Position numbers and translations under genes: made by a program. Under the pieces are notes generated by a model that worked only from the letters and a program-made list of their open reading frames with translations, had not been told where the DNA came from and did no database searches. Below, one piece after another: positions 1 through 56,874 of a DNA stretch of 56,874 nucleotides; position 1 is the first letter of the stretch; every line of letters starts with the position of its first letter. This stretch comes from Prolixibacteraceae bacterium (lineage in GTDB: Bacteria; Bacteroidota; Bacteroidia; Bacteroidales; Prolixibacteraceae), in contig WTWZ01000051.1 of NCBI GenBank assembly GCA_009773765.1, positions 1 to 56,874 on the forward strand. Direction: 5' to 3'.

Positions 1-2
1 TT

Positions 3-545
3 ATCAGGGCGCCGTTTCATACTGAATTTCCCAAAACAAAATATGAAATAGTAATTGAACCCAACATGGCGTTTGGGACCGGGAACCACGAAACCACATC
101 GATGATGGTTGAAACAATCCTGGAGAATGACATACAAAATAAAACAGTTCTCGACATGGGTTGTGGAACAGGGATCCTCGGTATTCTGGCAGCCATGAAA
201 GGTGCAAAAAAAGTAACTGCCATCGACATCGACGAGTGGTCGTTTAACGGCGCCAGTGAAAATGCGGCTTTGAATTTTATCAAAAATATGACGGTAAAAC
301 AAGGCGATGCGAGTTTGCTGGGCGACGAAAAGTTCGACATTATACTTGCCAACATTCACAAAAATGTACTAATTAACGATTTACCTGCATATTCCAAAGT
401 TTTGTTACCTGGTGGAATGCTTGTTATGAGTGGTTTTTATACTGAAGATATGCAGGATATTAAAAACAAGGCGGAAGAATCAGGACTAAAAGAAATTGGC
501 TACAAAACAAAAAATAACTGGGTGGCATACAGTTTTAAAAAGTAA
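3..545 (+). CDS. prmA: Ribosomal protein L11 methyltransferase PrmA (5' end missing)
   Basis: Cytoplasmic SAM-dependent methyltransferase that trimethylates ribosomal protein L11. The frame is open from the window edge, so the N-terminal substrate-binding part lies outside. What remains begins with a stretch ending in EPNMAFGTGNHETT, the conserved PrmA signature just before the SAM domain. It is followed by the SAM-binding loop DMGCGTGILG, an acidic DIDEW strand and the catalytic-region motif ILANIHKNVL (the N-(I/L)-x family version of NPPY). The C-terminus looks complete. The gene ends 4 bp from the stop of the convergent phosphoesterase gene. The family assignment is firm; only the missing start limits it. 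Confidence 0.95.
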   Translation: MRAPFHTEFPKTKYEIVIEPNMAFGTGNHETTSMMVETILENDIQNKTVLDMGCGTGILGILAAMKGAKKVTAIDIDEWSFNGASENAALNFIKNMTVKQGDASLLGDEKFDIILANIHKNVLINDLPAYSKVLLPGGMLVMSGFYTEDMQDIKNKAEESGLKEIGYKTKNNWVAYSFKK

Positions 546-549
546 AAAA

Positions 550-1056
550 TCACAAAACAATTTCTTTTCGTTTCATCTCCCAGATTTCCAAATCACGAAT
601 ATCTTTCCCGTCGATTACAAACCTCAGCGCAGTGCATACAACATGAAATCCCTTGTTGCCGGCAGCTCCCGGGTTCATGTACAGAAAATTGAACTTTTTA
701 TCGAAAACCACCTTCAAAATATGCGAATGCCCGCAAATAAAAAGGGTGGGTGGACAGGCAATTATTTCCTGTTTTACTGACCTTTCGTAATGACCGGGAT
801 AGCCGCCTATATGTGTAATCCAGACATCAATACCTTCGCACAAAAAACGTTGGTGCAAGGGATGAACTGCCCGAATATCGCTACCATCAATATTTCCGTA
901 AACAGCTTTTAAGGGTTTAAATATTGCAAGGGAATCAGCAGTTTCAAGATTTCCAATATCCCCGGCATGCCATATTTCATCCACTTTTTCGAAAAATGGG
1001 AAAATTCGCGGATGAATAAACCCGTGCGTGTCCGATAAAAGTCCGATGCGTTTCAT
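550..1056 (-). CDS. YfcE/MJ0936-type metallophosphoesterase
   Basis: A 168-residue calcineurin-like phosphoesterase. The order of metal motifs is complete: SDTHG near residue 8, HAGDIGN, YGNIDG, THIGG and CGHSH. This is the compact YfcE/MJ0936 family, whose members cleave phosphodiesters such as 2',3'-cAMP or model substrates; the physiological substrate here cannot be read from sequence. I placed the start at the Met that begins MKRIGLLSDTHG. An in-frame Met 33 bp upstream would add eleven residues not expected in this family. It is convergent with prmA and divergent from the SixA-like gene, so it is probably monocistronic. Confidence 0.88.
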   Translation of the reverse strand: MKRIGLLSDTHGFIHPRIFPFFEKVDEIWHAGDIGNLETADSLAIFKPLKAVYGNIDGSDIRAVHPLHQRFLCEGIDVWITHIGGYPGHYERSVKQEIIACPPTLFICGHSHILKVVFDKKFNFLYMNPGAAGNKGFHVVCTALRFVIDGKDIRDLEIWEMKRKEIVL

Positions 1057-1098
1057 AAAAAGTAGGATACAAGTTACGTATGAAACCACAAATTAAGG

Positions 1099-1106
1099 TA
1101 ATTTTG
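1099..1106 (+). promoter_or_regulatory. Bacteroidota -7 box (TAATTTTG) upstream of the SixA-like gene
   Basis: TAATTTTG matches the Bacteroidota -7 consensus TAnnTTTG and sits 29 bp before the start codon at 1136. I do not see a good TTG -33 element at the usual distance, so this is a half-supported promoter. Confidence 0.4.
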
Positions 1107-1135
1107 TTTGTTTTGGAAATTTAGAATCAGTTATT

Positions 1136-1630
1136 ATGAAACGAGTGATAATAGTCAGGCACGCCAAAGCTGTTCCTTATGGTTACGACGACGATTTTAC
1201 GCGCGACCTTACCGAGCGCGGGGTTAACGATGCACAACGCATCGGGAAAGAACTTAAAAAAATGGGTATCACACCCGATGCCATGATTTCGAGCCCGGCT
1301 AACCGCGCATTACAAACCGCGCATATTTTTGCCGAAAACCTCGGGTTCGACAAAAAAAATATTGTTGAAATTAAAAAAATGTATCACGGATATAGCGCTA
1401 ATGAATTTCTGGGTTTGATAAAAGAGCTTAAAAACGATGTACAAACCGCTTTTTTCTTTGGCCATAACCCAGCCTTTCATTATTACGCAAACAATCTGCT
1501 TGAACGGTTTTATGATGATATGCCCACCTGCTCAACGGTTGCCATCGATTTTAATGCCGAATCGTGGAAAATTGTGGAAGCCCGCAGCGGAAAGAAAGCT
1601 TTTCAACTGGTTCCGGCAATGTTTAAGTAA
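1136..1630 (+). CDS. SixA-like phosphohistidine phosphatase (histidine phosphatase superfamily)
   Basis: A 164-residue member of the histidine phosphatase superfamily. The phosphate-pocket signature is visible: RHAK at residues 8-11 with catalytic His9, Arg57 in SSPANRALQTA, and His110 in FFGHNP. The length and lack of extra domains match the SixA subfamily, which dephosphorylates phosphohistidine in phosphotransfer proteins. In Bacteroidota the partner is not established, so the substrate is inference. It stands alone, divergent from the phosphoesterase gene and 109 bp before hsdR. The spacer to hsdR shows no strong terminator. Confidence 0.88.
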   Translation: MKRVIIVRHAKAVPYGYDDDFTRDLTERGVNDAQRIGKELKKMGITPDAMISSPANRALQTAHIFAENLGFDKKNIVEIKKMYHGYSANEFLGLIKELKNDVQTAFFFGHNPAFHYYANNLLERFYDDMPTCSTVAIDFNAESWKIVEARSGKKAFQLVPAMFK

Positions 1631-1739
1631 TTGAACAAACCTCGTTTCATTTACATAAGAACCGTTTTTTTGCCAAATCACACGCGCCTTTCTAATACGA
1701 TTGATGTATCTTGCAACAATTTCATTTTTTTGATTAAAA

Positions 1740-4271
1740 ATGTTACAAAACGAAGCACATGCAAGGATTAAAATAAACCAACTGCTTGATGAAGCAGGTT
1801 GGAGGTTCTTCGGTAACCACGAAGGCAAGGCGAATATCCTGCTTGAAAACCATATAAAAATCACTCAAAAAGAAATTGATGCCTGGGGCAACGATTATGA
1901 AAAAATAAAATCGGGTTCGCTCGATTTTTTGCTTGTCGATTCCAGCAACAAACCAATATGTGTTCTTGAAGCAAAAAAGGAAAGTCTGCACCCTTTGGCA
2001 GCAAAGGAACAAGCCCGAAAATATGCAAATACTGTTGGATCTCAATTCATAATTCTCTCAAACGGGATTGTACATTATTTATGGGATTTGAAAAAAGGAA
2101 ATCCCAAACCGATTTATAAATTTCCCTCGCCAAACGAGATTGGAGCAATAAAAGATTGGAACCCCGACAGGAATTCACTGGCAACCGAACCCGTTGGGAT
2201 TGATTATATTGTTACTGTTCAAATGCCCGATTATGCCGAAAGACCAGGTTGGAACGGCAGTGTTGCAACAAGCAGGGATTTTATCTGGGCGAACGGACTT
2301 CGGTTTTTAAGAGCCTATCAGTTAAATGCCATTTTTCATTTGCAAAAAGCGGTGCGCGAAGGGAAAGACCGCTTCCTGTTTGAAATGGCCACAGGAACAG
2401 GCAAAACCCTCACTTCGGCAGCAGTTATCCGGTTGTTTTTACGAACAAAAAATGCACGTAAAGTTTTGTTCCTGGTTGACAGGCTGGAGCTTGAAGACCA
2501 GACATGGAAAGCTTTTACCAACTACCTGAAACCCGATTATACCACATTCATTTTTAAAGAACACAAAAGCGATTGGCGAAAAGCCGATATTGTGGTTGCT
2601 ACTATTCAGTCGCTGCTGTTCGATAACAAATACCGCAGCCAGTTTTCGCCTGTTGATTTTGACTTGATAATCTCTGACGAATCGCACCGCTCAATTTCGG
2701 GGAACGCACGAGCCGTTTTTGAATATTTTCATGGCTACAAGTTAGGTTTGACAGCCACACCAAAAGATTATCTGAAAGGTGTTGACCCCGCAAAGGTTAA
2801 AGAAAACGACCCCCGTGAAATTGAACGCCGAATGTTGCGCGACACCTACGCAACTTTTGGTTGTGAAGGAGGCGACCCAACATTCCGCTATTCGTTGCTC
2901 GATGGCGTGAAAGATGGATTTTTGGTGAATCCCCGGGTGTTGGATGCCCGAACTGAAATTACCACGCAACTGCTTTCTGATGAAGGTTATGCAGTTGCAA
3001 TTACCACCGAAGAGGGCGAAGAAACAGATACTTTCATTTCGCGCGATTTTGAACGCAAATTCTTTTCAGATAAAACCAACCGTGTTTTTTGCCGGACATT
3101 TCTGGATAATGCCCAGCGCGACCCAATTACCGGCGAAATTGGCAAAACAATAATTTTTGCAGTTAGTCAGAACCACGCCCGGAAGCTGACTGAAATACTA
3201 AACGAGTTTGCCGACCAGCTTTTCCCCGGTAAATACAATTCCGATTTTGCACTTCAGGTTACTTCGCAGGTGGGCGATGCTCAGCAAATGACCATCAATT
3301 TTACCAACAACAATCTGAATGGCAAAACAACCTGGCTGGAGGGCTATAAATCATGTAAAACAAGAGTTTGTGTTACCGTTGGCATGATGACAACGGGTTA
3401 CGATTGCCCCGATTTGCTCAATCTTTGTATGATGCGGCCCATTTTCAGCCCATCCGATTTTGTGCAGATAAAAGGCCGTGGTACCCGCAAAAATACCTTC
3501 GATTTTAAACACAAAAACGAATTGGGCGATATCGAAATCATAAAACACGAAAAGGAGTTTTTCAAACTATTTGACTTTTTTGCCAATTGCGAATATTTTG
3601 AAGAAAAGTTTGATTACGACGAGAAACTTAAACTGCCAAAACCCCGGAATGGCGAGGGCGAAAGTGGTGGCGGCGGGGTTGATGTTGATAAATATACCAG
3701 TTTTCGTCCCGATCCATTACTCGTTTTAAATGAACAGCAAATAGGGTACGAAGGAATGAAAATCGACCGGATGCTGTTTACGAAGTTCGAAGACCGCATT
3801 GTTATGGACGATATCATAAAACGAAATGTTGAACTTGGCAACTGGGAACAGGTGGTTTCGCACATTCAAAACGAAATTTTCGATAAACCGGAGGAATATT
3901 TCAACCTCGAAAAATTGCGGAAAGCCGCAAAGATTGACCGAAAAGTATCAATTCGCGAAATGGTGGAAAAGATTTTTGGTATTATCCCAAAATTCAAATC
4001 GAAAGACGAATTACTGGATGAGGAATTCGACAAGTTCATTTCTATTTATCCACCCGAAGAGGATGTAAATTTACGAGCCTTAAAGTATTTCTTCAAAGCG
4101 TATATTGTTGACGGCGAAATACGTAAAATCATCGAAACCAAAGATTTTCACGCCCTGCAAACCCATCCCACGCTCACCATTTCGCAATTCAGGGAAGTAG
4201 CGGCCAAATACAGGGAAACAATACCGGTTTATGTAAAAGATTATATCAATACCGATAAATTTGCAGCATAA
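1740..4271 (+). CDS. hsdR: Type I restriction enzyme R subunit HsdR (EcoEI/type IB-like)
   Basis: An 843-residue motor-nuclease subunit of a type I restriction system: it translocates DNA with ATP and cleaves it when the recognition site is unmethylated. The N-terminal PD-(D/E)xK nuclease is seen as Asp62 (SLDFLL) followed by Glu77-Ala-Lys79. A superfamily 2 helicase follows with Walker A ATGTGKT at 217-223, DESH at 313-316 and a motif VI-like IKGRGTRKN. The C-terminal part looks like the EcoEI-type domain that docks onto the methylase. The length is typical for the shorter type IB proteins. It starts the operon, with 12 bp to rhuM. Nothing looks broken. Confidence 0.93.
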   Translation: MLQNEAHARIKINQLLDEAGWRFFGNHEGKANILLENHIKITQKEIDAWGNDYEKIKSGSLDFLLVDSSNKPICVLEAKKESLHPLAAKEQARKYANTVGSQFIILSNGIVHYLWDLKKGNPKPIYKFPSPNEIGAIKDWNPDRNSLATEPVGIDYIVTVQMPDYAERPGWNGSVATSRDFIWANGLRFLRAYQLNAIFHLQKAVREGKDRFLFEMATGTGKTLTSAAVIRLFLRTKNARKVLFLVDRLELEDQTWKAFTNYLKPDYTTFIFKEHKSDWRKADIVVATIQSLLFDNKYRSQFSPVDFDLIISDESHRSISGNARAVFEYFHGYKLGLTATPKDYLKGVDPAKVKENDPREIERRMLRDTYATFGCEGGDPTFRYSLLDGVKDGFLVNPRVLDARTEITTQLLSDEGYAVAITTEEGEETDTFISRDFERKFFSDKTNRVFCRTFLDNAQRDPITGEIGKTIIFAVSQNHARKLTEILNEFADQLFPGKYNSDFALQVTSQVGDAQQMTINFTNNNLNGKTTWLEGYKSCKTRVCVTVGMMTTGYDCPDLLNLCMMRPIFSPSDFVQIKGRGTRKNTFDFKHKNELGDIEIIKHEKEFFKLFDFFANCEYFEEKFDYDEKLKLPKPRNGEGESGGGGVDVDKYTSFRPDPLLVLNEQQIGYEGMKIDRMLFTKFEDRIVMDDIIKRNVELGNWEQVVSHIQNEIFDKPEEYFNLEKLRKAAKIDRKVSIREMVEKIFGIIPKFKSKDELLDEEFDKFISIYPPEEDVNLRALKYFFKAYIVDGEIRKIIETKDFHALQTHPTLTISQFREVAAKYRETIPVYVKDYINTDKFAA

Positions 4272-4283
4272 CTCGTTAATAAT

Positions 4284-5312
4284 ATGAGTAGTAAACTAAA
4301 ATTAAAAGACGAACTTACCGAGTTCTTGCTTTACACTGCACCCGGTGGCAACGTAAAAGTAGAAGTAATACTTAACAACGAAACAGTTTGGCTTACACAA
4401 AAAGCCATTGCTGAATTATTTGGCGTTCAGGTTCCAGCCATTAGCAAGCATTTAGAAAATATTTACGAAAGTGGAGAATTACGACCTGATGCAACTATTT
4501 CCATTTTGGAAACAGTTCAGATGGAAGGTAATCGTGAAGTAAAACGTAATATAGAATACTACTGCCTCGATGCTATTATTTCGGTTGGTTACAGGGTAAA
4601 CTCCCGACAGGCAACACAATTCCGAATATGGGCAACCAAAACCCTGAAAGATTATATTATAAAAGGGTTTATACTCGATGATGAAAGGTTAAAAAATGGA
4701 CGGTTCTTTGGTAAAGATTATTTCCGTGAACTATTAGAGCGGGTAAGGTCGATACGCGCAAGCGAAAGACGCATATACCAGCAAATCACCGATATATTTG
4801 CCGAATGTAGCATTGATTATGACCCAAATTCGGAAACTACCCATGAATTTTACGCAACGGTGCAAAACAAATTTCATTTTGCCATACACGGGCAAACGGC
4901 TGCCGAAATTATTTACCACAACGCATCGGCCGATAAAGAATTTATGGGCTTGCAAACATGGAAAAACGCACCCAATGGCAGAATCTTAAAATCGGATACT
5001 GTGGTTGCAAAAAATTATTTGTCGGAAAATGAGATTAAAAGCCTGGAACGTTCTGTTGGATCGTTTTTCGACTATATCGAACGCATTATCGAAACCCGCA
5101 ATACCTTTACAATGGAGCAGTTTGCCAAAAGTGTAAACAAATTTATGGAATTCAACGAATATAAAATACTGGAAGGGAAAGGCAAAATATCAGCCATACA
5201 AGCCGAAGACAAAGCTTTTACCGAATACGACAAATTCAATAAAACACAAAAGATAGAAAGCGATTTCGACAAGGTGGTGAAAGCATTGAAAAACAAAAAT
5301 CAGGAAAAATAA
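4284..5312 (+). CDS. rhuM: RhuM family protein inside the type I RM operon
   Basis: A 342-residue protein of the RhuM (Fic/DOC N-terminal-like) family. The family hallmark region is near the N-terminus: VWLTQKAIAELFGV, which looks like a helix-turn-helix, then IEYYCLDAIISVGYRVNS. It is named after a Salmonella virulence-island gene, but its biochemical role is unknown. Here it lies 12 bp after hsdR and 10 bp before the fused hsdMS gene, so it should be co-transcribed and co-regulated with the restriction system. A DNA-binding regulator or an accessory effector are both possible. The long helical C-terminal half shows no catalytic motif I recognise. Confidence 0.85.
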   Translation: MSSKLKLKDELTEFLLYTAPGGNVKVEVILNNETVWLTQKAIAELFGVQVPAISKHLENIYESGELRPDATISILETVQMEGNREVKRNIEYYCLDAIISVGYRVNSRQATQFRIWATKTLKDYIIKGFILDDERLKNGRFFGKDYFRELLERVRSIRASERRIYQQITDIFAECSIDYDPNSETTHEFYATVQNKFHFAIHGQTAAEIIYHNASADKEFMGLQTWKNAPNGRILKSDTVVAKNYLSENEIKSLERSVGSFFDYIERIIETRNTFTMEQFAKSVNKFMEFNEYKILEGKGKISAIQAEDKAFTEYDKFNKTQKIESDFDKVVKALKNKNQEK

Positions 5313-5322
5313 CAGGCGAATC

Positions 5323-8034
5323 ATGTTGGATACAACCACAAAAAAACGAATTGACGATTGCCGCGATATTCTGGTGGGCAAATTGCCCGACCCAAAAGCA
5401 CAAATCGAGCAAATTACAATTGGCTTGATATACAAGTTCATGGACGACATGGACAAGGAAGCGGTAGAATTGGGAGGAAAAACAAAATTCTTTTCGAATT
5501 ATATGATTCCCGACCCTGAAAACCCCGGAAAAGAAAAACTGGTTGAATTTGAAAAATACAGTTGGGACAGGCTGTTCGATGCCAAAGTTACAGCCAGCGA
5601 AATGCTGACATTGTATTCGGAAGCCATTGTAAGCATGGATAAAAACCCCAACATCCCGCAGTTGTTCCGCGATATTTTTAAAAACGCCTATTTGCCTTAC
5701 CGCGACCCCGAAACGCTGAAAATGTTCCTGAAAACCATCAGCGAATTTGAATATACCCACAGCGAAAAACTGGGCGACGCCTTTGAATACCTGCTTTCGG
5801 TAATGGGTTCGCAGGGCGAAGCAGGGCAATTCCGCACACCGCGCCATATTATCGATTTTCTGGTGGCCGTGGTTGGCCCGCAAAAAACCGATACCATCCT
5901 CGACCCCGCCTGTGGTACCGCCGGTTTCCTGATTTCGGCGTTTAAATATATGATGAACGGCGGGGATACCACCCCCGACGAACGCCGCCGTATTATCGGC
6001 AATTTTACAGGTTACGACATTTCGCCCGATATGGTGCGCCTCTCGCTGGTAAACCTTTATTTGCACGGTTTCTCAGACCCGCACATACACGAATACGACA
6101 CCCTCAGCAGCGAAGAGCGCTGGAAAGAAACCTACGATGTAATCCTTGCCAACCCGCCGTTTATGAGCCCGAAAGGCGGAATCCGCCCACACAAAAAATT
6201 CTCGATAAGCAGCAACCGAAGCGAGGTTTTGTTTGTCGATTATATTGCCGAACACCTCAATCCCAAAGGCCGGGCAGGGATAATAGTTCCCGAAGGCGTT
6301 ATTTTTCAGAGCGGAACAGCTTACAAGGATTTGCGCAAAATGCTTGTCGATAATTACCTGTATGCAGTGGTGAGCCTGCCCGCCGGGGTTTTTAACCCGT
6401 ACAGCGGCGTAAAAACCTCCATTTTGCTGATGGACAAAGCCTTTGCCAAAACCTGCAACGAAATATTGTTCGTAAAAATCGACAACGACGGTTTTGGTTT
6501 GGGCGCACAACGCAATGCCGTAAAAGGCGGACAATTGGACGAGGCGATTGAGGTAATCAGAACGTTTGTACAAAATCATTCGGAAAATTCCATCAATTAC
6601 CCCACCACGGCCGCTACCATCGCCGCCACGGCACACGCCACCAAAACCCACCAAACCCCCACCGAACCCACCAAAACAATAACAACAACCACCATTGCCC
6701 ACGCCGTGCCCAAATCGGAAATTGCCAACCTGCCTGCCGGCAAGGCAGGAAACGGAGATTATAATTTAAGCGGGGAGAGGTATAAAACCAATGATGAATT
6801 TAGAATTTCGAATTATGAATTTGTTTCATTGGAGAATGTTGCAGTTTTACAAGGTGGTTATGCATTCAAAAGTGTTGAGCTGAAATCTGAGCAAAATCAT
6901 GGTGAATTTCCAGTTGTTAAAATTGGAAGTCTAACCACTGATGGAAAGGTCGATTTGAGTAATTCTTCATATTTCCCTTTCGATAATTCATTAGAAAAGT
7001 TCAAAATAAAGAGTGGAGATTTTTTAGTTGCAATGACCGGTGCAACAGTTGGAAAGTCTGCAATATCTCAATTTGATAATTTATTATTAAACCAACGTGT
7101 TGGCTTGATTCGAAAAAAATCTAATAATATTTCACAGAGATTTCTTGATATTTTACTTTTAAGTGAATGGTTTTATGATTATTGCCAGAAAACTGCTGGT
7201 GGTGGAGCACAAGGAAATATTTCTCCAAAGGATATTTTAAGTTTTGAAATCCCCCTACCCCCCATCTCCGTTCAGGAAGAAATAGTAGCCGAAATAGAAG
7301 GCTACCAAAAAATAATTGACGGGGCAAAAATGGTAGTTGACAACTACAAACCAAAAATTGATATAGATCCGGATTGGGAAATGGTGGAGTTGGGAGAGGT
7401 TTGTGAAAGTATTTCAGATGGAGACCATCAGCCGCCACCTAAATCAGAGGATGGAGTGCCATTTGTTACAATCTCAAATATTGATGAAAGTGAAGGTGTT
7501 GATTTTTCAAATACCTTCTTTGTTCCCAAGTCATATTATGAAAATATAAAATCCCATCGAAAACCCAAGATTGGGGACATATTATACACTGTAACAGGCT
7601 CTTTTGGAATTCCAATATTGATAAATTTTGAAAAGGAATTCTGTTTTCAACGACATATTGGATTGATTCGTCCAAATTCAAGAGTGATAAATTCTTATCT
7701 ATACTATTATTTGCAAACTCCCGATGCATTCGCCCAAGCAATGAAAACTGCAACTGGAATGGCACAAAAAACTGTTTCGTTAAATTCCTTGCGTAGCTTT
7801 ATTATTCCAATTCCTCCTTTTGAAATCCAACGCCAAATCGTTTCCCGCATCGAAAAAGAGCAGGAACTGGTGAATGCCAACAAACAACTGATTGAAATAT
7901 TCGGGCAAAAAATAAAAGAAAGGATTGCACGGGTTTGGGGTGTAGATACGTCCAAATTGGGCGTCTCTACACCACACAACCAACCCGAATTACTTATGGC
8001 CGCCGAACCCAAATCCGAATATAAACCACTTTAA
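5323..8034 (+). CDS. Fused type I methylase and specificity subunit (HsdM-HsdS)
   Basis: A 903-residue protein joining two normally separate subunits. Residues about 1-420 are HsdM: helical N-terminus, SAM-binding DPACGTAGFL starting at Asp194, and the N6-adenine motif NPPF at 277-280. A Thr/Ala/Pro-rich stretch (about 425-465) and a PAGKAG insertion follow, then a conserved HsdM-like end (NLSGERY). Residues about 490-890 are HsdS, with two target recognition domains, each ending in the usual conserved helix (PLPPISVQEEIVAEIE and PIPPFEIQRQIVSRIE). It would set the recognition site and methylate it, and guide HsdR. One HsdS has two TRDs, so a bipartite target is expected. Confidence 0.92.
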   Translation: MLDTTTKKRIDDCRDILVGKLPDPKAQIEQITIGLIYKFMDDMDKEAVELGGKTKFFSNYMIPDPENPGKEKLVEFEKYSWDRLFDAKVTASEMLTLYSEAIVSMDKNPNIPQLFRDIFKNAYLPYRDPETLKMFLKTISEFEYTHSEKLGDAFEYLLSVMGSQGEAGQFRTPRHIIDFLVAVVGPQKTDTILDPACGTAGFLISAFKYMMNGGDTTPDERRRIIGNFTGYDISPDMVRLSLVNLYLHGFSDPHIHEYDTLSSEERWKETYDVILANPPFMSPKGGIRPHKKFSISSNRSEVLFVDYIAEHLNPKGRAGIIVPEGVIFQSGTAYKDLRKMLVDNYLYAVVSLPAGVFNPYSGVKTSILLMDKAFAKTCNEILFVKIDNDGFGLGAQRNAVKGGQLDEAIEVIRTFVQNHSENSINYPTTAATIAATAHATKTHQTPTEPTKTITTTTIAHAVPKSEIANLPAGKAGNGDYNLSGERYKTNDEFRISNYEFVSLENVAVLQGGYAFKSVELKSEQNHGEFPVVKIGSLTTDGKVDLSNSSYFPFDNSLEKFKIKSGDFLVAMTGATVGKSAISQFDNLLLNQRVGLIRKKSNNISQRFLDILLLSEWFYDYCQKTAGGGAQGNISPKDILSFEIPLPPISVQEEIVAEIEGYQKIIDGAKMVVDNYKPKIDIDPDWEMVELGEVCESISDGDHQPPPKSEDGVPFVTISNIDESEGVDFSNTFFVPKSYYENIKSHRKPKIGDILYTVTGSFGIPILINFEKEFCFQRHIGLIRPNSRVINSYLYYYLQTPDAFAQAMKTATGMAQKTVSLNSLRSFIIPIPPFEIQRQIVSRIEKEQELVNANKQLIEIFGQKIKERIARVWGVDTSKLGVSTPHNQPELLMAAEPKSEYKPL
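6729..6750. repeat. In-frame GC-rich near-palindrome inside the hsdMS linker
   Basis: The core TGCCTGCCGGCAAGGCA is an imperfect palindrome around GCCGGC. It encodes LPAGKAG in the linker between methylase and specificity parts. Short elements of this type are scattered in many Bacteroidota genomes, mostly between genes. Here the length keeps the reading frame. Confidence 0.55.
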
Positions 8035-8051
8035 ACTTTAAACTATCGTTT

Positions 8052-8753
8052 ATGCAACTTTTTTACGTTCCAAATATTTCAGGTACCGAAATCGTTCTCG
8101 ATGAAACAGAATCAAAACACGCTGTTCGGGTACTGCGTTTGCAAAACGGCAACCAGGTAGAAATAATCGATGGTGAAGGTGGTTTTTACAAAGCTCAAAT
8201 CACCGATTCAAATCACAAAAAATGTCGGTTAAATATTGTTGAATCACAAAAAGAGTTTGGCAAAAAAAATTTTCACCTGCACATTGCCATTGCCCCGACA
8301 AAGAATATCGACCGTTTTGAGTGGTTCCTTGAAAAAGCAACCGAAATAGGGATTGACGAAATTACACCGCTGCTAACTTCCCACTCCGAAAGAAAAGCAG
8401 TAAACCATGAACGACTTGAAAAAATACTGGTTTCGGCAATGAAACAATCGTTAAAAGCTTACCTGCCAAAACTCAATGAAATGACTGCGTTTAAAGAATT
8501 GGTGGTCAGCAATAAAACCGAAAATAAATACATTGCTTACTGTGACGAAATTCAGAAAACACATTTAAAGGATTTGGTCCACAGGGGAAAAGACACATTG
8601 ATTTTGATTGGCCCTGAAGGAGATTTCAGCGCTGAGGAAGTTCAACTTGCCATTGAAAACGGTTTTTCGGTTGTATCGCTGGGAAACTCCCGCCTGCGAA
8701 CCGAAACAGCCGGGATTGTTGCCTGCCACATTGTTAATTTAGCCAATGAATAA
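8052..8753 (+). CDS. rsmE: 16S rRNA m3U1498 methyltransferase RsmE
   Basis: A 233-residue SPOUT-class methyltransferase that methylates U1498 of 16S rRNA in the 30S subunit. The N-terminal PUA-like part contains the conserved HAVRVLRLQ; the C-terminal trefoil-knot domain has the SAM-binding LIGPEGDFS and SLGNSRLRTETA. The length fits the family. It begins 17 bp after the hsdMS stop, so read-through from the RM operon is possible, although the functions are unrelated. Assignment is secure. Confidence 0.95.
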   Translation: MQLFYVPNISGTEIVLDETESKHAVRVLRLQNGNQVEIIDGEGGFYKAQITDSNHKKCRLNIVESQKEFGKKNFHLHIAIAPTKNIDRFEWFLEKATEIGIDEITPLLTSHSERKAVNHERLEKILVSAMKQSLKAYLPKLNEMTAFKELVVSNKTENKYIAYCDEIQKTHLKDLVHRGKDTLILIGPEGDFSAEEVQLAIENGFSVVSLGNSRLRTETAGIVACHIVNLANE

Positions 8754-8798
8754 TAGGTTTCTCAACTTTGAATTGTATTTTTCGGAAAAATTTATAAA

Positions 8799-9452
8799 AT
8801 GAGAATTCCAGCTTTAATCCTGTTCCTAATTATCAGTACCTTCGGTTTTACGCAAAACCAGGGCGTAAAAATTGCCCTTTTGAAATACAGCGGCGGTGGC
8901 GACTGGTATGCCAATCCAACATCGCTGCCCAACCTGATTCAGTACTGTAATTCAAACCTGAAAACAAATATTCATCCCGAACCATCGACAGTTGAACCTG
9001 GAACTTCCGAGATTTTTAACTTTCCTTTTATTCATGTTACCGGTCACGGAAATATTATTTTTTCAGAAAATGAAACGGCAAATTTACGGACATACCTCGA
9101 AGGTGGTGGTTTTCTGCATGTTGATGACAATTATGGCCTGGATGAATATATCAGACGGGAAATGAAAAAGGTTTTTCCCGATAAGGAATTTACAGAACTT
9201 CCACCATCGCACCCTATTTTTCACCAGAAATACACTTTTAACGAGGGGTTGCCAAAAATCCATGAACACGGAAACAAACCTCCGCAGGCTTTTGGGATTT
9301 TTATCGGCGACCGGATGGTTTGTCTTTACACCTTCGAAACAGATTTGGGCGATGGCTGGGAAGACCCCGATGTACACAACAACCCGCCCGCAGTGCGCGA
9401 AAAAGCGCTGAAAATGGGCGCGAATATTATTCAGTTTGTATTTGGACAATGA
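8799..9452 (+). CDS. Exported DUF4159 protein
   Basis: A 217-residue secreted or periplasmic protein. A short signal peptide (MRIPALILFLIISTFGFTQ) precedes a domain with the DUF4159 pattern: KYSGGGDWYANPTSLPNL, FPFIHVTGHGNI, then GGGFLHVDDNYGLD. Such domains resemble a class I glutamine amidotransferase fold, but no enzymatic activity is established. The stop overlaps the next gene's ATG (ATGA at 9449-9452), indicating translational coupling with the flavodoxin-like gene. In other Bacteroidota DUF4159 proteins often lie near gliding or aerotolerance-type loci; that context is not seen here. Confidence 0.85.
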   Translation: MRIPALILFLIISTFGFTQNQGVKIALLKYSGGGDWYANPTSLPNLIQYCNSNLKTNIHPEPSTVEPGTSEIFNFPFIHVTGHGNIIFSENETANLRTYLEGGGFLHVDDNYGLDEYIRREMKKVFPDKEFTELPPSHPIFHQKYTFNEGLPKIHEHGNKPPQAFGIFIGDRMVCLYTFETDLGDGWEDPDVHNNPPAVREKALKMGANIIQFVFGQ

Positions 9453-10051
9453 CAATGAAAGTAGTAGCATTTAACGGCAGTCCCCGCCGCGAGGGGAATA
9501 CAGCCATTTTAATCAATACGATGTTTGAAATATTCCATAACGAAGGTATTGAAACCGAGTTCGTCCAATTAGGCAACAAACCGGTACATGGATGCACAGC
9601 CTGCGGAAAATGCAGGGAAATCCAGAACGGAAAATGCCATATAAAAAACGGCCATCTGAATTTTTGTATTGAAAAGATGGTTGAAGCCGATGGAATTATT
9701 ATTGGTTCGCCCGTTTATTTTGCCGACGTTACACCCGAAGTAAAAGCCCTGATTGATGTTGCCGGCTATGTAACCCGCGCCAACAACCATCTTCTTAAAC
9801 GAAAAGTTGGCGCCGGCGTAATTGCCGTTCGGCGTGGTGGCGCGCTTCATGCATTCGAAACAATAAACAACTTTTTCCTTATCAGTCAAATGATTGTGCC
9901 CGGTTCGAGTTACTGGAATTTTGCCTTTGGCCGTAATCCAGGCGAAGTTTTAAATGATGAAGAAGGGATGCAAACCATAAAAACTTTGGCAGAAAATATG
10001 GCGTGGCTATTGAAAAAACTGCAAAAATTAAAGACTTATCCAGCAAATTAA
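9449..10051 (+). CDS. Flavodoxin-family NAD(P)H-dependent oxidoreductase (iron-sulfur flavoprotein-like)
   Basis: About 200 residues with a flavodoxin fold. The FMN phosphate loop FNGSPRREGNTAIL follows the start, and GSPVYFADVTPEVKALID is the second family motif. HGCTACGKCREIQNGKC holds a compact cysteine cluster, as in iron-sulfur flavoproteins and NADPH-dependent FMN reductases. A [4Fe-4S] cluster is therefore possible, but the Cys spacing alone does not prove it. The start is ATG at 9449 (overlapping the previous stop) or ATG at 9455; both give the same core. Longer upstream reading would lie entirely inside the DUF4159 gene and is not credible. Confidence 0.85.
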   Translation: MTMKVVAFNGSPRREGNTAILINTMFEIFHNEGIETEFVQLGNKPVHGCTACGKCREIQNGKCHIKNGHLNFCIEKMVEADGIIIGSPVYFADVTPEVKALIDVAGYVTRANNHLLKRKVGAGVIAVRRGGALHAFETINNFFLISQMIVPGSSYWNFAFGRNPGEVLNDEEGMQTIKTLAENMAWLLKKLQKLKTYPAN

Positions 10052-10116
10052 TTGGTCGGTATATTCATGAACGAGGATATATTTCTCCGTAAATTTTAAA
10101 TACATAATTCGAACTC

Positions 10117-11227
10117 ATGTTTCATCTCTATCTTACACTGGCATACACAATTCCCAACATTTATGTCTTTTTCCGGATTAATCATCTTTTCATCGGTAAA
10201 GGATATAAACTCTGGTACACCTTAATTTACATTTTGCTGGCTGCTGTTTATCCTTTAAACCGGTATTTGCCCGACAATGATATGAATCTGGAAATGCAAA
10301 TTCTCGACACTGTTTCCGGATATTTTTTGCCATTTTATTTATACCTGTTCCTTTCGGTACTTGTTTACGATTTGTTTTTACTGCTCAATCTCCTGTTAAA
10401 TGTGGTTTCAGCTAAAACGAGGAAATTATTTTTATACAGGTTTTATTCGCTTTCTGCATTGATTTTTTTGTCGGTAGCTGTAGTAATTGGTGGTGTTATT
10501 AACCTCAATACCATCCGGGTTTCAAAATATCATGTTATACTTCCGAAAAAGAATTCGAACATCGAAAATTTACGGGTTGCTTTTGTTTCCGACATTCATA
10601 TTGAGCAAAACCTGAACCTGGGCTTTTTAGAACAATTTGTACAGAAGGTTAATGCGTTACAGCCTGATATACTGTTATATGGCGGCGACATTGTTGAAGG
10701 CGACAACGAACATGAAACATCTGAGGCAATGGAATCGGTTCTTAAACAGGTGCAAACCAAATACGGAACTTTTGGCGTGGTTGGCAATCATGAGTTTTAC
10801 GGAGGGCAGGAGCAGGGTATTTTTTTCAGTAGGGCCCAGATAACTTTACTCAACGACACAATTATCAATATTGATAACGCCTTTTACCTGGCGGGCAGAT
10901 ATGATCAGCATTTCAGAAACAGAAAATCAATAGGGGAGATTCTGCAATATAGTTCCGCCGAACTTCCCATAATTCTGATGGACCATCGTCCCACCCAATT
11001 GCAGGAAGTAAGCCAAACCGCTGTAAATGCACAGTTTTCAGGACATACGCATAACGGGCAACTTTCCGGTTAATTACATCATTCATCAAATGTATGAGTT
11101 GAGTTGGGGATACATGAAAATAAGGGATACGCATTTTTTTGTCAGCAGTGGTTTAAGATTATGGGGGCCGCCGGTTAAAACCGCCGGAAAATCGGAAATA
11201 ATGGTTGTTGATTTTAAATTTGAATAG
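10117..11227 (+). pseudogene. Membrane-anchored metallophosphoesterase, frameshifted at 11063-11065
   Basis: Two overlapping frames together encode one YkuE/YaeI-like calcineurin-type phosphoesterase. The first part (10117-11073) has about four N-terminal membrane segments and the metal motifs VSDIHIE, YGGDIVEGDN, VGNHEF, MDHRP and GHTHNGQ. It then runs into a stop right after the last metal motif. The next frame continues with FPVN, YELSWGYMK and WGPPVKT, the normal family C-terminus, to 11227. The switch falls in a three-T run (11063-11065); two extra Ts would restore QLFPVN. The rest is well preserved, so either a very recent mutation or a consensus error fits. Substrate unknown. Confidence 0.8.
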
Positions 11228-11254
11228 TATTATTTGTCAAATTAAAACTGTAAT

Positions 11255-11740
11255 ATGCCTCAAAAATTAAACGAGTTTAGCAATGGTGGTTTCATTGAAT
11301 TCGATTCCGGTTGCTTCGATGGCTGGTGTGTTTTTGTTACAATACCCGGCAATGACCGGTTTGCGCCCACCGATGCCCGTTATTTTACCCGTTTAAAAGA
11401 ATTAGGCGAAAAATTCGGGCCGCAAAAAATTTATGATGATTTTGTCGTGATTTATAACCGGACTTCAAAATTTGCCGATTTAAAAGTATTTGAATTGATT
11501 GCTGTTCTGAGCCGGTTTTATAATTCTGATGCTGAAGAAATGGAACTTTGGCTGAATGTAATTTATGCCGGAATGATAGCCGAAGAAAACAAGGAAAACG
11601 CGATTCTGAAAAAACGGATCAAACGATTGGGGGTTCATCAGGTTTTAATAGAAGGATTATCACCTGAAAAAGCTTCCGTTTACAGCAAAGGGAAAAAGTG
11701 GAAGGAGCTGGACGAAATAATGAAACAGAAAGGTTTTTAA
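11255..11740 (+). CDS. Conserved hypothetical protein of 161 residues (possibly DUF7004)
   Basis: Soluble, charged protein without signal peptide or membrane segment. Visible features are a Gly/Asp-rich N-terminus (IEFDSGCFDGWCVFVTIPG), a PTDARYFTRLKELG segment and a Lys-rich C-terminal half (ILKKRIKRLG, SKGKKWKELDEIMKQKGF). I recall similar small proteins in Bacteroidota under DUF7004, but cannot confirm it. No function can be given. It lies 27 bp after the frameshifted phosphoesterase on the same strand and ends at a strong bidirectional hairpin. Confidence 0.75.
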   Translation: MPQKLNEFSNGGFIEFDSGCFDGWCVFVTIPGNDRFAPTDARYFTRLKELGEKFGPQKIYDDFVVIYNRTSKFADLKVFELIAVLSRFYNSDAEEMELWLNVIYAGMIAEENKENAILKKRIKRLGVHQVLIEGLSPEKASVYSKGKKWKELDEIMKQKGF

Positions 11741-11762
11741 AAATTGACCTTTAACGATAAAT

Positions 11763-11794
11763 AAAAAAGAGGCTGCAAGCACAACCTCTTTTTT
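11763..11794. terminator. Bidirectional rho-independent terminator
   Basis: AAAAAAGAGG at 11763-11772 pairs with CCTCTTTTTT at 11785-11794, with an inner TGC/GCA stem. Flanking A and T runs make it work in both directions. It separates the convergent 161-residue protein gene and the dcp-like gene. Confidence 0.8.
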
Positions 11795-11819
11795 CATACA
11801 ATTTTGAAAGATATTTAAT

Positions 11820-13937
11820 TTATTTTAATCCCCGTTTTTCGAGAAGTGGTTCAATGGAAGGATCTTTTCCACGGAACTTTCTATAAACATCCATACCTTC
11901 AGCGGCGCCCGATTTGGCCAGCAACTCCCTGAATTTGGCTGCAACTTCCGGATTAAACAAATCGCCTGTTTCCTTAAATGCCTGGAAAGCATCGGTATCG
12001 AGTACGGCAGCCCATAAATAAACGTAGTAACCGGCTGAATATCCACCCGAGAAAATATGCTGAAAATAAGTACTCCTGTAACGCGGAATAAATTCGGGGA
12101 TAATACCAAGTTTTGCCATCGACTGATTTTCAAATTCCCGCACATCGGCAATTTCGGGGTTTGGCGTGGTGTGGAAATCCATATCGAGATAAGCGGCAGC
12201 AATGAATTCGCCGGTGATGAACCCCTGGTTAAATGTTCCGCTTTTCTCCATTTTTTCAATCAGTTCATCAGGAATCGTTTCGCCGGTTTGATAATGTTTT
12301 GCATAAACTTTCATAACTTCAGGTTCAGAAGCCCAGTTTTCCATAATTTGCGCCGGCAGTTCAACAAAGTCGCGCGGCACGCTGCGGGCAGTGCGGTCGT
12401 AGAGCCCATCGGCAAACAACCCGTGCAAAGCATGGCCAAACTCGTGGAAAAAAGTCGAAACTTCATCGAAACTGAGTAACGCAGGCGTATCGCCGGCCGG
12501 ACGGGTAAAGTTCATTACAATTGATCCGATGGTTGGAATGCGTTCACCGTTTCTGTACGTGGCGCTGCGGAAACTGGTTGACCAGGCGCCGACACGTTTT
12601 CCATCACGCGGGTGGAAATCCATGTAAAGAACGCCCAGGAATGAACCGTCTGCTTCCTGAACTTCATACGCTTCAGCTTCAGTGTGGTAAGTTGGCAGAT
12701 CGTCGCGTTTAATGAATTTCAGCCCGTACAGTTTTTCAACAACATAAAAAACGCCTGCTTTGGCATTATCTAAACTGAAATATGGTTTTACCTCGTTCTC
12801 ATCCATCTCAAATTTCTGCATTTTAAGTTTTTCGTTGTAATACCACCAGTCCCACGAAGCCAGTTTGAAATTACCGCCTTCCTTGTCAATAATGGCCTGC
12901 ATTTCTTTTACATCCTGTTTTGCCATTTTAATTGCGGGAGACCACATTTTCAACAAAAAATCGTACACTGCCTGGGGCGTTTTTGCCATATTAATATCTA
13001 TCTGGTATTCGGCAAAGTTGTTGAAGCCATGCAGTTTGGCGCGTTCATCACGCAGTTTTACAATTTTTTTTATAATTTCCTTGTTGTCAAATTCGTTATC
13101 GTTGTCGCCGCGCATAAAATAGCCGCGGTACAGTTTTTCGCGCAGGCCGCGGTTTTGTGCATAGGTAAGAAAAGGCAGCATACTTGGTTTTGCCAGTGTG
13201 AAAACATATTTTCCTGAATCGCCTGTTTTTTGGGCGTCAGCAGCGGCACGTGTTATAACATCGGCAGATAAACCTTTCAGATCGGCTTCGTTTTCAACCA
13301 CCAGTTTGAAGTTTTTATTGGTTTCGGCAAGCAAATTCTCCCCGTATTTTAAAGTGAGCGATGATAATTCTTCGTTTATTTTCTTTAGTTTTTCCTGATT
13401 TTCCACAGTAAGGTTGGCTCCGTTTCGTTCAAAATCCTGGTATATTTTTTCAACTACGCGCAACTGCTGGTCGTCTAAACCCAACTCTTTTCTTTTATCG
13501 TAAACAGTTTTCACTTTTTTAAACAGTTCGGGGTTCATGGAGATTCCATCCCTGTGTTTTGTCATCATCGGTGAAATCCTGCGTGCCATTGCCTGAATTG
13601 AATCGTTGGTGTTGGCAGAATTTATTGGTCCAAACACGCTACTTACTTTATCAAGCAGTTGCCCCGATTTGTCGAGTGCAAGAATTGTATTTGCAAAAGT
13701 TGGGTCTTCGGTATCGGCAACAATGGCGTTAATTTCGGCCTGATGTTGTTTGATACCTTCTTCGATGCCAGGCACATAATGTTCTTCTTTAATGTCATCG
13801 AAAGGCGGAACGCCAAAGGTTGTTGTCCACTCCTTCAAAAACGGGTTGTCCATATTTGCATTAATTTCTTTTTTCCGGGTTGTACACGAGAATAGAGTTA
13901 CACCCGAAACAAACATAATGATTAATAGTTTCTTCAT
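11820..13937 (-). CDS. dcp: M3-family peptidyl-dipeptidase Dcp, lipoprotein
   Basis: A 705-residue zinc metallopeptidase of family M3 that removes C-terminal dipeptides from peptides. The thermolysin-like motif HEFGH is at 498-502, in STFFHEFGHALHG. The start is the Met beginning MKKLLIIMFV, because it gives a type II signal peptide with lipobox LFSC; a longer frame upstream adds 52 residues of no family character. The protein is therefore probably anchored in the cell envelope, as are many Bacteroidota Dcp homologues. Its own promoter (-7 box 13970-13977) lies in the divergent region with pheT, and the terminator at 11763 follows. Confidence 0.92.
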   Translation of the reverse strand: MKKLLIIMFVSGVTLFSCTTRKKEINANMDNPFLKEWTTTFGVPPFDDIKEEHYVPGIEEGIKQHQAEINAIVADTEDPTFANTILALDKSGQLLDKVSSVFGPINSANTNDSIQAMARRISPMMTKHRDGISMNPELFKKVKTVYDKRKELGLDDQQLRVVEKIYQDFERNGANLTVENQEKLKKINEELSSLTLKYGENLLAETNKNFKLVVENEADLKGLSADVITRAAADAQKTGDSGKYVFTLAKPSMLPFLTYAQNRGLREKLYRGYFMRGDNDNEFDNKEIIKKIVKLRDERAKLHGFNNFAEYQIDINMAKTPQAVYDFLLKMWSPAIKMAKQDVKEMQAIIDKEGGNFKLASWDWWYYNEKLKMQKFEMDENEVKPYFSLDNAKAGVFYVVEKLYGLKFIKRDDLPTYHTEAEAYEVQEADGSFLGVLYMDFHPRDGKRVGAWSTSFRSATYRNGERIPTIGSIVMNFTRPAGDTPALLSFDEVSTFFHEFGHALHGLFADGLYDRTARSVPRDFVELPAQIMENWASEPEVMKVYAKHYQTGETIPDELIEKMEKSGTFNQGFITGEFIAAAYLDMDFHTTPNPEIADVREFENQSMAKLGIIPEFIPRYRSTYFQHIFSGGYSAGYYVYLWAAVLDTDAFQAFKETGDLFNPEVAAKFRELLAKSGAAEGMDVYRKFRGKDPSIEPLLEKRGLK

Positions 13938-13969
13938 TTTTGTGTAATTAATTGATTTAAATAAAGTAG

Positions 13970-13977
13970 CAAAAATA
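13970..13977 (-). promoter_or_regulatory. -7 box TATTTTTG of the dcp promoter
   Basis: Read on the minus strand, TATTTTTG matches TAnnTTTG and is 32 bp upstream of the dcp start. No clear -33 TTG is seen at the usual spacing. Confidence 0.4.
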
Positions 13978-14056
13978 ATTAAAATTAGTTTTTGCAGAAA
14001 TGATTGATTTCCATGTTTTGAACTGAATGAACCAAAGAATTTGCAACAAAAATCCT

Positions 14057-14064
14057 TACTTTTG
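14057..14064 (+). promoter_or_regulatory. -7 box TACTTTTG of the pheT promoter
   Basis: TACTTTTG matches the Bacteroidota -7 box and lies 34 bp before the pheT start. A TTG at 14041-14043 is present, but only 13 bp away, closer than the usual spacing of about 19. Confidence 0.42.
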
Positions 14065-14098
14065 ACGGGTTCAAAAAAAAAGCAGAAAAGCAATCAAA

Positions 14099-16549
14099 AT
14101 GAAGATATCTTATTCCTGGTTAAAGGATTACATCGCACTCGACCATTCGCCCGAAGAAATTGGTAAAATTCTTACTCAAATTGGTTTGGAAGTTGGTGGG
14201 ATAGAAGAAGTTGAAACCGTAAAAGGTAGTATGAAAGGACTTGTTATCGGCGAGGTTGTTACCTGCTTGCCACACCCTGACTCTGATCATTTAAGCAAAA
14301 CAACGGTTAATGTCGGAAAAGGCAGTTTGCTCGAAATTGTTTGCGGGGCGCCAAATGTGGCAGCCGGACAGAAAGTGGTTGTTGCAACGGTTGGAACCAC
14401 ACTTTACATGGGAAATGATGAATTTACCATTAAAAAATCGAAAATCAGGGGAGAAAATTCTGAAGGGATGATTTGCGCCGAAGATGAAATCGGGATTGGT
14501 TCAGGCCACGCAGGAATTATTGTTTTGAATACGAATGCCAAAGTTGGAACTTTAGCAAAGGATTATTTTAAAGTTGAATCAGACTGGGCGATTGAAGTTG
14601 ACCTCACGCCCAACAGGATTGATGCAGGCTCGCACATTGGTGTTGCCCGTGATTTGGCGGCTTTTCTGAGAAAATCGCAGGATATTACGGTCAAACAATC
14701 ATCGGTTGAACAGTTTTACGTGGATAACCACAATCTCGAAATTCAGGTTTCGGTTGAAAACACCGAAGCCTGTCCGCGCTATTCGGGCGTTACCATTTCT
14801 GATGTTACTGTTAAGGAATCGCCTGCCTGGTTAAAACAACGGTTAAAAGCCATAGGGTTATCGCCAATCAATAACATTGTTGATGTAACCAATTACGTGC
14901 TTCACGAAACCGGCCAGCCATTGCACGCCTTCGATGCCTCCGAAATAAAAGGAAATAAAGTTGTGGTAAGGACCATGAACGCGGGGACAAAATTCATAAC
15001 CCTCGATGGTATTGAACGCGAACTGAACGAAAACGACCTGATAATTTGCAATGCCGAAACCGGAATGTGTATTGGTGGCGTTTTTGGCGGTATGACTTCG
15101 GGCGTGAAAGGTCCGACCAAAAATATTTTTCTTGAAAGCGCTTATTTCGATTCGGTTTATATCCGGAAAACCGCCCGCCGGCATGGTTTAAATACTGATG
15201 CCTCTTTCCGTTTTGAGCGCGGCACCGACCCAAACGGGGTAATTTATGCATTAAAACGTGCAGCCCTGTTAATTAAGGAAGTGGCAGGTGGAACAATTTC
15301 GTCGGAAATTGTTGACATATATCCTCAGCCGGTTGCCGGTTTTAAAGTCGATGTTACTTATCACAACATCAAACGGTTAATTGGCAAGGATTTGGGTAAG
15401 GAAACCATTAGGGATATTCTTGCTTCGCTTGAAATAAAAATCGAATCGGAATCTGAAACTGGGCTTTCTTTAATGGTCCCTACATACCGTGTTGACGTAA
15501 AACGCGAAGCCGATGTAATTGAAGAACTGTTGCGCATTTATGGCTATAATAACGTTGAAATACCTCTGCAGGTTAACGCATCGTTGCAAACCGCCGAAAA
15601 ACCCGATCCCAATCAGGTACGTGATTTAATTGCTGAAATGCTTACTGCACAAGGGTTCAACGAAATCTGGTCGAACTCGCTGACCAAAACAAGTTACTAC
15701 AGCGGGTTGAAAAATTATAAGGAAGAACAAACCGTAAAAATATTAAACCCGTTAAGCGCCGATTTGAACGGGATGAGGCAAACACTGCTGTTTGGCGGCC
15801 TGGAAGCCATTGTTTACAACGCCAACCGTCAGAATAAAAACCTCAGGTTTTACGAATATGGCAACTGCTACTTTTACAAACAGACAGAACTGAAAGACCA
15901 TCCCGAAAAAAATTACAGGGAGGAAGAACACCTATCCTTGTTTGTAACCGGAAGTAAAGAAAACGAAAACTGGACTTATAAAGAACAGGCAACTTCGTTC
16001 TTTACCATAAAAACATATTCTGAAAACATACTTAAACGGCTCGGGTTTTCAATCAATCAAATGCAGATTTCGGAAACTGAAAACGAACTGTTCACTGAAG
16101 GGCTATGTTACAGTTTCAACAACAAAACCTTGTTAAACTTTGGGATTGTTGCCAAAAAGTGGCTCAAAAAGTTCGACCTTGAAAACCCTGTTTACTTTGC
16201 CGATTTTAACTGGGACAATGTTCTGATTTTACATAAAAGGCATAAAGTAGTTTTTGAGGAATTGCCAAAATTCCCCGCAGTCCGCCGCGACCTTGCGCTT
16301 CTGATTGACAAAAACATAAAATTCGGACAAATCAAAGAAACTGCTTACAAAGCTGAGCGTAAAATTTTACGCGAAGTTGATTTGTTTGATGTTTACGAAG
16401 GGAAAGGCGTTCCCGAAGGTAAAAAATCTTATGCAGTGAGTTTTATCCTGCGCGACGACAAAGGCACATTGAGCGACAAATTAATAGAGAAAACCATGCA
16501 AAAACTGGTTGGCCAGTTTAACCGTGAGTTGGGGGCAGAGCTGCGCTGA
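14099..16549 (+). CDS. pheT: Phenylalanyl-tRNA synthetase beta subunit
   Basis: An 816-residue beta chain of the alpha2-beta2 phenylalanyl-tRNA synthetase, which charges tRNA-Phe in the cytoplasm. The domain order is the usual one: N-terminal tRNA-binding EMAP-like domain (about 40-150, with GEVVTCLPHPDSDHL and VCGAPN), B3/4 editing domain (TPNRIDAGSHIGVARDLAAF and RFERGTDPNG regions), B5 domain, a class II core-like region and a C-terminal anticodon-binding fold-X domain (FPAVRRDLALLID). Full length. pheS is not adjacent, which is common in Bacteroidota. It has its own promoter region, divergent from dcp. Confidence 0.97.
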   Translation: MKISYSWLKDYIALDHSPEEIGKILTQIGLEVGGIEEVETVKGSMKGLVIGEVVTCLPHPDSDHLSKTTVNVGKGSLLEIVCGAPNVAAGQKVVVATVGTTLYMGNDEFTIKKSKIRGENSEGMICAEDEIGIGSGHAGIIVLNTNAKVGTLAKDYFKVESDWAIEVDLTPNRIDAGSHIGVARDLAAFLRKSQDITVKQSSVEQFYVDNHNLEIQVSVENTEACPRYSGVTISDVTVKESPAWLKQRLKAIGLSPINNIVDVTNYVLHETGQPLHAFDASEIKGNKVVVRTMNAGTKFITLDGIERELNENDLIICNAETGMCIGGVFGGMTSGVKGPTKNIFLESAYFDSVYIRKTARRHGLNTDASFRFERGTDPNGVIYALKRAALLIKEVAGGTISSEIVDIYPQPVAGFKVDVTYHNIKRLIGKDLGKETIRDILASLEIKIESESETGLSLMVPTYRVDVKREADVIEELLRIYGYNNVEIPLQVNASLQTAEKPDPNQVRDLIAEMLTAQGFNEIWSNSLTKTSYYSGLKNYKEEQTVKILNPLSADLNGMRQTLLFGGLEAIVYNANRQNKNLRFYEYGNCYFYKQTELKDHPEKNYREEEHLSLFVTGSKENENWTYKEQATSFFTIKTYSENILKRLGFSINQMQISETENELFTEGLCYSFNNKTLLNFGIVAKKWLKKFDLENPVYFADFNWDNVLILHKRHKVVFEELPKFPAVRRDLALLIDKNIKFGQIKETAYKAERKILREVDLFDVYEGKGVPEGKKSYAVSFILRDDKGTLSDKLIEKTMQKLVGQFNRELGAELR

Positions 16550-16596
16550 TTTGAACAGGTTTAAGAAAAAAGAAGAAAGTAATTGGCATTGGAATA

Positions 16597-16800
16597 CCCT
16601 TCGACTTCACTGCCAATGACAGTTTCAATTTTCTTGTCATCTCGACGAAGGAGAGATCTGCTAATCAAAGAGATTTCTCCTCGTTCCTCGTCGAAATGAC
16701 AGCCCGGTTCGAGCAATTTGTCATTTAAACATTGTGCCTAATGAAATTAGGTGAACTCTCAGGGTGACAGTCAGACTGAGCGATGGCGAAGTCTGGTTTA
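16597..16800. repeat. Intergenic inverted-repeat cluster downstream of pheT
   Basis: The 375-bp spacer 16550-16924 carries no gene. An imperfect inverted repeat has arms at 16635-16659 (TGTCATCTCGACGAAGGAG) and 16671-16701 (ending CTCGTCGAAATGACA). It is flanked by related pieces: TTCGACTTCACTGCCAATGAC at about 16599, and a CTCAGGGTGACAGTCAGACTG segment at about 16757. Repeats of this type recur in intergenic DNA of many Bacteroidota. The hairpin may also act as transcription terminator for pheT. Confidence 0.6.
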
Positions 16801-16924
16801 TAGACAAACATTAAATAGTTTTTTAATCAATTTTATTTCTTCAAAATCTTATGAATATTTGAAAAATGAAGTTAATATCGTTCCATTTCCAATTCGACTA
16901 CCTCAAATAAACGTATAAAAAGCA

Positions 16925-17830
16925 ATGCAAAATCACGCCAAAGGAATTCTTTACGCTGCCATAACAGCCTTATTTTGGGGATTTTTAGCGATAGTACTTA
17001 AAATTATTGCCAACGATGTTGAGCCTGCAACCATCGTCTGGTTCAGGTTTTTACTTGCATTTTTAGTGTTGGCAGGTTGGCAGGCCTCAAAAGATAAGGG
17101 TGCATTTAAACTTCTTCTGAAACCGCCGCCCCTGCTAATTATAGCAACACTTGCCCTGTCGTGGAATTACATAAGTTTTATGATGGGGATTCATTACACA
17201 ACTCCCAGTAATGCGCAGCTTTTTATACAGTTTGGCCCTATTTTACTGGCCGTTGCCGGACTTGTATTTTTCAGGGAGAAAATAAATAAACTTCAGATTA
17301 TTGGCTTTGTAATTGCAATTTTAGGAATGGTTTTCTTTTACCGCGACCAGCTTCTTGCTTTTTTCGATGCCCAGAAAAACTATAATCTGGGAGTTGTGTA
17401 CATACTTACAAGCGCAGTTGCATGGGCTACTTATGCAATTTTACAGAAAAAACTCGTTGTAAAGTATTCAACCGAAAGCCTTAACCTATTCACTTTTGGG
17501 TTGCCCATTTTTCTTTACCTGCCATTTGTCAATTTTGGCTCTCTTTTAAATCTCAACTGGGTAATCTGGCTTTTGCTTCTGTTTGTTGGGCTAAATACTT
17601 TATTTTCATATACTTTTCTTTCGATGGCTTTAAAAAATACTGAAGCAAATAAAGTAAGCGTTATCCTCATTATCAATCCAATAATCACTTTTATCACCAT
17701 GGGAATTTTAACCCAATTAAATGTTGGCTGGATTCAGCACGAAAGGTTTTCGGTAGTTACAATTTTAGGTACGCTGTTTGTAATTTCGGGTGCTATGCTG
17801 GTGGCAAAAAAGCAGAAAACGAAAAATTGA
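16925..17830 (+). CDS. EamA/DMT-family transporter
   Basis: A 301-residue inner-membrane protein with about ten hydrophobic segments in two EamA repeats: ITALFWGFLAIVLK starting the first, VVYILTSAVAWATYAILQKK starting the second. Drug/metabolite transporters of this family export amino acids, nucleosides or other metabolites. The substrate cannot be inferred from sequence and no neighbouring pathway gives a hint. It ends in a short GAAAAATTG repeat (17821-17845) before the dead phosphotriesterase gene. Confidence 0.88.
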   Translation: MQNHAKGILYAAITALFWGFLAIVLKIIANDVEPATIVWFRFLLAFLVLAGWQASKDKGAFKLLLKPPPLLIIATLALSWNYISFMMGIHYTTPSNAQLFIQFGPILLAVAGLVFFREKINKLQIIGFVIAILGMVFFYRDQLLAFFDAQKNYNLGVVYILTSAVAWATYAILQKKLVVKYSTESLNLFTFGLPIFLYLPFVNFGSLLNLNWVIWLLLLFVGLNTLFSYTFLSMALKNTEANKVSVILIINPIITFITMGILTQLNVGWIQHERFSVVTILGTLFVISGAMLVAKKQKTKN

Positions 17831-17930
17831 GAAACTGAAAAATTGAAAAACTGTTAAATGGTTTAAAACAAATAGTTCATGATTTCACATGTTTTTGTAT
17901 TTTGGTGAAGTATTTCTGAATTCAATTACT

Positions 17931-18264
17931 ATGAAAATCTTTAATCCTATTTCTTCCCTTTGCCTTGGCCTTTGCCTGTTCTTTTCGTGCAACACCAAAG
18001 AACCGCGTATCATCACGGTTACCGGTGAAATTCCTGCGGCCCAAATAGGCAACCGTTGGGATTAAAATGAAGTTGTTGGAAAAGTTCTTCCATATCTTCT
18101 GGAAATCAAAAAACTGGGTTACAACATTGGTAGAATGTACGCCTGCCTATTTGGGCCGCGACCCGGAATTGATGAAAGTGCTTTCTGAAAAATCGGGAAT
18201 CCAAATCATTACGAACACAGGTTATTACACCGCAGTTGGAGGCAAATTTATACCAGGGTGTTAG
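17931..18264 (+). pseudogene. Remnant of a phosphotriesterase-family lipoprotein
   Basis: The fragment begins like an intact lipoprotein (lipobox LFFSC) followed by the phosphotriesterase start ITVTGEIPAAQIG. The metal-binding HxH strand that should come next is missing. The same frame meets TAA at 18063 and then continues with NEVVGKVLPYLLEIKKLGY. A loss of two bases near 18122 moves the frame to TTLVECTPAYLGRDPELMK and ITNTGYYTAVGGKF, both typical of the family, before a stop at 18262. Only about a third of a normal protein remains. Internal deletion, nonsense codon, frameshift and truncation together mean it is dead. Confidence 0.82.
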
Positions 18265-18308
18265 CATAGAAATTTTATCAAAATTTTTCTAAAATACAAT
18301 ACTGAATC

Positions 18309-19142
18309 TTATTCCCTCCCTTTCTCAATAAACGGAAAAGGTTTTGTTGCCTCGCCGGCATAAATAATGATATGTGGAAAGGGTATTTCAATTCCTTCGG
18401 CATCGAATGTCGATTTAATATCCAGAAAAACAGAATTTTTAACTTTCAGAAAATTGGCTTTTTCGAACCATACGCCAAGTAAAATATGAATACCGCGATC
18501 GCCGAAAGCGTTGTATAATATTAGTGGCTCAGGTTCGTCCAAACAAAGCGGATTATGTTTTACAACGCGTTCAAGCGCCGATTTTACACGGTCTAAATCT
18601 TCTTTATAGGCTACATGGAGGTCAAAATCCATTCTTCTTATTGGAAATTTTGTAACATTGATTACTTCGCTGCTGATTACCGTTTGATTTGGTATGCGGA
18701 GAAGTAAATTATCCAGCGTTTTTATTTTTATCGACAATAAATCGATGCTGTAAACTGTGCCTGTTTTATCGCCAATTCTGATGATGTCCCCAATTTCGAA
18801 TGGTTTTTCCGATACCAGGAAAAAGCCGCTGACAATATTCCCAATGCTGGTTTGCGAAGCAATTCCTATTACGATGCCAATTACCCCGGCTGCCCCAAAA
18901 ATGGCGGTCAGGTTTATTTTCAATTCAGAAATAATAATCAGAATAAGTATTACAATGGCTGAATATTTTACAAACCGTTTGATTAACATCTGCCGCTGCA
19001 GTGACATTTTTGACGGTAGCAACTTGTTCATTACTGCCGAAAGAATGGTAATAATAAGAATACCAACAATGAGGATGATTCCAATCCGGAGCAGATTTTC
19101 AATGGTTTCTGCATTAAAATATTTCGACCAGTCAAAATTCAT
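18309..19142 (-). CDS. MscS-family mechanosensitive channel
   Basis: A 277-residue small-conductance mechanosensitive channel of the short MscS type. Two N-terminal membrane helices are followed by the pore-lining helix (IFGAAGVIGIVIGIASQTSIGNIVSG), rich in Gly and Ala as in MscS TM3, then the beta domain signature EIGDIIRIGDKTGTV and the C-terminal alpha/beta cytoplasmic cage. It would relieve turgor on hypo-osmotic shock. Its ATG overlaps the stop of the upstream gene by one base (TAATG), so the two are translationally coupled. Confidence 0.93.
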   Translation of the reverse strand: MNFDWSKYFNAETIENLLRIGIILIVGILIITILSAVMNKLLPSKMSLQRQMLIKRFVKYSAIVILILIIISELKINLTAIFGAAGVIGIVIGIASQTSIGNIVSGFFLVSEKPFEIGDIIRIGDKTGTVYSIDLLSIKIKTLDNLLLRIPNQTVISSEVINVTKFPIRRMDFDLHVAYKEDLDRVKSALERVVKHNPLCLDEPEPLILYNAFGDRGIHILLGVWFEKANFLKVKNSVFLDIKSTFDAEGIEIPFPHIIIYAGEATKPFPFIEKGRE

Positions 19143-19912
19143 TATTCGTTTCTGTAAATGTTTTTAATAAAATGAAAATTCAGGTTTAAAAGGCTTTTCC
19201 CCGATGTGTTTCGCGGTTTTGCCAGAATTTCCTGTTTTTCGCCATTATATTGTTTCGAGTACCGGTAACCCACAGTTCCGGCATCGCCATTTCCCCTGTA
19301 ATCAACATGCACAAGGCTGGTAACTATCAAATTTTCATTTTTGTATAAAGTCACGTTTTCATCGCGAATGATTAACCGCTGTACGTTTAAAATATTCGAT
19401 GAATTGTTCTGTATTGTAACCGGACAAATTGCCTCGAATCCGGCAATTTCAATATCGTTCAGTTCGAGGTAATATTCATCTCCCAACGCAAATGCAGGCT
19501 CGCCATTTTCGGACTCTCCAAACCAGGTATCTGAAAGCCTTTTGTATGAAATTTCCTTTAAAAGATTTTCGGGTTGAATTTTAGAGAAGTAGATTTGAAA
19601 GGAAAGAGGTATTTTCAGGAAAACAGTGATTTTCTGTTCCGGCAGAACGTTCAATCCGGTTCCCTTAAAAACCAAAGGCTTGGCAGGCAATGACGGTGCA
19701 ATAATCAACGAATTCGATTTTCCGGTTTGAAAGTAATCGTTTAGTGTTGATTCAAGGCCCAGGGAAATATCATCTTCAGGACAATTATCGGCTGTTACCA
19801 GGTACCAGCCTTCGTTTTTGCGGGTTGCCCGTAACTGAACACAACCTATATCAATTACCTTGGTTTCTCCCGGCAGTACCTGATGCTTTTTTAAAATCTG
19901 GTATAAATCCAT
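19142..19912 (-). CDS. MscS-coupled hypothetical protein (DUF432-like)
   Basis: A 256-residue, mostly beta-rich soluble protein with no signal peptide or membrane segment. Features include KVIDIGCVQLRATR near the N-terminus, a Pro-rich central stretch with VFLKIPLSFQIYF, and DYRGNGDAGTVGYRYS near the end. It resembles DUF432 proteins, which I recall as often encoded next to MscS channels; the match is from memory. The one-base overlap with the channel gene suggests the two products act together, perhaps as a cytosolic modulator. No function is established. Confidence 0.65.
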   Translation of the reverse strand: MDLYQILKKHQVLPGETKVIDIGCVQLRATRKNEGWYLVTADNCPEDDISLGLESTLNDYFQTGKSNSLIIAPSLPAKPLVFKGTGLNVLPEQKITVFLKIPLSFQIYFSKIQPENLLKEISYKRLSDTWFGESENGEPAFALGDEYYLELNDIEIAGFEAICPVTIQNNSSNILNVQRLIIRDENVTLYKNENLIVTSLVHVDYRGNGDAGTVGYRYSKQYNGEKQEILAKPRNTSGKSLLNLNFHFIKNIYRNE

Positions 19913-20209
19913 ATTTAGCTTAATTGAAGGATAAAATTACGAAACATTTACAATTGGGTTGGCTTAAAATTAAAAATTCCCCTGTAACATTTCCAGGCCG
20001 TAAATAGTTTTCCAATACTTTTATTCTCCAATAGTGATTTCTCCGTTATAATAGGTTTGCAGTTTTTTCCGGTACTTTTTCAGAAAACGGAAAAGCCGCA
20101 TAAATTGCAGCTTTTAGCAGTATTTCTATATTTCAGGTAATTTTACAAAGATGGAAAAAAAGTACATGGATTTATCGTCTGCTTTTTTTCTCAGCCTGAG
20201 CCTTGCCTT

Positions 20210-20635
20210 TTAAGTTAATACAGTTTTTTGTGTCCTGTCTTCGATTACTACCAACCGGTACTTAATGCTGTTCATCACAAGCCGGTGTGTTACAACATGC
20301 AAATGTTTGGTGACAACTTCGTTGTGAATGATAAAATCCTGAATGATAGCCATATCCGATAAGTTTGAGCCCGAAAGCAAATCGCGTATCTGGCAGTATT
20401 TACAAAATCGCTCATCCTTATAAACCAGTTTGCCCCGTCGGGTGCAGCCTAAAATTTCACAAAATTCATGTTCCAGAATATCGCCTTTATCACTTTTTGT
20501 CAGGTTCTGAAACGATTTATTAAAGTATTTTACCTTGAAATCGTGATCAACAAGTATAATTGCCTGCGGGTGGTGCTCAATCAACTGATTAACCAGATCG
20601 TTAGCTTCTTCTATTCTTACAAATTCAAGTCTCAT
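20210..20635 (-). CDS. Single PAS-domain protein with a four-cysteine motif
   Basis: A 141-residue protein that is essentially one PAS domain: the AIILVDHDFKVKYFNKSFQNLT core starts near residue 25. Inserted in the domain is a CX4C-X13-CX2C pattern (Cys59, Cys64, Cys78, Cys81; FCEILGC and FCKYC). There is no output domain, so it must signal through a partner or act as a redox or metal sensor. It stands alone between spacers of about 300 bp (19913-20209, no gene or clear signal seen) and 150 bp. The PAS call is strong; the metal or Fe-S idea is inference. Confidence 0.75.
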   Translation of the reverse strand: MRLEFVRIEEANDLVNQLIEHHPQAIILVDHDFKVKYFNKSFQNLTKSDKGDILEHEFCEILGCTRRGKLVYKDERFCKYCQIRDLLSGSNLSDMAIIQDFIIHNEVVTKHLHVVTHRLVMNSIKYRLVVIEDRTQKTVLT

Positions 20636-20785
20636 AGAGCTAATATTTAATGGATTAGTAATGATTTTCCTTCATGAAAAAACTGAATAAAGTTGTTCAT
20701 TTTTGGTTTTTGGAAAGTAGTAATTATTAAGATAAATTTCAATGGAATATGTTTTAGATTATGAAAAAAATTTGTTGAACCGAAA

Positions 20786-21535
20786 CTAAGGGCCAAGGGT
20801 CCCAAAAACACGTTTCAGTATATCATTTACACGGGCTGCCGGGTCTTTTCTAATCCTTTTTTCCTCGTCTGCAATTTTCAGGAATAATCCATCAAGCGCT
20901 TTTTGGGTGAGATATTCATCAATCTGGATATTTACCGGTTTGAACCCCGCAATTTGGCCAACGGTTGATTTGGCTGCTTCGTTCCATTTCCCTGTGAGTG
21001 TTTCCCATGTTTGACCTGCCGAAAAATTACCGACAAGTTTTTTATCTAACGATAATTTAATTTTCGGACGGTACAAATCTGCCAACTGGTTGTATGTTGT
21101 ATTGCGCAGGTATTGGGTTGCAGCATTGTCTTCTCCTTTTAAAATGCCAATTGCATCAGAAATTGACATACTTTTGATGCTGTTCACAAAAATTGGTTTG
21201 GCTTCCGAAACAGCATCTTCAGCGGCGCGGTTTATGCTGAGTAAAACATCGTCAACCAACTGTTTCCCTCCCGGGATTTTACTGATATTTCTTACAATCA
21301 CATCGGCTTCGGGCGGTAAAAGTATCTTAACCAATTCATCTTTGTAATATCCATCTGTTTTCCCCAAAATGTTGGCCGAATTGCTGGTTCCAACAATCAG
21401 TGCCTCTTTTAACCCGGCAATAGTTTCATTCTGCGAAAGGGGTTTTCCGGTACTAAGCGTTTGTCCGGCAATTTGTGCGAGCTGGGCGCAGCCTGTAAAA
21501 AGAAAAATCAGTAGAAACGTATTCATTACTTTCAT
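20786..21535 (-). CDS. DUF4197 lipoprotein
   Basis: A 249-residue envelope lipoprotein: the signal sequence ends in lipobox LFTGC at residues 12-16. The mature part matches DUF4197: ETIAGLKEALIVGTSNSANIL near the start, GGKQLVDDVLLSINRAAEDAV in the middle, and ALDGLFLKIADEEKRIRKDPAAR at the end. Widespread in Bacteroidota and Proteobacteria, with no defined function. It follows the ygiQ gene on the same strand at 33 bp, so the two may be co-transcribed. Confidence 0.88.
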   Translation of the reverse strand: MKVMNTFLLIFLFTGCAQLAQIAGQTLSTGKPLSQNETIAGLKEALIVGTSNSANILGKTDGYYKDELVKILLPPEADVIVRNISKIPGGKQLVDDVLLSINRAAEDAVSEAKPIFVNSIKSMSISDAIGILKGEDNAATQYLRNTTYNQLADLYRPKIKLSLDKKLVGNFSAGQTWETLTGKWNEAAKSTVGQIAGFKPVNIQIDEYLTQKALDGLFLKIADEEKRIRKDPAARVNDILKRVFGTLGP

Positions 21536-21568
21536 TGTATTTCAATTGAAAATTTATGCGAAATTAGT

Positions 21569-23385
21569 TTATTTAAAAAGTTTATCAATTAAATCGGTCC
21601 TTCCTTTTGATTTCAAATCGTTAATTATCGAATTTTTAAACTCGTTTTTGTACCAAAAGAAAAATTTTCGCTGGTTTTCCTTTTCGTTTTTGTTGCGGGC
21701 AGTATAAATTTTTTCCATGGTATAGGGGTGATATCCGGAATAATAAACCACGGTTGCCAGCGTCATTGGCGTGGGTGTAAAATCCTGAACCTGTTCCAGT
21801 TTAAAATTCATTTTTTTTGTTTGAATGGCAAGGTTGGCCATGTCTTCCGATTTACTTCCGGGGTGGCCCGAAATAAAATAGGGTACCAGTTGCTGGTTCA
21901 GGTTTTCTTCCTTGTTAATTTTATTGAACTCGTCGTTTAACTGCTCAAAAAGTTTAAACGGAGGTTTTCGCATAAACTTCAAAACCTCATCCGATGAATG
22001 TTCCGGTGCTACTTTCAAACGCCCTGAAACATGGTTTTTGATAACCTCACGCAGGTATTTGCTGTTGTTTTCGTCGGTTTCCTCGCGACCGGTTTTCTCT
22101 AGAATCATGTCGTAGCGAATTCCGCTTCCGATAAATGCCTTTTTTACTTTTGGGTTTTCACGAACTTTTTTGTACAGGTCGAGCATGGGTTTGTGGTCGG
22201 TGTCGAGATTTTTGCAAATGGTTGGAAAAATGCAGGATGGACGTTTGCATTTCCGGCAAATTTCCTCGTGAATGCCCTTCATTTTATACATGTTTGCCGA
22301 AGGGCCGCCCAAATCGGAAATGTAACCTTTAAAATCGGGCATTTCGGTTACTTTATCCACCTCTTTCAAAACCGATTTTTCGGAACGGCTGGCAATGAAT
22401 TTTCCCTGGTGGGCTGAAATGGTGCAAAACGTACATCCGCCAAAACAACCCCGGTGAATGTTTATCGAGTGCCGGATCATTTCGTAGGCCGGAATAACTT
22501 CCTTGCTGTGGTAGCGCGGATGCGGCATTCGCGTGTATGGCAAATCGTAAACGCGGTCGATTTCACTTTCCTTAAAAGTTGGCCAGGGCGGATTTACTAC
22601 AATCTTTTTGTTCCCCACTTTTTGGGTGAGTTTTTTTGCCTCCATTTTATTCGACTCCTCCTCGATGTGCATAAAATTGCGGGCATATTTCTTTTTGTCC
22701 TTTTGGTTGCGTAGTGTTCATCAAAATCAACCAAAAACGAAGTTTGTGGTATAGTTGTAAGTTTTGAAACAGGAACCCCTTTTTGCATCAGTTGGGCAAA
22801 TTCGGCAATCGATTTTTCGCCCATTCCGTAAAAAAGCATGTCGGCGCCGGAATCAACCAAAATCGAGGGCATCAGTTTGTCCGACCAGTAATCATAATGG
22901 GTAACACGGCGCAGCGATGCTTCTATTCCGCCAATCACCAGCGGAACTTCGGGATAAAGGTTTTTCAGGATTTTTGAATAAACAATGGTGGCATAATCGG
23001 GCCTGAAACCTGCCTTTCCTCCCGGGGTGTAGGCATCGTCAGTCCGTTTGCGTTTACCGGCCGTATAGTGGTTTACCATCGAATCCATATTCCCGGCGGT
23101 AACTGCAAAAAATAGCCGTGGTTTCCCCATTTTTTTAAAATCGCGCAAATCATCGGTCCAGTTGGGTTGCGGAACAATTACCACTTTTAACCCTTCGGCC
23201 TCTAAAATGCGCCCGATTACTGCTGCCCCAAACGAAGGATGATCGATGTACGCATCGCCTGTAAAAAGAATTACATCAATCTCTTCCCATCCCAAATCCT
23301 TCACCTCTTTGTTGGTGGTAGGCAGCCACAATTTTATATCAGTTTTGTTTTCCAAAATATTTGCTTTTAATACTGTAACAATCAA
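21569..23385 (-). pseudogene. ygiQ: YgiQ-family radical SAM protein, frameshifted at 22701-22704
   Basis: Two frames together make one protein of about 605 residues. The N-terminal part (23385 down to about 22704) has the family start with FTGDAYIDHPSFG and IGGIEASLRRVTHYDYW. It then shifts frame in a run of four Ts (As on the coding strand); a fifth would restore YATKKDKKKYARNFMHIEEE. The second part holds the radical SAM cluster HRGCFGGCTFC and the YgiQ C-terminus. The protein is a cytoplasmic [4Fe-4S]/SAM enzyme of unknown reaction. Everything outside the shift is well conserved, so this is either a very young mutation or a sequence error. Confidence 0.85.
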
Positions 23386-23513
23386 ATCGCGGTTTAGATG
23401 AATCGATCATGAAAAAAACCGGATCAAAACTTTATGTTTTCTCTTTTTTGAATTATTTCAGTAAAAGTAGCAGTAAAAAAATGTTGAGCATGTTATTTAA
23501 TTAAATTGCAACA

Positions 23514-23541
23514 TTTGAATAAAAAATTCAACCTATTTTTG
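23514..23541 (+). promoter_or_regulatory. Bacteroidota promoter of the acyltransferase-rnhA operon
   Basis: TTG at 23514-23516 and TATTTTTG at 23534-23541 are separated by 17 bp, a good match to the -33/-7 consensus. The start codon is 40 bp further at 23582. Confidence 0.6.
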
Positions 23542-23581
23542 CTTTCTGACCAAAATTTAAAAACTAACGGATCGGTTCAAA

Positions 23582-25375
23582 ATGGAATTGCTTAAACCAA
23601 AGGATATTTTCAGGAACTTTCCAATGTTAACCCTTTTTGGAGGCGAATATTTTGCACGGTTCCTGATGAACATCATGCGTTTTAATAAGTTAAATAAAAT
23701 TTATTCAGGGATTGCAGAAAAACAGGGAATCGATTTTATTGATGAGGTTATACGGATTTTGGATCTAAAAATTGAATTCGATGAATCGGAATTGAAGCGT
23801 ATTCCAAAAGAAGGCCCGCTGATTGTGGTTTCCAATCATCCGTTTGCAGGTATCGACGGGCTTTTGCTCATTAAATACCTTTCAGTGGCACGTAGTGATA
23901 TTAAGGTTGTTGCCCATTTTTTACTGCAAAAAATAGAGCCGGTTTCCGATTATTTTGTTGCCGCTAGTTTCGAAAACGAAGGGGCTTACGATGTTCAGCA
24001 GCACAGTATTTTGAAAAACGCCGTTTCTCATTTAAATAATAACGGTGTACTTTGTATTTTTCCAGCAGGCGAAGTGAGCACTTACGGTACGTTCGACAGT
24101 TTAACCGACCAGGTTTGGCAATTTCCGGTGGTAAAATTCATAAAAAAGGCACGGGTCCCGGTATTACCGGTTTATTTTCAGGGAACAAACAGCAGGTTAT
24201 TTCATCTGATTGCAAAAATTCATCCTTCGTTGCGGTTGGGTAAACTTCCTTCGGAGTTGCTCAGTAAAAAGAATAAAAAAATAAAAATCAGGATTGGAAA
24301 TCCGGTAAGTGTTGAAGATCAGGATAAATTTTGCGATGTATATCAGTTTGGGCGGTTTTTGCGTGCCAAAACATACAGTATGGAATCACAAATAAAGGTT
24401 AAGCGTTTTTTTATCAAACCTGCGAAACCACAGTTAAAGCCTGAGCCGGTAACAGATGCAGTGCCCAATGATATTCTTTTAAAGGAAATTCAACAGTTGA
24501 AAAAAGATTATACCTTGTTTGACCTCAAAAATTACAGTATTTACTGTGCCCCAACACACTTAATTCCAAATATGCTGAATGAAATTGGCCGGTTGCGAGA
24601 AATTACCTTTCGCGAAGTTGGGGAAGGCACCAATAAGAGTATTGATATTGATGAATTTGATTTGTATTACAACCAGATGTTTATTTGGGATCATAAAGTT
24701 GAAAAACTGGTTGGCGCTTACCGCATTGGCCTGGGCAAAGATATAATGGCGCAGTACGGGAAACGTGGTTTTTATCTGCACACACTTTTTAATATCGATG
24801 ATGAATTTCTTCCGGTATTAAACGAAAGCCTTGAATTGGGGCGTTCTTTTGTTGTGAGTGAATATCAGCGGAAACCACTGCCGCTCTTTATGTTATGGAA
24901 AGGCATTCTGTATTTTCTGTTGAAAAATCCACAATACCGCTATTTGATTGGACCTGTTAGTATCAGCAATAACTATTCGAAAATATCGAAAGAATTGATT
25001 ATTAAATTCATTATGGCCAATCATTACAACTGGAAAATGGCTAAGAAAATTAAGCCCCGCAACAGTTACAAGTTCCGAAGCGATAACCAGGACATCAATA
25101 TACTGATGACCAATATGGATCATGATATTGAAAGGCTCGATAAAACCATTGGCGATTTGGATGAGATGAACTCCGGATTACCCGTTTTGCTTAAAAAATA
25201 CATCAAGCTGAATGCTAAAATCATTGGTTTTAACGTCGATCCCAATTTCAATAATTGTCTCGATGGTTTTATTGTGCTCGATGTTTTTAATGTGCCTAAA
25301 AATGTAATCGAATCACTTTCAAAGGAAGTTAACGATGGTATTATACTCGAACGTTTTTATACCCACCGGGAATAA
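23582..25375 (+). CDS. Bifunctional aminolipid acyltransferase (LPLAT + GNAT, OlsF-like)
   Basis: A 597-residue fusion. Residues about 60-270 are a PlsC-type O-acyltransferase with the HX4D motif in VSNHPFAGIDGLL and the FPAGEVS segment. Residues about 310-510 are a hemolysin/OlsB-type GNAT N-acyltransferase (REITFREVGEGTNKSIDIDEFD, LVGAYRIG, ELGRSFV). This order matches OlsF, which makes ornithine lipids in one polypeptide: the C-terminal domain acylates the amino acid, the N-terminal domain adds the second chain. In Bacteroides glycine lipids arise from separate genes, so the amino acid used here is open. It acts at the inner membrane. A promoter lies at 23514-23541. Confidence 0.82.
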   Translation: MELLKPKDIFRNFPMLTLFGGEYFARFLMNIMRFNKLNKIYSGIAEKQGIDFIDEVIRILDLKIEFDESELKRIPKEGPLIVVSNHPFAGIDGLLLIKYLSVARSDIKVVAHFLLQKIEPVSDYFVAASFENEGAYDVQQHSILKNAVSHLNNNGVLCIFPAGEVSTYGTFDSLTDQVWQFPVVKFIKKARVPVLPVYFQGTNSRLFHLIAKIHPSLRLGKLPSELLSKKNKKIKIRIGNPVSVEDQDKFCDVYQFGRFLRAKTYSMESQIKVKRFFIKPAKPQLKPEPVTDAVPNDILLKEIQQLKKDYTLFDLKNYSIYCAPTHLIPNMLNEIGRLREITFREVGEGTNKSIDIDEFDLYYNQMFIWDHKVEKLVGAYRIGLGKDIMAQYGKRGFYLHTLFNIDDEFLPVLNESLELGRSFVVSEYQRKPLPLFMLWKGILYFLLKNPQYRYLIGPVSISNNYSKISKELIIKFIMANHYNWKMAKKIKPRNSYKFRSDNQDINILMTNMDHDIERLDKTIGDLDEMNSGLPVLLKKYIKLNAKIIGFNVDPNFNNCLDGFIVLDVFNVPKNVIESLSKEVNDGIILERFYTHRE

Positions 25376-25380
25376 TTTTC

Positions 25381-25872
25381 ATGTCTAAATATAATGACTT
25401 ACTGCTTTTTACCGATGGAAGTGTAAACACAAAGTCGGAAATTGGCTACGGCGCTTATTTCATAGTGAATGAAAATGAATTGTTTTCGGATGATTTGAAA
25501 TCGAAAGTAAAACTAAAACGGTTTGAAAATTCCTCCTCCACAAAACTCGAAATACAAACCATATTGTGGGCTTTATTTGAAGTTGGGGAAATTGACAGAA
25601 AAATAATTCTTTATACCGATTCGCAGAATATTTTGGGCTTGTCCGGCAGAAGGGAACGCCTTGAGAAAAGCGATTTTTATTCGAAACAAAACCGGCGAAT
25701 TGCCAATTGGGAATTGTACAAAGATTTTTACCGATTAACCGATGAATTGAATATTGAAATAAAAAAGGTCAGCGGACATAAAAAAAATAGTATGAAAGAT
25801 AACATTGATCGGCTTTTTACCATTGTTGACCGGGCTTCCAGGAATGCATTACGTGGAGAAAACGGGATTTGA
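25381..25872 (+). CDS. rnhA: RNase HI
   Basis: A 163-residue RNase H fold protein that cleaves RNA in RNA-DNA hybrids. The catalytic residues are visible: Asp12 in FTDGS, Glu57 in TKLEIQT, Asp80 in YTDSQ and Asp150 in TIVDRASR, with His133 in the flexible loop (VSGHKKN). No extra domain. It begins 5 bp after the acyltransferase stop and is likely on the same transcript. The sequence is divergent from the classical E. coli protein but the active site is complete. Confidence 0.87.
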   Translation: MSKYNDLLLFTDGSVNTKSEIGYGAYFIVNENELFSDDLKSKVKLKRFENSSSTKLEIQTILWALFEVGEIDRKIILYTDSQNILGLSGRRERLEKSDFYSKQNRRIANWELYKDFYRLTDELNIEIKKVSGHKKNSMKDNIDRLFTIVDRASRNALRGENGI

Positions 25873-25975
25873 AATATCCAATATTAAATGAACAATATCC
25901 AATTTTCAATCAGAACAAAACAAAATCTGCTGCCCAATGGAAATTGATCATTGAATATTCTTTATTGGATATTTC
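25871..25975. repeat. Intergenic inverted repeat after rnhA
   Basis: GAAATATCCAATA at 25871-25883 is the exact reverse complement of TATTGGATATTTC at 25963-25975, with further related AATATCCAATT/AATTGATCATTG pieces between. The arms enclose about 80 bp. It may end the acyltransferase-rnhA transcript or be a Bacteroidota intergenic repeat. Confidence 0.55.
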
Positions 25976-26012
25976 CCTTTTATTTTCTTTCTGATTATTT
26001 AATGCTAAAACC

Positions 26013-26020
26013 TACCTTTG
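26013..26020 (+). promoter_or_regulatory. -7 box TACCTTTG directly before baiN
   Basis: TACCTTTG matches TAnnTTTG and ends 6 bp before the ATG at 26027. Transcription would start at or next to the start codon, implying a leaderless or nearly leaderless message. Confidence 0.5.
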
Positions 26021-26026
26021 CCCCCA

Positions 26027-27271
26027 ATGAATAAACCGGACGTAATTATAGTTGGTGGCGGCCCTGCCGGACTTTTGGCGGCTGGCAGTGCAGCACAAAA
26101 CGGGGCGAAAGTGCTCGTGCTCGAAAAAATGTACGCACCCGGCCGCAAACTGCTGATTACCGGAAAAGGCCGCTGCAATGTTACCAACGAAGCAACCATA
26201 AGCGAATTCATTACCCATATTTACCCCGACGGGCGGTTTCTGCGGAGCGCTTTCGCCGGCTTTTTCTCAAAAGATATTATTGAACTGCTTGCCCGTTACG
26301 GAGTTGCCTGTACGTTGGAGCGTGGCGGCCGCTGGTTTCCCGAAAGCAACCAGTCGGCTGATATTTTGAACGCATTGCTGAAATGGGTTGGCGAGTTGAG
26401 TGTTGAAATCCGCTGCAGCCAGCGGGTCGAAAAACTGCTGGTTGAAAATGGCGCAATTACCGGGGTAAAAGCAAATGGCGAAATTGTTTTGGCTACAAAT
26501 GTGATCCTGGCAACCGGTGGGAAATCGTACCCCGGAACCGGCTCAACCGGCGATGGTTACGAACTGGCGCGACAGGTTGGCCACACCATCGAAAAACCAA
26601 TTCCGGCGCTTGTTCCTCTTGAAACTAAAGGCAGCACGGCACAGCAATTACAGGGACTAAACCTGAAAAATGTGAAAGCAGTAATTTGGGTTGATGGCAA
26701 AAAGGCTGGCGAAGATTTTGGCGAAATGATTTTTACCCATTTTGGTTTATCGGGACCAATCATTCTGACTTTGAGCCGGATTGCGGTTGCTGCATTTCAA
26801 AACAACAAAAAAGTGGAGTTCACCATTGACCTGAAACCTGCGCTCGATGAGCAAAAACTTGACGCCCGCCTGATTCGCGACCTGAACGGACATGGTAAAA
26901 AGAAACTTGAAAATATTTTTAGTGAATGGTTGCCAGCCTCGATGATTCCTGTTTTTCTCGAAATTTTGCAGATCGATGCTGAAAAAGAGTGCCACCAGGT
27001 TACCGGCAACGAGCGGAAACAAATCCGCAACCTGATGAAAAACCTGCGGTTTGAGGTGTCTCACAACCGGTCGTTTAAAGAGGCAATTATTACTGCCGGA
27101 GGCGTTGTTACCAGCGAAATCAATCCGAAAACTATGGAATCGAAATTCGTAAAAGGCCTTTATTTTGGAGGCGAACTCATCGGCCTCGATGCCGAAACCG
27201 GTGGCTACAATTTGCAGATTGCGTATTCAACGGGGTGGCTGGCTGGGAAAAATGTAAGGATTGCAGAATGA
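26027..27271 (+). CDS. BaiN/RdsA-family flavoprotein (HI0933-like NAD(P)/FAD oxidoreductase)
   Basis: A 414-residue FAD protein. The dinucleotide-binding motif VGGGPAGLLAAGSAAQNGAKVLVLEK is at the N-terminus, followed by GRKLLITGKGRCNVTN, typical of HI0933/BaiN proteins. The C-terminal ETGGYNLQIAYSTGW closes the FAD site. Gut members reduce bile acid intermediates, but most of this family has unknown substrates and that role should not be assumed here. I chose ATG 26027; a TTG three codons upstream is less likely. Its 3' end is duplicated at 27971-28083 beyond hicBA. Confidence 0.9.
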   Translation: MNKPDVIIVGGGPAGLLAAGSAAQNGAKVLVLEKMYAPGRKLLITGKGRCNVTNEATISEFITHIYPDGRFLRSAFAGFFSKDIIELLARYGVACTLERGGRWFPESNQSADILNALLKWVGELSVEIRCSQRVEKLLVENGAITGVKANGEIVLATNVILATGGKSYPGTGSTGDGYELARQVGHTIEKPIPALVPLETKGSTAQQLQGLNLKNVKAVIWVDGKKAGEDFGEMIFTHFGLSGPIILTLSRIAVAAFQNNKKVEFTIDLKPALDEQKLDARLIRDLNGHGKKKLENIFSEWLPASMIPVFLEILQIDAEKECHQVTGNERKQIRNLMKNLRFEVSHNRSFKEAIITAGGVVTSEINPKTMESKFVKGLYFGGELIGLDAETGGYNLQIAYSTGWLAGKNVRIAE

Positions 27272-27275
27272 TGAT
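27163..27275 (+). repeat. Direct repeat, copy 1 (3' end of baiN)
   Basis: The last 113 bp of this region (end of baiN plus 4 bp) recur 808 bp downstream at 27971-28083. Four mismatches all fall in the first 24 bp; the remaining 89 bp are identical. The two copies flank hicBA. Confidence 0.92.
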
Positions 27276-27294
27276 TAGCGAATGATGATTAGCG
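27267..27294 (+). repeat. Two perfect 14-bp tandem units at the baiN stop
   Basis: AATGATGATTAGCG occurs twice head to tail (27267-27280 and 27281-27294), starting at the baiN stop codon and lying at the edge of the inserted hicBA segment. Confidence 0.8.
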
Positions 27295-27397
27295 ATTTTT
27301 GAAAAGATTGGAAGCTTGCTTCTGGTTTCTGCATCCAATTATTTAACTAATTGGTTTTTTTTGCATCCAATCTATTAAGTTGGCTGATTGGAGCTAC

Positions 27398-27640
27398 TTA
27401 AAAAAGCTTTTCCAGAATATCTTTTTTCGATAATTGAAAATGGTCGGCGATGTCTGATAAAATATTGGAAAGTGTGCCTATCTTCAGCGGATTATGGTTT
27501 GGAATAGTAACATGATGAATACCGTTTTCGATTGTTGTAAGTCGAATGTGGCTTCCGGTTTGCCTGGTAATTTGATATCCGAACTGACCGATTAATTTGG
27601 ATAACTCATAACCAGTAATATCTCTTGGGATTTTTTTCAT
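27398..27640 (-). CDS. hicA: HicA-family toxin (mRNA interferase)
   Basis: An 80-residue dsRBD-like toxin of the HicA/YcfA family that cleaves mRNA when free of antitoxin. The catalytic His31 sits in the family motif TGSHIRL, followed by HHVTIPNHNPLKIGTL. The start overlaps the hicB stop by four bases (TCAT on the plus strand at 27637-27640), the usual coupling for such pairs. Length and fold are normal, so the toxin should be functional. Confidence 0.88.
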   Translation of the reverse strand: MKKIPRDITGYELSKLIGQFGYQITRQTGSHIRLTTIENGIHHVTIPNHNPLKIGTLSNILSDIADHFQLSKKDILEKLF

Positions 27641-27840
27641 GCCGCAAAAACTTCTTCTTTAGTAAAATGTATCCTGATTAACTTTGGGATATCCTTTTCA
27701 AAATGGCAATGTATTGCATCACGGATGTTTTCTTTAATCTCGTCGTAAGTATCTCCTTCCACAAAAATGGAAAATCCAAGAGCCCTGCCTTCATAACCTC
27801 CTTCAGGTGATTCTTTCACAATGAATATGATCTCATTCAT
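27637..27840 (-). CDS. hicB: HicB-family antitoxin
   Basis: A 67-residue HicB antitoxin with the partial RNase H fold: IFIVKESPEGGYEGRALGFSIF and GDTYDEIKENIRDAI. It lacks the C-terminal DNA-binding domain found in longer HicB proteins, so autoregulation may need another factor. The gene is upstream of the toxin, the less common hicB-hicA order. A -7 box TATCTTTG (27862-27869) lies 21 bp upstream. Confidence 0.88.
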   Translation of the reverse strand: MNEIIFIVKESPEGGYEGRALGFSIFVEGDTYDEIKENIRDAIHCHFEKDIPKLIRIHFTKEEVFAA

Positions 27841-27861
27841 TTTATTTCAATTTATTACATA

Positions 27862-27869
27862 CAAAGATA
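27862..27869 (-). promoter_or_regulatory. -7 box TATCTTTG of hicBA
   Basis: Minus-strand TATCTTTG fits TAnnTTTG and precedes the hicB start by 21 bp. The -33 TTG is not evident; a TTCTG is at about the right place. Confidence 0.45.
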
Positions 27870-27970
27870 GAAATTAATTTTGTGTTCAGAATAGTTGAAT
27901 GGAACGCACAACAATTCAGAGAATAAATATTTTCTATTAGTTTGTGGAACGCATTAAACCCGCGTGATTC

Positions 27971-28083
27971 TTTTGCGGGTGAACTCATCGGCCACGATGC
28001 CGAAACCGGTGGCTACAATTTGCAGATTGCGTATTCAACGGGGTGGCTGGCTGGGAAAAATGTAAGGATTGCAGAATGATGAT
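27971..28083 (+). repeat. Direct repeat, copy 2 (duplicated baiN 3' end beyond hicBA)
   Basis: Repeats 27163-27275 at an offset of exactly 808 bp. It still encodes the last residues of BaiN in frame to the stop, but has no start and is not a gene. The rest of the 300-bp spacer 27841-28140 holds the hicBA promoter and, from 28114, four 7-bp units of the type TACTGCC. Confidence 0.92.
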
Positions 28084-28140
28084 AATCGATTGAATGGCTG
28101 CTGACTTTTGATATACTGCCTTATGCCTATTGCCGACTGC

Positions 28141-28338
28141 CTACTCCTCAATCACATCCTTCACCCGTCCAACTTCGCCGGTGGCAAGCATTACTTTTAT
28201 GCCATGCGGATGGAAGTCGGCGCTGGTGAGGAGCCGTTTTACAAATCCTTCGGTAAGCTCGCCGGTGCGCTGGTGGTGCTTTTGAACAATTTCCACAAGG
28301 TCGCCGGTTTTGATGTTTTTTCTGTATCGTACGTCCAT
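28141..28338 (-). CDS. ywbE: YwbE family protein (DUF2196)
   Basis: A 65-residue basic protein of the YwbE family, function unknown. The sequence from MDVRYRKNIKTGDLVEIVQK to GEVGRVKDV matches the family from end to end. I took the Met at 28338 because it gives the standard family length; a Met 75 bp upstream would add 25 residues of no family character. It lies 86 bp after the queA-like gene start-to-stop direction on the same strand and may be transcribed separately. Confidence 0.85.
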   Translation of the reverse strand: MDVRYRKNIKTGDLVEIVQKHHQRTGELTEGFVKRLLTSADFHPHGIKVMLATGEVGRVKDVIEE

Positions 28339-28424
28339 TTTTTGATGTGTTAATATACCCTTTCGGGTATAAAGTTGCACAAGATTAACTGTTTTATACC
28401 CTATCGGGTACAAAATTATCCGAT

Positions 28425-29636
28425 TTACCTCAAATACAAATTACTATCCCCGTAACTCAGAAAACGGAAATCTTTGTTGAGGGCGTAATCATAAATTTCT
28501 TTCCAGTTGTCACCTACAAAGGCGGCAATGAGCAGCAGCAGTGTACTTTGTGGCTGGTGAAAGTTGGTAAACATTCCGATGATTACTTTGAACTGATAAC
28601 CCGGCAAAATGATAATTTGGGTTGAAAACTGAATTGTTTCCCGTCCGGTTTCATTCAGAAAATCAGCTATGTTTTGAAACGCCTTTTTTATGCTGATTTT
28701 GGCCTCTTTTTCGTAAGGTTCCCACTGTAAAACTTCCGGCCTTTCAATATTGAATGTACCATTTTCAAGTTGCAATCCAAGCCAGTACAAACTTTCGAGC
28801 GAGCGCACCGAGGTGGTTCCGACTGCAATAATTTTATCCTGGTTTTTCACAAAACTTTCAATAATATTTTTGGAAACAACAACCATTTCGCGGTGCATCG
28901 AATGCCCGTCAATAGTTTCGGCTTTTACCGGCTGAAAAGTGCCTGCGCCAACATGCAACGTAATTTCTTTTGTTGAAATATTTTTTGTCTGCAATTCGCT
29001 TAAAACAGAATCGGTAAAATGCAATCCTGCGGTCGGCGCTGCTACCGAACCATCGATTTTTGCATAAATGGTTTGATAGGTTTCCTCATCCGCTTCTTCT
29101 GTTTCGCGATTTAAATAAGGTGGGATTGGCAAAACACCCGTGATTTCAATAATTTCGGCGAACGATAATGGTTTGTCCCAACTGAATTTGATATGAAATG
29201 TGTTTTCAAATTGCGCTGTTTTTTCGGCTTTGAACGTGATTTTCTCCCCCGATATTTCAATAATTCGGGTTAAAATTCCACTTTTCCATTTTTTTGAATT
29301 GCCTACCATACATTCCCAGACTACCTGTTTATTTTGTTCAAAGGCGATCTGGTAGTCATGCGGTTCAACAGGTTCCAGACAAAAAACTTCGATTTTCGTC
29401 CCTGTTTTTTTCCTGAAAAATATTCGGGCATGAATAACACGGGTGTTATTAAAAATCAATTGCGCATTTTCAGGAATAATCTCAGCGCAGTTTTTGAAAA
29501 CTGATTCAGAGATTTGGCCATTCTGCCAAATCAGTAATTTTGATTTGTCGCGCTCCGCCAGCGGATACCTGGCAATTTTAGACCCGGGTAAATCGTAGTC
29601 GAAATCGCTTATTCTTATGTTTTTATATGATTCCAT
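28425..29636 (-). CDS. queA: QueA-like S-adenosylmethionine:tRNA ribosyltransferase-isomerase
   Basis: A 403-residue enzyme that transfers the ribosyl part of SAM to preQ1 in tRNA, giving epoxyqueuosine. Family motifs are present: FDYDLPGSKIARYPLAERDKSKLL near the N-terminus, FNNTRVIHARI, AAPTAGLHFT and LHVGAGTFQPV, then NFHQPQSTLLLL near the end. It is about 50 residues longer than E. coli QueA, as is a second QueA class common in Bacteroidota; whether this copy performs the same step is likely but not proven. Other queuosine genes are not adjacent. Confidence 0.88.
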   Translation of the reverse strand: MESYKNIRISDFDYDLPGSKIARYPLAERDKSKLLIWQNGQISESVFKNCAEIIPENAQLIFNNTRVIHARIFFRKKTGTKIEVFCLEPVEPHDYQIAFEQNKQVVWECMVGNSKKWKSGILTRIIEISGEKITFKAEKTAQFENTFHIKFSWDKPLSFAEIIEITGVLPIPPYLNRETEEADEETYQTIYAKIDGSVAAPTAGLHFTDSVLSELQTKNISTKEITLHVGAGTFQPVKAETIDGHSMHREMVVVSKNIIESFVKNQDKIIAVGTTSVRSLESLYWLGLQLENGTFNIERPEVLQWEPYEKEAKISIKKAFQNIADFLNETGRETIQFSTQIIILPGYQFKVIIGMFTNFHQPQSTLLLLIAAFVGDNWKEIYDYALNKDFRFLSYGDSNLYLR

Positions 29637-29743
29637 TAATATTATCCCCTACTCATTTTCTTTTTTATACTTTCCCCTTCAGTGGAATATAAAGGGGCCT
29701 TGCTTCGCCAAAAATAGCTTAAAAATCATTAGTGTAAAAGTTA

Positions 29744-29751
29744 TACTTTTG
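29744..29751 (+). promoter_or_regulatory. -7 box TACTTTTG before the DUF2027-Smr gene
   Basis: TACTTTTG matches TAnnTTTG, 16 bp before the ATG at 29768. No -33 TTG is apparent. Confidence 0.45.
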
Positions 29752-29767
29752 CGCAAAATATTTCGAT

Positions 29768-30805
29768 ATGATAAAAATTGGGGATAAAGTAAAGTTTTTG
29801 AATGATGTTGGGGGCGGGGTTGTCACGCGGTTTCTCAATAAAAATATGGTGATGGTTGAAAACCACGATGGTTTTGAAATTCCATATCCTGTTTTACAAT
29901 TGCTGAATACCAGCGATCCGGAATTGAATGCTGGTTCTGAAAAAATTGAAAGAGTACCTCAGCAACAGCAAGTTACAGTAATAAATAAGATTGAGGAAAA
30001 CAAAGGTGCCATTATCAAGGGAAAAGAATCGCCCGATTTTTATTTTTGTATTGTTCCCACCGATTCCACTAACCCGATTGGCGGCGAAATTGAGTTGTTT
30101 TTGGTTAACGACAGCAATTTCACTGTTTTGTACCATTATTTGCACTTCAAAAATGGAGTTGGTAAATCCTTAAAACACGGGACTGTGCAACCAAATTTAA
30201 AGGCAGAACTGGAAAGCCTGTTGCAAAATGATTTATCAGAACTCCCTGAATTTGGATTTCAACTTTTATTTTTTCTGAAGGAGGAAAACGACTGGCACGA
30301 ACCTATTGTAAAACGGTTTAAGATAAATCCAGTCAAATTTTACAAGGAAACCAGCTTTCATCCGAACCAGTTTTTCAGAAAAAATGCCATTATACTACAA
30401 ATCTCAAAAAATATTTTAACCACCGGGATTGATAAGTTAACAGAAGACGATTTTAAAAAACTGGTTAAGGAAAAGGAAATAAAACCTGCACCCGAAAAGC
30501 CGGTTCAGAAAAGAACTGAAGAAATTGTTGAAATTGATTTACACATCAACGAATTACTGGATAATTCAACAGGTTTAAGCAATTCCCAGATTTTGGAAAT
30601 TCAAAAGGAAAAAATTGAATCGGAAATGAAACTTGCCGTTCAGACTGGTGTAAAAAAAATAGTATTTATCCATGGTATCGGACAGGGCGTATTGAAACAG
30701 GAAGTGATTAACCTTTTGAAAACCAAATTCAAAAAATATTACTTTCAGGACGCGTCGTTTAAAGAATATGGCTATGGAGCCACATTGGTAATTTTAAGAA
30801 AGTGA
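29768..30805 (+). CDS. DUF2027 and Smr-domain protein
   Basis: A 345-residue cytoplasmic protein. The N-terminal half is the Bacteroidota DUF2027 module: KIGDKVKFLNDVGGGVVTRF, an SH3-like start, then a beta-rich domain. A linker rich in Lys and Pro (about 230-245) leads to a C-terminal Smr domain with EIDLHINEL and the conserved HGIGQGVLKQEV. Smr domains nick DNA or cleave RNA, as in MutS2 and ribosome-rescue SmrB proteins, so a nucleic-acid role is plausible. Its substrate is unknown. It ends 34 bp from the convergent pyrI stop. Confidence 0.9.
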   Translation: MIKIGDKVKFLNDVGGGVVTRFLNKNMVMVENHDGFEIPYPVLQLLNTSDPELNAGSEKIERVPQQQQVTVINKIEENKGAIIKGKESPDFYFCIVPTDSTNPIGGEIELFLVNDSNFTVLYHYLHFKNGVGKSLKHGTVQPNLKAELESLLQNDLSELPEFGFQLLFFLKEENDWHEPIVKRFKINPVKFYKETSFHPNQFFRKNAIILQISKNILTTGIDKLTEDDFKKLVKEKEIKPAPEKPVQKRTEEIVEIDLHINELLDNSTGLSNSQILEIQKEKIESEMKLAVQTGVKKIVFIHGIGQGVLKQEVINLLKTKFKKYYFQDASFKEYGYGATLVILRK

Positions 30806-30839
30806 AGCTTCCCACGTGCCCGGGGGGAGAAGGAATTTA

Positions 30840-31310
30840 TCAGTACATGCTAATCTGGTTCGAATTGGTTAATTTTTCGCAGTAACGGCACTTTAGCGAA
30901 ATGGGTTCTTTTTCCACAACTTTGAATGAGGTGGTTATCCGTTCGTTGTTGGTTATGCACTTGGGATTGAAGCATTTTACGATTCCCTGAATTGAATCCG
31001 GGATTTCCACTACTTTTTTCTCTACTACTTCATAGTCGCGAATAATATTTAGCTTGGCATGTGGCGCAATCAATGCAATTTTGTTGATTTCATCATCCTC
31101 GAAAAACTTGTTCGATACTTTTACAATGGCTTTATATCCTAATTTTCCGCTTTCGAGATTGGTGCCAAAAGTAATTTGGTTGTTGATTGAGTCTAACCCC
31201 AGAATCGAAATTACTTTAAAAAGGTTTTTGGCGGGAATATGGTCTATTACCGTTCCTTCTTTAATGGCGCTTACTTTTAATTTGAGTTTTTTCTTCTGTT
31301 CGTCTTGCAT
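30840..31310 (-). CDS. pyrI: Aspartate carbamoyltransferase regulatory chain
   Basis: A 156-residue regulatory subunit that binds nucleotides and imposes feedback control on PyrB. The N-terminal allosteric domain has VSAIKEGTVIDHIPA, and the C-terminal zinc domain shows CFNPKC and CRYC, the four structural cysteines (CX4C and CX2C) that tie it to the catalytic chain. It lies 6 bp after pyrB, in the usual pyrBI order. Confidence 0.95.
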   Translation of the reverse strand: MQDEQKKKLKLKVSAIKEGTVIDHIPAKNLFKVISILGLDSINNQITFGTNLESGKLGYKAIVKVSNKFFEDDEINKIALIAPHAKLNIIRDYEVVEKKVVEIPDSIQGIVKCFNPKCITNNERITTSFKVVEKEPISLKCRYCEKLTNSNQISMY

Positions 31311-31316
31311 GGCAGT

Positions 31317-32225
31317 TTATTTAAGGTTCATGATGTGTGAAATAATTGCTTCGCGCGTAAAAACCCCGTTTCGCGCCTGTGTGAAATAGTATGCTTTTTC
31401 GCTTGTATCAACATCGGTATGAATTTCGTTGACACGGGGCAGCGGATGCAATATTTTTACGTTAGGCCTGGTTTTTTCGAGCATCGAATTCCGGAGGATG
31501 TAAATATTTTTTACCTGCTCATATTCAATTGGATCCGAAAATCTTTCTTTCTGGACACGGGTCATGTATATTATATCTGCCGCGCTGATGATATCGGTAA
31601 ATTCGCTGTGTTCATAATATTTGATTCCTTTTTCGCGCAGGAATATTTTGTATTCGTCGGGCATTTCCAGTACAGGAGGAGCCACAAAATTGAAAATGGG
31701 GTTTTCGAATTCGCTCATTGCCATTAACAATGAATGAACTGTTCTTCCATATTTGAGGTCGCCAACCAGGAATATGTTCAGATTGTCGAGCGAACCCTGT
31801 GTTTTTAGTATAGAATACATGTCGAGCAGGGTTTGAGTAGGGTGCTGGTTGGCGCCATCACCGGCATTAATCACTGGCACAGGGGAAACTTCGGCGGCAT
31901 AACGGGCAGCCCCTTCGAGCGGGTGGCGCATTACAATTAAATCGGCGTAATTACTGACCATTTTAATGGTGTCGTGCAATGTTTCACCTTTACTTGCGCT
32001 CGAACTGTCAGGGTCGGCAAAACCGATTATTTTTCCTCCCAGCCGGTTGATGGCTGTTTCAAAACTTAGCCTTGTGCGGGTTGAGGGTTCAAAAAACAAA
32101 GTGGCAATTACTTTTCCTTTCAGTAAATCCTGGTTCGGGTTCTCTTCGAATTCAGCCGCCAGTTTCATGATTTTCAGGTATTCGTCTTTCGAAAAATCTG
32201 TGATTGATATTAAATCTTTCTTCAT
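31317..32225 (-). CDS. pyrB: Aspartate carbamoyltransferase catalytic chain
   Basis: A 302-residue enzyme of de novo pyrimidine synthesis: carbamoyl phosphate plus aspartate to carbamoyl aspartate. The carbamoyl-phosphate loop [11 protein letters not shown], the HP-containing [11 protein letters not shown], the [13 protein letters not shown] motif and LHPLPRV are all present. Preceded by a long leader with a terminator hairpin (32266-32298) and a good promoter (32460-32490), so expression is probably controlled by attenuation. Confidence 0.97.
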
Positions 32226-32257
32226 ATTTTGAAATTATTGATGTACTGTTTCTGCAT

Positions 32258-32455
32258 TCAAAAAAAAAGCCAACATTTATATCTAAAATGTTGGCTTTCA
32301 AATAAATGAAATTTGTTTTTGGCTATTCTGCCTATCCATTTCTGATTAAAAATAAATGGTAGATGAATGAAAATTCCGGAATCAAAAATTTCTGTTTTAC
32401 GGAGTTTTGTATCTCCAATAAAATATTTCAATTTTAACTGGTGGAATTTCATCAT
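32258..32455 (-). CDS. Possible leader peptide of pyrBI (65 codons)
   Basis: An open frame of 65 codons begins ATGATG, directly after the promoter, and ends in TGA at 32258-32260, at the end of the T-run that follows the terminator hairpin. The last codons, for YKCWLFF, are formed by the 3' hairpin arm and the T-run. No family similarity is recognised. Its position, between promoter and terminator and 32 bp before pyrB, is that of the E. coli pyrBI leader peptide. It may instead be an accidental frame in AT-rich DNA. Confidence 0.4.
   Translation of the reverse strand: MMKFHQLKLKYFIGDTKLRKTEIFDSGIFIHLPFIFNQKWIGRIAKNKFHLFESQHFRYKCWLFF
32260..32298 (-). terminator. Terminator hairpin in the pyrBI leader (candidate attenuator)
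   Basis: AAAGCCAACATTT at 32266-32278 pairs perfectly with AAATGTTGGCTTT at 32286-32298 across a 7-base loop. On the minus strand it is followed by nine Ts (32260-32268). It points only that way, and lies between the pyrBI promoter and pyrB. Confidence 0.8.
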
Positions 32456-32459
32456 GTTT

Positions 32460-32490
32460 CAAAATTAGTGGCTTTCCATTTTAATTCCAA
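32460..32490 (-). promoter_or_regulatory. Promoter of the pyrBI operon
   Basis: Minus strand: TTG (plus 32488-32490), 20 bp spacer, TAATTTTG (plus 32460-32467), a near-ideal Bacteroidota promoter. Transcription would start close to 32455, at the ATGATG of the leader ORF. Confidence 0.65.
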
Positions 32491-32660
32491 TTAGAAAAAA
32501 GGTATTTATTACCAATTTATGAACAGCAGGTTTGCAAAATTATATTTTTAACACTCACTACGTAAATATTTTGAAAATACCGGTTACATTATAACGTGCT
32601 GCCATTGCCTTGAAAAATCTATGGTTTTCTATTTTAATGGTTTTAAAACACCTTCCATTT

Positions 32661-32692
32661 AAATAAAAACATCCGCCATTTTTGACGGATGC
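32661..32692 (-). terminator. dnaA terminator
   Basis: CATCCGCC/GACGGATG stem (32670-32691) followed on the minus strand by a T-rich tract (plus 32661-32669). It lies just after the dnaA stop and should isolate dnaA from the pyrBI unit. Confidence 0.75.
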
Positions 32693-32698
32693 TTTTAT

Positions 32699-34126
32699 TT
32701 ACATTTTTAATTTCTTTTCGATGTCTTCCACGTATTGCCTGAAGTTTTTATCGGTATCTTTTAAATTATTAACTGTTTTGCATGCGTGTAGCACAGTTGC
32801 GTGATCTTTGGCCCCAATTTGAGTTCCAATGCTTGTTAACGAATATTTAGTCAGGCTTTTCGAGAAATACATGGCAATTTGCCTGGCCTGAACAACTTCC
32901 CGTTTCCGGGTTTTGGCCTGAAGCGCATCAACCTGCATATTAAAATAGTCGCAAACCACTTTTGAAATGTATTCGATTGAAAGTTCACGCTTCGAATTCT
33001 TAACCAGCTTATTGATGAGTTTGGCTGCCAGTTCAAGGGTAATTTCCCTTTTGTTCAGCATCGACTGGGCCAGCAATGAAACAAGCGCTCCTTCAAGTTC
33101 GCGGATATTGTTTGCAACGTGCGATGCAATATATTCGAGCACATCATCGGAAAACGTAATACCGTCTTTGTAAACTTTGTGCCGCAAAATTTGCATCCTG
33201 GTTTCAAAATCGGGTATTTGCAAATCGGCAGTTAATCCCCATTTAAACCTCGAAAGTAAACGCTGCTCCATTCCTTTCAGTTCGATGGGCGGTTTGTCCG
33301 AAGTTAGGATTAACTGTTTTCCCATTTGGTGTAAATGGTTGAAAATGTGGAAGAAAGTTTCCTGTGTTTTTTCCTTGCCGGCAAATTCCTGAACATCATC
33401 CAGAATTAATACATCAATCATCTGATAAAAATGAAGGAAATCGTTCCGGTTGTTATTTCTTGTGGCTTCGGTATATTGCGTTTGAAATTTATTGGCGTTA
33501 ACGTACAATACTATTTTGTCGGGAAAATGTTCTTTAACTTCAATGCCAATGGCCTGGGCAAGGTGAGTTTTTCCCAGTCCTGAATTTCCGTAAATCATTA
33601 ATGGGTTAAAAGCAGTGCCACCGGGATTTTGGGCAACGGCAAATCCTGCGCTTCTTGCCAAACGGTTGCAATCTCCTTCGATAAAGTTCTCAAATGTATT
33701 ATCGGGTTTTAATTGCGGATCAATTTGAAGTTTTTGAATACCTGGAATGATGAAGGGATTTTTTATCGCGGTCTTTTCATCCGATTTTAAGGGTATGGTC
33801 AAAGGGTTATTTACAATTTTGATACTGTTGTTTGTTGGATAACTTACGGTGTAGGGATTATTTCCGTTTTTATCACCCATTACCACATTGTATTCGAGCT
33901 TTGCCCCATTACCAACTACCATCCGAAGGGTTCTTCGCAATATGTCAATAAATTGTTCTTCCAGATATTCGTAAAAAAATGCGCTGGGTACCTGAATTGT
34001 AAGTACCTTATCGGTAAGTTTTACCGGTACTATAGGCTCAAACCAAGTTTTAAAACTGCTGCCGGGAACGTTATCTTTTATAACGTTTAAACATTTATCC
34101 CAGACAACCCTGTATTCTTCACTCAT
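32699..34126 (-). CDS. dnaA: Chromosomal replication initiator DnaA
   Basis: A 475-residue AAA+ initiator that binds DnaA boxes and opens oriC. N-terminal domain I, a loose linker, then Walker A YGNSGLGKTHL, Walker B LILDDVQ and sensor regions of domain III, and the DNA-binding domain IV signature DHATVLHACKTV. Full length. The 288-bp AT-rich spacer upstream (34127-34414) has no convincing DnaA boxes, and dnaN/recF are not adjacent, so oriC is probably elsewhere. Confidence 0.97.
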   Translation of the reverse strand: MSEEYRVVWDKCLNVIKDNVPGSSFKTWFEPIVPVKLTDKVLTIQVPSAFFYEYLEEQFIDILRRTLRMVVGNGAKLEYNVVMGDKNGNNPYTVSYPTNNSIKIVNNPLTIPLKSDEKTAIKNPFIIPGIQKLQIDPQLKPDNTFENFIEGDCNRLARSAGFAVAQNPGGTAFNPLMIYGNSGLGKTHLAQAIGIEVKEHFPDKIVLYVNANKFQTQYTEATRNNNRNDFLHFYQMIDVLILDDVQEFAGKEKTQETFFHIFNHLHQMGKQLILTSDKPPIELKGMEQRLLSRFKWGLTADLQIPDFETRMQILRHKVYKDGITFSDDVLEYIASHVANNIRELEGALVSLLAQSMLNKREITLELAAKLINKLVKNSKRELSIEYISKVVCDYFNMQVDALQAKTRKREVVQARQIAMYFSKSLTKYSLTSIGTQIGAKDHATVLHACKTVNNLKDTDKNFRQYVEDIEKKLKM

Positions 34127-34414
34127 TTAGATATTTTGGTTTTTAGCGGTTCTACATCTAATTCTCTTTTCTTATTCCCGTGAGCAAAATTTGCGAAAAA
34201 AAAGTTAAAAAAAAAATTAAAAAACTATTGAAAATCTCCTTAAAGTTATATTGTTTTCTATTTCAGGCGATTAAGATTATTTTTTTTTTAATAATAATTA
34301 ATGCTCTGTATTTCAATAGGTTATAATTAATATATTGACAATTAGAATTATAACAGGTAGGTAGTGGTAGGTATAATTTTATGCGGACCGTTTTTATTAA
34401 CAAATATCAGTTAA

Positions 34415-35677
34415 TTACTTCAATGATTTTAATGCTTTTTCAAGTTTTATTAACTGTCCGTTTCTAAAAGCTACAATTGCCGATTCAGGAAATTTATTTC
34501 TGGCCTGGTTTTGAATTTCCATTATTTCAGAATAAGAACTGGTTGTTCCCAAAAGGTAAGAATATGCCCCATTTGCGTAATATTCCTCTACTTCTCCCAG
34601 GCCTTCGAAAAGATTTGAATTCGATGGAATTTTCGTTTCTGAGGAAATGAGATGTAGTTTGAACACAATGTTTTTCTCAGAAACACCGCCTGAAGTGTTA
34701 ATGTAATAATCTTTCCCAAAATCGATTGCGGAGAACTGCAGGTATCGCTTTGGATTAGCCTGGATATCGTTAATCAAAAAGCTCAGGTTTTCAGATAGCG
34801 AAGTAATTGAAATATACAATTGATTGTCATTTAATAATAAACCTGCGGTACTTTCATCGCTGTTTATTTTTTCAAGTAAACTCAAAATCTGTTTTGAAGC
34901 GTCGGCAATGTTTGTAATTATTGGCGAAACTGAAATTTGTGAAAGGGTGTCGCTGAAGCTGGAAAGATTTTTTATTGTTTTTTCCAATTCGGCGGTATTA
35001 CTGCTTAAAAAACTGGTAATATCTTCAATGTTTACAAGTATTTGCTGGATATTACCTTTTTCAGCCGAAACAATTTGCTGTAAATCGCTTGTTATCAATT
35101 GGGCGTTTTCAATCGTTCTGTTTATATTCTCAAAACTTTCAGAAAGGTTTTCCCTGGCATCTTCATTAAAAATCACAGTCAGCACCGTGATTGCCGAATC
35201 TATAGTGCTTAAAAGTTGTTCTGCTTTGTTTTTGATGGGAAGTACCTGTAAACTTACCTGTTCCTTTAAATCGCCTTCTATGGCACCAGGAATTGTATCG
35301 TTGGATTGGTAAAAGGCTTTATCACCGCTTAAAATCATTCTGATAGATCGCGTACCCATAATATCGCTGCTTACAATTTGTGCAATCGAATTGACCGGTA
35401 TTTTAAAATCAGAATCAATCATTAATGTAACTATTAGATTACCTGTTGTATTAGGTGCAAAACTGATATTTTTAACCTGGCCGATTTGAAAACCATTCAT
35501 TATAACTTTGTTGGCCTCAAGTAATCCGTCAATTCGCTCATAAACCACAAAATAGTAACTACTGCGTTTAAAAATATCATGCCCTTTCAGGTAATTGACA
35601 CCCCAGAAAAGGATTGTCAGTGTTATAACCACCAATAATCCCAGTTTTACATATTTTGAATATTTCATAAAATCCAA
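34415..35677 (-). CDS. MlaD/MCE-family lipid transport protein
   Basis: A 420-residue envelope protein with an N-terminal membrane anchor (LGLLVVITLTILFWGVNYL) and an MCE domain (about 35-130: VVYERIDGLLEANKVIMNGFQIGQVKNI). It is followed by a long helical region rich in Ser, Ile and Asn, as in MlaD-like phospholipid carriers. The C-terminal about 60 residues differ: they end in a tail (392-420) that is clearly similar to the end of the adjacent amidase. Start at Met1 (35677) or Met4 (35668). It follows amiC at 48 bp in one operon. No MlaE/F genes are nearby. Confidence 0.88.
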   Translation of the reverse strand: MDFMKYSKYVKLGLLVVITLTILFWGVNYLKGHDIFKRSSYYFVVYERIDGLLEANKVIMNGFQIGQVKNISFAPNTTGNLIVTLMIDSDFKIPVNSIAQIVSSDIMGTRSIRMILSGDKAFYQSNDTIPGAIEGDLKEQVSLQVLPIKNKAEQLLSTIDSAITVLTVIFNEDARENLSESFENINRTIENAQLITSDLQQIVSAEKGNIQQILVNIEDITSFLSSNTAELEKTIKNLSSFSDTLSQISVSPIITNIADASKQILSLLEKINSDESTAGLLLNDNQLYISITSLSENLSFLINDIQANPKRYLQFSAIDFGKDYYINTSGGVSEKNIVFKLHLISSETKIPSNSNLFEGLGEVEEYYANGAYSYLLGTTSSYSEIMEIQNQARNKFPESAIVAFRNGQLIKLEKALKSLK

Positions 35678-35725
35678 GTTTTATTATTTCAACTTAAATG
35701 TAAAATTAGGGAATTCGGCCTTCAA

Positions 35726-36895
35726 TTACATTTTTTCCAATGCCTTTTTAACTGAAATTAATTCATTGTTTTCAAATGCTACAACAAACGATTCAGGAAA
35801 TTTCCCCTGAATTCTTTTCTTTTCATTCTCGGCTCCATGTAAGGTTTGAAATTTACCGGAATAGTAACGCGATATGTCCTTTGCATCAACCCTGAATATA
35901 TTCTTCTCACCCTTAAAGTTGGAAGGGGTTGTTTCCATCTTTTTTGATGAAGCAGCAATTTGCACGGAAAAAAATAAACTACTGCTTTTTACTGATTCTT
36001 CGGTTTTTGTTTCAGATGAGCTTATTAATCCTGAATTAGCAGTTGTTGAAGTACTCTTTAAACTGCCCGTTTCGGTATGAACGGAAAAACTGCTTTTGTT
36101 TTCAATTTTCGTTTTATAGTCAGCAAATGCGTTAAATATTGAAGCTGAAAGCGCTGCCTTCCCTTTTTCGCTCACCATATAGCGACGTTCGTTTGGGTGG
36201 CTTATAAAGCCCACTTCAACCAGTACACTTGGCATAGCCGTCTGGCGAAGAACCAGGAAACCTGCCTGCTTAACGCTGCGGTCGATGCGTTTGGCATATT
36301 GCCTGAACTGATTCTGAATAGCGGATGCAAACATTACGCTTTGCTCAAGGTATTCATCCTGGACCAATTCGAACATAATGTATGATTCGGGGGAGTTTGG
36401 GTCAAATCCTTCATATTTTGTATTGTAATCATCTTCAAGTAAAATTACCGAGTTTTCCTTTTTCGCAACTTCAAGATTTTCTTTACTGCGGTGTTGGCCT
36501 AAAACAAAGGTTTCAGTACCCTGAACACTTGTTTTGTCGGTGCCGTTTACATGGATTGAAATAAACAAGTCGGCCTTGTTTTTATTAGCAATATCAGCCC
36601 TTTTGTATAGCGGAATGAAAACATCTTTTGTGCGGGTGTAAATAACCTTTATTTCGGGATATTTTGCCCTGATGGAATTCCCAAGGCGCAACGCCAGATC
36701 CAGAACAATATCTTTTTCTTTTGCATTTCCCACAGAAGCGCCAAAATCTTTACCGCCATGCCCGGGATCGATAACGACAACCGAAATGCGTTTTTCTTCT
36801 GTGTTGCCCGTATAATCATATTTGCCCCTTGCAAAAGGGGCAGAAATTAATATCAAAGAGCAAACCAGAATGAAATTTAAAAATGTATTCTTCAT
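35726..36895 (-). CDS. amiC: N-acetylmuramoyl-L-alanine amidase with a SPOR-like tail
   Basis: About 389 residues: signal peptide, then Amidase_3 domain (about 30-250) with the zinc motifs VVIDPGHGGKD, KEKD (Glu) and ISIHVNG, and VEVGFISHPNER. It cleaves the stem peptide from MurNAc in the periplasm. A Ser-rich linker (about 255-300) leads to a C-terminal segment (about 310-390) like a SPOR or septal peptidoglycan-binding fold, ending KFPESFVVAFENNELI. The start could be the first Met at 36898 or the second at 36895. It is divergent from lptD. Confidence 0.9.
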   Translation of the reverse strand: MKNTFLNFILVCSLILISAPFARGKYDYTGNTEEKRISVVVIDPGHGGKDFGASVGNAKEKDIVLDLALRLGNSIRAKYPEIKVIYTRTKDVFIPLYKRADIANKNKADLFISIHVNGTDKTSVQGTETFVLGQHRSKENLEVAKKENSVILLEDDYNTKYEGFDPNSPESYIMFELVQDEYLEQSVMFASAIQNQFRQYAKRIDRSVKQAGFLVLRQTAMPSVLVEVGFISHPNERRYMVSEKGKAALSASIFNAFADYKTKIENKSSFSVHTETGSLKSTSTTANSGLISSSETKTEESVKSSSLFFSVQIAASSKKMETTPSNFKGEKNIFRVDAKDISRYYSGKFQTLHGAENEKKRIQGKFPESFVVAFENNELISVKKALEKM

Positions 36896-36975
36896 CATGT
36901 TTTTGTTTACATGGTAAAAATAGAAATATTAAAATTATTTAGCGTTTAATAGCATTATACTATAACCCTTATTTT

Positions 36976-36983
36976 TATTTTTG
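36976..36983 (+). promoter_or_regulatory. -7 box TATTTTTG before lptD
   Basis: TATTTTTG lies 36 bp upstream of the proposed TTG start of lptD at 37019, matching TAnnTTTG. No clean -33 element is seen. Confidence 0.4.
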
Positions 36984-37018
36984 TCTGGCCTAACGGCGTT
37001 AGTAATTCAGAAAACATT

Positions 37019-39691
37019 TTGTATAAGATATCAATTACATATTTACTCTTCCTTTCTTCCTTATTAATTTTTGGCCAGGAACCGGAAAAACTTACCAAAG
37101 AAATGAATGAGTTGGCTACAGAACATTTAAATTCCGGGCCCATACACACAGATACCATCGCTGCCGATTCAATACCGGTTGATTCAGTGCCACAAAAATT
37201 TAAAAAGCCAACAATTAATGATCCCATTGTTTACAGCGCTGAAGATTCAATTGTTGTTTCGTTTGACGGGCAAAAAGTGTTTTTGTATAAAAATGCACGC
37301 GTAACATATCAGCAGATTGAGTTAACTGCCTATTACATTGAACTTGATTTGGAAACCAAGCAAATTTATGCTGAAGGAATTCCCGACAGCACCGGGACAA
37401 TTATTGAAAAACCGGTTTTTAAACAAGGAACTGAGGAATACGAATCGGAAACCATGAGGTATAATTTTGAAACTGAAAAGGCTTTTATTACTAAAGTTGT
37501 AACAGAGCAGGGAGAAGGAAGAATTTTAAGCGACCGCACAAAAAAAATAGGAAAAGAGATTTTTATTACCGAAAAAGCCAAATATACTACCTGCGATGCT
37601 GATCATCCCCATTTTTATATGCACCTCACAAAAGCAAAAGTAATTTCGAACAAGAAAATTGTAACAGGCCCGGCCTATATGGTACTGGAAGATTTTCCGA
37701 TTTATTTTCCGATTTTGCCATTTGGTTATTTCCCAAATTCGCCTACTTATTCATCGGGCATTTTGGTGCCTATGTATGGAGAGGAACAAAACAGGGGTTT
37801 CTTTCTTCGCGATGGCGGGTATTACTGGGCCGCAAGTGAATATTTCGATTTGGCTGTGCGAGGCGAAATTTACTCTAAAGGTTCGTGGGGGGTGCAAACA
37901 CATACAAATTACCGCAAACGGTACAAGTTTGGCGGTGGATTTGATTTCAGGTACAATTTGAACGTTTTCGGGGAATCGGGGCTGGACACATACAAACGGA
38001 CACCACAGTATGCAGTTACCTGGAACCACAGCCAGGATCCAAAGGCAAACCCGAACCGGACTTTTTCGGCAAGCGTAAATTTATCGAGCAGTGGCTACGA
38101 CAAACAAAACTCTTACGAAGGAATGGCAGGTGGCAGTAAATATCTTACAACACAAAAATCATCGAGTATTTCATACACGCAAAAATTTGAAAACACTCCT
38201 TTTAACATGTCTGTAAACCTTCGCCACTCGCAAAATTCTGTTGATACCACAATTTCACTTTCGTTGCCGGAAATGACTTTTAGCATGGCAAAATTTTATC
38301 CGTTTAGAAAAAAGGCAAGAAGCGGCCCTGTTAAATTCTACGAAAAATTCGGGTTTAATTATACCGGCAACCTGAGAAACTCAATCAGTAATGTAAAAGA
38401 GTACGATTTGTTGAAAAAGAAATTTCCGGATGACTGGAAAAACGGAATTAAACACAACATTCCACTGGCTTTTCCGGGTTTTAACCTGGCAAAATACATC
38501 AATGTCAGTCCGAGTATTGGTTACGATGAAAAGTGGTATTTTAAAAAATACAATTACACTTATGTTGAAGGTGAAACCTTTTATGATGAATACGGAAGGC
38601 CTTCGAATATTGACAGGGATACAATCAGCGGACTTAGCAGGGTGTATGATTACAGTTACAGTTTGAGCACATCGACAAATATTTACGGTATGTTTATGCC
38701 TCGTAACCCAAATTCGCGCATAAGGGGAATCAGGCATAAATTGTCGCCATCGGCAAGTTTTAGTTACCGTCCCGATTTTGGTGAAGCCCGTTTTGGGTAC
38801 TGGCAGGAAGTACAGATTGATTCAACAGGAAGGACCGGATTTTTTGATGTTAACGAAGGCGGGGTTTACGGAGGATCGCCGGGCAGGGGAGCATCGGGCG
38901 CAATTAGCCTTTCAATCAACAACAACCTCGAAATGAAAGTACTCGATACAAAGGATACAACAAATACCAATGAAGCTGCCAAATTCAAAAAAGTCAAAAT
39001 CATTGATAATTTGAGTTTAACATCGTCATACAACTTAATTGCCGACTCAATGAACCTTGCACCTGTAAGCATAAGGGCGCGAACAACGGTTGCCGGTGTA
39101 AGCATAAATATGGGAACACTTATTGACCCCTATATGCTGAACGACAAATACCAGCGTATTAATGAGTACGTTTGGAACAACAAAACAGGAATTGCCAGAA
39201 TTGGGAGGCTTACAAATGCCAACCTCTCGTTTGGCATGAATTTTAATTCAAAAAGTAAAAAAGATGAAAAAAGCCAATCCCCGGAACAAACTCCGGGCGG
39301 GGAGGAAGAAATTATACCCGTTCCTGATTTAAATGCCAGATATACTGATTTTAATATTCCATGGGATTTTGGTTTCGATTACAGTTTTAGTTACAACGGG
39401 CCCTCTTCAGGCGCCCCCAAAGGCAGATTTTCCCAAACACTTGGAATAAGGGGAAACCTGAGTTTAACCGATAAATGGAAAGTGTCGATGAATACCAATT
39501 TCGATATTCAAGCCCGTGAGTTTTCCTATACAACTGTTAACGTAAACCGCGATTTGCACTGCTGGCAAATGGCTTTCAATTTCGTGCCGTTTGGGTACAT
39601 GAAAAGTTACAGCTTTACGATTAACGCCAAATCGTCGATGCTAAAAGATTTAAGAATACAAAAACGCCAAAGCAATTACGATAATTTTTAA
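37019..39691 (+). CDS. lptD: LPS-assembly protein LptD, TTG start
   Basis: An 890-residue outer-membrane protein of the Bacteroidota LptD/OstA type that inserts LPS into the outer leaflet. The periplasmic OstA jellyroll (about 60-200: ARVTYQQIELTAYYIELDLETKQIYAEG, then YTTCDADHPHFYMH) is followed by a beta-barrel rich in alternating aromatic strands up to an aromatic C-terminus. I set the start at TTG 37019, because only it gives a signal peptide (YKISITYLLFLSSLLIFGQ). The first ATG (37103) would remove it. LptA and LptE are not adjacent. Followed by ridA at 16 bp. Confidence 0.9.
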   Translation: MYKISITYLLFLSSLLIFGQEPEKLTKEMNELATEHLNSGPIHTDTIAADSIPVDSVPQKFKKPTINDPIVYSAEDSIVVSFDGQKVFLYKNARVTYQQIELTAYYIELDLETKQIYAEGIPDSTGTIIEKPVFKQGTEEYESETMRYNFETEKAFITKVVTEQGEGRILSDRTKKIGKEIFITEKAKYTTCDADHPHFYMHLTKAKVISNKKIVTGPAYMVLEDFPIYFPILPFGYFPNSPTYSSGILVPMYGEEQNRGFFLRDGGYYWAASEYFDLAVRGEIYSKGSWGVQTHTNYRKRYKFGGGFDFRYNLNVFGESGLDTYKRTPQYAVTWNHSQDPKANPNRTFSASVNLSSSGYDKQNSYEGMAGGSKYLTTQKSSSISYTQKFENTPFNMSVNLRHSQNSVDTTISLSLPEMTFSMAKFYPFRKKARSGPVKFYEKFGFNYTGNLRNSISNVKEYDLLKKKFPDDWKNGIKHNIPLAFPGFNLAKYINVSPSIGYDEKWYFKKYNYTYVEGETFYDEYGRPSNIDRDTISGLSRVYDYSYSLSTSTNIYGMFMPRNPNSRIRGIRHKLSPSASFSYRPDFGEARFGYWQEVQIDSTGRTGFFDVNEGGVYGGSPGRGASGAISLSINNNLEMKVLDTKDTTNTNEAAKFKKVKIIDNLSLTSSYNLIADSMNLAPVSIRARTTVAGVSINMGTLIDPYMLNDKYQRINEYVWNNKTGIARIGRLTNANLSFGMNFNSKSKKDEKSQSPEQTPGGEEEIIPVPDLNARYTDFNIPWDFGFDYSFSYNGPSSGAPKGRFSQTLGIRGNLSLTDKWKVSMNTNFDIQAREFSYTTVNVNRDLHCWQMAFNFVPFGYMKSYSFTINAKSSMLKDLRIQKRQSNYDNF

Positions 39692-39707
39692 CCAAAACGA
39701 ATTGAAT

Positions 39708-40085
39708 ATGAAACGGATTATTGCAACAGAAAAAGCGCCCAAAGCTGTGGCTGCATATAGCCAGGCAGTAGAAATGAACGGAACACTCTTTATTTCTGGG
39801 CAGGTTCCGATTGATCCTGCAACTGGTAAATTTGTTGAAGGCGGGATAGAAGAACAAACCCTGCAGGTGATGAAAAACATAGGCGCAATTCTTGACGCCG
39901 CCGGTTACGCATATACTGATGTGGTTAAATCGACCTGCTTTTTGAGCGACATTGCCAATTTTAAAGCAATGAACGACGTTTACGGCCAGTTTTATCCCGA
40001 AAACAAACCAGCCCGTTCGGCTTTTGCAGTTAAAGATTTACCACTTGGCGCTTTAATCGAGATTGAGACTGTAGCTATGAAATAG
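39708..40085 (+). CDS. ridA: RidA family enamine/imine deaminase
   Basis: A 125-residue YjgF/RidA protein that hydrolyses reactive 2-aminoacrylate and other imines from PLP enzymes. Conserved segments: KAPKAVAAYSQAVEMNG, ISGQVPIDPATGKFV, RSAFAVKDLPLGALIEIE (with the catalytic Arg) are all present. I chose ATG 39708; a TTG two codons upstream is less likely. It lies 16 bp after lptD and is the last intact gene before the mobile-element debris. Confidence 0.95.
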   Translation: MKRIIATEKAPKAVAAYSQAVEMNGTLFISGQVPIDPATGKFVEGGIEEQTLQVMKNIGAILDAAGYAYTDVVKSTCFLSDIANFKAMNDVYGQFYPENKPARSAFAVKDLPLGALIEIETVAMK

Positions 40086-40242
40086 CTCATATTTGTGTCA
40101 GGGAGTTCGACTTTTCCAAGTCGAACACTTAGTCGAACATTCATAAAACTCAGAACTCCTGACCTGCACATTATAAATCAGCGGGTTAGTATGATTTAAT
40201 CGTAAACCAAAAAGTCGCATATTTGCATAAAAGACAAATATT

Positions 40243-40323
40243 ATGCAGATGCAGCTTCCTATTTTTCCGCAGACTACGAAGTTATACACTAAACGGGATA
40301 AATTAGTACATTCTCATTGTTAA
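40243..40323 (+). pseudogene. N-terminal scrap of a transposase-like ORF, cut by the IS630-type element
   Basis: ATG CAG ATG CAG opens a frame reading MQMQLPIFPQTTKL, a beginning I recall from a Bacteroidota transposase-like family. The frame then runs across the left end of the IS630-type element and stops after 26 codons. The downstream part of this ORF is not found after the element. The family assignment is from memory. Confidence 0.45.
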
Positions 40324-41274
40324 AGAATTGAAATTTTAGGGTCATAATATTTTTCAATTCGTGGTTAAACAACTTTGCGTTGTCCAAGACGATTTTCAAA
40401 GGCATGTCCCCATAATGTTGCCTAAGTTGCAACAAAAATGAAACGATGGTTTGGGCACTGATAAAAGTGGTATTAATAATTTCTTTTGTAATGGCATCGA
40501 CAGCGCCAAATACATTAATCCTGTTGCGCCCCGAAGATGCTTTGATAAATAATCGGGCAATGCACCACAATGCGCATAAGTAAGGCGCTAAGATAAAATG
40601 GGCGGCATCCACAAAAAGCAAATGGCAATCCCCGTTTCGTGCTTCCTGTATTGCCGGCTCCAATGTTGTTTTTACCCATTGCTGTTGTTTTTCCGTATCT
40701 GCTTTTGCCGGGATATGTCCGGTTTTGATGTACCGCAACCCGTGATGTTTCATAAATCCTGTGAAGGGCTACGGCTGATGCCCGTCATTTCTTCAATCCG
40801 CGACTTTGCTTCCCGGGCGTTCATCGGGGGGCGCTGGGTGAAAGAGTTCAATATGCTTCCAGAATAGTTTTCCAGCTCACTTTTATTTGTACCATAATTA
40901 TACTGGCAAAGCAATTCAAAACCACCGGTTTGGTAGCACTGCGCCCAACGGCTTACCGAATGCCGGTGCAGTCCGGCTATTTCCCCTGTCTTTGAATCAG
41001 AAAATTTAGTAGTTGCTTTTATATAAACAGCGTGTGTCCTTTTTTGAACAATTGGGCACGGATAATGATATCTTTCGTAATTTAGCCTTTGGATTTCGGC
41101 CTGGCCGAGATTTATATGAAGCATATCAATAGGTTTTGGTTGAACCCAAAGTGATATGCTTCTTTTTATAAATCCAATACCTTCAGATAAAAGTAAATAA
41201 CAAACTGTTGTGAATAATCGAATTGCTATATTGTGAACCTTAATCAATTGTATAAATTTATCCCGTTTTTAGTA
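40285..41274 (-). mobile_element. Deleted IS630-family element
   Basis: Terminal inverted repeats are visible: CTAAACGGGATAAATTAGTACA on the left (40289-40310) and its imperfect complement on the right (41249-41270 area, TGTATAAATTTATCCCGTTT). Each is followed by TA, as expected for IS630/Tc1-type insertion. The interior codes on the minus strand for a transposase in two broken parts (41247-40750 and 40753-40289). At 986 bp it is shorter than intact relatives because the DDE region has an internal deletion. Confidence 0.8.
40289..41247 (-). pseudogene. IS630-type transposase, broken and internally deleted
   Basis: The first part (41247-40750) is the helix-turn-helix portion: GEIAGLHRHSVSRWAQCYQTGG and RPPMNAREAKSRIEEMTG. 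It shifts frame after SRSPSQ, and the second part (40753-40289) continues HGLRYIKTGHIPAKAD and the DDE core with VDAAHFILAP (first Asp) and VLDNAK (second Asp). After VLDNAK the sequence jumps directly to the C-terminal MTLKFQFFNNENVLIYPV. The segment with the YSPNLNIIE-type third acidic residue, about 70-80 residues, is missing. The enzyme cannot be active. Confidence 0.82.
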
Positions 41275-41330
41275 TAAGTGAAATTTCGAAAGCATTACAC
41301 ATTGAGTCTTAATCCTACTTTTTCTGGAAT

Positions 41331-41630
41331 GTGGTCTGCGACCTTGCGGACTATAAATTGAGCTACGAGGAAACTGCACCCACGGTATTTCTGCCTGTTA
41401 ATCAGCTTGCAGTTAAATCCAGTTCACCTTTAAAATCAATTTATTACGAAGTTTCCAATGGAGCGGTTGTTGAAGTTTGGGCTGAGGGAGGGGTGAAAGC
41501 AAACAGCAATCCCACCGATGCAACCATTATCTGGTTCGATAAAGATGAAAACAGAAAGTTGAAAATAGTTTCGGCAAATCAGTTTGATGCCTGGAGTGTC
41601 AAAGTGTTTCCTGTGAAGGTTTTTCGTTAA
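41331..41630 (+). pseudogene. Fragment of unknown gene (99 codons, GTG or no start)
   Basis: The frame is open from 41313 to the stop at 41628-41630 and codes a compact beta-rich peptide (YKLSYEETAPTVFLPVNQL, VVEVWAEGGVKANSNPTD, WFDKDENRKLKIV). It looks like the C-terminal end of a larger secreted protein rather than a full gene: there is no ATG, no signal peptide, and it begins 57 bp after the IS element. I recognise no family. A real small gene starting at GTG 41331 cannot be excluded. Confidence 0.4.
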
Positions 41631-41719
41631 AATTTGAAAAGTCAGCCTTAAGATAATATGGTTTGTGCATAATATTCATTGCTTGAATTCAAAACTCGTT
41701 CAATTCAGTTCTTGGCATA

Positions 41720-41844
41720 CTCCGAAAAGTATAAAATTCAATGATTTTCATCTGTTTGACCCCTAACCCCAAAGGGGAACATCTGAAAATCATTGAATTA
41801 CGAAGTCCCCCCTTTGGGGGATAGGGGTCAAAGGCTTTTCGGAG
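41720..41844. repeat. Nested inverted repeats between gene fragment and araC
   Basis: Three sets of arms lie inside each other: CTCCGAAAAG (41720-41729) with CTTTTCGGAG (41835-41844); AATTCAATGATTTTCA (41735-41750) with TGAAAATCATTGAATT (41784-41799); and TTTGACCCCTAACCCCAAAG (41755) with its complement ending 41832. The first two pairs are perfect. A short palindrome TGCCTGGCAGGCA follows at about 41877-41889. There is no gene in 41631-41897. Confidence 0.8.
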
Positions 41845-41897
41845 TGGACTCAACTTTAAAATTGCATAAGTTTTCTGCCTGGCAGGCATTAAGAAAC

Positions 41898-42776
41898 TCA
41901 TATATTATTCTTATTCCTGAAATACGAAGGTGTCACTCCTTCCTTCTTTTTAAACATATTGCTGAAATAGAAAATCGACTGAAAACCAAGTTCGTAGCTG
42001 ATTTCCTTGATGCTTTTATCGGTTGAAATCAGCAGTTCTTTTGCCCGTGTAATCCGCAGTTGCAAAAGGTACTGCCCGGGCGAAACACCGGTATATTTTT
42101 TAAACATCTTCCTGAAAAACGAATAGCTGACATTGTGCTTTTCTGCCAGAGTTTTTAAATCGATTTCCTTTTGCATGTTCCGTCTCATTTCGAACCGGAT
42201 GGCCTCGATTACTTTGGCAATTGGTTTGCCCGAAAAATCCTTTTGTTTTTCGAATGAAATAATATAGCCGAGCAGTTTGATGACCATCCCCGAGGCAATT
42301 TGCTGGTAACCGGGTTGTTCTTTTTCAACGAGGTCAAATATCTTTAAAAATGTGTCGAGCAATTCTTCCTTTATTCCAAAATAATAAACCGGTTCTTCGG
42401 GGGAAAACAGGGGTTTAAAAATTAATCTTCCGGCCAGTTCTCCGTTAAAGCCAATATAGTTTTCAGTCCAGCCGGTTTTGAAATTGGGTTTGTAACGATG
42501 CCAGACACCGGGAAAAGTAAAAAAGATACTTCCCTTTTTTAAAAGGAATGTACCAAACCTATTTTCCAGTATTCCAGCGCCTTCGGTAATAAAGTTGATT
42601 TGAAATTCATTCAAAATACGACCCTTTTCCCATGTGAAAAAATATTCCGATGGGTGGTTGGGCGAAGGATAATCTGCACTGGGCAAAATATTCGCGGTTC
42701 CGGCCACATTTAAAAACAAACCCCAGTTGCTGTCTTCTTCGCTTATGGTTAAATATTTAAATTCGTTATTGTTCAA
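41898..42776 (-). CDS. AraC-family regulator, probable activator of the rhamnose operon
   Basis: A 292-residue one-component regulator. The N-terminal cupin-like sensing domain (about 40-150, FITEGAGILENRFGTFLLKKGSIFFTFPGVWHRY) should bind the sugar. The C-terminal double helix-turn-helix (about 190-290) has LKTLAEKHNVSYSFFRKMFKKYTGVSPGQYLLQLRITRAKELL and FQSIFYFSNMFKKKEGVTPSYFR. It is divergent from rhaT, with a 125-bp shared region that holds a promoter and two 13-bp direct repeats, so it probably controls the operon in response to L-rhamnose. Ligand is inferred from context. Confidence 0.88.
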   Translation of the reverse strand: MNNNEFKYLTISEEDSNWGLFLNVAGTANILPSADYPSPNHPSEYFFTWEKGRILNEFQINFITEGAGILENRFGTFLLKKGSIFFTFPGVWHRYKPNFKTGWTENYIGFNGELAGRLIFKPLFSPEEPVYYFGIKEELLDTFLKIFDLVEKEQPGYQQIASGMVIKLLGYIISFEKQKDFSGKPIAKVIEAIRFEMRRNMQKEIDLKTLAEKHNVSYSFFRKMFKKYTGVSPGQYLLQLRITRAKELLISTDKSIKEISYELGFQSIFYFSNMFKKKEGVTPSYFRNKNNI

Positions 42777-42781
42777 AGCAG

Positions 42782-42815
42782 GTCAAAAAGTGTAAAATTT
42801 ATGTCAAAAAAAGTA
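42782..42815 (+). promoter_or_regulatory. Candidate AraC-type operator (two direct repeats 21 bp apart)
   Basis: GTCAAAAAGTGTA at 42782-42794 and GTCAAAAAAAGTA at 42803-42815 share 11 of 13 positions with a 21-bp period, two helical turns. The second copy ends exactly where the -33 TTG begins. Confidence 0.55.
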
Positions 42816-42846
42816 TTGTTTTTACTGATTGACAAATATATATTTG
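42816..42846 (+). promoter_or_regulatory. Promoter of the rha operon
   Basis: TTG at 42816-42818, 20-bp spacer, TATATTTG at 42839-42846. The -7 box is half of the perfect palindrome CAAATATATATTTG (42833-42846). The rhaT start is at 42902. Confidence 0.65.
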
Positions 42847-42901
42847 TTTTCTTGTAGTCGAACTAAATCATTAAAAAGGAAATCAAATAAATTAAACTTT
42901 T

Positions 42902-44029
42902 ATGAATGTAATTTTGGGAATCCTGTTTCACTCGTTGGGCGGCGGGGCTTCGGGCAGTTGGTACATGCCCTACAACTGGGTACAAAAATGGCGGTGGGAA
43001 ATTTACTGGATTACCGGCGGGATTTTCTCGTGGCTGATAATGCCTTTTCTGGCGGTGATTTTAACCATTCCCGGCTGGCAGGGAATATTGCACGCCTCAA
43101 GCGGCGCAGTAATCCGTAATACTTACATTATGGGCCTGTTGTGGGGCCTCGGCGGCCTTACCTACGGACTCGCCATCCGTTATCTTGGCATGTCGCTCGG
43201 GAATTCCGTGTTGCTGGGTATTACTTCCGTAGTTGGCTCGCTCGGTTTGCCTGTTCTGCGCAACGTACCCGGAATTGCCGAAATCATACCTTCAGGATTG
43301 GCGTTTACCGACCTTCTGGGAAGCACCGGAGGGTTAATTGTTTTACTTGGTATTGTAATTTTATTAGCTGGAATTATACTCAGCGGACGGGCCGGAATTA
43401 AAAAAGACCAGGATTTAAGACACATCAAAGAAGGGGTAAACAGCGAATTCAAACTTTCCAAAGGATTAATTATTGCTGTTATTTCCGGCGTTTTAAGCGC
43501 TTTTTTCAGTTTTGGAATTGATGCAGGAAAAGAAATGGGAACAATTGCAAGAACGCTGGCAGTTGAACAAAGTTACCCGTTTTTGTCCGAAGAAAGCGGA
43601 AGCATTAAATACCTGTTTGAAAACAACATCATTTTCTTTGTAATTCTCTGGGGAGGCTTGACCACCAACGTGATATGGACAACTGCCCTGATTCTCAGGA
43701 ATAAAACCGGTGGCGGCTTCGTTGACAAAAAATCGCCTTTGCTGCGCAATTATCTTTTCTGCGCGCTGGCCGGAACAACATGGTTTCTCCAGTTCTTTTT
43801 CTACGGAATGGGTGAAACTAAAATCGGGAATGGCGCCAGTTCATGGACACTTCACATGGCCACAATAATTCTGACCGCCAATCTTTGGGGTTTCTACCGC
43901 AAGGAATGGAAAGGAGTTTCCAAAAAAACCTACAATACAATTCTTTTTGGTATCGGCGCTATCCTGCTTTCGGTAATAGTAATCGGCGTTGCCAAATGGT
44001 TGTACCCTGAATTAAATGCACTTGGGTAG
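42902..44029 (+). CDS. rhaT: L-rhamnose-proton symporter RhaT
   Basis: A 375-residue inner-membrane transporter with about ten hydrophobic helices. GILFHSLGGGASGSWYMPY near the start and GLLWGLGGLTYGLAIRYLGMSLGNSVLLGI match RhaT, which imports L-rhamnose with H+. It is somewhat longer than the E. coli protein (344). It heads the operon after the AraC-divergent promoter and is followed by rhaM at about 120 bp, with a repeat in between. Confidence 0.92.
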   Translation: MNVILGILFHSLGGGASGSWYMPYNWVQKWRWEIYWITGGIFSWLIMPFLAVILTIPGWQGILHASSGAVIRNTYIMGLLWGLGGLTYGLAIRYLGMSLGNSVLLGITSVVGSLGLPVLRNVPGIAEIIPSGLAFTDLLGSTGGLIVLLGIVILLAGIILSGRAGIKKDQDLRHIKEGVNSEFKLSKGLIIAVISGVLSAFFSFGIDAGKEMGTIARTLAVEQSYPFLSEESGSIKYLFENNIIFFVILWGGLTTNVIWTTALILRNKTGGGFVDKKSPLLRNYLFCALAGTTWFLQFFFYGMGETKIGNGASSWTLHMATIILTANLWGFYRKEWKGVSKKTYNTILFGIGAILLSVIVIGVAKWLYPELNALG

Positions 44030-44030
44030 A

Positions 44031-44060
44031 AGTTGCTGGATTCTGGATTCTGGATTCTGG
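44031..44060 (+). repeat. 30-bp direct repeat, copy 1, with 7-bp GGATTCT units
   Basis: AGTTGCTGGATTCTGGATTC... (30 bp) recurs at 47220-47249 with one mismatch. It starts right after the rhaT stop and consists mainly of TGGATTC units. The two copies flank rhaM and the GH78 gene. Confidence 0.85.
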
Positions 44061-44149
44061 AATTTGGATTCTGGATACTGGAGATTAGATAATTGAAATA
44101 TACAATTTTTTTTCTCCCCTTTTGGGGGAGTCAGAGGGGGCTTCTTATT

Positions 44150-44464
44150 ATGAAACGTTTAGCATTTAAAATGATCCTTAATGAAGGTCAAAAAGAGGAG
44201 TACATCAAACGACACGATGAAATCTGGCCGGAACTCAAAACTTTACTGAAAGATGCAGGAATCAATGAGTATTCCATTTTTCTGGATGAAGAAACCAACA
44301 CGCTTTTTGCTTTTCAGAAAGTGAGCGGTGATGGTGGTTCGCAGGATTTGGGCAAAACTGAAACCGTTCGGAAATGGTGGAAATTCATGTCCGACATTAT
44401 GAAATCCAACTCCGATAATTCGCCCGTCACAGTTCAGCTTGAAGAAGTTTTTTACATGGAATAA
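44150..44464 (+). CDS. rhaM: L-rhamnose mutarotase RhaM
   Basis: A 104-residue enzyme interconverting alpha and beta anomers of L-rhamnose. MKRLAFKMILNEGQKEEYIKRHDEIWPEL has the conserved active-site His, and WWKFMSDIM is the family C-terminal helix with the Trp pair. I took the Met at 44150; the longer frame upstream adds 19 residues of low-complexity intergenic DNA. It is 29 bp before the GH78 gene. Confidence 0.93.
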   Translation: MKRLAFKMILNEGQKEEYIKRHDEIWPELKTLLKDAGINEYSIFLDEETNTLFAFQKVSGDGGSQDLGKTETVRKWWKFMSDIMKSNSDNSPVTVQLEEVFYME

Positions 44465-44493
44465 AACCAATATCAACTAAAAAATAGTCAATT

Positions 44494-47220
44494 ATGAAAC
44501 TAAAAAAATTATGGGTGAAATTATTCGCCATTAGTATGTTAATCAGTAGTTTTTATATTACTGCGGGTGCACAAACACTGGTAAATGAACTGGTTTGTGA
44601 ATATCATGCCAATCCAATCGGGATTGATGTTCAGAAACCGCGGCTGAGTTGGAAAATAGTTTCCGATAAGCAAAATGTAATGCAATCGGCCTATGAAATT
44701 AAAGTTACCGACCAGTCGCCAAAAGGTAAAATGGTCTGGAACTCAGGAAAAATAACCAGCGGCAAATCGGTAAATATTGAGTATGCCGGCCCGGAATTAA
44801 AACCGATGCAGCGTGTTTACTGGCAGGTACGCATTTGGGACAATGATGGTAAGGCAACAAAATGGAGCGAACCAGCCTTCTGGGAAATGGGAATTACAAA
44901 ACCGGAATTGTGGACAGCTTCGTGGATTACCATGGAAAACGAAAAAGTTTTTGATGGTTCGAAACCCGCCCATTATCTGAGAAAAGAGTTTTCAACTTCA
45001 AAAAAGGTTAAATCTGCAAGAGTTTATGTCTCAGCGCTTGGTTTATACGAATTGTACATCAATGGCAAAAAAGTGGGGGACGAATTGTTTACTCCCGGCT
45101 GGACCAGTTACAATAAACGCGTTCAGTACCAGACTTATGATGTTACGTCGATGCTGCAACCCAAAAATGCAATCGGGGCAACTTTGGGCGACGGCTGGTA
45201 CAGGGGAAATATCGGCTGGCAAAACCAGCGCAATTATTACGGTGAAAAACTGGCGCTGATTGCACAGCTTCATATTGTTTATGCCGACGGAACAAGCGAA
45301 ACAATCGAAACCAACGAAAGCTGGAAAGCCACAACCGGGCCAATTTTAAGTTCTGATATTTACAATGGCGAAACATACGACGCACGTCTGGAAATGCCGG
45401 GTTGGAGCAGTGTGGGCTTCAACGACAGCAATTGGGGAAAAACGGCAATCCACAATTATCCGAAAGCACATTTAATTGCCCCGCAAGGCCCGCCGGTAAA
45501 GGCAATAGAAGAAATTACCCCTGTTAAAATATTCACCACGCCCAAAGGGGAAACAGTTTTGGACATGGGGCAAAATATGGTTGGCTGGGTCAGGTTAAAA
45601 GTATCTGGCAACAAAGGGCATGCAGTAACCATGAAGTTTGCAGAGGTGCTCGATAAGGAAGGTAATTTTTATACCGCCAACCTGCGGGCTGCAAAGGTTA
45701 CAAATACCTTTACCTTAAAAGGGGAAGGCGAAGAAATTTATGAACCTGTATTTACCTTTCACGGTTTTCGGTTTGTGCAGTTGATTGATTTTCCGGGTAC
45801 GCCAAAAATTGAAAATATTACAGGAGTTGTTATTCATTCCGACATGGAACCAACCGGAACTTTTACCTGTTCTGATACACTTATCAATCAATTGCAGAAA
45901 AATATTCAATGGGGTCAAAAAGGTAATTTCCTTGATGTGCCAACCGATTGTCCGCAACGCGATGAAAGAATGGGATGGACCGGCGATGCACAGGTTTTTA
46001 GCGCAACAGCATCTTACATTTATAACACAGCAGGATTTTACACCAAATGGATGAAAGATGTCGCTGCCGACCAACTTCCCGATGGCAAAGTTCCGCATGT
46101 AATTCCCGATGTGCTGAAAGGCGGGGGTGGTTCAACTGCATGGGCCGATGCATCCCTGATTGTGCCGTGGACAACTTACCTTGCTTATGGCGACAAGCGA
46201 ATCCTGGAAGTTCAGTATCCAAGCATGGTAAAATGGGTTGAATATATGAAAAGCAGAGCCGGAGAAGATAACTTATGGACGGGGGACGATCATTTTGGCG
46301 ACTGGCTGGCCTTTGCATCAACACGCTCAGATTATACCGGCGCAACTACCGAAAAAGATTTAATTGCAACGGCATATTATTCATATTCAAGCGGATTGCT
46401 GGCAAAAATTGCAAAAATTATCGGTAAGAATGACGATGCTGCCAAATATGCCGAACTTTCGGAAAAAATAAAGAAGGCATTTGTTCACGAATTCGTTGCC
46501 CCATCAGGACGATTGGTTTCACACACGCAAACTGCTTACCTTCTTGCCATTGCTTTCGATTTGCTTCCCGAAAACCTGGTACCGAAAGCCGCAAATTACC
46601 TGGCCGAAGATGTAAACAAATTTAAACACCTGACAACAGGATTTGTTGGAACACCGCTGCTTTGCAATACGCTTTCGGCCACCGGCCGCGAAGACCTTGC
46701 CTTTATGTTACTTAACCGCAAGGAATATCCGGGCTGGCTGTATCCCGTAACTCAGGGCGCCACAACCATCTGGGAGCGCTGGGATGGGCAGAAACCTGAC
46801 GGCAGCTTTCAGGATGTTGGCATGAACAGCTTTAACCATTATGCTTATGGTGCAATAGGAGAGTGGCTTTACACTTATGTTGCCGGAATTAAAATCGATG
46901 AGAATTCACCGGGATACAAACATTTCTTCCTTGCACCGCATCAGGGGGGTGGATTGACTAATGCTGCTGCCACTTACCTTTCATTACACGGTGAAATAAA
47001 ATCATCCTGGAAAATTGAAAACGGAAATATGGCTTACGAAGTAAAAGTACCGGCAAACACAACTGCTACGGTAACTCTTCCTTCTGCACAGCTCGAAAAA
47101 GTGACAGTTAATTCTGCTTCTTTAAAAGATGACAAATTAATGGCTGCACAGCAAGCGGGCAAAACTGTTTCCCTGAAATTGGGCTCAGGTGAATATAAAT
47201 TTAGTTATCCTTTACAGTAA
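44494..47220 (+). CDS. Secreted alpha-L-rhamnosidase, GH78
   Basis: A 908-residue glycoside hydrolase that releases terminal alpha-L-rhamnose from oligosaccharides or glycosides. Signal peptide (MKLKKLWVKLFAISMLISS ... TAGAQ), an N-terminal fibronectin-like region with VQKPRLSWKI (about 45-55), the Bac_rhamnosid beta domains, then the (alpha/alpha)6 barrel with DCPQRDERMGWTGD, carrying the acidic active-site residues. The C-terminal beta domain is complete. No SusC/SusD is in the window, so it is probably periplasmic or surface located. It sits between rhaM and rhaA, in a segment bounded by 30-bp repeats. Confidence 0.93.
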   Translation: MKLKKLWVKLFAISMLISSFYITAGAQTLVNELVCEYHANPIGIDVQKPRLSWKIVSDKQNVMQSAYEIKVTDQSPKGKMVWNSGKITSGKSVNIEYAGPELKPMQRVYWQVRIWDNDGKATKWSEPAFWEMGITKPELWTASWITMENEKVFDGSKPAHYLRKEFSTSKKVKSARVYVSALGLYELYINGKKVGDELFTPGWTSYNKRVQYQTYDVTSMLQPKNAIGATLGDGWYRGNIGWQNQRNYYGEKLALIAQLHIVYADGTSETIETNESWKATTGPILSSDIYNGETYDARLEMPGWSSVGFNDSNWGKTAIHNYPKAHLIAPQGPPVKAIEEITPVKIFTTPKGETVLDMGQNMVGWVRLKVSGNKGHAVTMKFAEVLDKEGNFYTANLRAAKVTNTFTLKGEGEEIYEPVFTFHGFRFVQLIDFPGTPKIENITGVVIHSDMEPTGTFTCSDTLINQLQKNIQWGQKGNFLDVPTDCPQRDERMGWTGDAQVFSATASYIYNTAGFYTKWMKDVAADQLPDGKVPHVIPDVLKGGGGSTAWADASLIVPWTTYLAYGDKRILEVQYPSMVKWVEYMKSRAGEDNLWTGDDHFGDWLAFASTRSDYTGATTEKDLIATAYYSYSSGLLAKIAKIIGKNDDAAKYAELSEKIKKAFVHEFVAPSGRLVSHTQTAYLLAIAFDLLPENLVPKAANYLAEDVNKFKHLTTGFVGTPLLCNTLSATGREDLAFMLLNRKEYPGWLYPVTQGATTIWERWDGQKPDGSFQDVGMNSFNHYAYGAIGEWLYTYVAGIKIDENSPGYKHFFLAPHQGGGLTNAAATYLSLHGEIKSSWKIENGNMAYEVKVPANTTATVTLPSAQLEKVTVNSASLKDDKLMAAQQAGKTVSLKLGSGEYKFSYPLQ

Positions 47221-47249
47221 GTTGCTAGATTCTGGATTCTGGATTCTGG
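47220..47249 (+). repeat. 30-bp direct repeat, copy 2
   Basis: 29 of 30 bp match 44031-44060. It starts with the last base of the GH78 stop codon. Confidence 0.85.
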
Positions 47250-47276
47250 TTACTGGATGCTTGATTTTACAAATAA

Positions 47277-47327
47277 TGACCCTGAAAGGGTCAGATATGT
47301 ATAATCCCGGGTTTCAACCCGGGGATT
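47277..47327. repeat. Two palindromes before rhaA
   Basis: TGACCCTGAAAGGGTCA (47277-47293) and AATCCCGGGTTTCAACCCGG (47303-, to 47327) are strong hairpins in the 247-bp spacer between GH78 and rhaA. The second could terminate or stabilise the upstream message. The rest of the spacer holds a weaker CGGCCG-containing pair (around 47345 and 47390). Confidence 0.6.
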
Positions 47328-47467
47328 GAAAAACGGGAACAAAACGGCCGCGAGCTACTCAGGATTGAAATGCTGATGTTTTTTCGGCCGGATTGCAGAA
47401 ACTTACAGAAAAGAGTAGTAAAAATGCTCACTGAGCAAAAAATTTAGATTTCAAAAATTACTTTAAA

Positions 47468-48733
47468 ATGAATAAAGACAGAATAGAACAGGCCTACGAA
47501 CTGGCCAAGGAACAATATGCCGAATTAGGCGTGAACACGGATGCAGTGATTGAAAAAATGCAGGAAGTCGTAATCTCGCTCCACTGTTGGCAAACCGACG
47601 ATGTGGGCGGGGCTGAAACCCCTGACGCCCATCTTTCAGGCGGCGGGATCCAGGCAACCGGAAACTATCCCGGCAAAGCATCTACAATTGCTGAAATGCG
47701 CGCCGATCTTGAAAAGGTAATGACGTTGCTCCCCGGAAAACAGCGTTTAAACCTGCATGCCATGTACGGCGATTTTCAGGGAGAAAAAGTGGATCGCGAC
47801 CAGATTGAAGTAAAACATTTTCAAAGCTGGATCAACTGGTGTAAAGCACAGGGAATAGGAATGGATTTTAACGCCAGTTGTTTTTCACATCCCCGCGCTG
47901 CTGATGGATACACGCTTTCGAGTAAAAATGAGGAAAACCGCCAGTTTTGGGTAGAACATGTAAAACGTTGCCGGGCAATTTCTGCTGAAATCGGAAAACA
48001 ACTTGGAACTCCATGTGTACACAACACATGGGTCCCTGATGGTTCAAAAGATACACCCATTGACAGAAACGGATACCGCACTTTGCTGAAAAAATCGCTT
48101 GACGAAGCCATGTCAGTTGATTATCCGAAAGAATACATGAAAGATGCCGTTGAAAGCAAACTATTTGGTATTGGCGCCGAATCGATGACGGTAGGTTCGC
48201 ACGATTTTTATCTCGGATACGCCATTAAAAATAATATCATGATTTGTCTGGATAACGGCCATTTTCACCCAACCGAGCAGGTAGGCGACAAAATATCGTC
48301 GTGTTTGCAGTGGGTTGATGAAGTTTTGTTGCATGTAACCCGGCCAATCCGGTGGGATTCAGACCATGTTGTAACACTCAATGAAGATGTACAACTGATT
48401 GCCTCTGAAATTGTGCGTAATAATTTCATCAGCCGCGTTAAAGTGGGTCTCGACTTTTTTGATGCTTCCATTAACCGGATTGGCGCTTATGTTGTTGGAA
48501 CGCGCGCAGCACAAAAAGCGTTTATGATTGCCATGCTCGAACCTACATCAACACTGCTGAAATACGAAGAAGCCGGACAAAATTTTGAACGGCTGGCATT
48601 GCTCGAAGAGTTGAAAACCAAACCTTTTGGAGCCGTATGGGATTATTGGTGCCTTCATAAAAATGTTCCGGCAGGTGTAGATTATATTTCTGAAATTCAA
48701 CAATATGAAAGGGATGTTTTGCTAAAGCGATGA
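47468..48733 (+). CDS. rhaA: L-rhamnose isomerase
   Basis: A 421-residue cytoplasmic metal-dependent isomerase turning L-rhamnose into L-rhamnulose. Family segments seen are SLHCWQTDDVGGAE, GGGIQATGNYPGKA, FNASCFSHP and NGHFHPTE; the last includes the metal-binding region. The length equals the E. coli enzyme (419). Its stop overlaps the next ATG (ATGA at 48730-48733), coupling it to a HicB-like protein. Confidence 0.95.
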   Translation: MNKDRIEQAYELAKEQYAELGVNTDAVIEKMQEVVISLHCWQTDDVGGAETPDAHLSGGGIQATGNYPGKASTIAEMRADLEKVMTLLPGKQRLNLHAMYGDFQGEKVDRDQIEVKHFQSWINWCKAQGIGMDFNASCFSHPRAADGYTLSSKNEENRQFWVEHVKRCRAISAEIGKQLGTPCVHNTWVPDGSKDTPIDRNGYRTLLKKSLDEAMSVDYPKEYMKDAVESKLFGIGAESMTVGSHDFYLGYAIKNNIMICLDNGHFHPTEQVGDKISSCLQWVDEVLLHVTRPIRWDSDHVVTLNEDVQLIASEIVRNNFISRVKVGLDFFDASINRIGAYVVGTRAAQKAFMIAMLEPTSTLLKYEEAGQNFERLALLEELKTKPFGAVWDYWCLHKNVPAGVDYISEIQQYERDVLLKR

Positions 48734-48945
48734 AAACAAATGTGAAACCTAAAATAACAGTAAAAATTCTCAAGGAAGAAAAGGGATATGGTGCAACCTC
48801 CAAAATAGGGGAGAAATTTATTGCCACTTGTGGCGATACTTTTGATGAATTAAAGGAAATGATTTTGGATGCTGTCAACCTCGCTTTTGAAGAAGAAGGG
48901 TTTGTTTATTCGTTTGAAGAAATTGAACTGATTTACGACATATAA
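48730..48945 (+). CDS. Small HicB-like protein inside the rhamnose operon
   Basis: A 71-residue soluble protein. KITVKILKEEKGYGATSKIGEKFIATCGDTFDELKEMILDAVNLAF resembles the HicB antitoxin fold (beta-strands and the GDTFDEL helix start). No HicA partner is encoded beside it. Its ATG overlaps the rhaA stop by 4 bp and it is 16 bp before the aldolase gene, so it belongs to the transcript. Role unknown; either an orphan antitoxin-like regulator or a domesticated one. Confidence 0.7.
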   Translation: MKTNVKPKITVKILKEEKGYGATSKIGEKFIATCGDTFDELKEMILDAVNLAFEEEGFVYSFEEIELIYDI

Positions 48946-48961
48946 AAAAAACAGATTCAAC

Positions 48962-50257
48962 ATGAGAAGATTAGATACCAAACTGATGCACCCCCGCGAT
49001 CAGATTACGATGATTATCGACAAAGTTTACAGAAGCGGATTAACTACAACTTCCGGCGGAAATATATCTGTAATTGATGAAAACAGGGATATTTGGGTAA
49101 CTCCGTCGGCCATCGACAAAGGCTCGCTGAGGCCATCGGATATTATTTGTATCAGAAACAACGGAGCAATTGAAGGCCGGCACAAGCCTTCTTCGGAGTA
49201 TCCGTTTCACAAGGCAATTTACAAAGCGCGGCCCGATATTAAAGCAATTCTCCATGCACATCCGCCGGCACTGGTTTCATTTAGCATTGTGGGGCAAATA
49301 CCTAATACCAATGTCATACCTCAGGCTAAATATGTTTGTGGGCCAATTGGTTATGCAGCGTATGAGTTGCCCGGAAGCGAAGTATTGGGGGAAATTATTG
49401 CAAAAGAATTTATAAAAGGTTTTAATGCTGTTATCATGGAAAATCATGGTACGGTAGTTGGCGGAACTGATTTGGGCGATGCTTTCCAGCGGTTTGAAAC
49501 GCTTGAGTTTTGTGCGCGGACAATAATAAATGCAAGCACAATCGGAAAACCCAATTACCTGACTGATGAACAAATTGATGAGTTTGAAGAACAAATCCCA
49601 CATTTACTGCCAGAAATGAAGCCGGTTGAACACCCGTCGGACGAACGTGCAATCCGCGAAGAAATTAAGCGGATAGTTCACCGGGCTTGTACTCAGGGTT
49701 TGATGATAAGCTCTTACGGAACAGTTTCGGTGCGGTGGCGCGGCAACGATTTTCTGATAACACCGCCAAAAGTTGCCCGCTGGGATATTCAAAACGAAGA
49801 TATCGTTCAAATCAAAGACGGGAAACGCGAACCTGGAAAAGTACCCAGCCGCTCAACTTGGCTGCATCAGGAAATTTACAGGCGAAACCCTCATGTCAAT
49901 TCCATAATTTTAACGCAAACGCCTTATTTAATGGCGTATAGTGTAACTGCTCAAAAATTGGATGTCCGCACCATCCCCGAAAGCTGGATTTTTCTGCAGG
50001 ATATCCCCAATGTTCCGTTTGGTTCTCATTTTACGGGACAGGAGACAATTCTTAATTTACTTTCAAAAAACACTCCGGCAATTATTGTCAACAACGATTC
50101 AGTAATTGTTACAGGTGATAAACTGCTTGGAACCTTAGACAGGCTTGAAGTTGCCGAATTCAGCGCCAAATCGCTTACTATGGGGGCTTCGCTCGGGAAG
50201 CTGGTGCCAATTAATGATGAACAGGTGGAAGCGCTTAGAAAGAAATTTCTTGGTTAA
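48962..50257 (+). CDS. Two-domain class II aldolase, probable rhamnulose-1-phosphate aldolase
   Basis: A 431-residue protein with two tandem class II aldolase/adducin domains. The first (about 10-190) has a complete active site: Glu79 (SSEYPFH), His98 and His100 (HAHPP) and His162 (ENHG), as in fuculose-1-phosphate aldolase. The second (about 225-425) keeps the fold (GTVSVRW, HQEIYRRNP) but the four positions are Ser298, Thr318, Thr320 and Asp379. In this operon it most likely splits L-rhamnulose-1-phosphate into DHAP and lactaldehyde; that is context-based, since classical RhaD is a single domain of about 270 residues. Ends at a strong terminator. Confidence 0.85.
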   Translation: MRRLDTKLMHPRDQITMIIDKVYRSGLTTTSGGNISVIDENRDIWVTPSAIDKGSLRPSDIICIRNNGAIEGRHKPSSEYPFHKAIYKARPDIKAILHAHPPALVSFSIVGQIPNTNVIPQAKYVCGPIGYAAYELPGSEVLGEIIAKEFIKGFNAVIMENHGTVVGGTDLGDAFQRFETLEFCARTIINASTIGKPNYLTDEQIDEFEEQIPHLLPEMKPVEHPSDERAIREEIKRIVHRACTQGLMISSYGTVSVRWRGNDFLITPPKVARWDIQNEDIVQIKDGKREPGKVPSRSTWLHQEIYRRNPHVNSIILTQTPYLMAYSVTAQKLDVRTIPESWIFLQDIPNVPFGSHFTGQETILNLLSKNTPAIIVNNDSVIVTGDKLLGTLDRLEVAEFSAKSLTMGASLGKLVPINDEQVEALRKKFLG

Positions 50258-50263
50258 AAAAAA

Positions 50264-50282
50264 GTCCCGCCAAAAGCGGGAC
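50264..50282. terminator. Terminator after the rhamnose operon
   Basis: GTCCCGC (50264-50270) pairs with GCGGGAC (50276-50282), loop CAAAA, preceded by A-rich and followed by AAAATTTT. It can serve both the aldolase gene and, on the other strand, the cold-shock gene. Confidence 0.8.
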
Positions 50283-50311
50283 AAAATTTTAAATGTTTAT
50301 GTTTTTTTAAA

Positions 50312-50503
50312 CTAAGCCAGTTTAACATTCACTGCATTTAAACCTTTTTTCCCTTCCTGCAAATCAAAAGTTACTGCATCATTTTCCCTGATATTTTCTT
50401 TCAATCCGGAAGAATGTACAAAATACTCTTTTGATGAGCTGGTGTCTTTGATGAATCCAAAACCTTTGGATTCATTGTAAAACTTTACTGTTCCTTTATT
50501 CAT
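50312..50503 (-). CDS. Cold-shock domain protein
   Basis: A 63-residue CspA-type RNA chaperone. RNP1 KGFGFI and RNP2 YFVHSS are present. The start at 50503 gives the standard length (MNKGTVKFYNESKGFGFI); an upstream Met adds 18 residues of leader. It shares the terminator at 50264-50282 with the rhamnose operon. The Csp letter cannot be assigned. Confidence 0.93.
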   Translation of the reverse strand: MNKGTVKFYNESKGFGFIKDTSSSKEYFVHSSGLKENIRENDAVTFDLQEGKKGLNAVNVKLA

Positions 50504-50720
50504 TATTTTAAAATTATTAATTGCGTGCAAGTTACATTTATATTTTTGATGCAGCATACTTTCTTTTAGATTTTTATTCTCCGGTACTCAATAACCCAGG
50601 GGAGGTTATAAAAACTTCGGGGCACTGTTGCCCTGCCTACGTTAATATTACAGGGAGCTTACTTGCCAAATAAAGAAAGCCAGGGAGAAGGAAGACTGAC
50701 TTGAAGCCCTGATTTTGTAT

Positions 50721-50797
50721 TGGTCGGGGTGAGAAGACTCGAACTTCCGACCTCCACGTCCCGAACGTGGCGCGCTAGCCAACTGTGCTACACCCCG
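50721..50797 (-). tRNA. tRNA-Pro(CGG)
   Basis: 77 nt on the minus strand with CCA encoded. Acceptor CGGGGTG pairs with CACCCCG, anticodon stem CCACG/CGTGG with loop TTCGGGA (anticodon CGG), T-arm GGAAG-TTCGAGT-CTTCT. The 160 bp between it and the cold-shock gene hold no gene I can see, only a GGGGCACTGTTGCCC hairpin near 50620. Confidence 0.95.
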
Positions 50798-50908
50798 AAA
50801 AACTTTAATTTTTTATTTCAACGAACTTCGGGATACTAACCCCGGATTTAGTGCGACAAAAATAAGATTTTCCGTTTAACAATTTCTATTAACCCTGAAA
50901 AAATCAGG

Positions 50909-53281
50909 CTACTTGTCTTTCTTTTTAAAAATGTCTTTAATTTTTGTCCAAACCGGTTTTTTGTCCACTTTATCAGGCTGAGAAAGTGTGGCGCTTTTAT
51001 CCACTGGCTTCAAATCTTCCTTTTTCTCCTTCTTTCTGAAAATATCGGCAAGGTCCCACTCTCTTTTTTCAATGTCTGGGATTTCTTTGTATTGAGGATT
51101 GTTGAGCATAGCATACAATTCAGGCCCAGGTGTGGCAAAAGTGCTGTTTTTCAGGTAGCTGTATTTGGGGTTGTTGTATGTTTTGCTGAAAAAACCACCC
51201 ACGATCGGCAATGCCATAAAAGCTCCCTGTCCGTAGGTAATTGTCCTGAAATGCACCCGCGGGTCACCGGCGCCCACCCAGCAACCGGTTACTAAATTTG
51301 GAGTTAGGCCAATAAACCAGCCATCTGAATTTTCCTGCGTAGTCCCGGTTTTTCCGGCAAAATCGCCTTCAACGTCAAAACGGGTGCGGATGCCTTTCCC
51401 TGTGCCATCGGAAATTACGGCCTGCATCATATTTATCACTGCCCGGCAATTTTCAGCCGAAACCACTGCTTCACCCATTGGCGGGTAGTTGAATTTCTCC
51501 AAAACCTTTCCATCGCTGTTGGCTATTTCAACCAAATACCAGGTTTCAACGGGTTTGCCGTCGTTTACAATAGTAGCGTAGGCCTCAACCATTTCTTTTA
51601 GGGAAACAGAGGCAACTCCAAGCGCCAGTGACGGATATACGGGTAAATCGGCCGATATCCCAAGATTTTCCACAGTGTTAATGAAATTCGAAATTCCGGC
51701 ATCGAGCAGCACTTCAACCGAAACTGTGTTCAGCGATTGTGCCAGCGCCCCTTTCATGGAGTAATATCCGCCATAATCACCGTGCGGGTTTTGTGGCGAC
51801 CAGTTCTGGTATTCGGTATAAATTTTTTGCTCGTTTGGATAATATTTATCGGGCGAAATACCACTTTCGAGCGCTGCAAGGTAAACAAACGGCTTAAAAG
51901 CCGAGCCTGTTTGACGCAGGGCAGTAACATGGTCGTATTTGAAGAATCTGAAATCGATTCCTCCAACCCACGCTTTCAAAGCGCCGGATTGAGGCTCAAT
52001 GGCAATAAAACCAGTATTTAAAAGTTTAAGGTAATGTTTCAGGGAATCGAGGCGGGTGATGGTGGTGTCTTTCAAACCATTCCATGTAAACAGTGAAGTG
52101 CGGATTTTTTCGTCAGTATTTTTTCCGGCTATCTCTTTATTTCTCAAAGCGCTTTTTAAAATTTCGGGATTTTCCTTGAATAAATCCCTCGGTTTCCAGT
52201 GAGCATCGAAAACCGACTGAAGGTTTTTCATGTGTTCCTTCATGCTTTGCTGGGCATAAAACTGCAGCGTGTAATCAATTGTGGTGGTTATTTTTAAACC
52301 GTCAGTAAATAAATTGTAAGGTTCGCCATTTTCCTTTTTGTTTTGTTTGCACCATCTAACCAGTTCTGGTTTCAACCTCTCTGTAAAATAGGGCGCCGGG
52401 CCCTGGTTGTAAGTAATCACGCTGTATTTGATTACCATCGGCATCGCTTTGTATTTTTCAGCCTCTGTGTCGGTTATAACACCGTTTTTTGCCATCTGGT
52501 CGAGCACAACATTTCGTCGTTCCTTTGCCCTGTCAGGGTTGTTGTGAGGATTGTAGTAATTGTTAGCCTTTAACATGCCTACCAAAACTGCAGCTTCCTG
52601 AATTTCGAGGTTCTTGGGCGACTTCGAAAAAAATCGTTCGGCGGCAACTTCAATCCCGAAAATATTTTCAGAAAACGGAACGGTGTTGAGGTAAAGGGTA
52701 AGAATTTCATTTTTGGTGTAAATCCGCTCCATCCGGTAAGCAATTATTGCCTCGCGAAGTTTATTTACTGGCAGTGAAAAGAAACCGTAATCTGTTCTCG
52801 GATAAAGGTTTTTCGCAATTTGCTGGCTCAATGTACTGCCACCGCCCGAACTCCGGTTTTGTAATAGAACCGACTTCACAAAAACCCGGAACAAGGCTAT
52901 TTCATCGATGCCGCGATGTTCGTAAAAACGTGAATCCTCAGTAGCAATCAGTGCATTGATGATATTGGGCGAAATCTCTTCGAAACTGGCATTGCTGCGG
53001 TTCTCAATATAATAACGGCCAATTACTTTTCCATCGGCTGAAAAAACCTCGGAGGCCACCGGGTTGTTGATTTTCTGCAATTGTTGTTTTGAAGCCACCG
53101 GGCCGAAAACCCCGATAAAAACCAAAACAAAAAACAGAATGGCAAGAAATAGCAAAATGGTGGCCGAATGTATAGCAAGTTTTAAAAAACTTAGCTTCCC
53201 TGTTTCCTTTTTCGATCTGCCTTTTTTCTTTTTGGTTGGATTTGACTTTGATAATGAATTATTTACTGAATTATTTGCCAC
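50909..53281 (-). CDS. Class A penicillin-binding protein (PBP1A-like)
   Basis: A 790-residue bifunctional peptidoglycan synthase: polymerises lipid II and cross-links strands in the periplasm. Basic N-terminal cytosolic tail, a membrane helix (about 38-60), GT51 domain with catalytic Glu115 (ATEDSRFYEH) and GGSTLSQQ (148-154), then transpeptidase with Ser460-x-x-Lys463 (TGSAFKPF), SLN and Lys644-Thr-Gly (KTGTT). The C-terminus is Lys-rich and repetitive (EKKEDLKPVDKS, WTKIKDIFKKKDK). It is divergent from the GH106 gene. Confidence 0.95.
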   Translation of the reverse strand: MANNSVNNSLSKSNPTKKKKGRSKKETGKLSFLKLAIHSATILLFLAILFFVLVFIGVFGPVASKQQLQKINNPVASEVFSADGKVIGRYYIENRSNASFEEISPNIINALIATEDSRFYEHRGIDEIALFRVFVKSVLLQNRSSGGGSTLSQQIAKNLYPRTDYGFFSLPVNKLREAIIAYRMERIYTKNEILTLYLNTVPFSENIFGIEVAAERFFSKSPKNLEIQEAAVLVGMLKANNYYNPHNNPDRAKERRNVVLDQMAKNGVITDTEAEKYKAMPMVIKYSVITYNQGPAPYFTERLKPELVRWCKQNKKENGEPYNLFTDGLKITTTIDYTLQFYAQQSMKEHMKNLQSVFDAHWKPRDLFKENPEILKSALRNKEIAGKNTDEKIRTSLFTWNGLKDTTITRLDSLKHYLKLLNTGFIAIEPQSGALKAWVGGIDFRFFKYDHVTALRQTGSAFKPFVYLAALESGISPDKYYPNEQKIYTEYQNWSPQNPHGDYGGYYSMKGALAQSLNTVSVEVLLDAGISNFINTVENLGISADLPVYPSLALGVASVSLKEMVEAYATIVNDGKPVETWYLVEIANSDGKVLEKFNYPPMGEAVVSAENCRAVINMMQAVISDGTGKGIRTRFDVEGDFAGKTGTTQENSDGWFIGLTPNLVTGCWVGAGDPRVHFRTITYGQGAFMALPIVGGFFSKTYNNPKYSYLKNSTFATPGPELYAMLNNPQYKEIPDIEKREWDLADIFRKKEKKEDLKPVDKSATLSQPDKVDKKPVWTKIKDIFKKKDK

Positions 53282-53353
53282 GTTTTAATTTTTTTTGCAA
53301 AAATAAGATAATAATCGCATTGAAATGGTTAAATGTTGCTTTGTTAAATTTTT

Positions 53354-53410
53354 GACGCTTCCAGGCCTGAGCCGCTGAAAGGCAGGTCCGGGTGACAAAC
53401 CTGACAGCTT
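53354..53410. other. GC-rich structured island between the PBP and GH106 genes
   Basis: In the AT-rich divergent region 53282-53525 there is a GC-rich stretch with palindrome CAGGCCTG (53362-53369), a GCC/GGC mini-stem (53371-53383) and CAGGT/ACCTG arms (53383-53403). No coding function seen. It might be a structured RNA element, an operator, or a decayed repeat. Confidence 0.35.
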
Positions 53411-53525
53411 TACTGAAAACATGACTTTTTTATTCACTGCCAATCTAATAAATTGTTGACTATTCATTTAAATTAAGTTTGAAAATTCTATTTTTATAAT
53501 GGTTAATATTCATAAAATTATTCAA

Positions 53526-56138
53526 ATGAAAAGGCTAAACCTGATAATCACCCTTTTTTTAACGCTTATAACTTTCACTGGTTTCCCTCAGCAATACTGG
53601 CCCATTCCAACGCAGGAATCGAAACCCTGGACGCGCTGGTGGTGGATGGGAAATGCCGTTGACAAAGAGAATATTTCGCGTGAACTGAAAGAAATGGCCA
53701 ACGCCGGATTAGGCGGGGTTGAAATTACCCCTATCTACGGGGTAAAAGGGGAAGAGGTGCGTTTTATTAAATTTCTGTCGCCCGAGTTTTCTGAAATTTT
53801 AAAATTTACCATCGAAGAAGCAAATAAACTGGGAATGGGTGTTGACCTTCCGCCCGGAAGCGGCTGGCGTTGCGGCGGACCGTTTGTGCCCGAAGAAAAA
53901 GGTTTATGGTCGCTGAAAATGCAAAAGGTGGGGCTTAAAAAAGGTGAAACCTGGCAATTGCCTGCTGATTTAAAAAATATTGCAGCCTTTTCGTTTGTTT
54001 CTGAAAACAATAAAATCAAAGTTTTAAATGGTTCCGATAAATTTACAGCACCTGAAAACGGGACAGTTTACATGGCTCAGCGCGTAAAAAACGGCGACAA
54101 GGTAAAACGGCCGTCAAATGGCGGAGAAGGCTGGGCAATTGATACTTTCGACGAAATTATTACCAACTGGTACCTCGAAGAATTCTGGAAACGACTGGAG
54201 GTTGAGGAAGGAAAACTGCGCTGCTTTTTTCACGATTCATTTGAATATACCGGCGATTTTACAATCCGTTTTACCGAAGAATTTAAAAAACGCCGTGGTT
54301 ACGATTTGGCTGAATACCTGCATGTTCTGGCAGGCGACTGCAAAGATGAAGTTACGGTTGCCCGTATAAAATCAGACTATCGCGAAACGCTTTCCGATTT
54401 GGTTTTGGAATCATTTATTCAACCCATGACGCGGTGGGCAAACGGCCATAAAAGCCTGAACCGAAACCAGGCACACGGTTCGCCCGGAAATATTCTGGAT
54501 TTGTATGCCGCCTGCGATATTCCCGAAACCGAAATATTCCGCACGGTTGAACCCGGAACTGTGGATATTTTTGTGAATAAATTTGCTTCTTCGTCAGCGC
54601 ATGTAACCGGGCAAAAACTGGTTTCATCAGAAAGTTTTACCTGGCTCGGCGAACACTGGACAGTAACTACATCAGACATGGTCCGGGCAACCAACCGTTT
54701 TTTTCTGGCCGGAACCAACCATATCTTTTTCCACGGGACCTGCTATTCGCCTGAAGATGCAAAATGGCCGGGATGGTTGTTTTATGCTTCAACACAGGTA
54801 AATAACCGAAACCCGTTGTGGGCCGAACTGCCAACACTTTTTAGCTATATTGGGCGGTCGCAGGCTGTTTTGCAACTTGCAAAACCCGAAAACGATTTAT
54901 TGGTTTACTGGCCATTTTACGATGTGGCTGCCAGCGGGGGGCAGTTGTTTAACCATTTGGGCGTAAATAAAGATGCAGGTTGGTTTATTCAACACCCCAT
55001 TTCGGGCTTGTCGGAAGTACTGGCCAAAGCCGGTTACACTTTCGATTATATTTCAGATAAACAATTGTTGAACTGCGAAATGTTAAATGGTGAAATTGTT
55101 ACATCAGGGAAAGCGAAATACAAGGCCGTGGTAATTCCTAAAACAGAATATATTCCGGTGGAAACTCTGGCACAGTTGAAGCAGTTTATTGAAAAAGGCG
55201 GAAAGGTTTATTTTGACGGATACCTGCCCAGGAGTGTACCGGGAATGTTCAACCTGAAGGAAAGGGAAGAAAAACTGGCACAGGTTAAAGCTGGAATTTC
55301 GAAAATCAAATATGTTGGTGATGTACCACAGAAATTGGCAAAAGCAAAAATTACAGGCGAAAAATCGCTTTCCGAAAACGGATTTCATTACCTTAAAATG
55401 AATCTGGATAACGAAACCTGGTACATGGTTTTTAATACTTCCACAACCATGAAAGACGAGTGGGTGGAATTGTCGGCGTCTGCAAATCCGGTTGTTTTTT
55501 TAAATCCGATGAATGCCGAAGTTGCGGTTGCTGAAACGGGAAAAAATATGGTTCGCCTGCAACTGGGGCCGGAACAAAGCCTGTTTATAAAATGTACTGA
55601 AAAGAAAACTGATTTACCTGCCTTTAGTTATGAAAACAACGCCGACAAGCCGGTTGAGATTGGCAGTTTATGGCGAATTGCATTTATGGAAGGCGGTCCG
55701 GTTTACCCCGGAAACCTGCAAACCGACAAACTGCTTTCATGGACAAAAATGGGCGATATTGAAACCCGCCGCTTTGCAGGTACTGCCCGTTATCTGACTG
55801 AATTTAGCTGGGAAAGTGGCGCCAACTCCGGCATCCTCGATTTAGGTGTTGTTAAAGATTGTGCCCGCGTAACTTTAAACGGGAAAAGCATAGGTATTTT
55901 ACTTGGGCCCACATATAAAATCAGGGTTGATAATCTGGTACAGGGTAAAAACATTTTGCAGGTTGATGTTACCAATGCAGCCGCTAACCGCATCCGCGAT
56001 ATGGACATAAACAAAGTTGAATGGCGCAAATTTTACGATATCAATTTTGTAAATATTGATTATGGGGCGTTTGATGCATCCGGCTGGGAAATAAGGGATG
56101 CCGGGCTGCTGGGGCCGGTGAGGTTGTGGGTGTTATGA
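53526..56138 (+). CDS. Secreted GH106-type alpha-L-rhamnosidase
   Basis: An 870-residue glycoside hydrolase of the GH106 type. Signal peptide (MKRLNLIITLFLTLITFTGFPQ), then PWTRWWWMGNAVDKENISREL, MANAGLGGVEITPIYGV and GVDLPPGSGWRCGGPFV, the N-terminal TIM-barrel signatures of these rhamnosidases. FFHDSFEYTG and SESFTWLGEHWT carry acidic residues. The C-terminal galactose-binding-like beta domain (about 700-870: LDLGVVKDCARVTLNGK, IRVDNLVQGKNILQVDV) is complete. Start at Met of the signal peptide; an upstream Met adds nine residues. Exact linkage is unknown; family members act on pectic rhamnose. It has no partner gene beside it. Confidence 0.87.
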   Translation: MKRLNLIITLFLTLITFTGFPQQYWPIPTQESKPWTRWWWMGNAVDKENISRELKEMANAGLGGVEITPIYGVKGEEVRFIKFLSPEFSEILKFTIEEANKLGMGVDLPPGSGWRCGGPFVPEEKGLWSLKMQKVGLKKGETWQLPADLKNIAAFSFVSENNKIKVLNGSDKFTAPENGTVYMAQRVKNGDKVKRPSNGGEGWAIDTFDEIITNWYLEEFWKRLEVEEGKLRCFFHDSFEYTGDFTIRFTEEFKKRRGYDLAEYLHVLAGDCKDEVTVARIKSDYRETLSDLVLESFIQPMTRWANGHKSLNRNQAHGSPGNILDLYAACDIPETEIFRTVEPGTVDIFVNKFASSSAHVTGQKLVSSESFTWLGEHWTVTTSDMVRATNRFFLAGTNHIFFHGTCYSPEDAKWPGWLFYASTQVNNRNPLWAELPTLFSYIGRSQAVLQLAKPENDLLVYWPFYDVAASGGQLFNHLGVNKDAGWFIQHPISGLSEVLAKAGYTFDYISDKQLLNCEMLNGEIVTSGKAKYKAVVIPKTEYIPVETLAQLKQFIEKGGKVYFDGYLPRSVPGMFNLKEREEKLAQVKAGISKIKYVGDVPQKLAKAKITGEKSLSENGFHYLKMNLDNETWYMVFNTSTTMKDEWVELSASANPVVFLNPMNAEVAVAETGKNMVRLQLGPEQSLFIKCTEKKTDLPAFSYENNADKPVEIGSLWRIAFMEGGPVYPGNLQTDKLLSWTKMGDIETRRFAGTARYLTEFSWESGANSGILDLGVVKDCARVTLNGKSIGILLGPTYKIRVDNLVQGKNILQVDVTNAAANRIRDMDINKVEWRKFYDINFVNIDYGAFDASGWEIRDAGLLGPVRLWVL

Positions 56139-56301
56139 TGCAGTGCCGCAAAATTAAATTATTGGTTAAATGTTATGCCGGAAAGGATTGCGGATGATTT
56201 CCTGTGAGTTTACACCGACTTTTATTAAGGGCCACAAAGCCTAGCAAATCACTGAAACCCGCAATCAATACGCCATTTATCAAGATATTTGCTTCAAGTT
56301 T

Positions 56302-56727
56302 TCAAATTTTATGCGCAGAAAAATTTGACATAAACTGAGACAAAAACCGATCGATGAACACCAATACCGACGTAGCAAGCAAAATACCCCCGATACTTAA
56401 TGGCAAGGCGGCAAGTTTGCTGAAAACCGATTGATAACCACTTGAAAGTGAACCATTATTTAAGCTGTTCAACATTTTCGATAATTGGCCCTCTTCCTGA
56501 ATTCCCCTGCCTGAAAAAATAAACATCGAAACAATCAGGAACACAAAAAGTAAAAGGATAACCCAAAAACTTGTTGCCAGCATCTTCTCATCTTTTACTT
56601 TCTCCATAACCGTTTTTTCCTCAAAAACACGGCTCATTACTTTCGAAGTAAAGCCACTTCCCGGCGAATCGAGTTTCACCCCTTTTATCAGGCTTTTCAG
56701 TTCATTATCCAAATCCTGTGTTTTCAT
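56302..56727 (-). CDS. Small membrane protein paired with a sigma factor
   Basis: A 141-residue protein: cytosolic N-terminal about 48 residues (ELKSLIKGVKLDSPGSGFTSKVMSRV), then two membrane helices (about 50-70 and 108-128). Located 6 bp after a sigma factor gene, it is a candidate membrane anti-sigma or regulatory partner. The N-terminal region is only loosely like an anti-sigma domain and lacks a zinc motif. The 160 bp to the GH106 gene show no other feature. Confidence 0.65.
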   Translation of the reverse strand: MKTQDLDNELKSLIKGVKLDSPGSGFTSKVMSRVFEEKTVMEKVKDEKMLATSFWVILLLFVFLIVSMFIFSGRGIQEEGQLSKMLNSLNNGSLSSGYQSVFSKLAALPLSIGGILLATSVLVFIDRFLSQFMSNFSAHKI

Positions 56728-56733
56728 ATTTAT

Positions 56734-56874
56734 TTATAAAATGGTGTAAATATCTTCTTTTAACATCTCATTTAATATGGTGTGGAGCTTTTTTCTCGCC
56801 CTGAACAACTTAACCTTTACATTACTTTCTGTCATTCTTGTAATCTCCCCGATTTCATCAACCGATTTATCCTC
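56734..56874 (-). CDS. ECF-type RNA polymerase sigma factor (C-terminal part only)
   Basis: Only the last 46 codons are in the window. EDKSVDEIGEITRMTESNVK followed by VKLFRARKKL is sigma region 4 with its helix-turn-helix that reads the -35/-33 element. Subfamily cannot be told. It directs transcription of an unknown regulon, together with the membrane protein gene 6 bp downstream. Confidence 0.85.
   Translation of the reverse strand, partial: EDKSVDEIGEITRMTESNVKVKLFRARKKLHTILNEMLKEDIYTIL

Follow-up and report, generated by a model that had tools for sequence, protein, structure and literature searches.

A candidate translation-coupled attenuator of pyrBI in Prolixibacteraceae, with a leader reading frame predicted to begin at or near the RNA 5' end

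The window, which is the whole stretch of 56,874 nucleotides analyzed here from a Prolixibacteraceae bacterium, carries the aspartate carbamoyltransferase genes pyrB and pyrI downstream of dnaA. The gap between dnaA and pyrB contains, all on the minus strand, a promoter, a leader ATG, a frame of 65 codons, and a hairpin with a run of nine Ts, followed by pyrB. The genes and features are as follows.

32699..34126, minus strand: dnaA, a neighbor outside the device (TIGR00362, 495.1 bits)
32665..32696, minus strand: terminator of dnaA, distinct from the attenuator (T-tailed hairpin, -18.1 kcal/mol)
32488..32490, minus strand: TTG, the -33 promoter element, 20 nt 5' of TAATTTTG
32460..32467, minus strand: TAATTTTG, the -7 promoter element of the Bacteroidota sigma-A type (consensus TAnnTTTG; recurs in relatives)
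32455, minus strand: predicted transcription start, the A of the leader ATG (end of the box at -5, plus 4 nt)
32258..32455, minus strand: leader ORF of 65 codons, probably leaderless or nearly so (openness of the frame conserved)
32266..32298, minus strand: putative terminator hairpin of 13 perfect pairs (AAAGCCAACATTT, 32298-32286, with AAATGTTGGCTTT, 32278-32266)
32260..32268, minus strand: T9 run of the terminator (by its position in the sequence)
31317..32225, minus strand: pyrB, aspartate carbamoyltransferase catalytic chain (TIGR00670, 374.5 bits; cut-off, 236.95)
30840..31310, minus strand: pyrI, aspartate carbamoyltransferase regulatory chain (TIGR00240, 175.9 bits; cut-off, 148.55)

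PMC9723704 places the TAnnTTTG box at -12 to -5 in a flavobacterium, and with the box in this position the predicted first base of the transcript is the A of the leader's ATG. The leader frame stops with a TGA (32260-32258) that takes in the final T of the T-run, while the first three Ts are paired within the hairpin; the pyrB ATG (32225) lies 32 nt beyond the stop codon. A preliminary description of this DNA, which did not name the strand, had listed a TTG-N20-TAATTTTG promoter, a 65-codon frame from the expected start, nine Ts next to a hairpin of 13 perfect base pairs, pyrB 32 bp later, a leader ORF ending at the T-run, and a separate dnaA terminator, and all of these were found again. That the hairpin is simply the end of dnaA was rejected, because dnaA has its own terminator. 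A scan of 7.5 kb, which overlooked the dnaA terminator, gave 11 terminator-like sites, compared with 7.0 (sd 3.1) in shuffles; the leader hairpin has the most pairs among the 11 and is the sole site that the scan gave in the dnaA-pyrB gap. The hairpin and its T-run are predicted to form an intrinsic terminator between the promoter and pyrB, which is where an attenuator of the pyrBI type has one. Another TAATTTTG box is present at 32535-32542 on the minus strand, 75 nt ahead of the leader promoter.

A search of 140 Prolixibacteraceae genomes located PyrB in 128, with relatives such as Mariniphaga sp., Maribellus sp. YY47, and Gaoshiqia sediminis showing amino acid identities to the window protein of 88%, 85%, and 83%, respectively. 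The regions upstream of pyrB, among them 87 taken in addition to the loci of the PyrB searches, were scanned for the promoter box, an ATG 3 to 9 nt farther on, and a T-tailed hairpin. All three occurred together at 102 of 135 loci, copies included; the 135 contain L041 to L047, six of which are copies of other loci and of which L047 is labelled Marinilabiliaceae, as well as L130, a copy of L015. Without copies, the layout is present at 93 of 125 loci and in 16 of 22 genera, a count that includes L135 and L210 as judged by eye and L121, whose hairpin was misplaced by the script. At the other 33 of the 135 loci, two of which were too short, the box, the ATG, or the hairpin was undetected, and inspection by eye found a hairpin in L188 and L190. 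The script also set the hairpin start too far downstream at some loci (by eye, L129, L131, L136, L141, and L162). Within the limits of 3 to 9 nt, the gap between box and ATG is 7 nt at 46 and 4 nt at 40 of the 102 loci (copies included), which would put the start of the leader near +4 or +1. The preliminary description had proposed conservation of hairpin position and leader frame as a check, and the hairpin, the spacing from promoter to ATG, and the open frame do recur across these genera. Related sequences share ancestry and are not independent trials, so the counts overstate conservation; the pattern spans 16 genera, and by this measure the layout is beyond chance. The script did not find the layout in 6 of the 22 genera and found it at 1 of 17 loci in genus g25, so that the layout is dispensable.

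The leader frame is open far more often than expected. Among 94 distinct leaders, in which ATG and hairpin are a median of 147 nt apart, the ATG frame is free of stop codons up to the hairpin in 86, compared with 10.1 in dinucleotide shuffles; in 91 it comes within 15 nt of the hairpin before any stop, compared with 2 and 3 in the other two frames and 12.5 in the shuffles. As for the three failures, the wrong box was chosen in L135 and L210, as seen by eye, and L212 has no canonical box. These three and L121 were excluded from later sets, and in the 90 leaders kept, the stop codon lies before the hairpin in 12 (none earlier than -14), within 0 to 35 nt in 6, and beyond in 72. Given the size of its footprint, a ribosome halted at -14 would still come roughly up against the stem. 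The leader ORF thus appears able to carry a ribosome into the terminator in 91 of the 94 leaders, the largest shortfall among the 90 being 14 nt, as would be expected of a pyrBI-type attenuator.

The peptide encoded by this frame seems to be nearly free to change. In 20 non-overlapping pairs of close leaders, 109, 108, and 133 changes fall at codon positions 1, 2, and 3, and 56 of 168 codons with a single change are synonymous, a slight excess over the 25% expected, which would allow for a weak constraint on the peptide. About 19.8 in-frame stops would be expected from 355 random changes in these pairs, and stops were observed only in L044 and L175 among the 40 pair members, 13 and 4 nt before the hairpin. 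The frame is kept open while the peptide is nearly free, which suggests that the act of translation counts and not its product. A barely constrained peptide sequence is also in line with a pyrBI-type attenuator, as the sequence of the leader peptide is unimportant in pyrL. Indel lengths gave 130, 161, and 159 cases for remainders 0, 1, and 2 modulo 3, a comparison made unusable by the over-gapping of distant pairs, and the pooled leader composition is 12.8% F, 9.7% L, and 8.7% K. The separate promoter and terminator would also be accounted for if the region made a functional small protein, or a small RNA acting in trans, with its own terminator ahead of pyrB; this explanation is highly improbable in view of the nearly unconstrained peptide, the placement of stop codons relative to the hairpin, and the occurrence of the layout ahead of pyrB at 93 of 125 loci. 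In addition, the window leader peptide has no match in Pfam or NCBIfam, and a functional small protein was rejected on this ground and on that of the unconstrained sequence.

The window leader together with its terminator (199 nt) folds at -44.8 kcal/mol, with a z score of -4.4 and an energy below that of every one of 200 shuffles; without the terminator hairpin, the z score is -2.4. The 90 leaders folded from ATG to hairpin have a mean z score of -1.72, and 40 of them are below -2. Two predicted pairings, P1 and P2, and a pyrimidine tract were located in the window leader.

32443..32453, minus strand: 5' strand of P1, nt 3-13, covering the first codons (MFE fold; recurrent in relatives)
32401..32416, minus strand: core of P2, GGAG-ATACAAAA-CTCC, a candidate pause hairpin (MFE fold; hairpin peak before the tract in relatives)
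32378..32388, minus strand: pyrimidine tract TTTTTGATTCC, a candidate UTP/CTP-sensitive pause site (12 nt beyond P2; TTTTCCC enrichment in relatives)
32366..32377, minus strand: 3' strand of P1, nt 79-90 (MFE fold)

Earlier attention had gone to a U-rich stretch before the hairpin; such a stretch, TTTATTTGAAA, does adjoin the hairpin, and comparison with relatives indicates that the tract of interest is probably TTTTTGATTCC (32388-32378, minus strand) instead. Between nt 45 and 105, the motif TTTTCCC is present in 28 of 83 leaders, compared with 1.9 in shuffles, and a TTTTTT run alone is not enriched in the same interval (15 of 83 leaders versus 17.9 in shuffles). Hairpins ending 7 to 12 nt 5' of the tract reach a mean energy of -1.59 kcal/mol, compared with about -0.15 kcal/mol in shuffles. 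This spacing between hairpin and tract resembles that of known pause hairpins, and P2 with the tract looks like a polymerase pause module.

In P1, the first codons are paired with sequence just 3' of the tract, a pairing that is found at the 5% level in 33 of 82 leaders, compared with 3 of 83 for a control region. In 52 of 90 folds, pairing takes up at least two bases of the start codon, compared with 37% in shuffles. The window itself ranked at 0.565 in the P1 test, with the wrong tract chosen by the tract finder, which also affected some relatives. RNAalifold analyses of four clades gave modest structures with covariation terms of 0.21, 0.47, 0.51, and 0.04, which are above zero and not favorable, and P1 and P2 recur with some pairs changed on both sides. 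Because the covariation is unfavorable and the window fails the test, P1 is regarded as probable and not as proven. A start codon held in a stem, combined with leaderless initiation, would make translation of the leader inefficient. The better-than-shuffled folding of the 90 leaders and the two-sided pair changes in P1 and P2 might also point to a riboswitch or another structured regulatory RNA whose open frame is a by-product of its folding. However, only the ATG phase has an open frame, a segment that competes with the terminator for pairing turned up in just 1 of 90 leaders, the RNAalifold covariation terms are unfavorable, and neither the window leader nor any of the five pyrB loci tested fits a family in Rfam, making this explanation very unlikely. 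At gathering scores, Rfam gave only tRNAs, and a known Rfam RNA was rejected for this reason; the 23 matches up to an E value of 5 were all well under the gathering scores, with the best two (E values of 0.015 and 0.053) falling on the dnaA terminator.

In the search for pairing with the 5' arm of the terminator, one of the 90 leaders passed at the 5% level and the median rank was 0.65. No upstream segment thus pairs unusually with this arm, and an antiterminator of the kind known from amino-acid attenuators and many riboswitches, none having been found, was rejected. PyrR-type control and amino-acid leader attenuation are classic for pyr and amino-acid operons, respectively, and either could be proposed for a leader terminator at pyrBI. 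Leader-peptide attenuators have been suggested, in the part of PMC9723704 on leaders, for amino-acid operons of Flavobacterium psychrophilum. According to the relevant portion of PMC4824070, however, amino-acid attenuators hold the terminator more than 20 bp past the leader gene, while that of Escherichia coli pyrBI lies inside the leader gene, and the ORF here overlaps or abuts the terminator. In addition to the lack of an antiterminator, the best match to PyrR (NF003549) in the window's own genome scores 22.4 bits against a cut-off of 138, and PyrR control was rejected because no PyrR is above the cut-off. A PyrR-binding RNA was found in the leader neither at gathering scores nor among the 23 matches up to an E value of 5. 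Both the PyrR-type and the amino-acid explanations are therefore extremely improbable.

A comparable arrangement precedes carA. In the window's own genome, carA is preceded by a TANNTTTG box, an ORF, and a T-tailed hairpin; the leader (L222, 1352-1483) has an ORF of 31 codons, or by eye a shorter one of 12 codons, that ends at the hairpin. The carA hairpin (AATGCGTTTG..CTAC..GTAG..CAAACGCATTTTTTTT) is strikingly conserved through the family as judged by eye, and no Rfam match was found in the five carA loci tested. CarA was found in 127 of 140 genomes, and 70 carA loci were examined, comprising 30 that, apart from L253, belong to the genus of the window, and 40 selected among further matches. 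After removal of eight duplicates, and with L246, L273, L292, and L293 unevaluated, 58 distinct leaders were left. An ORF of at least 8 codons beginning with ATG or GTG reaches the hairpin or ends within 15 nt of it in 54 of these 58, compared with 26.9 in shuffles, the exceptions being L255, L264, L271, and L272; with ATG alone, the count is 42, compared with 22.0 in shuffles. The carAB operon has a second leader ORF, more weakly supported than that of pyrB. The region upstream of pyrE shows no comparable leader by eye.

Among 81 loci outside Prolixibacteraceae, mostly from Bacteroidales, Bacteroidetes, or one of their families where titled, a hairpin was found in 20 and an ORF reaching it or ending within 15 nt of it in 7 of these, with gaps of up to 30 nt allowed between box and ATG. 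The seven loci are from Marinifilum breve (L051, 85 codons), Paludibacter sp. (L075), the similar L079, and L077, L088, L022, and L028. In Bacteroides fragilis (L071), no terminator was found by the same scan.

We estimate at roughly 70% the probability that pyrBI is controlled by a ribosome-mediated, translation-coupled transcription attenuator of the pyrBI type whose start codon lies within a few nucleotides of the RNA 5' end. A likeness to the pyrBI attenuator had been suggested in the preliminary description, and it gains support from the ORF that overlaps or abuts the terminator, the lack of any antiterminator found, and the nearly free peptide. The comparison of related sequences shows the layout of promoter, ATG, frame, and terminator, selection for the open frame over the peptide, and the P2-tract module; from these we infer that termination takes place, that the leader is translated, that UTP or CTP is the signal, and that P1 has a role. 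RNA polymerase would start at or beside the leader ATG and slow at the pyrimidine tract behind P2. When UTP, perhaps also CTP, is scarce, the polymerase would wait, giving a ribosome time to load at the 5'-terminal AUG and to follow closely, and this ribosome, carried by the leader frame into the terminator, would block the hairpin so that pyrBI is transcribed. When UTP is plentiful, the polymerase would outrun the ribosome, and the hairpin would form and stop transcription before pyrB. P1 would close over the first codons only once the tract has been copied, and it may then bar late ribosomes.

The same ribosome-blocked terminator could respond to translation capacity, namely, the supply of ribosomes or of initiation, instead of UTP. 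The layout argues only for a translating ribosome that reaches the terminator, and leaderless initiation could be specially regulated; however, the device is found on pyrBI and, more weakly, on carAB, which carry out the first steps of pyrimidine synthesis, and there is enrichment for a pause-like hairpin followed by a pyrimidine tract, so that we consider this signal unlikely. The pyrimidine-responsive attenuator of the pyrBI type might further involve a kinetic competition, in which ribosome loading on the 5'-terminal AUG races the closure of P1. A pause at the UUUUCCC-like tract would delay the 3' strand of P1 and leave the start codon open only at low UTP or CTP, widely in the family, with a related device on carAB. 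This proposal is tentative and somewhat doubtful; if true, it would give one logic for the first enzymes of the pyrimidine pathway.

E. coli offers the best-known case of pyrimidine genes attenuated under ribosome control. The trp, his, and thr leader-peptide attenuators likewise have a translated leader ahead of a terminator, and a pause hairpin synchronizes ribosome and polymerase in them; unlike in these systems, no competing antiterminator was found here, the ORF extends to the terminator or into it, and the peptide can vary almost freely. The PyrR attenuator of Bacillus, represented by RF00515, is also a leader terminator of a pyrimidine operon, and the present case differs from it in that the genome has no PyrR above the cut-off and the leader does not match that RNA family. 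In E. coli pyrBI, prevention of the terminator requires coupling across pyrL, as stated in the pyrBI passage of PMC5021804. The locus described here shares with E. coli pyrBI the operon, a pyrimidine tract upstream, and a terminator that is overlapped or abutted by the leader ORF. It differs in that the leader starts at or a few nucleotides from the predicted 5' end, the first codons lie in P1, a UUUUCCC-like tract behind a hairpin is the candidate pause, the phylum is another one, and a similar layout is present at carAB. Convergence with the enterobacterial pyrL is likely.

In Bacteroides thetaiotaomicron, sORFs in long 5' UTRs, such as the one before BT_4401, are described in a section of PMC7366714 as reminiscent of leader peptides. 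These sORFs and the attenuators suggested for F. psychrophilum share the phylum and the general kind with the present case, and they concern amino-acid operons or sORFs; the word "pyrB" is absent from the main texts of PMC9723704 and PMC7366714. A search of titles and abstracts, with subscription journals mostly outside it, gave no description of pyr attenuation in Bacteroidota, which is weak evidence of absence. Initiation without Shine-Dalgarno sequences in flavobacteria and a share of 5.5% leaderless mRNAs in a flavobacterium are given in parts of PMC9723704, and a share of about 3.7% of 5' UTRs shorter than 10 nt in B. thetaiotaomicron is given in a part of PMC7366714. If the attenuator is real, the logic of pyrBI would be present, probably as a separate invention, in a phylum that initiates without Shine-Dalgarno sequences, which would imply that polymerase and ribosome are closely coupled there, and its regulatory leader peptide would be unusual in starting at the RNA 5' end.

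Several loci of the relatives show variants of this region. At 25 of the 102 pyrB loci (copies included), such as L012, the leader TGA overlaps the pyrB ATG (ATGA), which could couple the translation of leader and pyrB. In L027, L036, and L032, extra sequence lies between the attenuator and pyrB, and the leader ORF, still open, has 102 to 108 codons and ends on the pyrB start codon. The pyrB match of L027 (G003:C1:1597846-1598750) is in two pieces, the second of lower identity and with two internal TGA codons, and this gene may be broken or misassembled. L135 has a tandem duplication of the promoter box and leader start (TATTTTTGTCACATGAGATTCCGACAAG twice), about 250 nt 5' of pyrB. In L002, L003, and L014, dnaA is about 950 to 1060 nt from pyrB, with one gene between them that is missing from this place in the window (32226-32699); by eye, the end of this gene resembles that of yigZ (DUF1949). 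Loci of the window's genus, such as L012, also have a conserved GTTAATAAAATGCTGATAAGTA about 60 to 70 nt upstream of the leader promoter, between it and the upstream gene. This element looks like a tandem pair of TGTTAATAA / TGCTGATAA copies, and it might, as a guess, be a site for a regulator or for DnaA.
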